Source: an uncultured Alphaproteobacteria bacterium
Lineage (GTDB): Bacteria > Pseudomonadota > Alphaproteobacteria > RF32 > CAG-239
Reading direction: 5' to 3'
Length of the DNA: 45,154 bases
NCBI GenBank assembly: GCA_944390915.1
Contig: CALXRS010000014.1
Span: 1-45,154 of the forward strand
This document shows positions 1 to 45,154 of the stretch, piece by piece (within the stretch, counting starts at the first letter, position 1; each line of letters starts with the position of its first letter). The translations under genes and the position numbers were made by a program. The notes beneath the pieces are model-generated. The model was given only the letters and a program-made list of their open reading frames with translations, was not told the DNA's origin and searched no databases.

Positions 1-240
1 AGCCATAGTCCTTTGATATTTTGCAAAATATACATGGCAAAAAGGCGATGCGCTTAAACGATCGTTTTTTTGCAACAGCTTTCAAGGCTTCCCCTTGGTT
101 TTCCGGAAATTTTATAACATTTTGATAAATGTCAAAATAATCTTGAAATCAAACTTTGGTTGGGTTATTATTTGAGTGTTGCAAAAAAACGATCCTTTTC
201 CCGCGACGGTTTTTGTTTATACAAACCCAAAATTTCCTTC
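1..240. other. Non-coding stretch downstream of ftsK
   Basis: This is an AT-rich segment between the window edge and the ftsK stop codon. I see no gene in it on either strand. On the minus strand an ATG at 33-35 opens a frame running off the window edge, but it has no Shine-Dalgarno sequence and only about 11 codons are visible, so it cannot be called. The notable content is a 17-base perfect inverted repeat, listed separately. No GC-rich terminator hairpin follows ftsK here, although short AT-rich hairpins are possible. Confidence 0.5.
60..194. repeat. 17-bp perfect inverted repeat pair (arms 60-76 and 178-194)
   Basis: The 17 bases at 60-76 (gatcgtttttttgcaac) recur as an exact reverse complement at 178-194, with 101 bases between them. 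The match stops abruptly at both ends of each arm. Each arm contains a run of seven T or A, so part of the match is low complexity, but the flanking gatcg and gcaac are not. It could be a long-range hairpin, the ends of a small non-coding element, or two copies of a protein-binding site. There is no target-site duplication that I can see. Confidence 0.6.
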
Positions 241-2508
241 TTACAACACTTCGCGCTTGCCGGTATGGTCGGGAGCGGAAACAATACCCTCTTCTTCCAT
301 CCGTTCAATCAGCACCGCCGCCCGGTTGTAACCTACTCGCAGCCGCCGCTGAACATAGCTGATGGAGGCTTTTTTATCGTTGCGCACAATTTCCACCGCC
401 TGATTATAAAGATCGTCGTCACCGTTGCCGCCGCCCATAGACGTCTTATCAAACACCGCGCCGCCGTCTTTGACGTTAAGTTCGCCTTCGGTTACGCCCT
501 CCACATATTCCGGCTCTTTTTGCGCCTTTAAGAATTCGACAATTTTTTCCACTTCCTGATCTTTTACAAAAGCGCCGTGAACACGAACCGGACGTTGTCC
601 GGAAGGCATATATAACATATCGCCCATGCCGAGCAGTTTTTCCGCCCCCTGCTCGCCCAAAATGGTGCGGCTGTCCACCTTGGACGTAACCTGAAAGCTG
701 ATGCGCGTCGGAAAGTTGGCCTTGATAACGCCGGTGATGACATCGACCGACGGCCTTTGCGTCGATAAAATAAGATGAATGCCGGCCGCCCGCGCCATCT
801 GCGCCAAACGCTGAATTGCCGCTTCCACTTCTTTGCCGGCCACCAGCATCAAATCCGCCATTTCGTCAACCACAATCACAATATACGGCAACGGCGTCAA
901 ATCGAGTTCCTGATCTTCAAAAAGCGGCGCCCCCGTATCCGGATCAAAACCCGTTTGCACGGTGCGTACAAAACGTTCGCCTTTTTCGCGCATTTCTTCC
1001 AGTTTCTTGTTGTAGCCGGAAATGTTGCGTACATTGAGCTGCGCCATTGCCCGATAACGGTCTTCCATTTCCTTTACCGCCCATTTCAGCCCCAACACGG
1101 CTTTCGCCGGATCGGTAATCACCGGCGTCAACAAATGCGGAATGCCGTTATAAACGGAAAATTCGAGCATTTTCGGATCAATCATGATCAACTTGCATTC
1201 TTCCGGCCGCAGACGATACAAAAGCGACAAAATCATGGCGTTCATCCCCACCGATTTGCCCGAACCGGTCGTGCCCGCCACCAGCAAATGCGGCATTTTG
1301 GCCAGATCGGCATAAACGCTTTCGCCGCCGATATCTTTGCCCAAAACGACGTTAAGCGCGTTTTTGGTATTGCGAAATCCCTCTCCCTCAAACAACTCCC
1401 GCAACCAGACTATTTCGCGCATAATATTGGGCAGCTCTATACCGATGGTGTTGGATCCCGAAACCACCGCAATACGTACCGAAACGGCCGACATCGAACG
1501 CGCAATATCGTCTGCCAAACCTATTACCCGGGCGGTTTTCGTGCCCGGAGCCGGCTCCAGTTCATAGAGCGTTACCACCGGCCCCGGACGAATCTTTACT
1601 ATTTTTCCGTTAACCCCGAATTCCTGCAAAACATTTTCCAGTTTTGCGGCCACGGCCTGCAGCTCTTTTTCTCCCATGGCAACCGCACCGGGTTTGTTTT
1701 TGGGAGCCGCCAGCAAAGAAATATCCGGATAGCGATAACCGTCTTTGTCTTTGCTTTTGCCGACCGGTTTGCCGGCGACAAGTTTTGGTTCCGTCTTCTT
1801 TTCAACGGGAGTTTGAGATTTTTCCTCTTTTTTATCCTTCTTTTCTTTATTCTCCTTTTCGGAGCGACAACCGCTTGTTTCCGACAAAAGTTTTTTGGCT
1901 AATGTCGGCAACGCCAACAAACCGCGGCATAAGGCGCAAATTCCCCGCCACAGAAAAAGCACCGTTTTTTTAACGGTTCCGTACCACTGTCCGGCCGTAA
2001 TGTTCAGGGAATAACTCAGCGCAATCAGCACAAACAAAAATTCCGCCGCCGCAACGCTCTGTCGGCGAAAAGAAAATTCCGGCAACAGACTAAACAAACG
2101 AATATTGAGCATCTCACCGATAACGCCGCCGACCGGCGCCGCACCGGGTATAAAGTCAAAAGCCGCCGTGGCAACAACCAACCCCGCCAACCAAACCGCA
2201 AAGCGCAAAAAGAAAAAACTTGTCTTTTCAAGCAAACAAAAACGATATCCCCACGCCATTACCGGCAAAACAAACACCGGCAGCACCAATCCCGAAAAGG
2301 TAAGAATAACCGCCGACGCGCTCGCTCCCGTATAGCCGAAAAAATTATCGGTGCCTTCTGCCGCCAAATTAAAAGAACTGTCGGCCGGCGAATAAAAACA
2401 GACGGCGGCAAGCAGCAGCCAACCGAAAGCAATCATCGTCAAACCGTATATTCTCCGACTGATTTTATAATACAGCGTTATTTTTTCTTTCTTTTTGCTT
2501 TTAGCCAT
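241..2508 (-). CDS. ftsK: DNA translocase FtsK
   Basis: FtsK is a septum-located, ATP-driven DNA pump that clears chromosome ends from the closing division site and directs dimer resolution at dif. The 755-residue protein has about four N-terminal membrane segments (roughly 20-40, 62-85, 98-118, 150-170), a short Lys/Glu-rich linker (about 215-260), the motor domain with Walker A GTTGSGKS at 412-419 and Walker B ending VVDE near 543-549, and a C-terminal winged-helix gamma domain (about 695-755; the SYVQRRLRVGYNRAA region), which in the family reads KOPS-type polarity sequences. The linker is far shorter than that of E. coli FtsK, typical of alphaproteobacterial forms. The start codon follows only a weak purine-rich stretch. 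It lies 26 bases after the HIT gene on the same strand, so the two probably share a transcript. Confidence 0.97.
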   Translation of the reverse strand: MAKSKKKEKITLYYKISRRIYGLTMIAFGWLLLAAVCFYSPADSSFNLAAEGTDNFFGYTGASASAVILTFSGLVLPVFVLPVMAWGYRFCLLEKTSFFFLRFAVWLAGLVVATAAFDFIPGAAPVGGVIGEMLNIRLFSLLPEFSFRRQSVAAAEFLFVLIALSYSLNITAGQWYGTVKKTVLFLWRGICALCRGLLALPTLAKKLLSETSGCRSEKENKEKKDKKEEKSQTPVEKKTEPKLVAGKPVGKSKDKDGYRYPDISLLAAPKNKPGAVAMGEKELQAVAAKLENVLQEFGVNGKIVKIRPGPVVTLYELEPAPGTKTARVIGLADDIARSMSAVSVRIAVVSGSNTIGIELPNIMREIVWLRELFEGEGFRNTKNALNVVLGKDIGGESVYADLAKMPHLLVAGTTGSGKSVGMNAMILSLLYRLRPEECKLIMIDPKMLEFSVYNGIPHLLTPVITDPAKAVLGLKWAVKEMEDRYRAMAQLNVRNISGYNKKLEEMREKGERFVRTVQTGFDPDTGAPLFEDQELDLTPLPYIVIVVDEMADLMLVAGKEVEAAIQRLAQMARAAGIHLILSTQRPSVDVITGVIKANFPTRISFQVTSKVDSRTILGEQGAEKLLGMGDMLYMPSGQRPVRVHGAFVKDQEVEKIVEFLKAQKEPEYVEGVTEGELNVKDGGAVFDKTSMGGGNGDDDLYNQAVEIVRNDKKASISYVQRRLRVGYNRAAVLIERMEEEGIVSAPDHTGKREVL

Positions 2509-2534
2509 AATATCTTTTTTTCTTTCCCGTTAAA

Positions 2535-2963
2535 TTAATGCTGACAAAAACGGCCGTCCGTCATTTTAATCATAACGGCTCGTTTGATGTTGCTTATCAT
2601 TTCTTTCTTTTTCTCGGGCGCATATTGTTCCTTATGCCCTTCCCATACGGTTGCAGGCCAATCCGGATCTTCTTCAAAACGAGCCAAAACATGCACACAT
2701 AGCTGCGCCGGTTTGTTGCCGATTACGGCAACATTGGTTTGCGCAGGCTTATACAGTTCGCTTATCACTTCCTCGCATAAAGCCGTTTCGCGCATCAGCT
2801 GCAACCGATCGGCCATGGTCAGAAAGGTCATGTTTTTCACTTTTTCGCGGCGCGGAACAAGAAGCAGCCACGGGTAAAACCTGTTGTCTTCAAATAATAC
2901 GCGACACAGCTTCATGTCAACCACAAAATCTTTTGCAGCCAACTCCGATGCCAGTTCAAACAT
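2535..2963 (-). CDS. HIT-family protein with a reduced histidine triad
   Basis: A 142-residue HIT-fold protein; family members are nucleotide hydrolases or transferases. The diagnostic C-terminal block reads QLCVHVLARFEEDPDWPATVW (residues 87 onward), matching the bacterial subgroup whose motif is usually QLHxHVxAR followed by D-x-x-W-P-x-x-V-W. Here the first triad histidine is Cys89 and the third position is Leu93; only His91, the usual nucleophile position, remains. The subgroup normally lacks the third histidine, but the Cys is unusual. The start is supported by a GGAGA Shine-Dalgarno sequence seven bases or so upstream. It sits just upstream of ftsK on the same strand. Activity cannot be predicted with confidence. 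Confidence 0.85.
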   Translation of the reverse strand: MFELASELAAKDFVVDMKLCRVLFEDNRFYPWLLLVPRREKVKNMTFLTMADRLQLMRETALCEEVISELYKPAQTNVAVIGNKPAQLCVHVLARFEEDPDWPATVWEGHKEQYAPEKKKEMISNIKRAVMIKMTDGRFCQH

Positions 2964-3120
2964 AGTCTTTTCTCCAGTTTTTCATTTCAAGTCCGACAAT
3001 TTAATATAATCGGGCAAATCTTTCTCTTAGGTTAACAAAACTTGTTTTAAACTTGACTTTTTTTGCTATATACGCTTAAAAAAGCTCTAAAAGACAACAA
3101 CCAGGAGAAAGGCTTTTTTG

Positions 3121-4065
3121 ATGAAAAATGCTTTTGTTTTTCCCGGCCAGGGTTCTCAATTTGTCGGCATGGGCAAAGATCTTGCCGAAAATTTTGCCGC
3201 GGCGCGGGAAGTTTTCAACGAAGTTGACGACACCTTAAACCAAAAACTTTTTGACCTGATGGCAAACGGTCCCGAACAGGAACTTACCCTGACCGCCAAC
3301 ACCCAACCGGCTCTGATGGCCGTTTCCATGGCGGTTGTGCGGGTTTTGGAAAAAGAATTCGGCATTAACCTGAAAGACAAGGCTGCCTATGTTGCCGGAC
3401 ATTCTCTCGGCGAATATTCCGCCGCCTGCGCGGCCGGCGTTTTTTCGCTGGCAGACACGGCGCGCCTGCTCCGTGCCCGCGGCGACGCCATGCAAAAGGC
3501 CGTTCCTTTCGGTGTGGGCGGCATGGCTGCCGTCATCGGCGTTTCTTTCAAAGACATCAACGCCCTGGTCGAAGCCTGCCGCGACGAAAAATCCGTCTGC
3601 GTGGCCGCCAACGACAACTCCGACGGACAGGTTGTGCTTTCCGGACATATGGCCGCCATTGACAAAGCGGTGGAAATTGCCCCGGAATTCGGCGCCAAAC
3701 GCTGCATCAAACTGCCCGTTTCCGCGCCGTTTCACAGCCCGCTGATGCAGCCCGCGGCGGAAACCATGGCCCGCGTGCTGATGGAAGTGGAAGCGCGACC
3801 TGCCGAAATTCCGCTCATTTCAAACGTGCTTGCCGCTCCGGTAACCGACGAAAAAGAAATTATCAAAAGGCTCGTCGAACAGGTTACCGGCAGCGTGCGC
3901 TGGCGCGAAACCATGAATTTCCTGAACGAAGAGGGCGTAACCGACATTTACGAACTCGGCGCCGGCAAAGTTCTTTCCGGTCTGGTAAAAAGAAGCTTTA
4001 AGGAAATTCATGCGGCCTCCGTCTGCTCGCCGGCAGATATTGAAGAACTGGCCAAAAACCTCTAA
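3121..4065 (+). CDS. fabD: Malonyl-CoA:ACP transacylase FabD
   Basis: FabD moves malonyl groups from CoA to acyl carrier protein, the first committed step of type II fatty acid synthesis in the cytoplasm. The 314-residue protein opens with the family block AFVFPGQGSQFVGMG, carries the nucleophile elbow GHSLGE with Ser95, the substrate-binding Arg around 118-120, and the catalytic His205 in SAPFHSPLM. Length is normal for the family. An AGGAGA Shine-Dalgarno sequence at 3103-3108 lies 12 bases before ATG 3121 and 9 bases before an in-frame TTG at 3118; I prefer the ATG, but TTG is possible. It is followed 32 bases later by fabG in one operon. No acpP or fabF follows, unlike the common fabD-fabG-acpP-fabF cluster. 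Confidence 0.97.
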   Translation: MKNAFVFPGQGSQFVGMGKDLAENFAAAREVFNEVDDTLNQKLFDLMANGPEQELTLTANTQPALMAVSMAVVRVLEKEFGINLKDKAAYVAGHSLGEYSAACAAGVFSLADTARLLRARGDAMQKAVPFGVGGMAAVIGVSFKDINALVEACRDEKSVCVAANDNSDGQVVLSGHMAAIDKAVEIAPEFGAKRCIKLPVSAPFHSPLMQPAAETMARVLMEVEARPAEIPLISNVLAAPVTDEKEIIKRLVEQVTGSVRWRETMNFLNEEGVTDIYELGAGKVLSGLVKRSFKEIHAASVCSPADIEELAKNL

Positions 4066-4097
4066 AACAAACCACTCTTAACAAAAGGAAAAACAAT

Positions 4098-4835
4098 ATG
4101 TTTGAAATCAAAGATAAAGTTGCTCTCATCACCGGAGCCAGCGGCGGCCTCGGCGATAAAATCGCCCGCACGCTTCATGCCCAGGGCGCAACCCTTGCCT
4201 TAACCGACCGCAGCCCGGAAAGAATGGAAAAACTCAAGGAAGAACTCGGCGCAAACGTAGAATGTTTTGTGGCCGATCTCGGCAATTCCGAAGCCATCAG
4301 CCAGCTGGTAAAAGACGTAGAAGCAAAATTCGGCCGTATCGACATTTTGGTCAACAACGCCGGCCTGACCCGCGACAATCTTTTCATCCGCATGAGCGAC
4401 GAAGATTGGCAGCTGGTTTTGGACGTTAACCTGACCGCCGGTTTCAAACTGGCAAAAGCGGCCGTTCGCGGTATGATGAAACGCCGTTTCGGCCGTATTA
4501 TCGGCATTGCTTCCGTTGTCGGCGTTACCGGCAACGCCGGACAGGCCAACTATTCCGCCTCCAAAGCCGGCATGATTGCCATGAACAAATGTTTGGCTCA
4601 GGAAGTCGGTTCCCGCGGCATTACCGTCAATTCCATCGCCCCGGGCTTTATCAGAACCCCAATGACCGATGTTTTGCCCGACGACGTCAAAGCCGCTCTC
4701 CTGGCCAAAATCCCCGAAGCCAAACTCGGCGAAGCCCAGGATATTGCCAACGTGGTCGCTTTCCTTGCCAGCGACGAAGCGCAATATATCACCGGCCAAA
4801 CCATCAACATCAACGGCGGTATGGCGATGATTTAA
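4098..4835 (+). CDS. fabG: 3-oxoacyl-ACP reductase FabG
   Basis: FabG reduces 3-oxoacyl-ACP to 3-hydroxyacyl-ACP with NADPH in fatty acid elongation. The 245-residue short-chain dehydrogenase shows the nucleotide-binding glycine motif TGASGGLG (13-20), the NNAG motif (86-89), the catalytic Ser139, Tyr152 and Lys156 (YSASK), and the ending G-Q-T-I-N-I-N-G-G typical of FabG. An AAGGA Shine-Dalgarno precedes the ATG. It is the second gene of a two-gene operon with fabD, and a strong intrinsic terminator follows 27 bases after the stop, so acpP is not co-transcribed from here. Other SDR oxidoreductases share the fold, but the fabD linkage makes FabG the best call. Confidence 0.96.
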   Translation: MFEIKDKVALITGASGGLGDKIARTLHAQGATLALTDRSPERMEKLKEELGANVECFVADLGNSEAISQLVKDVEAKFGRIDILVNNAGLTRDNLFIRMSDEDWQLVLDVNLTAGFKLAKAAVRGMMKRRFGRIIGIASVVGVTGNAGQANYSASKAGMIAMNKCLAQEVGSRGITVNSIAPGFIRTPMTDVLPDDVKAALLAKIPEAKLGEAQDIANVVAFLASDEAQYITGQTININGGMAMI

Positions 4836-4861
4836 TCTTTTGTTTTGCAAAAGAACAGCAA

Positions 4862-4887
4862 AGCCCTGATTTTTCAGGGCTTTTTTA
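4862..4887 (+). terminator. Intrinsic terminator of fabD-fabG
   Basis: A nine-base stem (aagccctga at 4862-4870 with tcagggctt at 4875-4883) closes on a four-base loop and runs into six T residues at 4882-4887. It lies 27 bases after the fabG stop and before the convergent nth gene. Confidence 0.93.
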
Positions 4888-4940
4888 TTTATGATAATTT
4901 TTTGAAAAAACACCGTTCATTTTTTAACGCTGCTTTCGGA

Positions 4941-5576
4941 TCAACCCCTTTTATCCGCCGAACGGCAATATTTTGCTACCGGGCAGACGGCACAATCCGG
5001 TTTCTGCGCTTTGCAGATATAGCGGCCGAACAGCACCAGCCAGTGATTGGCATACATCAGGTATTTTTCCGGTAACGCTTTAAGCAGGTCTTTTTCAACG
5101 GCATCAACGGTTTTTCCCTGACTGAAATCCAACCGGTGGGCAATACGGAAAACATGCGTATCCACCGCCATGGTCGGTTGCTTAAACCATACGTTAAGCA
5201 ACACGTTGGCCGTTTTATGCCCCACCCCGGGCAGACTTTCCAGCTTTTGCCGGTCGGCGGGAACTTCGCCGTTGCAGTCACGGACAAGAATTTCGCTGAG
5301 TGCGATGATGTTTTTGGCCTTGTTGTTATAAAGACCGATGGTTTTGATATACTCTTTAAGCCTTTCCACCCCCAAAGCCAACATCTTTTGCGGCGTGTCG
5401 GCAACCTCAAACAGCGCGGCGGTCGCTTTGTTCACGCCTTTGTCGGTGCTTTGCGCGGAAAGCACGATGGCAACCAACAGGGTAAAAGCATTGCGATAAT
5501 GCAATTCGCTTGCCGGAGCCGGATCTTTGGCGGCAAAAATATCAAAAATTTCCAAAATTTCCTTTTCGGGTCTCAT
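4941..5576 (-). CDS. nth: Endonuclease III
   Basis: Nth is a bifunctional DNA glycosylase/AP lyase that removes oxidised pyrimidines in base-excision repair. The 211-residue protein has the helix-hairpin-helix block LPGVGHKTA with catalytic Lys121, catalytic Asp139 in VDTHVFR, and the [4Fe-4S] signature C-x6-C-x2-C-x5-C formed by Cys188, Cys195, Cys198 and Cys204. Length is standard. Its ATG overlaps the tsaD stop by the ATGA arrangement (5573-5576), indicating translational coupling downstream of tsaD. It converges with fabG across the terminator at 4862-4887. Confidence 0.97.
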   Translation of the reverse strand: MRPEKEILEIFDIFAAKDPAPASELHYRNAFTLLVAIVLSAQSTDKGVNKATAALFEVADTPQKMLALGVERLKEYIKTIGLYNNKAKNIIALSEILVRDCNGEVPADRQKLESLPGVGHKTANVLLNVWFKQPTMAVDTHVFRIAHRLDFSQGKTVDAVEKDLLKALPEKYLMYANHWLVLFGRYICKAQKPDCAVCPVAKYCRSADKRG

Positions 5577-6649
5577 GCTTTTACACCTCCCGCTCCGGCG
5601 GCTTTCGGCGCGTTTTCGTCAAGCGGCCAGCGCGGCCGCGGCTTAAAGTCGAGCCCGTCGGTCAGTCCTTCGGCAAAGCGTTCCAACCCCGCCCAGGCAA
5701 TCATTACCCCGTTGTCGGTGCACCAGCGCACCGGCGGCGCCGCAAATATCAATCCCTTATCTTCCGCCAAAGTCATAAGTTTTTGCCGCAAATAGCCGTT
5801 TGCCGCCACACCGCCGGCAACCACCAGATGTTTTCCCTCCGGATAGCGGCGCCTGAAATAGTCGGCCGCCCGCGCCGTTTTTTCCGTCAGACATTCAGCC
5901 GCCGTTTTCTGAAAACAGGCGCAAATATCGGCCACGTCTTTTTGCGGCAATATGACATGTTCAATATTATCGTCGTTACCGTAAGACTCAATAATTTTGC
6001 GCACCGCCGTTTTTAAGCCGGAAAAAGACATGTTGCAGTCATCGGAACCGCGCAGCGGATGAGGCAGAACAAAACGGTTTTCGTTGCCGGCGGCGGCCGA
6101 TTTTTCAATCATCGGTCCGCCCGGATAACCGAGCCCAAGCATTTTTGCCACTTTGTCGAAAGCCTCGCCGGCAGCATCGTCGATGGTGGTGCCGAGGCGT
6201 TCATACCGCCCTACCCCCTTAACGACCAAAATCTGGCAGTGCCCGCCGGAAACAAGCAAAAGGAGATAAGGATATTCCACGCCGTTTGTCAGTCTGGCAA
6301 CCAGGGCATGACCTTCCAAATGGTTCACCGCCACAAACGGCTTGTTGAGCGCAAAAGCCAAAGCCTTGGCCGCCATAACGCCGACCACCACCCCACCGAT
6401 AAGACCGGGGCCGGAGGTGGCCGCTACGGCATCAAGATCTTTTGGCTCCAATCCCGCCTTGCGAAACGTATGCTCAATAATATCCTCTATATGATTAAGA
6501 TGCGCGCGGGCGGCAATTTCCGGCACCACGCCGCCGTAAAGTTTGTGTTCTTCCTGCGACAGCACGGTTTCCGCCAGAATCTCTTTTTTTTCATTGACCA
6601 GCGCGGCCGCCGTTTCGTCGCAGCTGCTTTCTATTCCCAAAACTATCAT
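5573..6649 (-). CDS. tsaD: tRNA t6A threonylcarbamoyltransferase subunit TsaD
   Basis: TsaD is the catalytic subunit that transfers threonylcarbamoyl from TC-AMP to A37 of ANN-decoding tRNAs. The 358-residue protein begins with the ASKHA-fold phosphate loop GIESSCDETAAA, carries the metal-binding pair His110 and His114 in NHLEGH, and has the GGVAANGYLR block near the C-terminus. Its partners TsaB (34,436-35,095) and TsaE (23,740-24,183) are also in this window at separate loci; TsaC is not. It is co-transcribed with nth through a 4-base overlap and is divergent from the mitofilin-like gene, 79 bases away. Confidence 0.97.
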   Translation of the reverse strand: MIVLGIESSCDETAAALVNEKKEILAETVLSQEEHKLYGGVVPEIAARAHLNHIEDIIEHTFRKAGLEPKDLDAVAATSGPGLIGGVVVGVMAAKALAFALNKPFVAVNHLEGHALVARLTNGVEYPYLLLLVSGGHCQILVVKGVGRYERLGTTIDDAAGEAFDKVAKMLGLGYPGGPMIEKSAAAGNENRFVLPHPLRGSDDCNMSFSGLKTAVRKIIESYGNDDNIEHVILPQKDVADICACFQKTAAECLTEKTARAADYFRRRYPEGKHLVVAGGVAANGYLRQKLMTLAEDKGLIFAAPPVRWCTDNGVMIAWAGLERFAEGLTDGLDFKPRPRWPLDENAPKAAGAGGVKA

Positions 6650-6728
6650 TGTTTCTTCTTTGATAAAATTTTAACCTTTGGCGGCTACTATAAACCATTA
6701 TGTAAAATTTTACAAAGGAAAACAGGCC

Positions 6729-7781
6729 ATGAAAAAAGATAAATCCGCCGCCCCCGAAAACAACGGCGATAAAACGCCGGCAACAGAGCAGAAAACGGCG
6801 GTTGCCGCCGCAAAAGAACCCCGTTCTGCCGGCGGCAGGGGCTTTTTTGTCTTCAGCTTGTTTCTGTTTTTGCTTGCGCTGGCTCTGTTTGCCGCCGCCG
6901 CGCTGCTGTATCTGGAAAAACTGCCGCCTGTTTCCGCGGCGGACAACAACGCCGGCGACAATACCGAACCCTTAACTCAACCCGTTGACAATCCGCAAAA
7001 CGTTGCTGCGCCGATAAGCCGACCGGCGGAAACGATAACCGAAGTCAAATACATTATCCCCGAAAGCATAAGCAATGCTCTTAACCGTCTGGAAGACAAG
7101 GTCGGCAAAATGGAAAACCTGACCGCCCAATACATGAACATCAAAGCCGATTCTTCGGCCGTCATCAGCATGGGCGAAAGGCTGGACGCTCTGGAAAAAA
7201 GAACTTTCAGACTGGCGCAGGTCTCCAACGACGGCGCGCTGATGCTGAGCGCCGCGCTGATGCTGCGCGAAAATGCCGCCGGCGGCCAGCCCGTTCGTTT
7301 TGAAGCGGAAATATTAAGACAACTGTCCGTCTCGCAGCCGGAGATAAAAAACGCGGTTGATTATGTATATAACAATTCTTCCCGCCAATATCCTTCAGAC
7401 AGAAATCTTGCCGCCGACTATCGGCAAATCTGCCGGCAGCTGGCCGCAAAACTGGACAATCAGGGCAGCTGGCAAGACCGCCTGCTGCGCAAAATAAACA
7501 AATATATCCACATTTCCGGCAGCATGGACAACGATCCCGTCGTCCGCGACATTGCCGCCCTGCAAAAAGCGGAAAGCTACGTTGACGACGGACAATTCGC
7601 ACTGGCCTTAAAACTGCTTGACGAACCGGTCAATCAGCCTCTGCTCACCGACGAAAAATTAAAACAATGGTATATCCTAACCGCTTCCAAACTCAAATTT
7701 AATCGGGCTTTGTCCGAAATTTGCACCTATGCCTTCGCGCTGATGAAAACGGAAGGGCTGCAAAATGTCGTTCTCCCCTGA
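6729..7781 (+). CDS. Mic60/mitofilin-like membrane protein (COG4223 type)
   Basis: Predicted 350-residue inner-membrane protein: a Lys/Ala-rich cytoplasmic N-terminus (1-40), one membrane segment (about 41-65, rich in Phe, Leu and Ala), a Pro/Asn-rich spacer, a helical coiled-coil stretch (about 105-160, with NRLEDKVGKMENL and LDALEKR) and a C-terminal helical domain with the pattern SW-x-DRLL and an ALxxAExYVxxGxFxxALxLLDE-like block. This layout fits alphaproteobacterial homologues of mitochondrial Mic60, which shape membrane invaginations; these often lie near tsaD and the hem genes. No hem gene is present here. The start was placed at ATG 6729, preceded by AAAGGA, rather than at an upstream in-frame TTG at 6678. 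Its end overlaps the next gene by 17 bases. Family assignment is from architecture, so moderate. Confidence 0.65.
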   Translation: MKKDKSAAPENNGDKTPATEQKTAVAAAKEPRSAGGRGFFVFSLFLFLLALALFAAAALLYLEKLPPVSAADNNAGDNTEPLTQPVDNPQNVAAPISRPAETITEVKYIIPESISNALNRLEDKVGKMENLTAQYMNIKADSSAVISMGERLDALEKRTFRLAQVSNDGALMLSAALMLRENAAGGQPVRFEAEILRQLSVSQPEIKNAVDYVYNNSSRQYPSDRNLAADYRQICRQLAAKLDNQGSWQDRLLRKINKYIHISGSMDNDPVVRDIAALQKAESYVDDGQFALALKLLDEPVNQPLLTDEKLKQWYILTASKLKFNRALSEICTYAFALMKTEGLQNVVLP

Positions 7782-9186
7782 CGAACAGGGCGCCTGCTGG
7801 CGCGAAAAATATAAAATCGTTCCGCATGTTCTCAAAGAGCTGAAAAACATCGGCACTCTGGCGGCGGCTTTCAATGTCAACGTCGATTCCGTCGTTAAAA
7901 TATCCGGTCGGGAACTTGCCGACTACATAAAAAAACTGGAAATCACCCCTGCCGAACTTGAAGACGATTCAAAACGCGCCATCGACAATCCCAAAGACAT
8001 TTTTCGCGGCGTATTCCGCTGCTTTACGGCCGGCATTGCCGAAGAATGGATTGCCGCGGACGCCGAACTCCGTCGCTGGATGGAAGACAATCTCGGTTTA
8101 AAAAAGCTGCAAATGGGCGCGCAAGCCGGCATTATCGCCAACACCCTCTCGCTTACGGATATCCAAAAAATCGTCGTCCACACCGCCTGCCTGCCGAAAA
8201 CTCAGGCAGACTGCTTTTACCGCAGAAACAATCTTCTTTCTTTTGACGAAAACGGAAAATTGCGGCCGGCTTTCGCCATCGACCGCCCGAACGAAAAAGC
8301 GCCCGTTCACTGGATTATTGAATTTTCCAAAGACGACCGCCTCGATATCGGCGGCAAAACATACGTTTGCCCGAAGTCCAACCGCTTTATCGCCACCTAC
8401 GACCCGGCTCTGTTCAATCTGCAAATCAACCCAAACTTTGCCGACTACACGGAGCGCGAACCGGTTGATATTGTCATTTTATCCGGATATCAGGCATTAA
8501 GCGAGAAAAACAACGGTCTTTATCATCTTGAAAAAACCCTGCCGCTCATCGAAAAATGGCGGCAAAAGAAGCCGCGGCCACTGATTCATCTGGAAATCGC
8601 CTCCACTCAGGATTTGGCCGTGCGTGAACAAATTGCCCGCAAGATCATGCCTTTGGTCGATTCCTGCGGAGCAAACGAAAGAGAAGCGGCGGACATACTG
8701 GAAGTTTTGGGTTTTGGCAAAGCGGCCGAAAGCTGTCGCCGGCAGCCGAACGCCGAAAACCTGTTGCTTGCGGCAGACATAATTGCCCGGCAAACCTCCT
8801 GCCCGCGGATACAACTGCATACATACGGTTTTTATCTTACTTTGCAAAACACAAATTTTCCGTTGCCGCCGGCAAATAATCTGAACGGCATGCTGCTTGC
8901 TGCCGTTGCCGCCGCCTCCAAAGCGCGGGAAGGCAGGCTTGCCGCTCCCGTTGACATAACGGCCGCCGCCGGTTTGCCGCCCTCAGCCGTCGGCCTGCAG
9001 ACCGTCAAGGAGCTTGCCGCGCTTATAAACGACGGTTCTTTTGCCTCAACCGGCATCGGCAGCTACAAAGACCGGAATATTATCGCCGTTCCCGCCATCA
9101 TCATCGACCGGCCGCAAACGCTGGTCGGCATGGGCGACACCATATCCGCCTTTTCGCTTGTCGGAGCGGCGGCAATCAGGCCTTAG
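7765..9186 (+). CDS. ADP-dependent glucokinase/phosphofructokinase family protein
   Basis: A 473-residue protein with the hallmarks of the ADP-dependent sugar kinases of the ribokinase superfamily, which phosphorylate glucose or fructose-6-phosphate using ADP. Visible are the sugar-loop segment MGAQAGIIANTL (117-128), LSGYQ (239-243), HLEIAS (275-280), the VDSCGANEREAADIL segment with the N-x-x-E motif Asn304-Glu307, RIQLHTYGFYLTL (348-360), and the C-terminal anion-hole and catalytic block VGMGDTISA with Asp458. All key motifs are intact, so an active enzyme is likely; glucose versus fructose-6-phosphate cannot be decided by eye. A GGAAGGG Shine-Dalgarno lies inside the preceding gene, with which it overlaps by 17 bases. 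Its stop overlaps the convergent dnaQ by 11 bases. This family is best known from archaea and eukaryotes. Confidence 0.85.
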   Translation: MSFSPDEQGACWREKYKIVPHVLKELKNIGTLAAAFNVNVDSVVKISGRELADYIKKLEITPAELEDDSKRAIDNPKDIFRGVFRCFTAGIAEEWIAADAELRRWMEDNLGLKKLQMGAQAGIIANTLSLTDIQKIVVHTACLPKTQADCFYRRNNLLSFDENGKLRPAFAIDRPNEKAPVHWIIEFSKDDRLDIGGKTYVCPKSNRFIATYDPALFNLQINPNFADYTEREPVDIVILSGYQALSEKNNGLYHLEKTLPLIEKWRQKKPRPLIHLEIASTQDLAVREQIARKIMPLVDSCGANEREAADILEVLGFGKAAESCRRQPNAENLLLAADIIARQTSCPRIQLHTYGFYLTLQNTNFPLPPANNLNGMLLAAVAAASKAREGRLAAPVDITAAAGLPPSAVGLQTVKELAALINDGSFASTGIGSYKDRNIIAVPAIIIDRPQTLVGMGDTISAFSLVGAAAIRP

Positions 9187-9910
9187 CCTCCGCGGCAGTT
9201 TCCTCGCCGGCAAGCCACAAGGCGTTTTTAAGCTTGTTTTGCAAAAATTCCAGATGTTCGGCTTCTTCTTCCGCGCTGACGGGGAAAAACCTTTGCGGAC
9301 GCATTTTGCGTTCGGCGGCAAAAACAATTTCGCCGGCGCCCGTTTTTTCCCTGTTTTCGCCTTCGGCCTGCAACATGCTCGGTTCGGCGCCGCCCAAAAG
9401 CTCCAGATAAACTTCGGCCAGCAGTTCGGCATCGAGCAAAGCGCCGTGTTTGGTGCGGCGACTGTTGTCTACATTAAACCTTTTGCACAAAGCATCGAGG
9501 TTGTTTTTGGCGCCGGGAAATTTTTTGCGGGCAATTTCCAACGTATCGACCACCCGCTCCCAGTCATATTCCGGCAGGCCTGTTTTTTTAAGCTCATAAT
9601 TGATAAACTTGATATCAAAAGAGGCATTGTGCGCCACCAAAATACCATCATCGCCGACAAACTCCGTAAACGCGGCGGCTACCTCGGCAAAAACCGGATA
9701 ATCTTTTAAGAATTCTTCCGTCAGACCGTGTACCGCAACCACCTCTTCGGGCACGCTGCGTTCGGGGTTGATATACTGATGATAGGTTCGCCCGGTCGGA
9801 ATATGGTTGATAAGTTCCACCGCGCCGATTTCCACCAGTCTGTCGCCCCCTTCCGGCGACAAACCGGTTGTTTCCGTATCAAAAACGATTTCCCTTAAAT
9901 TGTTTTTCAT
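9176..9910 (-). CDS. dnaQ: DNA polymerase III epsilon subunit (proofreading exonuclease)
   Basis: DnaQ is the 3'-5' proofreading exonuclease of the replicative polymerase. The 244-residue protein has the DEDDh exonuclease motifs: Exo I FDTETTG with Asp11 and Glu13, Exo II HNASFD with Asp99, and Exo III HGALLDAELL with His155 and Asp160. A C-terminal tail (about 190-244), charged and Ala/Glu-rich, would contain the polymerase-binding segment. Its ATG overlaps the coaE stop by four bases (ATGA at 9907-9910). The coaE-dnaQ pair next to the origin is a conserved alphaproteobacterial arrangement. Confidence 0.96.
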   Translation of the reverse strand: MKNNLREIVFDTETTGLSPEGGDRLVEIGAVELINHIPTGRTYHQYINPERSVPEEVVAVHGLTEEFLKDYPVFAEVAAAFTEFVGDDGILVAHNASFDIKFINYELKKTGLPEYDWERVVDTLEIARKKFPGAKNNLDALCKRFNVDNSRRTKHGALLDAELLAEVYLELLGGAEPSMLQAEGENREKTGAGEIVFAAERKMRPQRFFPVSAEEEAEHLEFLQNKLKNALWLAGEETAAEAKA

Positions 9911-10494
9911 CTTTCCTGTTCCAATTCCGCCAGCAGGTTAATCACCTCAAGTTTGAGCAGATTAAGCGGCTTATCGGTATCAATCACCGCGTCGGCAAGT
10001 TTTTTCTTCAGTTCGTTTTTCATCTGCACGTTGTTTATCTTGTCAAAATCTTCTCCGTTGACGCGGTCGCGTTCCATGACCCGTTTTTTCTGTATTTCAT
10101 AAGCCACGTCGGCCACAATCACCCGATCGCAGTAAATTTGCCAGTTCATTTCAAACAACAGAGCCACGTCGATGAAAAACAGTTTATTGCTGCCGCTGTT
10201 GCGGCGGATAACATCTTTCAGATAGCGGCGCAAAAAAGGATGCGTCATCGATTCGAGTTTTTTCAACTGATCATAATCGTTAAAAACGATGTTGCGCAGT
10301 TTTCTTTTATCGACCGTCCAGCCGTCCACCGTTTCCGGATACACTTCGCGGATACGGTTGATAAAATCTTTTCTGTAATAGAGCCGGCGCACCCAACCGT
10401 CCACGTCAAAAACCACATAGCCTTCTTCCCTTATCATCCGGGAGATGGTTGTTTTTCCGCAGCCGATGGAGCCGGTAATGGCAATCAGTTTCAT
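9907..10494 (-). CDS. coaE: Dephospho-CoA kinase
   Basis: CoaE performs the last step of coenzyme A synthesis, phosphorylating the ribose 3'-hydroxyl of dephospho-CoA with ATP. The 195-residue protein begins MKLIAITGSIGCGKTTISR with the P-loop at 8-15, followed by FDVDGWVRRLY, the expected substrate-side D-x-D segment, and FIDVALLFE in the middle. Length is standard. It is the first gene of a leftward pair with dnaQ (4-base overlap) and its 5' end faces the probable replication origin. AroE and Maf, which often join this cluster, are absent. Confidence 0.96.
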   Translation of the reverse strand: MKLIAITGSIGCGKTTISRMIREEGYVVFDVDGWVRRLYYRKDFINRIREVYPETVDGWTVDKRKLRNIVFNDYDQLKKLESMTHPFLRRYLKDVIRRNSGSNKLFFIDVALLFEMNWQIYCDRVIVADVAYEIQKKRVMERDRVNGEDFDKINNVQMKNELKKKLADAVIDTDKPLNLLKLEVINLLAELEQER

Positions 10495-10719
10495 CTTCTT
10501 GACCTAAAACTTATTCACAGCCCTGTGCAAAACCGGGGGCTTTTTGTCTGTTATACTCGCAAATGCACATAATTCAAATTCAATAAAGCAAAATACTCAC
10601 AGGTGAATAAGTTTTATCCACCCGCCGGATAAAAGAAGATAACAGATTTTATTAACAAATGGTAAATTTTTTTGTTTACAAAGCTGACTCGTTGTCCGAA
10701 CTTGCCCGTCTCGTATTGT

Positions 10720-10734
10720 TTAATATTTTATTAA
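10720..10734. promoter_or_regulatory. Candidate CtrA-binding motif inside the origin
   Basis: The bases form an exact TTAA-N7-TTAA, the consensus recognised by the cell-cycle regulator CtrA in Caulobacter and relatives, where such sites in oriC repress initiation. A weaker version (TTAA-N7-TAAA) lies at 10652-10666. The surroundings are AT-rich, so a chance match is quite possible; position within a cluster of DnaA boxes is the main argument. Confidence 0.4.
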
Positions 10735-10759
10735 CAGTTTTGCCGACAGGAACGCAATA

Positions 10760-10793
10760 TGTGGATAAGCATGTGAATAAAAAGTTATCCACT
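10760..10793. promoter_or_regulatory. Cluster of three DnaA boxes
   Basis: Two perfect boxes on the minus strand (TGTGGATAA at 10760-10768 and TGTGAATAA at 10772-10780) are followed by a plus-strand box with one mismatch (TTATCCACT at 10785-10793). The two minus boxes begin 12 bases apart, close to one helical turn. This is the densest DnaA-box group in the window. Confidence 0.85.
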
Positions 10794-10803
10794 TTTTGAC
10801 CGT

Positions 10804-10962
10804 CTATCTACAAAACACAACAATAACTTTATATTTTTTATGTATGGCGGGGCGGGCTGTTGAAAACTTTTTCAAACGAACAAACATTTGACAAACGGCA
10901 GGCAATGATTTATAAAGCAGACAAAGTTGCTCTGCTGGCAACAGATCTTTTTTATTTTCCAT
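10804..10962 (-). CDS. Possible small protein beside oriC (52 residues)
   Basis: A short minus-strand frame starts with ATG at 10960-10962, preceded by a strong Shine-Dalgarno sequence (AAGGGGAG, about seven bases upstream), better than that of most neighbours. The product, starting [20 protein letters not shown], has a leucine/cysteine-rich middle and a basic C-terminus; I recognise no family. It reads toward the origin, away from rho. The Shine-Dalgarno argues for a real gene, while the origin location and short length argue against it. An upstream in-frame ATG at 10986 is less likely. Confidence 0.35.
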
Positions 10963-11002
10963 AACACACTCCCCTTCAACAATCAATCGAAACGGACAAC
11001 CT

Positions 11003-12256
11003 ATGCACTTAAACGAATTGAAACAGAAATCTCCTCAGGAACTGCTGACGGAAGCGGAAGCCCTGGGAATAGAAGATGCCTCCTCCATGCGCAAGCAGGA
11101 TTTGATGTTTGCCATCTTGAAAAAAGTAGCCTCCGATGACAATGTCATCAACGGCGAAGGAACAATCGAAGTTTTACAGGACGGATTCGGCTTTTTGCGT
11201 TCAGCCCAGTCCAATTATCTGGCCGGTCCCGACGACATATATGTTTCCCCCGCCCAGGTCAAAAAATACGGTTTGCGCACCGGTGATACCATTGAAGGAG
11301 AAATCCGCGCTCCGAAAGATAACGAGCGTTATTTTGCCTTAACCAAAATCAACCGCATCAATTTTGACGATCCGGAAAAATCCAAACTCCGCATCAATTT
11401 TGACAACCTCACGCCGCTTTACCCGACGGAAAAGCTCGACTTTGACATTATTTGCGGCGACAAGGACTATACCACCCGCATCATCGATCTGGTCGCTCCT
11501 CAGGGCAAAGGCCAGCGCGGGCTGATTGTGGCGCCGCCGCGCACCGGCAAAACCGTTATGCTGCAAAACATCGCGCATGCCATCTCCACCAACCATCCGG
11601 AAATTTATCTGATGGTGTTGTTGATTGACGAACGCCCCGAAGAAGTGACCGACATGACCCGTTCGGTTAAAGGCGAAGTGATTTCTTCCACCTTTGACGA
11701 ACCGGCCTCCCGCCATGTTCAGGTTGCGGAAATGGTTATTGAAAAAGCCAAAAGACTGGTAGAAAACAAAAAAGACGTGGTTATTCTGCTCGATTCCATT
11801 ACCCGCCTCGGTCGGGCTTACAATACGGTTGTCCCCTCTTCCGGCAAGGTTTTGACCGGCGGTGTTGACGCCAACGCTCTCCAGCGGCCGAAACGCATTT
11901 TGGGCGCCGCCCGCAATGTTGAAGAAGGCGGTTCTTTAACCATTATTGCCACCGCCTTGATAGATACCGGTTCGCGCATGGACGAAGTGATTTTTGAAGA
12001 ATTCAAAGGTACCGGCAATTCGGAAATCATTCTCGACCGCAAACTGACCGATAAACGCCTGTTTCCGACCATCGACATCACCCGTTCCGGCACCCGTAAG
12101 GAAGAATTGCTGGTGGACAAAGCCACTCTTACCAAGATGTGGGTTTTGCGTCGCGTGCTGATGCAGATGGGTATGACCGACGGTATGGAGTTTTTGCTCG
12201 ACAAACTCAAACAAAGCAAAAACAACGAAGACTTTTTCAACAATATGAATTCTTAA
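11003..12256 (+). CDS. rho: Transcription termination factor Rho
   Basis: Rho is the hexameric RNA-dependent helicase that terminates transcription. The 417-residue protein has the N-terminal helical bundle ([10 protein letters not shown] onward), the cold-shock-like RNA-binding fold with GFGFLRS (61-67), the P-loop APPRTGKT (177-184), and the [14 protein letters not shown] segment of the ATPase core. The C-terminus is complete. The Shine-Dalgarno before ATG 11003 is weak (CGGA). A strong bidirectional terminator follows. Rho next to oriC is a frequent arrangement in alphaproteobacteria. Confidence 0.98.
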
Positions 12257-12272
12257 AATAAGCAAACTTGAA

Positions 12273-12313
12273 AAAACCCCGCTTTCTTTCGGAAAGCGGG
12301 GTTTGTTTTTTTC
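12273..12313 (+). terminator. Bidirectional intrinsic terminator after rho
   Basis: A twelve-base stem (aaccccgctttc at 12275-12286 with gaaagcggggtt at 12292-12303) has a five-base loop. T-rich sequence follows on the plus side, and an A-run at 12271-12276 gives a T-run on the minus strand, so it can serve both rho and the convergent membrane-protein gene ending at 12322. Confidence 0.95.
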
Positions 12314-12321
12314 TTTGTCGG

Positions 12322-12978
12322 TTATTTCAACTCCAGCAGATAGGGTTGCTCGATACTTCCCGAAACCCAGTCGTCAACGACATATCTTATTTTGTTGTCG
12401 CTTGATGCCGAACGGATTTCCGGAAATTTGCGAGCGTCGACACCAATAACGTTTCCGTCCTCGGTTGTAACGACGTAATAGGTGTTGTCATTATATATTT
12501 CCACCGCTATGGATTGGATATCGACAAACTCGGCTTGTTCAAATTCAGCCCCAAGCCTGCTATAATCTTCCTCCATTTTGTCGATCAGATACCATCCGCC
12601 GACAGTTACGATGAAGAATATACACCAGAAAACGCAGCCGTTTGTTTCCTTATCATATATATACTGCAAATCCATCCATATCGTAAGATATTGAATGAAA
12701 GCGTATATCAAAAGGCAGACAACGACTCCCATAACGATAATCCATATGTTTTGGGTCATCATCGCCGCCATGAATATGACAGCCATAATCAGCGACCATC
12801 CTATTCTTACCCACGGCTTATAATTCACGTCACTGAACGTCAGTTTACAAAATGTTATGATACCGACGCCCAATCCCATAATTATGCCGGTGCCATTGCA
12901 AAAAGCAAGGCTTAAAAGAACCAGGATAACAAAAACAACTGCCGGAATTCCGACAAATAATAAATTTTTAAATTTCAT
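12322..12978 (-). CDS. Membrane protein of unknown function
   Basis: I do not recognise this protein. It has four or five hydrophobic segments in the first 130 residues (IPAVVFVILVLLSLAF; GIIMGLGVGIITF; the LIMAVIFMAAMM / WIIVMGVVVCLLIYAF pair; CVFWCIFFIVTVGGWYL) followed by a soluble C-terminal domain of about 80 residues with a beta-rich look. The start is uncertain: ATG 12978 (MKFKN, 218 residues) after a weak TTAGAG, or ATG 13014 (230 residues) with no Shine-Dalgarno. It follows the HAD gene on the same strand and ends at the bidirectional terminator. Its coding sequence is visibly richer in A/T-ending and rare-looking codons than neighbours, which could mean recent acquisition. Confidence 0.7.
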   Translation of the reverse strand: MKFKNLLFVGIPAVVFVILVLLSLAFCNGTGIIMGLGVGIITFCKLTFSDVNYKPWVRIGWSLIMAVIFMAAMMTQNIWIIVMGVVVCLLIYAFIQYLTIWMDLQYIYDKETNGCVFWCIFFIVTVGGWYLIDKMEEDYSRLGAEFEQAEFVDIQSIAVEIYNDNTYYVVTTEDGNVIGVDARKFPEIRSASSDNKIRYVVDDWVSGSIEQPYLLELK

Positions 12979-13022
12979 CTCTAATAATTTTTGGTTACGA
13001 CAATAGACTAACATATTTTTGT

Positions 13023-13694
13023 CTATTTTTCAAGAATAAATTTTCCAATCTCTTCCATGTCATAAAAGATATGCTTTATACCCAGCTCTTTTACCTTTTG
13101 CAGATTGTGCGGCGACTGATTCATCTCAAACCCGAGAAAAGCGGCTGTTGTCATGCCGGCAGCCAACCCCGCCCGCAGCCCGGCGAGAGAATCTTCTATC
13201 ACAAAGCAGTCTTTTGCCTCATATCCCATGGTTTTGGCTGCCAACAGAAACAAATCCGGTTCGGGCTTGCCGTGCTCCACCATATCGGCGGTAAAAATTT
13301 TTTCCGGCGGAAAATATTTGCCGATGCCGACGGCTTCGATTTTGACCGCCGTCTTGTCTTTGGTGCCGCCGGTCGCAATGCATTGGTCAAAATTCCGGTT
13401 GGCAAAAATCTTTTCGATGCCTTCAGTGAGTTCAATTCCCTGTTTCATGGTTTCATAATCGGCCGCCAACGCTTCCTGCCAAAAATCGTCGTCGGTGATA
13501 ATACCTCTTCGGGCGAGGTCTTCTTTTTTGGTTTTGTCGCTTTTGCCGCCGATACAGTCGTTGGCGGTGGCAAAGTCCCAGTTGAGCCCGAATTTTTGAT
13601 TAAGCAGGCGGCGGCGGTTTTCCACCCACAGTTTTTCGGTGTCGGAAATTACGCCGTCAAAATCCCAGATTATCAGTTTGCGATGTTTGGCCAT
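13023..13694 (-). CDS. HAD-superfamily phosphatase (beta-phosphoglucomutase/GPH-like)
   Basis: A 223-residue haloacid-dehalogenase-type hydrolase with cap. Motif I is DFDGVISDTE (nucleophile Asp and general acid Asp), motif II lies around CIATGGTKDK (TGG in place of the more usual TNS/SSS), motif III is the Lys of GKPEPDLFLLAAK, and motif IV is VIEDSLAGLRAG. The cap domain begins with the ENRRRLLNQKFGLNWD segment. The G-K-P-x-P-D-x-F-L-x-A-A block is typical of the phosphoglycolate phosphatase and beta-phosphoglucomutase subfamilies, but the substrate cannot be read from sequence. The start is ATG 13694 after AAGGAA; an upstream TTG at 13700 is less likely. It precedes the membrane-protein gene by a short gap. 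Confidence 0.9.
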   Translation of the reverse strand: MAKHRKLIIWDFDGVISDTEKLWVENRRRLLNQKFGLNWDFATANDCIGGKSDKTKKEDLARRGIITDDDFWQEALAADYETMKQGIELTEGIEKIFANRNFDQCIATGGTKDKTAVKIEAVGIGKYFPPEKIFTADMVEHGKPEPDLFLLAAKTMGYEAKDCFVIEDSLAGLRAGLAAGMTTAAFLGFEMNQSPHNLQKVKELGIKHIFYDMEEIGKFILEK

Positions 13695-13822
13695 TGTCAA
13701 TTCCTTAAAAAAATCGAGTCCGTCAGAAGGCTGCTGAGTGCCTTTGAGCTAAAAATATGATACAAGTGTTAACATAAAATAAAAAACCTCTCAGAAGCCG
13801 AAAAAACGGCCTTATTAAATGC

Positions 13823-13850
13823 TTGCCAAAAACCCGCCCGCCGTTATATA
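13823..13850 (+). promoter_or_regulatory. Candidate promoter of mnmE
   Basis: TTGCCA at 13823-13828 and TATATA at 13845-13850 are separated by 16 bases, resembling a housekeeping sigma-70 promoter, with transcription expected near 13857, about 20 bases before the mnmE ATG. The Shine-Dalgarno (ACGGGGGA) falls within that leader. Confidence 0.5.
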
Positions 13851-13876
13851 CCTGAAAATAAAAAACGGGGGAAAAT

Positions 13877-15217
13877 ATGAGTAATGATACGATTTATGCC
13901 TTATCGACGGTTGCCGGAAAATCCGGTGTGGCCGTTTTTCGCGTTTCCGGCGACGCGTCTTTTGCCGCCGTTTCGCAACTGACAAAACTGGCGGTGGAAA
14001 AAATTGTTCCCCGTCGGGCGTATTATGCCGCCGTTTACGATTCTGCAGGCCTGCATCTGGACAACGCTCTTATTTTGTGTTTTAAGGCGCCGTCTTCTTT
14101 TACCGGAGAAGATACGGTGGAATTTCATACTCACGGTTCCAGGGCGGTTATCGAATCCATGTTGGACAGCCTTGGGAAAATTTCCGGTTTTCGTCTGGCC
14201 GAACCGGGGGAATTTTCCCGCCGGGCGTTTTACAACGGCAAAATGGATTTAACCGAGGCGGAAGGTTTAGCCGACCTGATAGACGCGGAAACGCGCGAGC
14301 AGCAGAAATATGCCCTGCGCCAGATAGGCGGCGAGCTTAAAAATCTTTACGACGGCTGGCGGGAAAAACTGGTTAATATTTTGGCCTATCTTGAAGCTTA
14401 TATCGATTTTCCCGATGAAGATCTGCCCGCCGGCCTGACGGCGGAACTTGAGGCCAAAGCGGCGGATGTGCTTGCCGAAATTGAAAAGCATCTTAAACAG
14501 AGCGAATACGGCGAGCATTTGCACGAAGGTTTTCGGGCGGTGATTGTCGGCGAACCCAATGCCGGCAAATCGAGCCTGCTCAACACGCTGGCGCGGCGCG
14601 AAGCGGTGATTGTTTCCGACATTGCCGGCACAACCCGCGATGCCATAGACATTTATATGGATCTGAACGGCTATCCGGTTATTTTTACGGACACGGCCGG
14701 TTTGCGCACAACCGACGAGCAAATAGAGAAAAAAGGCATTGAAATAGCTTATGACAAAGCGGAAAAAGCCGATCTGATAATTGCTTTGGTTGATGGTGAA
14801 AATGTTGATTTTTCACCTTTTGAAAATCTTGTAACTAAATGTAAAAACAAAATAATTTTTGTTATAAATAAAAAAGACAAACTTTCTGCCGAACGGTGTT
14901 CACAACTTGCCGGAGACGGTTATATCGTCATCTCTGCAAAATATCGCGAAGGAATGGAAGACTTATTTGCCGAAATCAACCGTCGTCTGGCGGAAGGTTT
15001 TACCGACGCTTCCGGCGCGCTCATCACCCGTCGCCGTTATCGGGAGGTTTTGCAAAACGTTTGCTTTTCTCTGGAAAGTTTTTCGCTTGCCAAGCCGATA
15101 GAACTGGCGGCGGAAGATATCCGCCTGGCCGCACGGGAAATCGGCAAAATCACCGGTCGGGTGGAAGTCAACGAGATTTTGGATAAGATATTCGGCAGTT
15201 TTTGTATCGGCAAATAA
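13877..15217 (+). CDS. mnmE: tRNA U34 modification GTPase MnmE
   Basis: MnmE works with MnmG to install carboxymethylaminomethyl groups on U34 of certain tRNAs. The 446-residue protein has the N-terminal folate-binding domain (1-120), a helical domain, and an inserted G domain with G1 GEPNAGKS (225-232), G2 DIAGTTRD (248-255), G3 DTAGL (272-276) and G4 NKKD (331-334). It ends in FCIGK, the conserved C-terminal motif with the essential Cys. A purine-rich ACGGGGGA precedes the start. It would normally be followed directly by mnmG; here a methyltransferase gene on the opposite strand separates them. Confidence 0.98.
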   Translation: MSNDTIYALSTVAGKSGVAVFRVSGDASFAAVSQLTKLAVEKIVPRRAYYAAVYDSAGLHLDNALILCFKAPSSFTGEDTVEFHTHGSRAVIESMLDSLGKISGFRLAEPGEFSRRAFYNGKMDLTEAEGLADLIDAETREQQKYALRQIGGELKNLYDGWREKLVNILAYLEAYIDFPDEDLPAGLTAELEAKAADVLAEIEKHLKQSEYGEHLHEGFRAVIVGEPNAGKSSLLNTLARREAVIVSDIAGTTRDAIDIYMDLNGYPVIFTDTAGLRTTDEQIEKKGIEIAYDKAEKADLIIALVDGENVDFSPFENLVTKCKNKIIFVINKKDKLSAERCSQLAGDGYIVISAKYREGMEDLFAEINRRLAEGFTDASGALITRRRYREVLQNVCFSLESFSLAKPIELAAEDIRLAAREIGKITGRVEVNEILDKIFGSFCIGK

Positions 15218-15219
15218 GT

Positions 15220-15813
15220 TCAGTAGCGGTAAACATAAACGTCTTTGAACTTATATACGCCGTCCGTTTCTATTTTTTCGGCCGGTTCTTCGTCCGGAAT
15301 ATAGAAACTGTTGGAAAAAACGATTGTTCCCGGTTTGCAGTCCTGTTTCAGTTTTTCCCCAAACCTTGCCATCAGCGGCTGCATTAAAAAACAGATAATA
15401 ATGTTAAAGTTGGAAAATGATTGATTGAACATATCGTCTTGTATAATCTCGATATTTTTAATTTTTCTTGTGCGCAGGCGGGCTATTGCAGCCGTCGTTT
15501 TGCGCCATTCTATGCCGACAAAACGGTGTTCAGGGAACTTTTTTGCCAGCTTTATCAACAGAGTTCCCGTGCCGCAGCCCGGGTCAAGAACCTGCATTTG
15601 TTTGCTGCTGTCCGCAAGCAAAGCGGACGTTCTCTCTATGATGATGTCTTTTTGTCTGCCGAAACTCGGAACATACGGCGGACATTGGCGAAATTCCGCA
15701 TTCGTAAACAAACGGAAAATATCATATATAAAGTAAACCAAAGCCAGAATAAGCAGCAGATTAAGAAAAATTCCCACCCATATAATCATTGCGACCCCGT
15801 TTGAGATATTCAT
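15220..15813 (-). CDS. Membrane-anchored class I SAM-dependent methyltransferase (FAM173-like)
   Basis: A 197-residue protein with one N-terminal membrane helix (about 9-35) and a Rossmann-fold methyltransferase domain. Motif I is VLDPGCGTGTLL, followed by FVGIEWRK (motif II acidic residue) and DDMFNQSFSNFNIIICFL. The segment YVPSF before the domain, the FLMQPLMARFGEKLKQ stretch and the SNSFYIP end resemble the eukaryotic/bacterial FAM173 group, whose mitochondrial members methylate lysines of membrane proteins such as ATP synthase subunit c and the ADP/ATP carrier. That link is an inference from pattern and membrane anchoring. The start may be ATG 15789, which has a G-rich upstream stretch, rather than 15813. 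Its stop lies two bases past the convergent mnmE stop. Confidence 0.75.
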   Translation of the reverse strand: MNISNGVAMIIWVGIFLNLLLILALVYFIYDIFRLFTNAEFRQCPPYVPSFGRQKDIIIERTSALLADSSKQMQVLDPGCGTGTLLIKLAKKFPEHRFVGIEWRKTTAAIARLRTRKIKNIEIIQDDMFNQSFSNFNIIICFLMQPLMARFGEKLKQDCKPGTIVFSNSFYIPDEEPAEKIETDGVYKFKDVYVYRY

Positions 15814-15816
15814 TAT

Positions 15817-15830
15817 AATGATTAATCATT
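15817..15830. promoter_or_regulatory. 14-bp perfect palindrome between divergent genes
   Basis: AATGATTAATCATT is self-complementary over all 14 bases and lies between the divergent methyltransferase gene and mnmG, four bases upstream of the former's first ATG. A TATAAT at 15844-15849 follows on the plus strand. This is the position and symmetry expected of a dimeric regulator's operator, although the very high A+T content makes chance palindromes common. Confidence 0.35.
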
Positions 15831-15930
15831 TTATATGATTTTTTATAATATACAAATAAATTAAAACAGGTTATAACTCTTGCAGAAAATATCAAACGAC
15901 ATAAACGGTCAAACCAAACAACGAATAAAT

Positions 15931-17784
15931 ATGATAACGAAAAACAAATATGATGTAATTGTCGTCGGCGGCGGTCACGCCGGCTGCGAAGCCTGTGCGG
16001 CGGCGGCGAGGATGGGTGCGGATACGCTTCTGGTCACGCACAATATCGCCACCATCGGCGAAATGTCCTGCAATCCGGCCATCGGCGGTTTGGGCAAAGG
16101 TCATCTGGTGCGCGAAATTGATGCTCTGGACGGCCTGATGGGTCGGGTTATCGACAAAGCCGGCATTCAATTCCGCCTGCTCAATATGTCAAAAGGTCCC
16201 GCCGTGCGCGGTCCGCGCGCGCAGGCCGATCGGGAGCTTTATCGAAAATTCATGCAGGAAGAACTGCAGGCGCAGCCGGGATTGCAAATTTTGCAGGCTG
16301 CCGTCGAAGGTTTGCTGTTTTCCGGCTCGCGTTGCACCGGCGTTGTTTTGGCAAACGGCGAACAACTGTCGGCGGGCGCGGTTGTTTTGACCACGGGCAC
16401 GTTTTTGAACGGTGTTATGTTTGTCGGTCACAAGGCAACGACGGGCGGAAGAATCGGCGATGTTTCCTGTACCGGTCTCACGCCGTTTCTGGCGGAACGC
16501 TGCTTAAAACTCGGACGCCTGAAAACGGGCACGCCCGCGCGTCTTGACGGTAAAACGATTGACTGGAATATTCTGGAAGTACAAAAAGGCGATGATAATC
16601 CGGAGCCTTTTTCGTACCTGACGGATAAAATAGAAAATCCGCAGATAGACTGCCATATAACCCACACCAACGAACAAACGCATAAAATCATCCGCGACAA
16701 TTTTTCCAAATGCGCTTTATTTTCCGGTTTGATAAAGGGTGTCGGTCCGCGTTATTGTCCGAGCATAGAAGACAAGCTTGTCAAATTTGCCGATCGTGAC
16801 AGTCATCAGATTTTTCTTGAACCCGAAGGCTTAAATACGGATGTCGTCTATCCGAACGGCATTTCCACGTCTTTGCCGGCCGATGTACAGGAAGCTTTCA
16901 TTCACACGATTAAAGGTTTGGAAAACGTTAAAATTCTCCGTTATGCCTATGCCATAGAATATGATTATGTCGACCCCGGAGAACTCGACCATTGTCTGCA
17001 ATTAAAGAAAGTTCCCGGCCTGTTTTTGGCCGGTCAGATAAACGGGACTACCGGCTATGAAGAAGCCGCCGCTCAGGGGCTTTTGGCGGGGGTAAATGCG
17101 GCTCTGGCGGTTGCCGGCGGCGGCAGGGAATTTTATATTGACCGCGCGGAAGCCTATCTCGGCGTGATGGTCGACGACCTGATAACCAAAGGCGTGGACG
17201 AACCGTACAGGATGTTTACTTCCCGTTCAGAATATCGTTTGTATTTAAGAGCGGACAACGCCGACCAGCGCTTGACGGAAAAAGGTTATGACATCGGTTG
17301 CGTCGGCAGCAGGCGTTATGAAATGTTTTGCCGCAAAAGAGAACAGATAGCGGATTTGCGCGCGCTGGCGGAAAAGCTTGTTGCCAAACCTGCCATGCTT
17401 GACGCCTTGGCCATAAAAAACAAAAAGGACGGCGTCCGGCGGACGGCTTTCAACCTGATGTCATACGACGATGTTTCACGTGAAACAATCTTTACCCTCT
17501 GGCCGGAGCTGAAAGATTTTCCGCCTGCCGTTTATGAAGAGGTAGAAACGGATGCCAAATACGCCGGTTATATCAAACGCCAGATGGCTGATATTGCCGT
17601 TTTCAAAAAAGACGAAAAACTGCGGATTCGCGATGATATCGACTATTCCAAAATAGGCGGGCTGTCAAATGAGATGGTGGCAAAACTAAGCCGCGTGCGC
17701 CCTAAAACCATCGGCGAAGCCTCGCGCATCTCAGGCGTGACACCGGCAGCGGTTATGGCGGTTCTCGGGTACATAAAAAAATAG
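15931..17784 (+). CDS. mnmG: tRNA uridine modification enzyme MnmG (GidA)
   Basis: MnmG is the FAD- and NADH-dependent partner of MnmE. The 617-residue protein starts [21 protein letters not shown] with the FAD-binding GGGHAG at 13-18, has the [29 protein letters not shown] region characteristic of the family, and [18 protein letters not shown] in the C-terminal half. I start it at ATG 15931 because family members have only a few residues before YDVIVVGGG; an in-frame TTG at 15880 would add 17 residues and has a weak AGG upstream. A perfect parS site lies in the coding sequence at 17472-17487. The stop is followed eight bases later by the HD-domain gene. Confidence 0.97.
17472..17487. promoter_or_regulatory. 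parS: parS centromere site 1 (inside mnmG)
   Basis: TGTTTCACGTGAAACA is an exact match to the universal 16-bp palindromic parS site bound by chromosomal ParB. It is read in frame as Val-Ser-Arg-Glu-Thr within MnmG (after Asp-Asp). It lies about 6.7 kb from the probable origin and 4 kb upstream of parA-parB. Confidence 0.97.
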
Positions 17785-17792
17785 GTTTGTTC

Positions 17793-18410
17793 ATGAACGG
17801 TTTTCCCGACAAAACAGAGGCTGAAAAAATCTGGCTGGAAGGTATTATGTACCGCCGCGCCCGTCCTTATCCTTTTTCTTTGGAAGACGAATACAGATTC
17901 CATACGACCGGTGTTGCCGCCGCGGCGGAAAAACTGGCCGCCCGCATTGACGGTCTGAATCCGGAAAAAGCGTATGTTCTCGGTCTGTTGCATGATTACG
18001 GAAAAAGAATTAGCGAACGCAGGGAAAACGTCTTTCACGCACGCGAGGGATATGAACAGATGATGCTTGCCGGTTGGCCGGATGTTGCGCGTGTCTGCCT
18101 CACTCATTCTTTCGCCGACAAAAATTTTGATCCGCGTTTTTATTCTTATCCGGCCGAATGGCTGGTCTGGGCTAAGGAAAAACTGGCGGACATGGAATAT
18201 GACGATTACGATTATCTGATATGCTATTGCGACAAGTTTTTTGAAAAATTATCCATGGTAACGCCCGAACAAAGAGCCGAAGGCATAGCAGTCCGCTATA
18301 AAATGAATACTGAGCAAAAAGAATATCTGTTGCGCGAATGCACTTTTTTGAAAAAATATTTTGATGAAAAAACGGGCGAAGATACCTGTAAAATTTTGGG
18401 GCTTAAATAA
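17793..18410 (+). CDS. HD-domain phosphohydrolase
   Basis: A 205-residue protein with the HD metal-binding signature: His37 (FHTTG), His67-Asp68 in GLLHDYGK, and further histidines His82 (FHAREG) and His105 (THSF), suggesting a bimetal site. HD proteins of this kind hydrolyse phosphate esters or nucleotides; the substrate is unknown. I start it at ATG 17793; an in-frame TTG at 17787 is the alternative. It begins eight bases after mnmG and its stop touches the start of the first PHP gene, so it is the head of a three-gene, tightly packed insertion between mnmG and rsmG. Confidence 0.85.
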   Translation: MNGFPDKTEAEKIWLEGIMYRRARPYPFSLEDEYRFHTTGVAAAAEKLAARIDGLNPEKAYVLGLLHDYGKRISERRENVFHAREGYEQMMLAGWPDVARVCLTHSFADKNFDPRFYSYPAEWLVWAKEKLADMEYDDYDYLICYCDKFFEKLSMVTPEQRAEGIAVRYKMNTEQKEYLLRECTFLKKYFDEKTGEDTCKILGLK

Positions 18411-19229
18411 ATGCAAAACTTCACATATCATGCGCATACGAACGGTCAGGGCATTTTTGACGGACGCAATACCGCGGAGGAAATGATATGCCGTGCGGAA
18501 AAATTGGGCTTTGAGGAGTTGGGAATATCAAACCATCTCATTTTTCATCCGAACTTAAAAACGGTTGATAAAATGTTTTTTAACGATTTTGACGTCGTTT
18601 CATCCGTTATGCAAAAAAACGCCGAAGAAATCCGCCGTGCGGCCGACAGGGCAAAAATAAAAGTGCTGGTTGGTTTCGAGGTTGATTTTTTCCCCTCTTC
18701 CGCTTGGCGGCTGGCTTTTGAAAAACTGCAGAAAACACTCCGCGCGGACTATTATATCGGTTCCTGCCACTTTTTGCGCAATAAGGAAGAAACAAAGCTT
18801 GTCAATATGTACCTCTATCGCGAGGGCGACGCCGATTTTTTGCCTTCCGAATTGGGAACGGGGTTGGAAATTTATTGGCAAAACGTTGCGCTTGCCGCCG
18901 AAAGCGGTTATTTTAATTTTTTAGCGCATCTGGATGTTTATAAAATTTTTCCCTATCTGCAAAATCTGCCCGAGCCGGAAAGCCAAAGTCTGGCCATAGA
19001 TACCGTTTGTCGCTTAAAACACCCTTACGAATTGAACACAAGCGGTTGGCGCAAATGCGGCGAACAGCACCCTGCCCTTTCCTTTTTGCAAAAATTTGCG
19101 CTTGCCGGCGTGCCGGTTGTCATCAGTGACGACGCGCATTGTACGGAGCATTTGGCAGCCGGATTTGAAGAAGCGGAAAATTTGCTGGCGTCAATCGATT
19201 ACAACAAGCGCTGGAGACTTATAAAATAA
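18411..19229 (+). CDS. PHP-domain phosphoesterase, copy 1 (HisJ-like)
   Basis: A 272-residue PHP-superfamily protein, which in the family is a trinuclear metal phosphoesterase (for example histidinol-phosphatase HisJ/HisK). Visible ligands are His7 and His9 (YHAHT), Asp17, His42 in ISNHL, the Glu of VGFEVDFFP, the His of GSCHFL, the His of LAHLDV, and the Asp and His of SDDAHC. All expected metal positions appear present; the usual T/S-D-H reads S-N-H. Its ATG directly follows the HD gene's stop, and its stop overlaps the next PHP gene by one base. No other histidine-biosynthesis gene is present, so another phosphate ester may be the substrate. Confidence 0.85.
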   Translation: MQNFTYHAHTNGQGIFDGRNTAEEMICRAEKLGFEELGISNHLIFHPNLKTVDKMFFNDFDVVSSVMQKNAEEIRRAADRAKIKVLVGFEVDFFPSSAWRLAFEKLQKTLRADYYIGSCHFLRNKEETKLVNMYLYREGDADFLPSELGTGLEIYWQNVALAAESGYFNFLAHLDVYKIFPYLQNLPEPESQSLAIDTVCRLKHPYELNTSGWRKCGEQHPALSFLQKFALAGVPVVISDDAHCTEHLAAGFEEAENLLASIDYNKRWRLIK

Positions 19230-20086
19230 TGCAAATGTTCAGCTTTCATATGCATACGGATTTTTCCGACGGACACAACAGCGTCGAAGAAATGCTTAAC
19301 CGCGCCAAAGAACTCGGATGGGAAAAAATAGGAATCAGCGATCATCTCATTGTGCACAAAAACATCCGTCAAAGCATATCCTGGCCGCTATGGCGCCAAA
19401 GTCCGAATCTCAAAGTTTATCGTCAGGATTTTTCTTCGGCTGCTGAAGATTTTTCCCGCCATGCAGAACATGTCAGACAGGCGGCAAAAAATTGCGGCAT
19501 AAAAGCTTTTGTCGGCGCGGAAGTGGACTTTTTCACCTACTCCGGCTGGGAAGAGGAATTTGCTGAATTTCGCCGGCGGACAGGGCTGGATTATTATATA
19601 TCCGGCAATCATTTTCTGGAACCGGAAGGCGAATCCGTTGTCGACATAAAAGACCTTTCCCGCTTTGACGAAAAGAATCGTGAATTGCTGATAAAAAAAC
19701 ACATAAACACGATTTGCCGGTCGGCCGAAAGCGGAATTTTTTCTTTCATTGCCCATCTTGATTATGTTCGCAAGTCTCCTTTTTGTCCCGATAGCGCCTT
19801 TACGGAAGAAAAGAAAGCGCTTATTCGTTGCCTTGCAAAGCATAATCAGGCAACGGAAATCAGCACCAAGGGATTACGCAAGCGCGGAGATTTTTATCCT
19901 GCAGAATGGATGCTAAAAGAAATAATCCGCAACAATATAAAACTTGTTATCAGTGACGACGCGCATCGCACGGATGAATTGGGTTTTTCCTTTGGCGAAG
20001 CTGAACGGTGTTTGGAATCTTTTAACTGCTTGAATCGATGGGATATTGATTGTATATCCAAAGACATTGAACAGATATGCGGATAA
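19229..20086 (+). CDS. PHP-domain phosphoesterase, copy 2 (HisJ-like)
   Basis: A 285-residue paralogue of the preceding protein, in tandem. It shares the opening M-Q-x-F-x-x-H-x-H-T (His7, His9), SDG (13-15), ISDHL with His39, VGAEVDFF, SGNHFLEPEG, IAHLDYV and the C-terminal VISDDAHRTDELG. Copy 1 ends with a parallel VISDDAHCTEHL block, so the two arose by duplication but have diverged widely in the middle. Start and stop overlap as TAATG at 19227-19231 (an alternative ATG lies at 19235). Together with the HD protein this looks like one translationally coupled hydrolase module. The substrate is unknown; histidinol-phosphatase is the nearest annotated function. Confidence 0.85.
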   Translation: MQMFSFHMHTDFSDGHNSVEEMLNRAKELGWEKIGISDHLIVHKNIRQSISWPLWRQSPNLKVYRQDFSSAAEDFSRHAEHVRQAAKNCGIKAFVGAEVDFFTYSGWEEEFAEFRRRTGLDYYISGNHFLEPEGESVVDIKDLSRFDEKNRELLIKKHINTICRSAESGIFSFIAHLDYVRKSPFCPDSAFTEEKKALIRCLAKHNQATEISTKGLRKRGDFYPAEWMLKEIIRNNIKLVISDDAHRTDELGFSFGEAERCLESFNCLNRWDIDCISKDIEQICG

Positions 20087-20135
20087 AACTGTAAAAGTTA
20101 CCGTAGAAATTTATTTTGATTTTTTATCTGATTGA

Positions 20136-20157
20136 AAAATAACGGTTTTGTTATTTT
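20136..20157 (+). terminator. Weak AT-rich hairpin after the PHP genes
   Basis: An eight-base stem (aaaataac at 20136-20143 with gttatttt at 20150-20157) with a six-base loop lies 50 bases after the second PHP gene. It lacks GC pairs and a clean T-tail, so termination would be inefficient at best. The rest of the 131-base gap before rsmG is AT-rich and repeats aaataacgg twice. Confidence 0.25.
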
Positions 20158-20217
20158 GTGTTTATAACTGACAATTTGTTGTTAAAAAAATAACGGAGGT
20201 TGGGTATAAATAAACAC

Positions 20218-20862
20218 ATGGAAAACTTTATGACAACATATAATGTTTCACGTGAAACATATGACCGCCTGCAGCTTTGTTTGCGCGAACTCTTCGAATG
20301 GCAAAAAAAGTTTAATCTGGTTGGCAAAAATTCGCTGCCGGATGCCTGGACACGCCATTTTGAAGATTCCGCGCAGCTTTTTTCGCTGCTTCCGGAAAAT
20401 GCCAAGACGCTTGCGGATTTGGGAAGCGGCGCGGGTTTTCCCGGGATTGTGCTGGCGGTTATGGCATTGGAAAAAAGACCGGATTTGAAGATAACCTTGA
20501 TTGAAAGCATCGGCAAAAAAACACTGTTCTTAAAACATCTGTGTCAGGTTGCCGGCTGCAATAATACCGCGGTTCTTAATTGTCGCGCGGAAAAAATGGT
20601 CGACAGGCGTTTTGACGTTGTCACCGCCCGCGCCGTTACCTCGCTTTCCGGTTTGTTGACCTATGCTCTGCCGTTGTTGAAAAAAAACGGGGTTTGTCTT
20701 TTTCCGAAAGGAAAAAATCATCAAGAGGAAATAAACGCCGCCAAAGCTGACGGATGGTTCTTTGACTGTCGCGAAGTTCAAAGCGCGACCGACGCCGAAG
20801 GCGTAATTTTGGTTATAAGCAATTTATCAAAAAAACAGGAGGAAATGATATGCCGCGAATAA
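20218..20862 (+). CDS. rsmG: 16S rRNA (guanine527-N7)-methyltransferase RsmG (GidB)
   Basis: RsmG methylates N7 of G527 in 16S rRNA. The product has the SAM-binding block LADLGSGAGFPGIVLAV, the KITLIESIGKKTLFLKHL stretch and VVTARAVTSL, all characteristic. The start is unclear: GGAGG at 20195-20199 sits immediately before TTG 20200 and 18 bases before ATG 20218; ATG 20230 is a third option. Most family members begin shortly before the segment read here as NVSRET, so 20218 is chosen (214 residues). That segment encodes a perfect parS site. The gene overlaps parA by 13 bases. It is normally adjacent to mnmG, but three genes intervene here. Confidence 0.95.
   Translation: MENFMTTYNVSRETYDRLQLCLRELFEWQKKFNLVGKNSLPDAWTRHFEDSAQLFSLLPENAKTLADLGSGAGFPGIVLAVMALEKRPDLKITLIESIGKKTLFLKHLCQVAGCNNTAVLNCRAEKMVDRRFDVVTARAVTSLSGLLTYALPLLKKNGVCLFPKGKNHQEEINAAKADGWFFDCREVQSATDAEGVILVISNLSKKQEEMICRE
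20244..20259. promoter_or_regulatory. parS: parS centromere site 2 (start of rsmG)
   Basis: A second exact TGTTTCACGTGAAACA, again read as Val-Ser-Arg-Glu-Thr, this time near the N-terminus of RsmG. It is about 590 bases upstream of the parA start and 2.76 kb from parS site 1. ParB bound here could both load for segregation and affect local transcription of rsmG-parA-parB. Confidence 0.97.
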
Positions 20863-21632
20863 TAGCCGTTGCCAATCGCAAAGGCGGGGTCGGAAAAACG
20901 ACCACCACGGTAAACGTCGCCACGGCGATGGCCGCCGCCGGTAAAAAGGTTTTGGTTATAGATCTCGATCCGCAGTCCAACGCTTCAACCTCGCTCGGAG
21001 TGGACAAGCACGGCGGACTGAGTTCTTCCTACGAGCTCATTATCGGCAGCTGCGAATTGAAAGAAGCGGTTATGCTGACGGAAATTCCCGATTTTTCGCT
21101 GGTTCCCGCCTCGCCGGATTTGGCCGGTGCGGAAATAGAACTGATAGATCGCCCGCGTCGCGAATACGCCTTAAAAGACGCCTTAAAAAACATCACTGCG
21201 GACGGCTACGATTATATCCTGATCGACTGTCCCCCGTCTCTGAGCCTGGTTACCATCAATGCGCTGGTTGCGGCCGATGCCGTTATCGTTCCCCTGCAAT
21301 GCGAATATCTGGCTTTGGAAGGAATAACGGATCTGATAAGCAATATTAACCAGATTAAACGCCGCTTTAATCCAAAACTGGAGCTGCAGGGGGTTGTGTT
21401 GACCATGTATGACGGGCGCAACAATTTGACGCAGATGGTGGAAGAAGACGTTCGCAGCTTTTTCGGTGACAAGGTCTATCAAACCGTTATTCCGCGGAAC
21501 GTGCGCGTGTCTGAAGCTCCGTCTCACGGCAAACCGGTTTTGCTTTACGATTTCAAATGTTCCGGTTCGCAGGCGTATATCAGCCTTGCCGGCGAAGTTC
21601 TGAAAAGAGAAAAGGAGCTTATAAGATGCTAG
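20850..21632 (+). CDS. parA: Chromosome partitioning ATPase ParA (Soj)
   Basis: ParA is the DNA-binding ATPase that moves ParB-parS complexes apart after replication. The 260-residue protein has the deviant Walker A KGGVGKTTT at 11-19 with both signature lysines, the IDLDPQSNAS segment (Walker A'), and DYILIDCPPSL (Walker B). It lacks an N-terminal HTH, fitting the short chromosomal (type Ib-like) form. An AGGAGG Shine-Dalgarno sits six to eight bases before the start, inside rsmG, with which it overlaps by 13 bases. Its own end overlaps parB by seven bases, so rsmG-parA-parB are translated as a coupled set. Confidence 0.98.
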   Translation: MPRIIAVANRKGGVGKTTTTVNVATAMAAAGKKVLVIDLDPQSNASTSLGVDKHGGLSSSYELIIGSCELKEAVMLTEIPDFSLVPASPDLAGAEIELIDRPRREYALKDALKNITADGYDYILIDCPPSLSLVTINALVAADAVIVPLQCEYLALEGITDLISNINQIKRRFNPKLELQGVVLTMYDGRNNLTQMVEEDVRSFFGDKVYQTVIPRNVRVSEAPSHGKPVLLYDFKCSGSQAYISLAGEVLKREKELIRC

Positions 21633-22534
21633 AAAACAACCATAAACGGAAAAGTCTCGGTCGCGGGCTGGGCGCCCTGCTCGGTGACGAAGCCGACTTT
21701 CTCAATCCTGTGAACGGTGTTCATGAAGGTGACGAAGTGACGGTGGAAATAAGCTGTCTCGTTCCCGGACGTTATCAGCCGCGCCGCGATTTTGACGAAG
21801 AGGCGTTGAACGCTCTTGCGGATTCGGTCAGCGAAAAAGGTATCCTGCAGCCTTTGCTGGTGCGTTCCGTCGATAACGGAAAATACGAGATTATCGCGGG
21901 TGAACGCCGTTTTCGAGCTGCCGAAAAAGCCGGTTTGTCGAGTGTTCCCGTCATCATCAAGAACATGGACGACCGCGAAGTTTTGGAAGTTGCGCTGATT
22001 GAAAATCTGTTGCGCGAAAATTTGTCCGCCATCGAAGAAGCCGAAGGTCTTAAACGTTTGATGGACGAGTTTGCGCATACGCAGGACGCTTTGGCCAAAG
22101 TTGTCGGCAAATCGCGCAGCCACATTGCCAACACGCTGCGTCTGCTGACCCTGCCGCCGGAAGTGCGCCGGATGATTGAAGACAAGGTTCTAACCGCCGG
22201 TCAGGCGCGCCCGTTGGTCGGGCTTGACAACGCCTTGGAGCTGGCCGAAGAAATCGTTGCCCGCGGCTTAAACGCCCGTCAGGCGGAAGCTTTGGCCGCC
22301 CGTTCGCGCGAGCCCGCAAAAAAATCCGCTCCGCGCGAAAAAAGCGGAAAAGACGAGGATCTGGAAGAAATATCATCTTTCATAACCCAAAGCCTGGGCA
22401 TGAAGGTGAAAATTTCCGCCTCCCGCGACGGCGGCGGCAAGGTTGTTTTGCAATATTCCTCGGCGGCCGATTTGGACAAGATTATTGACATTTTGCGCCA
22501 ACGGTCTACACTACCGACAGATATTCCGGCCTGA
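21626..22534 (+). CDS. parB: Chromosome partitioning protein ParB
   Basis: ParB is the parS-loading CTPase clamp of the segregation system. The 302-residue protein starts with a basic ParA-stimulating tail (KRKSLGRGLGALLG), has the CTP-binding region with GERRFRAAE (92-100) and ENLLRENLSAIEEAEG (127-141), and the helix-turn-helix region ALAKVVGKSRSHIANTLRLL (155-174) that contacts parS, followed by the C-terminal dimerisation segment. The start is ATG 21626, inside the end of parA, preceded by GGAG; the longer frame from 21557 overlaps parA heavily and is rejected. Two matching parS sites lie within 4.2 kb upstream. Confidence 0.98.
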   Translation: MLENNHKRKSLGRGLGALLGDEADFLNPVNGVHEGDEVTVEISCLVPGRYQPRRDFDEEALNALADSVSEKGILQPLLVRSVDNGKYEIIAGERRFRAAEKAGLSSVPVIIKNMDDREVLEVALIENLLRENLSAIEEAEGLKRLMDEFAHTQDALAKVVGKSRSHIANTLRLLTLPPEVRRMIEDKVLTAGQARPLVGLDNALELAEEIVARGLNARQAEALAARSREPAKKSAPREKSGKDEDLEEISSFITQSLGMKVKISASRDGGGKVVLQYSSAADLDKIIDILRQRSTLPTDIPA

Positions 22535-22639
22535 AAAAAATCGTTTTGCGCCGCCAAAAAAACGCGGGACAAAAGTAACGATATATTTACTGCCTGCCGC
22601 TATATTGAATAAAGTTTATGATATTTTGAGGAACAGCCC

Positions 22640-23731
22640 ATGTTTTTTATAAAGAAATTGCTTCTCGGTCTGGCGGCAGTCGTTTTGATTTATATAGGCG
22701 GTAGCGGTACGCAGAGTTCCAATCTGCTGTTTCAGGGCGGCGGTTTTATCGGTATTATCGTCGGTTTTGTCGTCTTATATCTGTTCGGCAAAATGGTCTG
22801 GCGGGCAATGGGCTGTATCCCCGTGTTGTTGGTTATTTGCCTGATAGTCGGTTTTGTTCTTTATGCCATCGGCGCTTTCAACGGCGGCGTCGGTAATGTG
22901 GTTCCGAATGTCATGAATTTCCTGGGCATCAGCCATAGCAGCGTTGCCGGCGGCAGCACCGTGCCGGCCGCTTCCGCGACGGTTGAGGAAAAAACGACGC
23001 CTCCCGCGGCGGAAACGCCAGCCGCGGGCACGCCCTCTCCCGCCGCCCCTCTTTTAAGTGAAAATTTTGACGATATCGGTTCGGCGGCGGAGGAACTCGC
23101 TTCTCCGACGGCCGCTCCGGCAACGGCGGAAGCGCCCGCCGTTCGTCAACCGCAACCGATTGCGGAAGAAAGCGGGTTGAGCAAACTGCTCAGCAGTTTA
23201 ACCGGCGGCGGTTCGGCAGCGCCGGCCGCGGCGGAACCTTTCAATCCCAACAACTATCCGGCCGTTTACGGCGTAACCAGGGTTATCAACGGCGATACGT
23301 TGGAAATGCGCGGTCGATACATCAAAATATACGGCATTGACGCGCCGGAATCCAACCAAACCTGTTCGGACAGTCGCGGCCGCGCCTACCGCTGCGGTCA
23401 GGAAGCCGCGCGTTGGCTGAAGAGCTGGATTTCCGGTCACGAGCTGGAATGTCACGTCATTAAACAGGATTCCAAAGGCAATATGGTAGCGACCTGCGCG
23501 CTTGGGCAATACGACATCGGCGCGGCATTGGTCAACGCCGGCTGGGCGGTTGCCGATCCTTCGCAAAACGATATTTACATGCCCTATGAGCAACAGGCGC
23601 GCGACAACGGCCGCGGTCTGTGGCAGGGACAATTTTACAAACCCTGGGATTGGCGGGAGATTCAGTCTAAAAAGCCAAAGATAAAAATTATATCGCCCAA
23701 AAAAGAACGTAAGAGTATTTTGGATTTTTAA
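22640..23731 (+). CDS. Membrane-anchored staphylococcal-nuclease-like (TNase) protein
   Basis: A 363-residue protein with three N-terminal membrane helices (about 5-20, 35-54, 58-80), a long Ala/Pro/Glu-rich linker (about 100-205) and an SNase-fold domain (about 208-335). The domain keeps Asp219 (NGDT), Asp234 and Glu237 (GIDAPE) and the family's paired cysteines (Cys242, Cys252, Cys271, Cys286). Two catalytic arginines of nuclease appear changed: the position before Y-G-I-D is Lys229, and the R-x-x-A-T position in the K-G-N-M-V-A-T segment is Asn281. Nuclease activity is therefore doubtful; it could bind nucleic acid or be structural. A GAGGAA Shine-Dalgarno precedes the start. It lies between parB and tsaE, all on the plus strand. 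Confidence 0.85.
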   Translation: MFFIKKLLLGLAAVVLIYIGGSGTQSSNLLFQGGGFIGIIVGFVVLYLFGKMVWRAMGCIPVLLVICLIVGFVLYAIGAFNGGVGNVVPNVMNFLGISHSSVAGGSTVPAASATVEEKTTPPAAETPAAGTPSPAAPLLSENFDDIGSAAEELASPTAAPATAEAPAVRQPQPIAEESGLSKLLSSLTGGGSAAPAAAEPFNPNNYPAVYGVTRVINGDTLEMRGRYIKIYGIDAPESNQTCSDSRGRAYRCGQEAARWLKSWISGHELECHVIKQDSKGNMVATCALGQYDIGAALVNAGWAVADPSQNDIYMPYEQQARDNGRGLWQGQFYKPWDWREIQSKKPKIKIISPKKERKSILDF

Positions 23732-23739
23732 GGATATAT

Positions 23740-24183
23740 ATGGTTATTTCTAAAAGCTGGCTTTGTAAAACGGAACAAGATACGGAAGCGCTCGGCCGAA
23801 AAGCTGCCGCGGCGGCCGTTAAGGGAGACTGTTTTGCTCTGTACGGCACTCTCGGGTCGGGAAAAAGTGTTTTTTGCCGGGCTTTTGTCAGACATTTGAC
23901 GGATGCGAGGGAGGTTCCCAGCCCGACTTTTACGTTGGTGCAGAGTTATCCGGCAAAAGACTTTGACATATACCATTTTGATCTTTATCGGTTGAAATCG
24001 GCCGAAGAAATTTTTGAACTGGGAATGGAAGAAGCGCTTTATGACGGCGTATGTCTGATTGAATGGCCGGAGAAAATGGCCGGTTATTTGCCTGAAAAAG
24101 CGATAAAAATAGAAATAAGAACGGAAAATAACGGTCGCCGGATAACAATTTCGGGACCTGAAAGGCTGGTAAATTTTGAATAA
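23740..24183 (+). CDS. tsaE: tRNA t6A biosynthesis ATPase TsaE
   Basis: TsaE is the small ATPase that recycles the TsaB-TsaD complex in t6A37 synthesis. The 147-residue protein has the P-loop GTLGSGKS (36-43; most relatives end GKT), the SPTFTLVQSY block, YHFDLYRL, and the IEWPEKM motif near the C-terminus, all diagnostic. AAGGA precedes the ATG, eight bases after the nuclease-like gene. It overlaps the following hprK frame by eight bases, indicating coupling. TsaD and TsaB are encoded elsewhere in the window. Confidence 0.96.
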   Translation: MVISKSWLCKTEQDTEALGRKAAAAAVKGDCFALYGTLGSGKSVFCRAFVRHLTDAREVPSPTFTLVQSYPAKDFDIYHFDLYRLKSAEEIFELGMEEALYDGVCLIEWPEKMAGYLPEKAIKIEIRTENNGRRITISGPERLVNFE

Positions 24184-24601
24184 GATAAATATCCATGCAA
24201 CCTGCATCAGTTATCAGGATAACGGTATATTGTTGATCGGTCCGAGCGGCAGCGGCAAGTCGGACGTTGCATTGCAAATGATTATGAACAAACACGCTCT
24301 GCTGGTGGCCGACGACCGCACCGACATAGAAGAAAAAGACGGCCGTTTGATAGCTTCCTGTCCCGAGGCCATTTCGGGAATGATGGAAGTTCGCGGTCTC
24401 GGCCTATGCCATTTTGATACCCTTCCTTCGGTTGCGCTTACTTTGGTTGTTCATCTTGTTTCCGAAAAAGCGGCCATTGCCCGCTTTCCTAAGGCGGAAA
24501 ACATAGAAATTCTGGGAGTAAAAATTCCCAAAATCCGTGTTCGCGGTTTTGAAACGTCGGCGATAGACAAGATTATCCTTGCCTGTTACCAGAATAAATA
24601 G
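24176..24601 (+). CDS. hprK: HPr kinase/phosphorylase, short alphaproteobacterial form
   Basis: HprK phosphorylates the PTS carrier HPr on serine in response to metabolite state. This 141-residue protein consists only of the C-terminal kinase domain, as usual in alphaproteobacteria: HATC opening, P-loop GPSGSGKS (22-29), the ADDRT segment with the acidic pair, and the signature MMEVRGLGL. The frame begins with TTG at 24176 inside the end of tsaE; no ATG is available before HATC, and the spacing from a weak AGG is long, so the start is tentative. No HPr or EIIA gene is nearby in the window. Confidence 0.92.
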   Translation: MNKINIHATCISYQDNGILLIGPSGSGKSDVALQMIMNKHALLVADDRTDIEEKDGRLIASCPEAISGMMEVRGLGLCHFDTLPSVALTLVVHLVSEKAAIARFPKAENIEILGVKIPKIRVRGFETSAIDKIILACYQNK

Positions 24602-24665
24602 GCCTTGCTTTCTTCGGCGCCGTATTTTAATATGAAGGCCGGTAACGGATTATGGGAAAAAAACG

Positions 24666-25460
24666 ATGCAACATCATAAATATCTGGAAAATTTTTTGCG
24701 CGCACTCGGCAAACCGCTGGTTGTTTTTGTTTCGCGGATAGGCGAGTTGTCCGAATTTATTGCCAAGTCTTTGTATCATTGCGTTACGCCGCCTTTTTAT
24801 CCGAAGCTTCTGCTGCGGCAGATTATCGACATCGGTTTTTATTCTTTGCCGGTGGTGGCGCTGACAACCATTTTTGCAGGCATGGTGATTGCCTTGCAGA
24901 CCAACGCCGGTTTTTCCAGCTACGGAGCGGAAAGTGCCATTGCCGAAGTGGTTTTGATATCCGTTACCCGCGAGCTTGCTCCGGCCTTTGCGGGGTTGAT
25001 GGTGGCCGGTCGCATCGGCGCCGCCATGGCGGCGGAAATAGGCACCATGCGCGTAACCGAGCAAATCGACGCGCTTTCCACCCTGTCGACAAATCCTTTC
25101 AAGTATTTGGTTGCTCCTCGTTTGTGGGCGGGGGTTATCGTTTTGCCTGTTTTGGTGATGATAGGTGATGTCATCGGCATTTTCGGCGGTTATCTGGTTG
25201 CCGTTTATCAGTTGGACTTTAACCCGGCCAATTATATCAAAACAACGGTCAACGAACTGCAATGGATAGATCTGTATACCGGCATAGTCAAAGCGGCGGT
25301 TTTTGGCTTTGTTATTGCGTTGATGGGCTGTTATAACGGATATCGCTCAAAAGGCGGCGCCCAGGGTGTCGGCGAGGCGACGACCAATGCGGTGGTAGCT
25401 TCTTCCATCATTATCCTCATCTTCAATTATGTCATTACCGGGCTTATTTTTACCAAATAG
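24666..25460 (+). CDS. mlaE: MlaE-family ABC transporter permease
   Basis: The 264-residue protein is a MlaE-type inner-membrane permease, which in the family moves phospholipids between the inner and outer membranes. It has about five to six hydrophobic segments, the FAGMVIALQTNAGFSSYGAES block, the ELAPAFAGLMVAGRIGAAMAAEIGTMRVTEQIDAL signature, and the C-terminal KGGAQGVGEATTNAVV motif. A GGGAAAAA stretch precedes the ATG. The ATPase gene mlaF follows 19 bases on. No mlaD (MCE) gene is adjacent; radA follows instead, an order seen in several alphaproteobacteria. Confidence 0.93.
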   Translation: MQHHKYLENFLRALGKPLVVFVSRIGELSEFIAKSLYHCVTPPFYPKLLLRQIIDIGFYSLPVVALTTIFAGMVIALQTNAGFSSYGAESAIAEVVLISVTRELAPAFAGLMVAGRIGAAMAAEIGTMRVTEQIDALSTLSTNPFKYLVAPRLWAGVIVLPVLVMIGDVIGIFGGYLVAVYQLDFNPANYIKTTVNELQWIDLYTGIVKAAVFGFVIALMGCYNGYRSKGGAQGVGEATTNAVVASSIIILIFNYVITGLIFTK

Positions 25461-25479
25461 CCGGCGGGAGCAACAAGAT

Positions 25480-26250
25480 ATGGAAAAAACGGTCAATAAA
25501 ATAGAGGTTAGGGACTTACACAAGGCTTTTGGCCGCAAACGGGTCTTAAACGGCGTAAACCTTACGGTCGGAAAAAAAGAATCCGTGGTGGTTATCGGCG
25601 GTTCCGGCACCGGTAAATCGGTTTTGATAAAATGCATTCAGGGACTGATAACGCCCGATTCCGGATCCATAAAGGTTGACGGCATCGAAACGGTCGGCGC
25701 CCCGCGCAAAGAAAGCGAAAAGCTCTACGCCACCATGGGAATGTTGTTTCAGGGCGGCGCTTTGTTTGACAGTTTGAGCGTGTGGGAAAACGTGGCTTTC
25801 GGACTGATGGAAAATCAAAAAATGCCGCGTCGTCAGGCGCGGGAAAAAGCCGTTGAAGTATTGCGACAGGTCGGTCTGGGGGCAGATGTTGCGGATTTGT
25901 CGCCGGCCGAGCTTTCCGGCGGCATGCAAAAGCGGGTAGGGCTTGCGCGCGCCGTTGCCACCCGACCGGACATCATCTTTTTTGACGAACCGACGACCGG
26001 TCTTGACCCGATAATGGCCGATGTTATCAACGATCTGATTATCGATTCGGTGAAAAAACTGGGCGCCAGCGCGCTGACCATTACCCATGACATGGCTTCC
26101 GCCCGCAAAATTGCCGATCGCATAGCCATGCTTTATCAGGGAAAAATAATCTGGGACGGAACCGTTGCCGAGTTGGACAGGACGGACAATCCTTATGTGC
26201 GCCAGTTTGTCAACGGCAGTGCCTCGGGTCCCATAAAAGTGGAGATATAA
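25480..26250 (+). CDS. mlaF: MlaF-family ABC transporter ATPase
   Basis: The ATPase partner of the MlaE permease. The 256-residue protein has Walker A GGSGTGKS (40-47), a Q-loop in MLFQGGALFDSL (the MlaF-type spelling), the ABC signature LSGGMQKRVGLARA, Walker B IIFFDEPTTGLDP and the H-loop ITHDM. The start is ATG 25480, preceded by CGGGAG; the longer frame from 25429 would overlap mlaE and is rejected. It is followed three bases later by radA, so mlaE-mlaF-radA-cvpA probably form one transcript. Confidence 0.95.
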   Translation: MEKTVNKIEVRDLHKAFGRKRVLNGVNLTVGKKESVVVIGGSGTGKSVLIKCIQGLITPDSGSIKVDGIETVGAPRKESEKLYATMGMLFQGGALFDSLSVWENVAFGLMENQKMPRRQAREKAVEVLRQVGLGADVADLSPAELSGGMQKRVGLARAVATRPDIIFFDEPTTGLDPIMADVINDLIIDSVKKLGASALTITHDMASARKIADRIAMLYQGKIIWDGTVAELDRTDNPYVRQFVNGSASGPIKVEI

Positions 26251-26253
26251 CCG

Positions 26254-27627
26254 ATGGGTAAAAAAAGCGGGAGCGAATATGTCTGTCAAAACTGCGGCGC
26301 CGTCTATCCGCGCTGGCAGGGCAAGTGCGATTCCTGCGGAGAATGGAACACCATCGTGGAAGAGAAAATAGGCGGCGAGGGTTTTTCCAACCTCAATCCG
26401 CAAAAAAAAGGAAATCTGCTCGATTTTGTTTCTTTAAGCGGTTCTCCGGAGGTTTTGCGGCGGCTGCACACCAATATCCGCGAGCTTGACCGCGTTTGCG
26501 GCGGCGGTTTGGTGCCCGGATCCGTCATTTTGGTCGGCGGCGATCCCGGCATCGGCAAATCGACGCTTTTGCTGCAGGTTTGCGCGAGCATTGCCAACCT
26601 GCCCGAACATCCGGAATGCTACTACATATCCGGCGAAGAAGCCGCCGATCAGGTCAAAATCCGCGCCCGCCGGCTGGAATTGGAAAGCGCGCCCGTTAAC
26701 CTTGCTTCGGCAACCAATGTTCGCGATATTGTCACCACTTTGGAAAAAACCGATGCCGCGGTGGTGGTTATCGATTCCATCCAGACCATGTATCTGGAAG
26801 AGGCGGAATCTACCCCCGGCAGCGTGGCGCAGGTTCGCGCATCGGCCTATGAACTGATAAAAACGGCCAAAAAGAAAGGTTTTGTGCTGTTTCTTGTGGG
26901 GCATGTTACCAAGCAGGGGGCAATAGCCGGTCCCCGCGTGCTGGAGCACATGGTTGATACGGTGCTCTATTTTGAGGGAGAGCGGGGGCACCATTTCCGC
27001 ATTTTGCGGGCGGTGAAAAACCGCTACGGCGCAACCGATGAAATCGGCGTGTTTGAAATGCAGGACAAAGGTCTGGCGGAAGTGGAAAATCCCTCGGCGT
27101 TGTTTCTGGCCGAAAGACAGGGCAATGTTTCAGGTTCCTGCGTGTTTGCGGGGATAGAAGGCTCTCGGCCGCTGTTGGTGGAAATTCAGGCGCTTGTCAG
27201 CCAGACCGGCTACTCCACGCCCAAAAGAGCGGTTGTCGGCTGGGATGCCGGCCGTCTTTCTATGGTTTTGGCCGTTCTGGAGGCGCGCGCCGGGCTCAAT
27301 CTTGCGTCGCAGGATGTTTATCTTAACATTGCCGGCGGCTTGAAAATAACCGAACCGGCGGCCGATTTGGCGGTGGCCATGGCGATAGTTTCCTCTCTGA
27401 CCAACCACCCGTTGCCTGCGGATATGGTTGTTTTCGGCGAAATCGGTCTGTCGGGGGAAATACGCTCCGTTAGCCAGCCGAATTTGCGGTTGAAAGAAGC
27501 GCACAAACTCGGGTTTAAAAGCGCTATCGTTCCGTCGCAGTACGGCAAAGAAAAAAAGAAAAACGGCGTAGAAATCAACATTCACGAAATCGGCAACGTG
27601 CAAAAGCTGATTAACTGGTTTAATTAG
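26254..27627 (+). CDS. radA: DNA repair protein RadA (Sms)
   Basis: RadA promotes branch migration of recombination intermediates. The 457-residue protein has the N-terminal four-cysteine zinc finger (Cys11, Cys14, Cys25, Cys28), the RecA-like ATPase with Walker A GGDPGIGKS (95-103), the RadA motif at 255-259 reading KNRYG instead of the near-universal KNRFG, and a C-terminal Lon-like domain (about 290-457, with GGLKITEPAADLAVAMAI). GGAG lies before the start. The F-to-Y change is conservative but falls in the motif needed for branch migration. Confidence 0.97.
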   Translation: MGKKSGSEYVCQNCGAVYPRWQGKCDSCGEWNTIVEEKIGGEGFSNLNPQKKGNLLDFVSLSGSPEVLRRLHTNIRELDRVCGGGLVPGSVILVGGDPGIGKSTLLLQVCASIANLPEHPECYYISGEEAADQVKIRARRLELESAPVNLASATNVRDIVTTLEKTDAAVVVIDSIQTMYLEEAESTPGSVAQVRASAYELIKTAKKKGFVLFLVGHVTKQGAIAGPRVLEHMVDTVLYFEGERGHHFRILRAVKNRYGATDEIGVFEMQDKGLAEVENPSALFLAERQGNVSGSCVFAGIEGSRPLLVEIQALVSQTGYSTPKRAVVGWDAGRLSMVLAVLEARAGLNLASQDVYLNIAGGLKITEPAADLAVAMAIVSSLTNHPLPADMVVFGEIGLSGEIRSVSQPNLRLKEAHKLGFKSAIVPSQYGKEKKKNGVEINIHEIGNVQKLINWFN

Positions 27628-27636
27628 GATAAAAAA

Positions 27637-28320
27637 ATGAACGGTTTGGATATAGCCATAATTGTCATCGTATTAATTTCCGCCCTGATAGCCCTTAACC
27701 GCGGACTGATAAAAGAAGTTCTATCCATTATCGGCTGGTTTTTGGCGGTGGCGGCGGTTGTTTTTCTTCTGCCGGCGGTTCAGCCTTTTGCCGAAGAATA
27801 TATCGACAGCGAGCTTATGGCCATAGTTTCTTCGGCTTTTGCCATCCTGATAATATTTTTTATTCTTTGGATATATCTGTCTTCGGTCATCATCGGCAAA
27901 ATCAGAGCCAGCAAACTCAGCGGCATGGACAGGCTGCTGGGACTTTTCTTCGGCATTTTGAGAGCCTTTTTGCTGATAATTTTGTTAAACATTTTGGCCG
28001 GTTGGGTTATTCCGCCGGAAAACCAGCCGGAAATGATGAAAGAATCAAAATATTTTCAGCTGGCGGGCTCCTTTGCCAAGCCGATTGAAGAACTTATTCC
28101 CGAAGCCACCCGCGACAAGCTCCATCAGCAGATGACCCCCGATGAGGAAGTGGCTCCCGGCGTAGTGTTAGACAGCGATTTGGATGATTTGTTCGAAAAA
28201 CTGACGCAGCCGCAGATAGAGAAAAAAGAAGCAAAAGAAAAGGAAGAAGAACCGGCCGGTTACGACAGTTCGGAGCAGAAAAGTCTGGACAGATTGATAG
28301 AAATGACCGCCGACGAATAA
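27637..28320 (+). CDS. cvpA: CvpA family membrane protein
   Basis: A 227-residue protein with four hydrophobic segments in the first 130 residues (about 5-20, 30-48, 63-84, 105-125) and the family opening LDIAIIVIVLISALIALNRGLIKE, followed by the conserved GWFLA and the S-x-x-D-R-x-L-G-x-x-F-G block. The C-terminal 70 residues are a charged, Glu/Lys-rich cytoplasmic tail. CvpA proteins act in envelope homeostasis and colicin V export in E. coli; the molecular role is unclear. It starts nine bases after radA with AGGA upstream. PurF, its common neighbour, is absent. Confidence 0.93.
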   Translation: MNGLDIAIIVIVLISALIALNRGLIKEVLSIIGWFLAVAAVVFLLPAVQPFAEEYIDSELMAIVSSAFAILIIFFILWIYLSSVIIGKIRASKLSGMDRLLGLFFGILRAFLLIILLNILAGWVIPPENQPEMMKESKYFQLAGSFAKPIEELIPEATRDKLHQQMTPDEEVAPGVVLDSDLDDLFEKLTQPQIEKKEAKEKEEEPAGYDSSEQKSLDRLIEMTADE

Positions 28321-28328
28321 ATCTTTCG

Positions 28329-28856
28329 TTACGGATACAAAGAAAATAAAATGGATACGGGCAGATAAAGAAGGTTATAGGCGTTGCCGTTTTCCATGCT
28401 GGTGTTCAACTCGCGTTCGATGATCCGCATTTGTCTGTCGCCGATATAGCCCCCGGAAGACATTGCCGTGTCTGCCGCCGTTCGTCCGGCGGGCGGTGTG
28501 TATTGGTTGCGCGTAACGGGGTTTGCCTTATTGGCGGCAGCAACAAATTTTTTGTATTTGCTCGGGGCTATTCTGTCAAGGCAGGGCGGGTTTGGCCGGG
28601 CGCCGGCCTGAATAAAAGAATTGTAGGCCACATAGTCTTTGTTGCGGACGGCAACACAAATGCTGGTATTGCCGGCGCGGTCGGTCGAATCTATTTTTAA
28701 GCCGCGGTACATGGCACTGCGCAGGCTTGCCACGTCGCCGCGCGCGGCCGCGGCATACATGGCGTCAAAAGATTTTTGCGAAAGGGCTGCCGTCGAAAAA
28801 GGAAACATGCACAGACACAGCCCGCAGACGATGATTTTGCTTTTTGCCGACAACAT
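28329..28856 (-). CDS. Secreted protein with ankyrin-like repeats
   Basis: A 175-residue protein with a likely signal peptide (SKIIVCGLCLCMFPFSTAALS, cleaved near residue 25), then one to two ankyrin-type units (AAARGDVASLRSAMYRGLKIDSTDRAGNTSICVAV and the VAYNSFIQAGARPN segment). The rest is low in recognisable motifs and ends in a hydrophobic stretch (YNLLYLPVSILFSLYP). The exact function is unknown; periplasmic protein binding is plausible. GAGGAA precedes the start. It converges with cvpA, with only eight bases between the stops, and lies downstream of recR on the same strand. Confidence 0.75.
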   Translation of the reverse strand: MLSAKSKIIVCGLCLCMFPFSTAALSQKSFDAMYAAAARGDVASLRSAMYRGLKIDSTDRAGNTSICVAVRNKDYVAYNSFIQAGARPNPPCLDRIAPSKYKKFVAAANKANPVTRNQYTPPAGRTAADTAMSSGGYIGDRQMRIIERELNTSMENGNAYNLLYLPVSILFSLYP

Positions 28857-28892
28857 AAAATTTTTCCTCTTGCTGAAGCTGTGGCCGTCTGT

Positions 28893-29486
28893 TCACATTT
28901 CCTTACGCGAATTGATGGCCAGCTGAATGGTTCCTTCGTCCATATAATCCAGCTCGGCGCCGACGGGGATGCCCTGCGCCAGCGTGGTTATTTTAACGCC
29001 GGTGTCTTTTAGCCTGCTGACCAGATAATGTACGGTTATCTGTCCGTCAACCGTTGCCGGCAGGGCGAGGATAACCTCCGTAATTTCCCCTTCTGCCAGC
29101 CGGGAAAGCAGTTTTTCAATATTCAGATCTTCCGGCGAAACGCCGTCCAAAGCGGAAAGCACTCCGCCCAGCACATGATACTGCCCGCGATAAAATCCGA
29201 CCCTTTCCATGGCCCACAAATCGGTCACGTCCTGCACGACGCAGACAGTGGAACGATCTCTTTTTTCCGACGAGCAGACGGAGCAGGGCGACAAAGTGTC
29301 AAAATTGCCGCAAACTTCGCAGGTTTTTATGTTTTCGGCAACGCCGGTCAGCGCTTCTATCAAAGGCAGCAGCACGCCTTCCTTTTTTTTCAGCAGATAA
29401 AGCACGATCCGCCGGGCGGAACGTGTGCCGAGCGCCGGCAGTTTGGCGATGATTTTTATCAGTTTTTCTATTTCTTGTCCCGACAA
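28893..29486 (-). CDS. recR: Recombination mediator RecR
   Basis: RecR works with RecO (and RecF) to load RecA on gapped DNA. The 197-residue protein has the helix-hairpin-helix start (LPALGTRSARRIVLYLL), the four-cysteine zinc finger (Cys56, Cys59, Cys68, Cys71) and a Toprim domain beginning VCVVQDVTDLWAMER. The Toprim acidic residue is Gln85 where the family has Glu; RecR is not catalytic, so this may be tolerated. The start is TTG 29486, supported by AAGGGAG eight bases upstream. It follows ybaB by 13 bases in the dnaX-ybaB-recR operon. Confidence 0.96.
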   Translation of the reverse strand: MSGQEIEKLIKIIAKLPALGTRSARRIVLYLLKKKEGVLLPLIEALTGVAENIKTCEVCGNFDTLSPCSVCSSEKRDRSTVCVVQDVTDLWAMERVGFYRGQYHVLGGVLSALDGVSPEDLNIEKLLSRLAEGEITEVILALPATVDGQITVHYLVSRLKDTGVKITTLAQGIPVGAELDYMDEGTIQLAINSRKEM

Positions 29487-29499
29487 TTCGGCAACTCCC

Positions 29500-29820
29500 T
29501 TAAAAAGGCAGCTTCAGGCCGCCGAGATTTAAGCCGCCGGTAATATCTTTCATGCCGTCGCTCATCATTTTGTCTGCTTTTGTTTTGGCATCGTTAAAAG
29601 CCGCCAGAATAAGGTCTTCCAGAATATCTTTTTCGTCGGCGACGACAAGGCTTTGGTCTATTTCCACCTTTTTGGCGTCAAATTTGCCGTTTAAGGTGAT
29701 TTTTACCATTCCGCCGCCGCTTTCACCGGTAACTTCGCTTGCCGCCAGCTTTTGCTGTGCTTCTTCCATTTTTTTCTGCATCAGTTGGGCTTGTTTCATA
29801 ATGCCTTGCATGTTCATCAT
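29500..29820 (-). CDS. ybaB: YbaB/EbfC nucleoid-associated protein
   Basis: A 106-residue member of the YbaB/EbfC family, small DNA-binding dimers. It has the Met/Gln-rich helix (MKQAQLMQKKMEEAQQKL), the glycine-rich GESGGGMVKITLNGK strand pair, and the EDLILAAFNDAKTKADKMM helix. An alternative start (ATG 29814) would drop two residues. It lies five bases after dnaX and precedes recR, the standard trio. Confidence 0.95.
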   Translation of the reverse strand: MMNMQGIMKQAQLMQKKMEEAQQKLAASEVTGESGGGMVKITLNGKFDAKKVEIDQSLVVADEKDILEDLILAAFNDAKTKADKMMSDGMKDITGGLNLGGLKLPF

Positions 29821-29825
29821 ATTGA

Positions 29826-31541
29826 TTAATCCTCGTTGTTAAAATCATATTCGTGGTTAATGTCAAAAGCTTCTTCGGCGGTTTCGTCCGTATCCGTTTT
29901 TTCTTCCGCCGGCGTTGTTTTGCGGGTGACGGTTTCTATTTTTGCGCCGCGAAATTCGTTGAGTATGGCTTTTACCAGCGGTGTCTGGGCAACGTCTTTT
30001 TTATCTTTTTCCTTTTGCGCCGTTTCCTGTTCGGCGATGGTGTGTTCCACTTTTCCGGCCGCAACGTCAAAAGCCCATTTGCCGCCGGTCAGGTTTTCAA
30101 GCGTTCGGTTCAGTTCGGCCAGCGTTTCGCTTGTCAGCCTGTCGTCCGCCTTGAAAGTTATTTTACCGTTGGCAAAGTTGCAGATTTCCATATCGTGTTT
30201 GAGCATATAAACAAACCGCGGCTGCTTTTTTTCTTCCAAAAATTTCAGCAGTTCGTTTATATCGGCAAAAGAAACGGCGGGTGCGGCTTCTTTGGTTGCC
30301 GGAGCAATTTCCGCCGCCGGGGAAGGAAAAACGTCAGCGCCGGCCGCGGGAGATGTTTTTATGCCGGATTCAGATTTTTTTTTTATGCTTTCCAGCACTT
30401 CTGCGGGAGAGGGTAGGTTGGCGGAATAGGCTATTCTGATTAAAATCATTTCCAGGGCGTCTATCGGCACCGGCGCCGTCTGCATTTCGTTTAGACCCTT
30501 AATCAGCATTTGCCAGATTTTGGATAAAGCGGCGACGCTGATTTTGGCCGATGTTTCTTTCAGGAAAATTTTTTCGCTTTCTGAAAGGGAAGGGTCGTTA
30601 ACAAAAGCCGGCAGCAGCAGGGTTTGGGTCAAATTGTGTGTCAGTTTGAGCAGGTCGTTGAGCACGCTTACCGGATTGGCGCCGTTTTGGTACATTTCTT
30701 TCAGTTTTGTCAGCAGAGTTTGCATCTCTCCCGCCGCCATCAGCGTAAAAATTTCAAAAGTCCGGTTGCGGTCGGCCATGCCGAGCATATCCCGTACAAT
30801 ATCCGCGCGCACTTTGCCGCCGCCGAGGGAAATCGCCTGGTCAAGCAGCGACAGGCCGTCGCGAGCCGAACCGTCCGCCGCCGCGGCGATGGTGTGCAAA
30901 GCTTCGTCGTCGGCTTTCAGGTCTTCCGCCGCGACGATTTTGTTGAAAAGAGACATCAGATTGTCTATCGACAACCGCTGCAAATCAAAACGTTGGCAAC
31001 GGGAAAGCACGGTAACCGGAACCTTGCGGATTTCGGTTGTCGCAAAAATAAACTTAACATGCGCGGGCGGCTCTTCCAACGTTTTTAACAGAGCGTTGAA
31101 AGCGTTTTTGGACAACATGTGCACTTCGTCGATGATGTATATTTTGTAGCGGCAGTTGGTCGGTTTATAGCGCACCCCATCCAGAATATCGCGGATATCG
31201 TCCACACCCGTGCGGCTGGCGGCGTCCAGTTCCAGCACGTCGATATTACGGCCGGCGGCAATGGATTTGCAGTTTTCGCAAATGCCGCAGGGATGCGTTG
31301 TCGGTCCGCCTTTGCCGTCGGCGCCGGTGCAGTTCAGAGCTTTGGCTATCAGCCTGGCGGTCGTGGTTTTGCCCACGCCGCGGATACCGGTCAGAATATA
31401 GGCATGATGCAGACGGTTGTTGTTGATGGCGTTGGTTAAAGTTTGCACCAAAGCGTCCTGCCCGAGCAGATCTTCAAAGTTCTGCGGGCGGTATTTGCGG
31501 GCGAGCACAACATATTGGTCTTGTTTGTCTTGTTCAGCCAT
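29826..31541 (-). CDS. dnaX: DNA polymerase III subunits tau and gamma
   Basis: DnaX is the clamp-loader ATPase and, as tau, the organiser of the replisome. The 571-residue full frame has the N-terminal AAA+ domain with Walker A GIRGVGKTT (52-60), the zinc site built from Cys71, Cys85, Cys88 and Cys91, DEVHMLS Walker B, the sensor 1 ATTE and SRC finger region, domain III to about 375, and a low-complexity linker then tau-specific C-terminal domains. An A10 run at codons 386-389 (30375-30384) sits exactly at the junction: one added A gives a stop after one codon (390 residues), one lost A gives a stop after a few (393 residues), each a gamma-like product. The start lacks a strong Shine-Dalgarno. 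The 4.5S RNA gene is immediately upstream. Confidence 0.96.
   Translation of the reverse strand: MAEQDKQDQYVVLARKYRPQNFEDLLGQDALVQTLTNAINNNRLHHAYILTGIRGVGKTTTARLIAKALNCTGADGKGGPTTHPCGICENCKSIAAGRNIDVLELDAASRTGVDDIRDILDGVRYKPTNCRYKIYIIDEVHMLSKNAFNALLKTLEEPPAHVKFIFATTEIRKVPVTVLSRCQRFDLQRLSIDNLMSLFNKIVAAEDLKADDEALHTIAAAADGSARDGLSLLDQAISLGGGKVRADIVRDMLGMADRNRTFEIFTLMAAGEMQTLLTKLKEMYQNGANPVSVLNDLLKLTHNLTQTLLLPAFVNDPSLSESEKIFLKETSAKISVAALSKIWQMLIKGLNEMQTAPVPIDALEMILIRIAYSANLPSPAEVLESIKKKSESGIKTSPAAGADVFPSPAAEIAPATKEAAPAVSFADINELLKFLEEKKQPRFVYMLKHDMEICNFANGKITFKADDRLTSETLAELNRTLENLTGGKWAFDVAAGKVEHTIAEQETAQKEKDKKDVAQTPLVKAILNEFRGAKIETVTRKTTPAEEKTDTDETAEEAFDINHEYDFNNED
30375..30384 (-). promoter_or_regulatory. 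A10 slippery tract in dnaX (probable tau/gamma switch)
   Basis: Ten T residues on the plus strand give ten consecutive A in the dnaX message, read ATA-AAA-AAA-AAA-TCT (Ile386, Lys387-389, Ser390). Insertion of one A yields an immediate ATC-TGA, and deletion of one yields AAT-CTG-AAT-CCG-GCA-TAA. It lies at the end of domain III, where gamma ends in other bacteria. Polymerase slippage on such runs makes gamma in Thermus thermophilus, and ribosomal frameshifting does so in E. coli. No E. coli-type downstream stem-loop was identified. Confidence 0.6.
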
Positions 31542-31573
31542 CAGGGTCTAAAAAGCTTTCTTTCTTAAAAAAA

Positions 31574-31668
31574 GGCGGAGAGTAACCAACCTCAGGCGGT
31601 TTCGTTACGGTTGCTTCCTTCCGGACCTGGCCGGGTTGGCGAATGCCTGATCCGGCACCCTCCGTAGT
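31574..31668 (-). ncRNA. ffs: Signal recognition particle 4.5S RNA
   Basis: Read leftward, the RNA begins near 31668 (ctacGGAGGGTGCCGG) and contains the SRP domain IV signature GGCCAGGTCCGGAAGGAAGC (about 31614-31633), with the asymmetric and symmetric loops that bind Ffh. The 5' GGAGGG pairs with the 3' CTCTCC before 31574, closing a hairpin of about 95 bases. Seven T residues (31567-31573) follow the last stem, giving intrinsic termination, after which dnaX starts at 31541. The small form without an Alu domain is typical of Gram-negative bacteria. It recruits Ffh for co-translational membrane targeting. Confidence 0.95.
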
Positions 31669-31675
31669 CTTTCCC

Positions 31676-31705
31676 ATACTATGCCGATTTAGGGCAAAGA
31701 TGCAA
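31676..31705 (-). promoter_or_regulatory. Candidate promoter of ffs (and dnaX)
   Basis: On the minus strand TTGCAT (31705-31700) and TAGTAT (31681-31676) are separated by 18 bases, a good sigma-70 pattern. Transcription would start near 31669, a few bases from the SRP RNA stem, which supports the assignment. Confidence 0.65.
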
Positions 31706-31731
31706 GCAAAAAATTTGCGCCGTTCACAGGG

Positions 31732-33168
31732 CTAAAAAGAAAAAACGGCTCCGTTTTCTTCCGTTTGCAAAGGATAATATGCGGTGCCCGCCAGCTCTCT
31801 GCCGAAAATGAGTTCTTCGGCTGTTGCCTGCTCTTTCCCGAAAACAAGCGGCGGAAAGGCGTCATAATAGGCGGCTGCGCTTTCCATCGGGTTTTCGGGG
31901 ATAAAGGCGGTAAATTTCTTCGGAGCCGGATCAATGACGGTGTCGCCGTTCGGGGTTACTTCGATAATATCCAGACTGTGTTCGTTTTTGCCATCCGGCA
32001 AAATGCGGAACATGCCGCTGATGCCGACAAAACCGTCTTCTGTGGTGATGGCCGCGTCGAGATTTTGCGGCCGGTTGCGCGCCAGAGCCGCGGCCAAAGC
32101 CACGGCGTCATAAGCAAAAGCGTACAGGCTTTGCGGATATTCGCCGAACAAAGAGTGATATTTTTTGTTAAAATAAACATTGTGAGCATGCGACATGGCC
32201 GGGTACCAACTGCCGGCAAGCGTGGATTCTCTGTTTAAGCGGGTGTTTTCCCAAACTGAAGTGCCGAGAAATTTTACATCGGGCGCAAAAACGTCATAAT
32301 AGCCGAACATGGCGGCGGCCGATTTCAGTTTGGCGCCGGATTCGGGAATGAGCACCGCGTCAAAATCGACGCCTTTGTCGGTATCTTTGAGATTCAGGCG
32401 GCGGAGTTCCCTTTCGGCGGTCTTGTCACCGTTTTCGGCCAGTCGGCGGAGTTTGTTTTTCTTTTGGTTCAGTTCGCGCGAACGGTTTTCATAATCGGTC
32501 AGCTGACGGATTATCTCTGAAAAATCGTTGGTATTCGGGGCGTAAAAGGCAACCCGCACAATTTTTGCCTGTCCGCCGGCGGTTGCTTTTGCCGCGGCTT
32601 TGGCCACGGCCAGCCCCGTGCTGTTGTCCGGTACCAGCAAGGCAAAATTGCGTCGTCCGCGGGCGACGGCGTAGTTTATGATGCGCGAAACCTGCTCTTC
32701 CACCAGCAGCCCGAGCGTATAAACTCCGTTTTGCAACACGTCGGAATTGGTGGAAAAAGCCACCGTCGGAACGGCAGCCGAAGTCGTTATTCCCGATACG
32801 GCCTGAACATTTTCGGCAATGAGCGGGCCGATAATCATCTGCGCTTTTTGATTGATGGCCGTTTCCGCGGCGGCGGCAGCGCCTTCGGGAGAACTCTCCG
32901 TGTCGTAAAACTGCAGGATGAGGTTGGGGTTGTTCATATCCTCAAGCGCCATCATGGCTGCTTTTTTCAAACCGTTGCCATAGCGGGCGGCGTCGCCGCT
33001 CAGGGGCAGCAGCACGCCGACGCGGAAGCTTTCGGGAGTTTCAAAAGCCTCTTCCTCAATTTCGGAAATACTGTCGTAAACCCCTCCGTTTGTTGAAATC
33101 AGAGCGGAACGGCAACCTATCAGCAGACCGGTCAAAGCCAGCGCACAAAACTTTTTAAACACTTGCAT
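31732..33168 (-). CDS. Penicillin-binding protein activator-like lipoprotein (LpoA/LppC type)
   Basis: A 478-residue lipoprotein: a signal peptide ending in the lipobox LLIGC with Cys19 as the lipidated residue, then a type I periplasmic-binding-protein fold (VGVLLPLSGDAARYGNGLKKAAMMALED, MIIGPLIAENVQAV, VPTVAFSTNSDV). The family (COG3107-like in alphaproteobacteria) activates penicillin-binding proteins in peptidoglycan synthesis, by analogy to the C-terminal domain of E. coli LpoA. A charged helical insert (about 220-260, DYENRSRELNQKKNKLRRLAENGDKTAERELRRL) interrupts the fold. AAGG precedes the start. It diverges from rsmI-yraN, the usual alphaproteobacterial arrangement. A branched-chain amino-acid-binding role is the alternative but is unlikely given the lipobox and context. 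Confidence 0.85.
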   Translation of the reverse strand: MQVFKKFCALALTGLLIGCRSALISTNGGVYDSISEIEEEAFETPESFRVGVLLPLSGDAARYGNGLKKAAMMALEDMNNPNLILQFYDTESSPEGAAAAAETAINQKAQMIIGPLIAENVQAVSGITTSAAVPTVAFSTNSDVLQNGVYTLGLLVEEQVSRIINYAVARGRRNFALLVPDNSTGLAVAKAAAKATAGGQAKIVRVAFYAPNTNDFSEIIRQLTDYENRSRELNQKKNKLRRLAENGDKTAERELRRLNLKDTDKGVDFDAVLIPESGAKLKSAAAMFGYYDVFAPDVKFLGTSVWENTRLNRESTLAGSWYPAMSHAHNVYFNKKYHSLFGEYPQSLYAFAYDAVALAAALARNRPQNLDAAITTEDGFVGISGMFRILPDGKNEHSLDIIEVTPNGDTVIDPAPKKFTAFIPENPMESAAAYYDAFPPLVFGKEQATAEELIFGRELAGTAYYPLQTEENGAVFSF

Positions 33169-33244
33169 TTTACCTTAAAATAGAAAACAATTGTGACAGA
33201 TAATCTAAAGGAAAAAAGGTTTGTTGTAAAGGGAAAGAAAAACC

Positions 33245-34093
33245 GTGCCGCTCAAAAAAGGTTTATATGTCGTGTCAACGCCGATAGGCAATCTCGGCGA
33301 CATTTCCGCCCGCGCGCTGGAAACGCTGAAAGCCGCGGAATACATTGCCTGCGAGGATACGCGGGTGACCAAAAAGCTGTTTTCGCTGCTCGGTATCGGG
33401 CTTGATAAGAAATTTATGACTTACGAAGATCACCGCGAGGAAGAACGTTCAAAAATCATTGCGGACATCATCGATGACAGGGACACGGCGGTGGCATTGG
33501 TCAGCGACGCCGGTTCGCCGCTTATCTCCGATCCCGGTTATAAGCTGGTGCGCAAATGCCGCGAAAGACAAATTCCGGTTTTTGTATTGCCCGGTTGCTG
33601 CGCTGTTGTTTCCGCGTTGCAGCTTTCGGGACTGCCGACCAATCGGTTTATGTTTGCCGGCTTTGTTCCCAACCGGGAAAAAGCGCGGCGCGATCTTTTT
33701 ATTGAGCTGGCGGGCATCAACAGCACGCTTGTTTTTTATGAAACGGCGTTGCGCCTTTCCAAAACTCTGGCGGCCGCGGCGGACGTGTTTGCTGACAGGG
33801 AAATGGCCGTTGTCCGCGAAATAACCAAGGTTCACGAGGAATGCCGCACCGGCACGGCGGCGGAGTTGCTGGCCTTTTTTTCGGCGGAACCGCCGAAAGG
33901 AGAACTGGTTTTGGTGGTGGCTCCCCCCGTTGCGGAAAACAATGAAAACAATAATCTGAACGGTGTTCTGAAAGAGCTGTTGGCAACCATGCCTCTGAAA
34001 ACGGCGGTTGCCGAAGCCGTCAAATTGTGCGGCTCAAACAAAAACGAAACTTATCGACTGGCGCTGGAAATTAAAAATGAAAGCAAAAAATAA
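33245..34093 (+). CDS. rsmI: 16S rRNA 2'-O-ribose C1402 methyltransferase RsmI
   Basis: RsmI methylates the 2'-hydroxyl of C1402 in 16S rRNA using SAM. The 282-residue tetrapyrrole-methylase-fold protein starts LYVVSTPIGNLGDIS, has CEDTRVTKKL, the LVSDAGSPLISDPGYKLV signature and FYETALRL. The start is GTG 33245, with AAAGGGA ten bases upstream; no ATG is available in a sensible position. It diverges from the PBP-activator gene and overlaps yraN by 17 bases. Confidence 0.96.
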   Translation: MPLKKGLYVVSTPIGNLGDISARALETLKAAEYIACEDTRVTKKLFSLLGIGLDKKFMTYEDHREEERSKIIADIIDDRDTAVALVSDAGSPLISDPGYKLVRKCRERQIPVFVLPGCCAVVSALQLSGLPTNRFMFAGFVPNREKARRDLFIELAGINSTLVFYETALRLSKTLAAAADVFADREMAVVREITKVHEECRTGTAAELLAFFSAEPPKGELVLVVAPPVAENNENNNLNGVLKELLATMPLKTAVAEAVKLCGSNKNETYRLALEIKNESKK

Positions 34094-34433
34094 AGGCCGT
34101 CTGGCTGAGTTTTTGGCGCGACAACTCTTTCGTCTGAAAGGATATCGGATTGTTGTCGCCAATTATGTTACCGGTCGGGGCAGCGGCGCGGGAGAAGTGG
34201 ATTTTATCGCCCGGCGCAAAAATGTTTTGGTTTTTGTTGAAGTAAAACAGCGTTCAAGTATTGAAAAAGCAGGTTTTTCCATATTTCCGGAACAACAGAG
34301 GAGGATAATCCGCGCGGCGGAAAGTTTTGTGCAGAAGCATCCGTTTTATGCGGCCTGCGATGTGCGTTTTGACGCCGTGTTGGTCTGTTTGCCGTTCAAG
34401 ATCGTCCATTTGCCGGACGCTTTCCGCCCGTAA
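34077..34433 (+). CDS. yraN: YraN family (UPF0102) nuclease-fold protein
   Basis: A 118-residue member of UPF0102, a restriction-endonuclease-like fold of unclear cellular function. It has the family's KGRLAEFLARQLFRLKGY opening, GEVDFIARR with Glu40 and Asp42, and VFVEVKQR with Glu55 and Lys57, so the putative catalytic D-ExK set is intact. I start at ATG 34077 (a weak GGA lies upstream), inside the end of rsmI; a longer frame from 34008 runs antipattern to the family and is rejected. Linkage to rsmI is conserved. It converges with tsaB, with the two stops two bases apart. Confidence 0.93.
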   Translation: MKAKNKGRLAEFLARQLFRLKGYRIVVANYVTGRGSGAGEVDFIARRKNVLVFVEVKQRSSIEKAGFSIFPEQQRRIIRAAESFVQKHPFYAACDVRFDAVLVCLPFKIVHLPDAFRP

Positions 34434-34435
34434 AA

Positions 34436-35095
34436 TTATTTTTTTAGGGAAACGTCCGGTGCCCGCAGATAAAGAGGTTTCGGGTAATCCGTTTTTTTCA
34501 GGCGGAATTTTTCGTCTCCGCAGGCGGCCAGAGCTTCAACGGAAAGATTGTCTTCCATCCGGATGACGTGCAGGCTGAGCCCCGAAGGCCTGCTCAAAAA
34601 ACGTTCGACGCCGTCGCCGATTAAAGTAACTTTTTTATGCCGCAGTCGGTCGATGATGTCATCATAATTCAAAGCCTCCGGTTCGGAGATTTTGTGACGG
34701 CCGGCATCAAAGCACTGAAAGTAAAAATCGTCTCTCTTGGTTTCGATAATCACGGCATTGTAAAAAGCCAACTCCTCGTCTGCCAGATCGCGGACATAGG
34801 CTTCGAAAGCGGAAACGCCGGTCAGTCCGGCGCGGGGCAGGGCAAAGCCCAGCGTGCGGGCGGCCGCCAGAGAGGAACGGACGCCGGTAAACGATCCCGG
34901 GCCGGTGCAGACGGTGATGAGATCAATGTTCGCCGGTTGCAGGTTGTGGGCGTCAAAAATATCTTTAATTGTCGGAAACAGAGCTTCCGCCTGTCCGAAA
35001 TCCATTTTCTGCACGTTTTTGGCCAGAGTTTTTTCGTCTTTCGTTAAAATGACGGCGCAACTGCCGGCCGTTGTATCAAAAGCCAAATTTAACAT
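34436..35095 (-). CDS. tsaB: tRNA t6A biosynthesis protein TsaB
   Basis: TsaB is the scaffold subunit that pairs with TsaD in t6A37 synthesis. The 219-residue protein opens MLNLAFDTTAGSCAVIL and has the conserved TVCTGPGSFTGVR block and the AARTLGFALPRAGLTGVSAFEA stretch. It lacks the metal-binding histidines of TsaD, as expected. The start is ATG 35095; the longer frame to 35167 adds a non-conserved basic extension and is rejected. It diverges from the PAS protein gene and converges with yraN. Confidence 0.95.
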   Translation of the reverse strand: MLNLAFDTTAGSCAVILTKDEKTLAKNVQKMDFGQAEALFPTIKDIFDAHNLQPANIDLITVCTGPGSFTGVRSSLAAARTLGFALPRAGLTGVSAFEAYVRDLADEELAFYNAVIIETKRDDFYFQCFDAGRHKISEPEALNYDDIIDRLRHKKVTLIGDGVERFLSRPSGLSLHVIRMEDNLSVEALAACGDEKFRLKKTDYPKPLYLRAPDVSLKK

Positions 35096-35194
35096 TTTTT
35101 GTTTACCGTTTGTTTTTAAGATTTTACATGTTTTTGTCTTTATAGTATAAAACAAACCAACAGACAACGAATTTTAGCGGGAATAAATTAAAAA

Positions 35195-36865
35195 ATGGAC
35201 AGCGGTCTGATTTCCGACATGTTTTTTGCCGCTCCCGAATTGTGGTACGCGGTGTTGGCGGCTTTTGTCTTTTTGATAGGTATGCTTTTTGCCGCCTATG
35301 TCCGTTTGCTCAAATTGAGGCGAAAAAATTATTTTATCCGCCGTGATTGCGACCGCTATGCGGAAACGCTGTATGCCGGCAAAGACGGATATTTTGCCTT
35401 TATTTATCCCGATGATCGCGTAAACGACGTTGCCGAAGCGGGTGAACACTGTTCACGAAGATTGGCCGTTTTGCTGAATCTGCCCTCCGGCACGGCAACG
35501 TCATTTGCGGAAGTCTTAAAAAGTTTTTACAAAGACGACGCCGACAAAATTTTGAAATATACGGCTTTGCTGCGGGAAGACGGTGTTTCTTTCGAAGACA
35601 GATTCGACTTGAAAAGCGGCCGCAAACTTATATTGAACGGTGTTCGTATCAATGGTGCGGACGGCAGCCTCTACAGCGATGTTATCTGGTTTCGCGATAT
35701 CAGCATTTTTGCCCGCCGAATAGATATTTTGCAAAACGAAAAGCAAACGGCGGAGAAAAAAGAAGAAGAATTAAAGCGTCTGCTTGACAATCTGCCATGT
35801 CCGGTGTGGATGCGTTCTCCTTCGCTGGAAATAATAACCGCCAATCGGAAATATTATGAATATGCCGGCGCAAACGGTGAAATAGGCGGAGAAAACATAT
35901 CTGATTTGGCCGAACAGGCGCGCGATGCCAACAAACCCCGTCATAAACATATCTACCTGAACAAAGATGGAGAAAGGCGCTGTTTCGAAGTAACGGAAAC
36001 GCCCTTTCTTTATGCCGGAGATTTGGAAAAAATCGCCACTGTCGGCCTGATGACGGACATCAGCAATCTGGACAACCTTCGCCGCAACCTGAAACAAAAT
36101 CAGAATGCACATCTGGAAATTTTGGCGGCTTTAGGCACGGCAATCGCCGTTTTTGATGCCGATTGCCGGCTGGCTTTTTATAATCAGGCTTTTGTTCGCC
36201 TGTGGCAGCTGGACGAAAATTGGCTGGAAGAGCATCCGGTTTACGGTATGTTTTTGGATTATTTAAGAGAGCGGCGCCTGTTGCCGGAAGTTCCCGATTA
36301 TCCTCACTTTCGCGGCGAAGAACAAAAAGTTTTTTCCACCCTTACCGCCCCCGCCGAAGATTTGCTCCATTTGCCGGACGGTCGCAGTTTGCGACGGATT
36401 CGCGCGCCTCATTTGAAAGGGGGACTGATTTTTGCCTTTGAGGATATAACCGACCGCCTGACGGCCAAAAGAGAATATAATTCTCTGGCCAGCGTGCAGC
36501 GAGAAATTTTGAACAATATTGAAGAAGCCGTGCTCATTTTTGCCTCCAACGGACGTCTGCAATTTTACAATCAGGCATACGTCAACCTGTGGGATGCCGA
36601 CGAAATAATGCTGCAAAAAGAGCCTTCCTTTGCCGAAATATTGGAAACGCAAAGAAAGTTTTTTAACCGTGTCAGCAATTGGGAAGAATTGAAAAAAGAC
36701 ATTATCAATCACCTGTTCAGCAGCGCGACGGAAGCTTTCAGCCTAAACCGCGGCGACGGTGCTGTCGTAACCTGTTTTTCCTCTCTTCTTTCAAACGAAT
36801 CAATCATGGTTTTGATGCATAAGACGTCCCCCATAATATTTGACAAAATTGCAAAAAACATTTAG
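35195..36865 (+). CDS. Membrane-anchored PAS-repeat protein lacking a kinase domain
   Basis: A 556-residue protein with one N-terminal membrane helix (about 17-40), then about four PAS-like domains (near 55-165, 190-290, 305-430 and 445-545; for example VFDADCRLAFYNQAFVRLWQLDE and IFASNGRLQFYNQAYVNLWDADE) joined by coiled-coil linkers (LQNEKQTAEKKEEELKRL). The last two PAS units are clearly similar to each other. In alphaproteobacteria such PAS arrays usually lead into a HisKA/HATPase histidine kinase; here the protein stops right after the last PAS, with no H-box, N-box or G-box. It may be a degenerate or regulatory sensor. It is divergent from tsaB and 33 bases before the next gene. Confidence 0.85.
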   Translation: MDSGLISDMFFAAPELWYAVLAAFVFLIGMLFAAYVRLLKLRRKNYFIRRDCDRYAETLYAGKDGYFAFIYPDDRVNDVAEAGEHCSRRLAVLLNLPSGTATSFAEVLKSFYKDDADKILKYTALLREDGVSFEDRFDLKSGRKLILNGVRINGADGSLYSDVIWFRDISIFARRIDILQNEKQTAEKKEEELKRLLDNLPCPVWMRSPSLEIITANRKYYEYAGANGEIGGENISDLAEQARDANKPRHKHIYLNKDGERRCFEVTETPFLYAGDLEKIATVGLMTDISNLDNLRRNLKQNQNAHLEILAALGTAIAVFDADCRLAFYNQAFVRLWQLDENWLEEHPVYGMFLDYLRERRLLPEVPDYPHFRGEEQKVFSTLTAPAEDLLHLPDGRSLRRIRAPHLKGGLIFAFEDITDRLTAKREYNSLASVQREILNNIEEAVLIFASNGRLQFYNQAYVNLWDADEIMLQKEPSFAEILETQRKFFNRVSNWEELKKDIINHLFSSATEAFSLNRGDGAVVTCFSSLLSNESIMVLMHKTSPIIFDKIAKNI

Positions 36866-36898
36866 ACTAAAAACATCTTTGTTGAAAAGAGGTGGCTG

Positions 36899-38158
36899 AT
36901 GGATGATATTTTTTCAGATTTTCGTGACGATTCCGCACAAGAAAAAGATGCCAATATTGAATGGAAAAAGAACGGAACGGACAAACACGAACGTCTGACG
37001 CTGAAAATCAACGTCCGCGAGGCCAATTTGTATCAGGCCGCCAAGGCAAATGATCTGAAAAGCAAAACCAAGCCGAAAAATCCGCTTGAAGTTCCCCGCG
37101 GTTTCAAAAAAGTCAGCAAAAAAATTCGCGACGCGCTGGACGAAGAAGAAGACGAGGACGATTATATTATTGTTCCCGTGTTTGAAGACATGTATGAAAG
37201 TTCTCTTCTGCAGGCCTTGAACGAAGACGAAAAGAAAATTTTGAGACAAAACGAAAACATCAACACCGTTCGCCTGCAGGAAAATGCCGGTCGCGAAGCC
37301 GCGGTGGAACATGCCGAAAAAGTGATTATGCAGGCCGGCTTCAAACGACCGGACGGCAAAGTCTTAAACGAAGCGCGCCAACGGCCGGGCATTGCCGCCG
37401 CCGATGAAATCGTCAGCCGTGCCGTCAAGAAAAAAACGCCGGAAAGAAAATCTTTTGCGGAAGGAAAGAAACAAAAAAATACCGAAGATTCCGCCAAACG
37501 TAAAGCGGAAAAAAGTCGGCTTGCCCGCACGGAAAAAGAAAACGCCGAAGCAAGGGAAAAAATAAAAGAATCCGCAAACGCAAAGAAAGGACAAACCGAT
37601 ATCGGGCGGCCGACGCAGGAAAAAACAATCGAAACCCTGTTGGCGGAAACGGAAACGACGCCGCAATATGTCAAAGCGGAAGAGCCGGCAAAAGAAGAAC
37701 CGGTCTCCGTAAAAGCGGAAGAAAAAGCGCCCGTGGAATATAAAGAAGCGGAAATTTCTTCCGTAAAGACGGAAGACAAAACGCCGGAAAAAAACGACAA
37801 AGGAGAAGCTGAAAAAATAAAACAGGCCGAAAATGAGGCCGTTTTTGAGGAAAAAGAGCTTTTGCGGGAAAATTCGCGGACAAATGAAAAAGCCGAGCAA
37901 AGCAAGATGCAAAGCGAAGAAGGCGTCAAACGGGCTGTCAAAGAAATCGTCGCCGAAGAAAAACAGTCTTTAGCGGCGGCGTTGCCGGACGAAAAAGAAA
38001 ACAAAAAAGACGTAAAAGACGTGATTATGGAAAAAAGCGGCCGCACGTATAACGAGCGAAACGTTGTCAAACAGGCGGAGAAGCTCCCGGCGCCGGAAAA
38101 AGAAATTCGTCCGGAAGTGGAAGAACAGCTCAAAAAATACCGTGAGAACGAACGCTGA
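36899..38158 (+). CDS. Glu/Lys-rich low-complexity protein of unknown function
   Basis: I do not recognise a family. The 419-residue product is dominated by Glu, Lys, Ala and Asp, with long predicted helices and coiled-coil character and no membrane segment or signal peptide. The first 140 residues are the only part with ordinary composition (TLKINVREANLYQAAKANDLKSK; EVPRGFKKVSKKIRDALDEEEDEDDYIIVPVFEDMYESS) and may form a domain; the rest has repeated K-A-E-E-x-x-P-x-E and E-K-x-E-x-K type segments. GAGGTGG precedes the start. It lies downstream of the PAS protein on the same strand, and its stop touches the stop of the convergent TPR-like gene (38158/38159). Confidence 0.75.
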   Translation: MDDIFSDFRDDSAQEKDANIEWKKNGTDKHERLTLKINVREANLYQAAKANDLKSKTKPKNPLEVPRGFKKVSKKIRDALDEEEDEDDYIIVPVFEDMYESSLLQALNEDEKKILRQNENINTVRLQENAGREAAVEHAEKVIMQAGFKRPDGKVLNEARQRPGIAAADEIVSRAVKKKTPERKSFAEGKKQKNTEDSAKRKAEKSRLARTEKENAEAREKIKESANAKKGQTDIGRPTQEKTIETLLAETETTPQYVKAEEPAKEEPVSVKAEEKAPVEYKEAEISSVKTEDKTPEKNDKGEAEKIKQAENEAVFEEKELLRENSRTNEKAEQSKMQSEEGVKRAVKEIVAEEKQSLAAALPDEKENKKDVKDVIMEKSGRTYNERNVVKQAEKLPAPEKEIRPEVEEQLKKYRENER

Positions 38159-39427
38159 TTAAATATAACCGGTTTGGCAAAAATTTTTGTTTGCGAGCAA
38201 ATTGTCGACAATTTTTTCGATGTTTTCAAATTGTCTGGTTTCTATCAGGTTGACTATTTTTACTTCCTGTTCGCTCAGCGGACGGTTGATGCCGATGTTT
38301 TCGTAAAAGGCGGCGGCGCTTTTAAGCATGGAAGCGGCAATGTCGCGGCTGCCGATTTCGCTGTAATAGGCCGCCATCATTTTGTTGGCGTTGGCTATCT
38401 GTTGGGTATAGATGCCCTCGTCGGCAATGTTGAGCACGTTGCTGAAAGCCCAGACGGCTTTTTCCTGCATGTCTTCGCGGAAATACATGTCTCCCAATCT
38501 TCCCCAGGCGGTAACGTTGCGGGGGTTCATTTCGATGGCCAGTTCGAAGGCTTTTGCAGCCAGCCGGTTGTCGGAAAGGGCTGCGAGCGAGCCGAAGATG
38601 GTGGCGCAGTTGGAGACCTCGCACCACATTTTATTCTGCTCCCTTCCTTCGGGAGTAAGTTTTATTTTGGCCAATTTTCGGTCAATCAATTCTTCCGTCA
38701 GCACCAGAGCCAGCGAGCAGTCGCCGTTGGCCAGATGAAACAGGGCGGCGTCTTCCCGCGGCAAAGTTTTGTGGGGATTTACGTTCTGAAATCGGCCGCT
38801 GACGCACAAATAAACAAAAAACTTAACGGCGGTAATGGTCTGGATAACGTCGTCTTCGCTGTTCAGGTGTTGATTTTTATACATGATGGTTTGGGCTATT
38901 TTCGGCTCGTCGACGTTTCTTTCCAACATGTCCATAATCAAAGCGATTAAGGTTGTCAGCTTTTGCGGCTTAAATTGATATTGAAAGGCGTCGGGCGGAG
39001 ATATTTTCTGTTTGCCGTTTGCGCCGTCGCCGTCTTTTTTCCAGTCCAAATCGAGAGGCAGAGCTTTTTTATCGGGTTTTGTTCTTCGGTTTTCCTTTTT
39101 GTCGGCCGGAACTTTGCCGTTTTCTTCGTTATGGCCGATTTCGATGTCTTCGTCGTCTGCCGCCAGTTTTTTATCCAGCCGGTTGTCTATTTTTGCGCGA
39201 TATTCTCTCTCAAGTAATTTTTCGCGTTGAACGGAAGCGATGATCGACTTGACGTACCACACCAGCACGAGACACAAAATCAGCACCAGAGTTGTTAAAA
39301 ACAAAACAACGGCAGCCGCTTTTATGCCGCTCAGGCCGGACAGATAGTTGCCGGCGGTCACCGTCATGTTTTCCGCTTTTTGGGCAAGAAGGGAAAATGT
39401 ATGCGAAAAATCAAAAATATTATCCAT
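38159..39427 (-). CDS. Membrane-anchored TPR-like protein
   Basis: A 422-residue protein with one membrane helix (about 37-62), a Lys/Asp-rich cytoplasmic linker (about 80-140) and a helical C-terminal half. TPR-like repeats are visible in LAAKAFELAIEMNPRNVTAWGRLGDMYFREDMQEKAVWAFSNVLNIADEG, a textbook pair of helix-turn-helix units. TPR proteins mediate protein-protein contacts; the partner is unknown, and I infer only that it is an envelope-associated scaffold. Start is ATG 39427; an upstream TTG at 39445 is less likely. It converges with the Glu/Lys-rich protein and diverges from the EEP-like gene. Confidence 0.75.
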   Translation of the reverse strand: MDNIFDFSHTFSLLAQKAENMTVTAGNYLSGLSGIKAAAVVLFLTTLVLILCLVLVWYVKSIIASVQREKLLEREYRAKIDNRLDKKLAADDEDIEIGHNEENGKVPADKKENRRTKPDKKALPLDLDWKKDGDGANGKQKISPPDAFQYQFKPQKLTTLIALIMDMLERNVDEPKIAQTIMYKNQHLNSEDDVIQTITAVKFFVYLCVSGRFQNVNPHKTLPREDAALFHLANGDCSLALVLTEELIDRKLAKIKLTPEGREQNKMWCEVSNCATIFGSLAALSDNRLAAKAFELAIEMNPRNVTAWGRLGDMYFREDMQEKAVWAFSNVLNIADEGIYTQQIANANKMMAAYYSEIGSRDIAASMLKSAAAFYENIGINRPLSEQEVKIVNLIETRQFENIEKIVDNLLANKNFCQTGYI

Positions 39428-39536
39428 TATCTTTTTTTTGAGCAACCGTTTACAAAAAGCAGTTTTAAGTATACATTAAAACTTCATATGGTATTATAAG
39501 CATACGGTCTAAAAAAACAACAAAAAAGAAAAGTCG

Positions 39537-40439
39537 ATGGCAATGGGGTATCTGGCACAAAGAAAAAAACATGCTCGAACGGAGTTTATTTTACGGAGCC
39601 TTTTGATTCTGCTTTCTTTTTTTTCTGCCGTTTCTTTTATGGACAGCGGGGCGGGGCGTTTTTTCAACGAGTGGCGTTTTCAATTTTATCTGTTGTCTTT
39701 GGTTTTGTTTGTTTATGCCTTGTGCAGCCGTTTTTTCCTTTATTCTTTTTTTGCCGTTTTGCTGTTGTTGCTGAACTTTTTCGTGGTTTCTTCCGCCGCG
39801 CCGATTTTGTTGTCGGACGGCGGCGGCAAAAAAGGCGAAAGCCTGGCTTTGATCTTTCAAAAAGAAACATCGTCTTTTTTGGACGTGTTTGAAGCGATTG
39901 CCGCCGGTTCCGCAGATTTGGCGGCAATAGTCAATCCGCAAGACAAACAAGTCAATCCGGCGGGGCTTATCCCTTCGGGATATTTTCTTTCGGCCGGAGA
40001 AACAAGCGGCAGTTTCATGGTTTCCGCAATTTTGCCGACGGCGGCCGGAAGGATATCTCTCGGCGAGGGCAGCGCCGTTTTTGCGCGGGTTGCCGCAAAC
40101 GGCAAAAAATACGTTTTTTTAAGCCTGAGTTTGTCGAAAATGAGTTATCGCCGACAAGAGGAGGCTCTTGGGTATATCAATGCTTTTATAACGGCGGAAG
40201 ACGACCCGGTGATTATTTTCGGCGATTTCGGCATGACGGCATGGAATCCCTTGTTTGTGGATTTTCTGGCTAAAAACAGACTGGAAGTTAAAAACACCCT
40301 GTTTTCGCGTTTTTCGAGTCTGATAATGCCGCCGACGGAATATGTCGTCGGTTACCGCAACATGGAATTTGTGGACATAACGAGTTTGCCCGCCGGCGAA
40401 AATCGTTTTGCGCCGCTGTTGTTTGATATCAAATTGTAA
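39537..40439 (+). CDS. Membrane protein with a degenerate EEP (endonuclease/exonuclease/phosphatase)-like domain
   Basis: A 300-residue protein with about three N-terminal membrane segments (18-38, 48-68, 70-92) and a periplasmic or cytoplasmic C-terminal domain. The region EDDPVIIFGDFGMTAWNPLFVDFLAKNRL matches the EEP block that normally reads GDFN-x-T-P-W-S-P, but the catalytic Asn is Gly and the C-terminal S-D-H-x-P motif is replaced by RFAPLLFDIKL. It therefore looks like an inactive relative. The start could also be ATG 39543; no good Shine-Dalgarno is present. It lies between the TPR gene (divergent) and the Lon-like protease gene. Confidence 0.7.
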   Translation: MAMGYLAQRKKHARTEFILRSLLILLSFFSAVSFMDSGAGRFFNEWRFQFYLLSLVLFVYALCSRFFLYSFFAVLLLLLNFFVVSSAAPILLSDGGGKKGESLALIFQKETSSFLDVFEAIAAGSADLAAIVNPQDKQVNPAGLIPSGYFLSAGETSGSFMVSAILPTAAGRISLGEGSAVFARVAANGKKYVFLSLSLSKMSYRRQEEALGYINAFITAEDDPVIIFGDFGMTAWNPLFVDFLAKNRLEVKNTLFSRFSSLIMPPTEYVVGYRNMEFVDITSLPAGENRFAPLLFDIKL

Positions 40440-40524
40440 CAGTTTGCAAAAACATTTACCCTCTGTTAGGGTTTGCGGTTTTATATTTGGTGAGATTGGT
40501 TAATTTTCAGGCGGAAAGGTTCAG

Positions 40525-42957
40525 ATGAGTATATCCAAATTAAAAGACAAACAGCTTTATACGGTGTGCGATCCGCAAAAGTTTGATTTTGCCAGCACGG
40601 CGGAACTGGCGGAACGTATGTCCGCCCTCGGGCAGGACAGAGCCATCAGTGCGGTAAAGCTCGGCGTCAACATCAAATCGAAAGGTTACAACCTTTTTTG
40701 TCTGGGACCCGAAGGCACCGGCAAAACCAGCCTGGTCAAACGTATTCTGGAAGAAACGGCCAAAGACCGCCCCACTCCTCGCGACTGGGTCTACGTATAC
40801 AATTTTGACGAGCCGTATAAACCCAAAAGCATCAGTTTTCCGGCCGGCACGGCCTGCGAATTTGCCAAAGACATCGACAAATTGGCGGAAGATTTCAGCG
40901 TGGCCATTCCCGCCGTGCTCGACAGCGACGAATATAAGGCGGGTTTGAGTATTATCCGCGAAAAATATAAACAGAAAAAAGAAGAATATCTGCGCATTTT
41001 GCAGAAAAAAGCCAAAGGCAAAAGCGTCTCGCTGCTGCACATGCAGGTCGGCTTGGTGGTGGCGCCGATGAAAAACGGCGAAGTGGTGACGCCGGAAGCC
41101 TTTGAAGAGTTGCCCGAAGAAGAAAAGCAGCAGCTGATGGAAGACTTGAACCAGATGCAGGAGGAAATTGAAAAAGCCGCCAAAGATCTGCCGGAATGGG
41201 AAGACCGCCAGCGGCGCGAAAGCGGGCTGCTGCGCGAAAAATTCATTAAAATGGCGGTCAAAAATCCGATAGACACCCTGCGCCAGAAATATAAAGGGCA
41301 TCGCGAAGCCGTCGAGTTCTTGAAGAATATCCAAAACCACATTGTCGGCAACATAGACGATTTTCTGCCCGAAGAAAACCCCGCGCCGACGGAAGAAGGC
41401 GACGCTTTGTCCGTGCTGTTGTCGCGGATGAACAAGCCCGAGGAAGACAAATTTGCCAAGTTCAAAGTTAACGTGGTGGTCAAAAACGAGCCGGATTCCG
41501 GCGCGCCGATAGTCCACCTCGACCACCCCACTCAGGGCAATCTGGTCGGCCGGGTTGAGCGCATCCAGCAATACGGCGCCCTGCTGACGGACTTTACCCT
41601 GATAAAAGCCGGCGCCCTGCATCGGGCCAACGGCGGCTTTTTGCTGATAGACGCCCGCAAGCTTTTGTTGCAGCCCTATGCTTGGGATTCGTTGAAACGG
41701 GCGCTGGCGTCAAAATCCATCAAAATCGAATCTCCGGGGGACGAAACGAGCTTTACCACCATTTCCCTTGATCCGGAGCCGATCCCTCTGGATGTCAAAA
41801 TCATCCTGACCGGCGATGAGGAGCTCTACGACCTGTTGTCGGAAAAGGATCCGGATTTTTCGGACTATTTCAAGGTGGAAGCGGATTTTGGCACTTTGAT
41901 GGACAGAACCAGAGAAAACGAAATCGAATATGCCAAACTTATCGGTTCGCTTTCCAACAAGAAAAAACTGCGTTCGCTCAACCGTCAGGCGGTGGCGCGG
42001 ATTATCGAATATTCGTCGCGGCTGGCCGAAGATTCGCGCAAACTGACGGCGCATATTGCCTCCATCGGCGACCTGCTGCGCGAAGCCGACTATTGGGCAC
42101 GGGAGTCAAACTCCAAACAGATCGGCAAAAAGCATATCGAACAGGCTATTTCCGAACAGATCTACCGCAGCGACCGCATTAAACAGGCCATGCTGGAGCA
42201 GATTGACGACGGCACCATCATGATTGACGTCAAAGGCGAAAAGGTGGGGCAGATTAACGGTCTGGTGGTTTACAATTTTTCGCGTTTTTCATTCGGCAAG
42301 CCGGCGCGGATTACCGTTCAGGCGCGTATCGGCAGCGGCGAGTTTGTCAACATCGAGCGCGAAACGAACATGAGCGGTCCCATCCACACCAAAGGCGTGT
42401 TGATTTTGCAATCTCTTCTGGCCAACAGGTTTGCCAAAACGTCGCCGTTGTCGCTGTCGGCCTCGATTGTGTTTGAGCAGTCTTACGGCGGTGTGGACGG
42501 TGACAGTGCGTCGTCTACCGAATATTATTGTCTGTTGTCGGCCATCGCCGGCCTGCCGATTAAGCAAAATATTGCGGTAACCGGTTCTATCAATCAGTTT
42601 GGCGATATTCAGCCGATCGGCGGCGTCAACGAAAAGATAGAAGGCTTTTTTGATGTTTGCAACCATCGCGGGCTGACCGGCGACCAGGGGGTGATTATTC
42701 CGCGGACGAATGTTCCCAACCTGATGCTGCGCGAAGATGTAATTGCCGCCGTGCGGGAAGGAAAATTCCATATTTATGCCATCGACACGGTAGATGACGG
42801 CATCGAGATTTTGACCGGACGCAAGGCCGGCAAACCGAACGCCAAAGGCGAATATCCGAAGGGAACGGTAAATTATCTGGTCAAACAAAGCCTTGAAAAA
42901 TATCAGCAGCTGCATACCATGTATGCCAAAGAGGCTTTTATGAATCTTGGCAAATAG
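40525..42957 (+). CDS. Lon-family (LonB-like) ATP-dependent protease
   Basis: An 810-residue protein of the COG1067 type: an AAA+ core near the N-terminus with P-loop GPEGTGKTS (about 64-72), a long coiled-coil insertion (about 140-270), a second AAA-like segment with VKIILTGDEELYDLL, and a C-terminal Lon protease domain. The catalytic dyad appears as Ser661 in GVDGDSASS and Lys704 in GGVNEKIEG. This group lacks the N-terminal substrate-binding domain of classical Lon and is widespread in bacteria; substrates are unknown. A GGCGGAAAGG Shine-Dalgarno precedes the start. A bidirectional terminator follows. Confidence 0.95.
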   Translation: MSISKLKDKQLYTVCDPQKFDFASTAELAERMSALGQDRAISAVKLGVNIKSKGYNLFCLGPEGTGKTSLVKRILEETAKDRPTPRDWVYVYNFDEPYKPKSISFPAGTACEFAKDIDKLAEDFSVAIPAVLDSDEYKAGLSIIREKYKQKKEEYLRILQKKAKGKSVSLLHMQVGLVVAPMKNGEVVTPEAFEELPEEEKQQLMEDLNQMQEEIEKAAKDLPEWEDRQRRESGLLREKFIKMAVKNPIDTLRQKYKGHREAVEFLKNIQNHIVGNIDDFLPEENPAPTEEGDALSVLLSRMNKPEEDKFAKFKVNVVVKNEPDSGAPIVHLDHPTQGNLVGRVERIQQYGALLTDFTLIKAGALHRANGGFLLIDARKLLLQPYAWDSLKRALASKSIKIESPGDETSFTTISLDPEPIPLDVKIILTGDEELYDLLSEKDPDFSDYFKVEADFGTLMDRTRENEIEYAKLIGSLSNKKKLRSLNRQAVARIIEYSSRLAEDSRKLTAHIASIGDLLREADYWARESNSKQIGKKHIEQAISEQIYRSDRIKQAMLEQIDDGTIMIDVKGEKVGQINGLVVYNFSRFSFGKPARITVQARIGSGEFVNIERETNMSGPIHTKGVLILQSLLANRFAKTSPLSLSASIVFEQSYGGVDGDSASSTEYYCLLSAIAGLPIKQNIAVTGSINQFGDIQPIGGVNEKIEGFFDVCNHRGLTGDQGVIIPRTNVPNLMLREDVIAAVREGKFHIYAIDTVDDGIEILTGRKAGKPNAKGEYPKGTVNYLVKQSLEKYQQLHTMYAKEAFMNLGK

Positions 42958-42981
42958 GCGGCCAACCATGCCTTAAAAAAC

Positions 42982-43010
42982 AAAAAACCGGTCGTTCAAA
43001 CCGGTTTTTT
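42982..43010 (+). terminator. Bidirectional intrinsic terminator
   Basis: An eleven-base stem (aaaaaaccggt at 42982-42992 with accggtttttt at 43000-43010) has a seven-base loop and T-runs on both sides. It serves the Lon-like gene (plus) and, overlapping its last codons, the convergent CCA/poly(A) polymerase gene (minus). Confidence 0.9.
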
Positions 43011-44231
43011 TGTTTCCTGCAGGGTTTTCAGCAGCTCGCCGCGGGTTAAATTGAAACCGCTGTCGAACCAGAGTGTTTCCAGTCTGTCGCGGGCGGCGCC
43101 GATATTGGCGTTGCCGGTAATGCCGGCATGGATGATGTCTTTGCCGCTCAGCGGAAAAACGGGTACCACGGATTCGCGAATTTCCTTTATCAGCCGCGGC
43201 AGTTCGGGGTTGTCCGCGACGTTTGCGGCTTCTTCCGTCAGCAGACAGTCCAGACAGAAGTCCTTGCCGAAGAGGTAAATGTTTTGTTTTTGTGCCGTCG
43301 GTCGGTTCAGTTTTTCCGCCCCGCATTTATTTTCGGCCAGCCGCACCAGATGTTCTTTTTGCTTTTTGGTCAGTTTCAGGCGCAGGGCAATGTTTTCCGC
43401 CAGCGTCTTGTCGGGTCGGGCAAGGACAAACAACCGCCGTATGGGGTCGGGAGAAAAAGCATATTTTCGTTCCAGCGCAACAAGTTTTCGCAGCTTGTCG
43501 GGAAAGGGCTGCCTGCTCAGTTGATCGGCTAAAATGCCGTTTGCAAACATGAGTTCCAGCACGGCGGCGGCGTTGTCGGTCAACAGGATTTTCAGAAATT
43601 CGTCACGGATTCGCTCGGCCGGCAGTTTTTTCAATCCGTCGGCGTTTTCCCTGCAGGCTTTAAGGGATTTTTCGTCAACGGGCGCCTTGCCGTAAAGCGA
43701 ATAAAAACGGAAAAAACGCAAAATCCGGCTGCAGTCTTCTCTTATTTTCGCATTGGCGTCGCCGATAAAACGGATAACGCCTTTTTCCAGGTCTTCAATG
43801 CCGTTGTAATAGTCAAAAACATTGCCGTTTTCGTCGGCATATACGGCGTTGACGGTCAAATCGCGGCGGGAAGCGTCTTCTGCCCAGTTGTCGGTAAATT
43901 CGATTTTTTTATGCCCGCGGGCATCCGTTTGCTGTTTTTTGAGCGAGCTGATTTCCAGCAGCATGCTGCCGGCTGCCACCCCCAGCGTGTCTGTTTTCAA
44001 CCCGACGGGCATGGTGCGGATTCCGGCGTCTTCGCAGGCTTCGGCCAGTTCGTCGGGCGACAGATCGGTGGAAAGGTCGAGGTCGCCGACCGGTTCGCCG
44101 GCCAGGGCATTGCGCACGGCACCGCCGACAAAACGGGCGACACCGCCGTGTTCGCGGATGACCTTGAAAATTTTTAACACGTCGACATTGTCGGTGATGC
44201 GTCCGATGTCAAGATAGTGATCTCTAATCAT
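42996..44231 (-). CDS. CCA tRNA nucleotidyltransferase / poly(A) polymerase family protein
   Basis: A 411-residue class II nucleotidyltransferase. The NT domain has GGAVRN (where the general family has G-G-x-V-R-D; the Asn spelling is common in alphaproteobacteria), DLDLSTDLSPDE carrying the D-x-D metal site, RRDLTVNAVYAD and the ILRFFRFYSLYG segment. The following helical region matches the RNA-binding part. It either adds CCA to tRNA 3' ends or polyadenylates; in alphaproteobacteria this type is the CCA-adding enzyme. The start is ATG 44231 after GGCGGAAG; the frame continues upstream to 44552 but without conservation. It diverges from ialB, and its last codons are part of the terminator at 42982-43010. 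Confidence 0.93.
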   Translation of the reverse strand: MIRDHYLDIGRITDNVDVLKIFKVIREHGGVARFVGGAVRNALAGEPVGDLDLSTDLSPDELAEACEDAGIRTMPVGLKTDTLGVAAGSMLLEISSLKKQQTDARGHKKIEFTDNWAEDASRRDLTVNAVYADENGNVFDYYNGIEDLEKGVIRFIGDANAKIREDCSRILRFFRFYSLYGKAPVDEKSLKACRENADGLKKLPAERIRDEFLKILLTDNAAAVLELMFANGILADQLSRQPFPDKLRKLVALERKYAFSPDPIRRLFVLARPDKTLAENIALRLKLTKKQKEHLVRLAENKCGAEKLNRPTAQKQNIYLFGKDFCLDCLLTEEAANVADNPELPRLIKEIRESVVPVFPLSGKDIIHAGITGNANIGAARDRLETLWFDSGFNLTRGELLKTLQETKKPV

Positions 44232-44345
44232 AAAACTTCCGCCAAAAATTTTTGTACTTGTATTGTTAACCGTTTTTAGATAATTTTCAAATACAATAAA
44301 ACAAATTTTAATCCGGTGTTCATAAATTTTAATGTGAGTTCTGTT

Positions 44346-44849
44346 ATGAAAAAACTGTTTATTGCGGCTGTTGCGCTTCTTTTCACCCTTGATGCCCGCG
44401 CCAATACGCCGAAACTTTTGGGCGAATTTAACGACTGGTCGGCCTTTTACTATCAGGACGGCAAAAACGTGGTTTGCTATATGGCTTCCAGTCCTCAAAA
44501 AGACGAAGGCAAATATACCAAGCGCGGCGACATTTATGTGGTCATCACCCATCGTCCGGCGGAAAAGAGCTTTGACGTGGTCAATTTTGTGGCCGGCTAC
44601 ACCTATAAGCGTGATGCCCGCGTGGTTGTCAAAATCGGCAAAACCACCATTGATAAAATGTTTGTCGACGGCGACAAAGCCTGGGCCGTCAGCGAAAAAA
44701 CGGACAAACAGCTGGTCGAGGCCATGAAAAAGGGCGAGCGGATGATTGTCACCGGCGAGTCTTCGCGCGGCACCGCCACCAAAGACACCTATTCTCTTTC
44801 CGGCTTTACCGCCGCTTATCGCGCCATCAGCGCCAAGTGCAGAAGATGA
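44346..44849 (+). CDS. Invasion-associated locus B (IalB) family protein
   Basis: A 167-residue secreted protein with a signal peptide (MKKLFIAAVALLFTLDARA, cleavage about residue 19). It shows the IalB family pattern: W-x-x-F-Y-Y with the first Cys (VVCYMASSP), a central beta-rich region (KVxVKIGKxxFxxxF-like stretch around VVVKIGKTTIDKMFVDGDKAWA), and the ending DTYSLSGFTAAYRAISAKC with the second Cys. Named for Bartonella erythrocyte invasion, but widespread in free-living alphaproteobacteria with unknown role, so no virulence should be inferred. The start is ATG 44346 after GTGAG; an upstream frame from 44316 is rejected. Its stop overlaps rlmN (ATGA). Confidence 0.88.
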   Translation: MKKLFIAAVALLFTLDARANTPKLLGEFNDWSAFYYQDGKNVVCYMASSPQKDEGKYTKRGDIYVVITHRPAEKSFDVVNFVAGYTYKRDARVVVKIGKTTIDKMFVDGDKAWAVSEKTDKQLVEAMKKGERMIVTGESSRGTATKDTYSLSGFTAAYRAISAKCRR

Positions 44850-45154
44850 GCGACAAAATCGAATTAACCGACCTTTCCAAAGAGGAACTGATCGCCCGCC
44901 TGCAGGAGGCGGGCGAGCCGGCTTTTCGCGCCAAACAGATATGGCAGTGGGTTTATTTTTACGGCAAGACGGATTTTGCCGAGATGACCAATCTGTCCAA
45001 GCCGTTGCGGCAAAAACTGGCGGATAATTTCACCATCTGCCGCCCGCAGAAGGTTGCCGTCCAGCTCTCAAGCGACAAAACCCGCAAATGGCTGTTGGCA
45101 TTTGCCGACGGCGAAAAAATAGAAACGGTTTACATTCCCGAAGCCGACCGCGGC
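44846..45154 (+). CDS. rlmN: 23S rRNA/tRNA adenine-C2 methyltransferase RlmN, 5' part
   Basis: RlmN is a radical-SAM enzyme that methylates C2 of A2503 in 23S rRNA and A37 of some tRNAs. Only the first 103 codons are in the window. The visible part has the N-terminal helical domain (LSKEELIARLQEAGEPAFRAKQIWQWVYFYG, typical) and the strand before the radical-SAM core (KWLLAFADGEKIETVYIPEADRG); the C-x3-C-x2-C motif would lie just beyond the edge. Its ATG overlaps the ialB stop as ATGA, so it is translationally coupled. The ialB-rlmN pair is common in alphaproteobacteria. Confidence 0.95.
   Translation, partial: MSDKIELTDLSKEELIARLQEAGEPAFRAKQIWQWVYFYGKTDFAEMTNLSKPLRQKLADNFTICRPQKVAVQLSSDKTRKWLLAFADGEKIETVYIPEADRG

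Follow-up and report, generated by a model that had tools for sequence, protein, structure and literature searches.

The dnaX gene of an uncultured alphaproteobacterium carries, between the clamp-loader domains and the tau tail, a run of ten A at which transcriptional slippage is probably the main route to a gamma-like short form of DnaX; neither the slippage nor the short product has been seen experimentally. The gene occupies 29826..31541 on the minus strand of the window, by which we mean the whole stretch of 45,154 nucleotides analysed here. It encodes the tau subunit of the clamp loader as one uninterrupted ORF of 571 residues, with a computed mass of 62.9 kDa, and is named DNA polymerase III gamma/tau by NCBIfam (PRK09111, 730 bits against a cutoff of 604). 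Pfam places the AAA+ region at residues 28-190, the lid at 199-242, domain III (PF12169; 30390..30812, minus strand), the last domain common to both predicted products, at 244-384, and the tau C-terminal domain (PF12362/DUF3646; 29928..30266, minus strand), which the short product would lack, at 426-538. Residue 384 is the last of domain III and residue 426 the first of the tau C-terminal family, which puts the run at the junction of domain III with the linker, 68% of the way along the gene.

The tract and the stops behind it can be read directly in the DNA. The plus strand has T10 at exactly 30375-30384, which is A10 in the dnaX message on the minus strand, taking up the third base of codon 386 and the whole of codons 387-389 (ATA AAA AAA AAA, followed by TCT GAA), as an earlier note on this DNA had claimed. 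With one A added, translation runs to ...SIKKKI and then TGA (30370..30372, minus strand), giving a protein of 390 residues and 42.9 kDa whose last residue is Ile390; a -1 ribosomal shift would end at the same stop. With one A lost, it runs to ...SIKKNLNPA and then TAA (30359..30361, minus strand), giving 393 residues and 43.2 kDa; this is also the stop reached after a gain of two A. These translations agree with the earlier note that slippage in either direction leads to a near stop, and the masses, which are computed only, match the roughly 42 and 62 kDa it had predicted.

In the proposed mechanism, the RNA-DNA hybrid realigns while RNA polymerase is on the T10 template, so that the message would gain or lose A. 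Messages with 10 A, or with 10 +/- 3n, would yield full-length tau; with all other A counts, the ribosome would meet one of the two stops a few codons past the tract and release the 390- or 393-residue protein. Such a protein would keep the ATPase, the lid, and the domain III needed for the clamp-loader ring, and would be without the tau tail, which by homology with E. coli is expected to bind polymerase and helicase. That slippage actually happens is inferred, and so are the proportion in which the short product is made, its stability and its function.

E. coli gamma has 431 residues. The tract does lie at the junction of the clamp-loader domains and the tau tail, where the earlier note had put it, but not exactly where gamma ends in E. 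coli, as that note had added; it comes about 50 residues earlier. In a comparison with PDB structures, residues 10-382 align with E. coli residues 3-369, homology ending at residue 382 (E. coli 369), and the tract matches in position the 373-residue E. coli chain (1-373) present in clamp-loader crystals (1jr3_A). From this match to a crystallized fragment we infer that the short product could plausibly build a clamp loader.

Two ORFs follow dnaX on the same strand, in the order dnaX-ybaB-recR: the one immediately downstream (29500..29820) we take, from general knowledge, to be the gene for the nucleoid-associated protein YbaB/EbfC, and the next (28893..29486) is presumably recR on the same basis. 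A small SRP RNA (Rfam RF00169, 60.8 bits) lies just upstream of dnaX, also on the minus strand, at 31571-31666.

Conservation of the tract was assessed at two depths. A10 is present in 13 of 13 genomes of the genus, at DnaX identities of 69-77%; in one of them (L005) the phase of the run differs (ATT AAA AAA AAA ACT), but its length is ten there too and both stops are present. For the order, a set of 85 non-redundant dnaX genes was drawn from the family and one sister family, the presence of a tract playing no part in their choice. Every one has the run, A9 in 59 and A10 in 26, always in frame, and it starts at alignment column 374 in 84 genes and at column 375 in the remaining one; it persists even where protein identity has fallen to 53-60%. 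Its most frequent form is GTA AAA AAA AAC TCT AAT TTA, the third tract codon being AAC in 57 genes, AAA in 26 and AAG in 2. Flanking residues are highly variable, so the comparison proposed in the earlier note, whether the tract is kept while linker codons vary, came out in its favor. Five other genomes of the family (G030, G042, G101, G108 and G121), four of them more than 90% complete, had no DnaX match at 1e-60, through an assembly gap or some other cause.

The constraint extends to synonymous positions. Both lysine columns of the tract use AAA, in 170 of 170 codons, whereas the share of AAA is 57-91% in the alignment's 24 remaining conserved lysine columns, a control that has its phylogeny in common with the tract columns. 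The residue preceding the tract is Val, Leu or Ile, and its codon ends in A in 84 of 85 genes, even though, with one gene taken per genus, only 3-27% of the codons used for that residue end in A. The serine codon near the tract is TCT in 74 of 81. With the protein fixed and codons drawn at the frequencies of the gene in question, an A9 run has a probability of about 0.1 per species, or 6e-19 over 17 genera if these are treated as independent. In a scan of synonymous identity, the windows centered on columns 373-380 are the eight highest in the gene, making the tract with the next three codons the top peak of synonymous constraint in dnaX; the z values serve for ranking only, since pairs are not independent. 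Synonymous sites are frozen only at the tract and the adjoining stop-bearing codons. Selection on the nucleotides of the run, and not on the peptide they encode, is what this pattern shows.

Stops in the shifted frames are similarly constrained. Counted from the last tract codon or the codon following it, both shifted frames reach a stop within six codons in 98-99% of species, whereas the mean over all columns of the gene is 14%. In the frame entered by insertion of one A, the stop occupies one fixed position in 75 of 85 species, formed through TC(T)-(AA/AG/GA), with all three stop codons in use, and lies near by in the others. In the other shifted frame (-1 A or +2 A), one position holds the stop in 71 of 85, and a stop occurs within nine codons in 85 of 85. 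At these sites the real frame encodes any of several amino acids (N, S, E, D, K), yet a TAA, TAG or TGA stays; what selection preserves here is the shifted frames and not the peptide. Considered together with the tract-codon and synonymous-constraint statistics, these stops lead us to reject chance or codon bias; on comparative grounds, the conservation of the A10 tract in dnaX is not accidental. The gene thus has what a Thermus-type slippage site should have: a single ORF for tau, a run of at least nine A between domain III and the tau tail, close stops in both non-zero frames, and selection on nucleotides. The earlier note had likened the device to that of Thermus, and stops kept in both shifted frames are indeed what the literature describes there, the slippage itself remaining an inference in our case.

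The tract is not confined to this order. Among 249 other alphaproteobacterial dnaX genes, the 41 codons that follow domain III contain 37 runs of A9 or longer, against 1.2 expected, and all remaining codons contain 15; 15 of the 37 come from one deeply sampled family. The genes with such runs span 26-61% GC, the top value belonging to Marinicaulis sp. (L196). About a dozen species of the window's own family carry a second A9 or A10, 11-24 codons downstream and in another phase (GAA AAA AAA AAT AAT CTG A; loci L085, L088, L090, L099, L101, L106, L112, L114, L118, L133, L244 and L245), mostly with stops in both shifted frames 4-6 codons on. On a tree of 190 class-wide sequences the tract is patchy, with at least about 16 state changes, so the trait appears to come and go, although a quick tree of this kind cannot tell gains from losses. 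Most GC-rich alphaproteobacterial dnaX genes sampled have no A9 tract, and Caulobacter gamma comes from ClpXP processing; slippage is therefore not the only route in the class.

In several families the arrangement is inverted. In family f7, the real frame stops directly past an A9/A10-G run (for example, GAA AAA AAA AAG TCT TAA) in 15 of 15 genomes with a dnaX match, from three genera (L306, L355, L364 and L383-L394), and the tau tail is open once one A has been added (the +1-nt frame), so that tau needs a shift. Maintenance of the tail in a shifted frame across the whole family is strong, if comparative, evidence that a shift occurs there. Either polymerase or ribosome may be responsible in f7, which holds A_AAA_AAG; no consistent stem-loop or Shine-Dalgarno stimulator was found in this family. 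Family f140 (L343 and L367, 2 of 2) is inverted at an A10, GCA AAA AAA AAA GTY CTG ATG ACN TCG TAR, with the tau tail again in the +1-nt frame. Family f59 (L304 and L356, 2 of 2) and one gene from f107 (L327) are inverted without an A-tract, the tail lying in the -1 frame behind C_CCA_AAG and A_AAG_GGG, respectively. These shift sites look like canonical ribosomal heptamers, and ribosomal shifting thus seems to be in use in some relatives.

That observation gives weight to a rival account of the window's gene, in which ribosomes undergo E. coli-type programmed -1 frameshifting on A_AAA_AAA or A_AAA_AAC and end at a TGA, TAA or TAG two codons on, with no need for heterogeneous RNA. We regard this as unlikely, but still to be reckoned with: the heptamers of f59 and f107 lie near the equivalent place, slippery heptamers lie within the tract itself, and the close, conserved -1-frame stop that frameshifting calls for is present and held at one codon in 75 of 85 genes, about as firmly as the other stop (71 of 85). 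The conserved stimulators it also calls for are both missing, as searches of the 85 genes found neither a conserved stem-loop downstream (mean z of -0.08 relative to same-gene windows) nor a Shine-Dalgarno stimulator upstream (mean rank of 0.46 among same-gene positions). The efficient bacterial frameshift site A_AAA_AAG (PMC5009743) is absent from the window's dnaX, AAG is the third codon in only 2 of 85 genes, and the heptamer is mostly the less efficient A_AAA_AAC. A run of 9-10 A is longer than any slippery heptamer requires, and A positions outside any single heptamer are frozen as well. A -1 shift would gain nothing from the +1-frame stop, which 85 of 85 genes keep, and several other families (f23, f40, f91 and f116) keep that stop (the -1/+2 A frame) immediately behind the run while the stop of the other frame is 7-19 codons away, an arrangement ill suited to -1 shifting. 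The lack of a conserved stem-loop or Shine-Dalgarno element, in combination with a run exceeding the ribosomal heptamer, favors Thermus-type slippage. Ribosomes also slide on runs of A, so sequence alone does not tell how much of the shifting would be transcriptional and how much translational; if the two are taken together, there is little doubt, from the comparative evidence, that the site is a recoding site.

Explanations that dispense with recoding fare much worse. A conserved lysine-rich peptide (K-K-K/N-S), forming a charged patch, say, or directing partial digestion by ClpXP as in Caulobacter, where gamma is produced by proteolysis (PMC5422525), could leave the A-run as a by-product, and the two lysines are in fact invariant in 85 of 85 genes. 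Such a peptide would not account for the frozen synonymous positions, for the nearly constant A-ending codon of a residue that may be V, L or I, for the preference for TCT, or for the conserved stops in other frames, and elsewhere in the class the run is held in a different frame (GAA AAA AAA ACT or GAA AAA AAA AAG), the nucleotides being kept and not the peptide. We give this account very little credence, and the synonymous freezing is our reason for rejecting it. Least credible of all, barely worth entertaining, is that the run has no part in making gamma and is neutral A-rich sequence in an AT-leaning genome or a tract for phase variation at the DNA level. Runs of A9 or longer are indeed plentiful in this genome, about 45 in number, but most of the others lie outside genes or at ORF ends, and the dnaX run is the only one of five A10 runs to fall mid-way in a long sense ORF. 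The tract is, moreover, conserved across 17 genera and found even in the 61% GC dnaX of Marinicaulis. As for switching, the dnaX frame is intact in 85 of 85 genes, on which ground phase variation is rejected, and dnaX is essential in studied bacteria.

Transcriptional slippage, the reading we prefer, bears on a long-standing argument over whether gamma is a real, selected product. According to Baranov et al. (2005, PMC1088944), slippage that merely shortens a protein is difficult to recognize from comparisons. In the order studied here, the tract and both stops are frozen throughout and the linker around them varies; this comparative pattern is strong evidence that selection acts on the making of a short DnaX, in a class whose known route to it is proteolysis. 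A broader proposal can be put forward only tentatively, and we would not yet lean toward it: recoding at the junction of domain III and tail may be an old, repeatedly rewired alphaproteobacterial trait, in which direct, tandem-double and inverted slippage and inverted ribosomal heptamers interchange, and for which the proteolytic gamma of Caulobacter substitutes where high GC has removed the A-tract. The site described here also makes it possible to set proteolysis, slippage by the polymerase and shifting by the ribosome side by side, within a single class, as different ways of arriving at one product. The window's dnaX is a further case of a known type of slippage, one that is widespread and directly testable, and the question of gamma can now be put to RNA reads that possibly already exist.

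Our search of open-access text yielded no earlier description of slippage in an alphaproteobacterial dnaX, which does not prove that none exists. The closest known system is dnaX of Thermus thermophilus (A9; reviewed in PMC5009743 and PMC1088944), where a near stop follows whenever the number of A changes by anything but a multiple of three. Both genes have a single ORF for tau, a homopolymer of at least nine A, near stops in both shifted frames, and a short product that is gamma, known in Thermus and inferred here. Thermus belongs to another phylum, its run lies seven-eighths of the way along the gene instead of right after domain III, and the second tandem tract sets some relatives of the window's gene further apart from it. 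Two-ORF dnaX genes with 7-10 A at the gamma/tau junction were reported by GeneTack from Chlorobium and others (PMC3711429); families f7 and f140 share that inverted plan, with a long product requiring a shift, while the window's gene is of the direct type, with tau in frame. The -1 frameshifting of E. coli dnaX likewise depends on recoding within the linker to obtain both gamma and tau from a single gene, but the window's gene lacks A_AAA_AAG, the Shine-Dalgarno element and the stem-loop, conserves stops in both frames, and has its site about 50 residues nearer to domain III. Caulobacter crescentus, of the same class, makes the same pair of products by ClpXP processing (PMC5422525) instead of recoding, and such processing may coexist with slippage.
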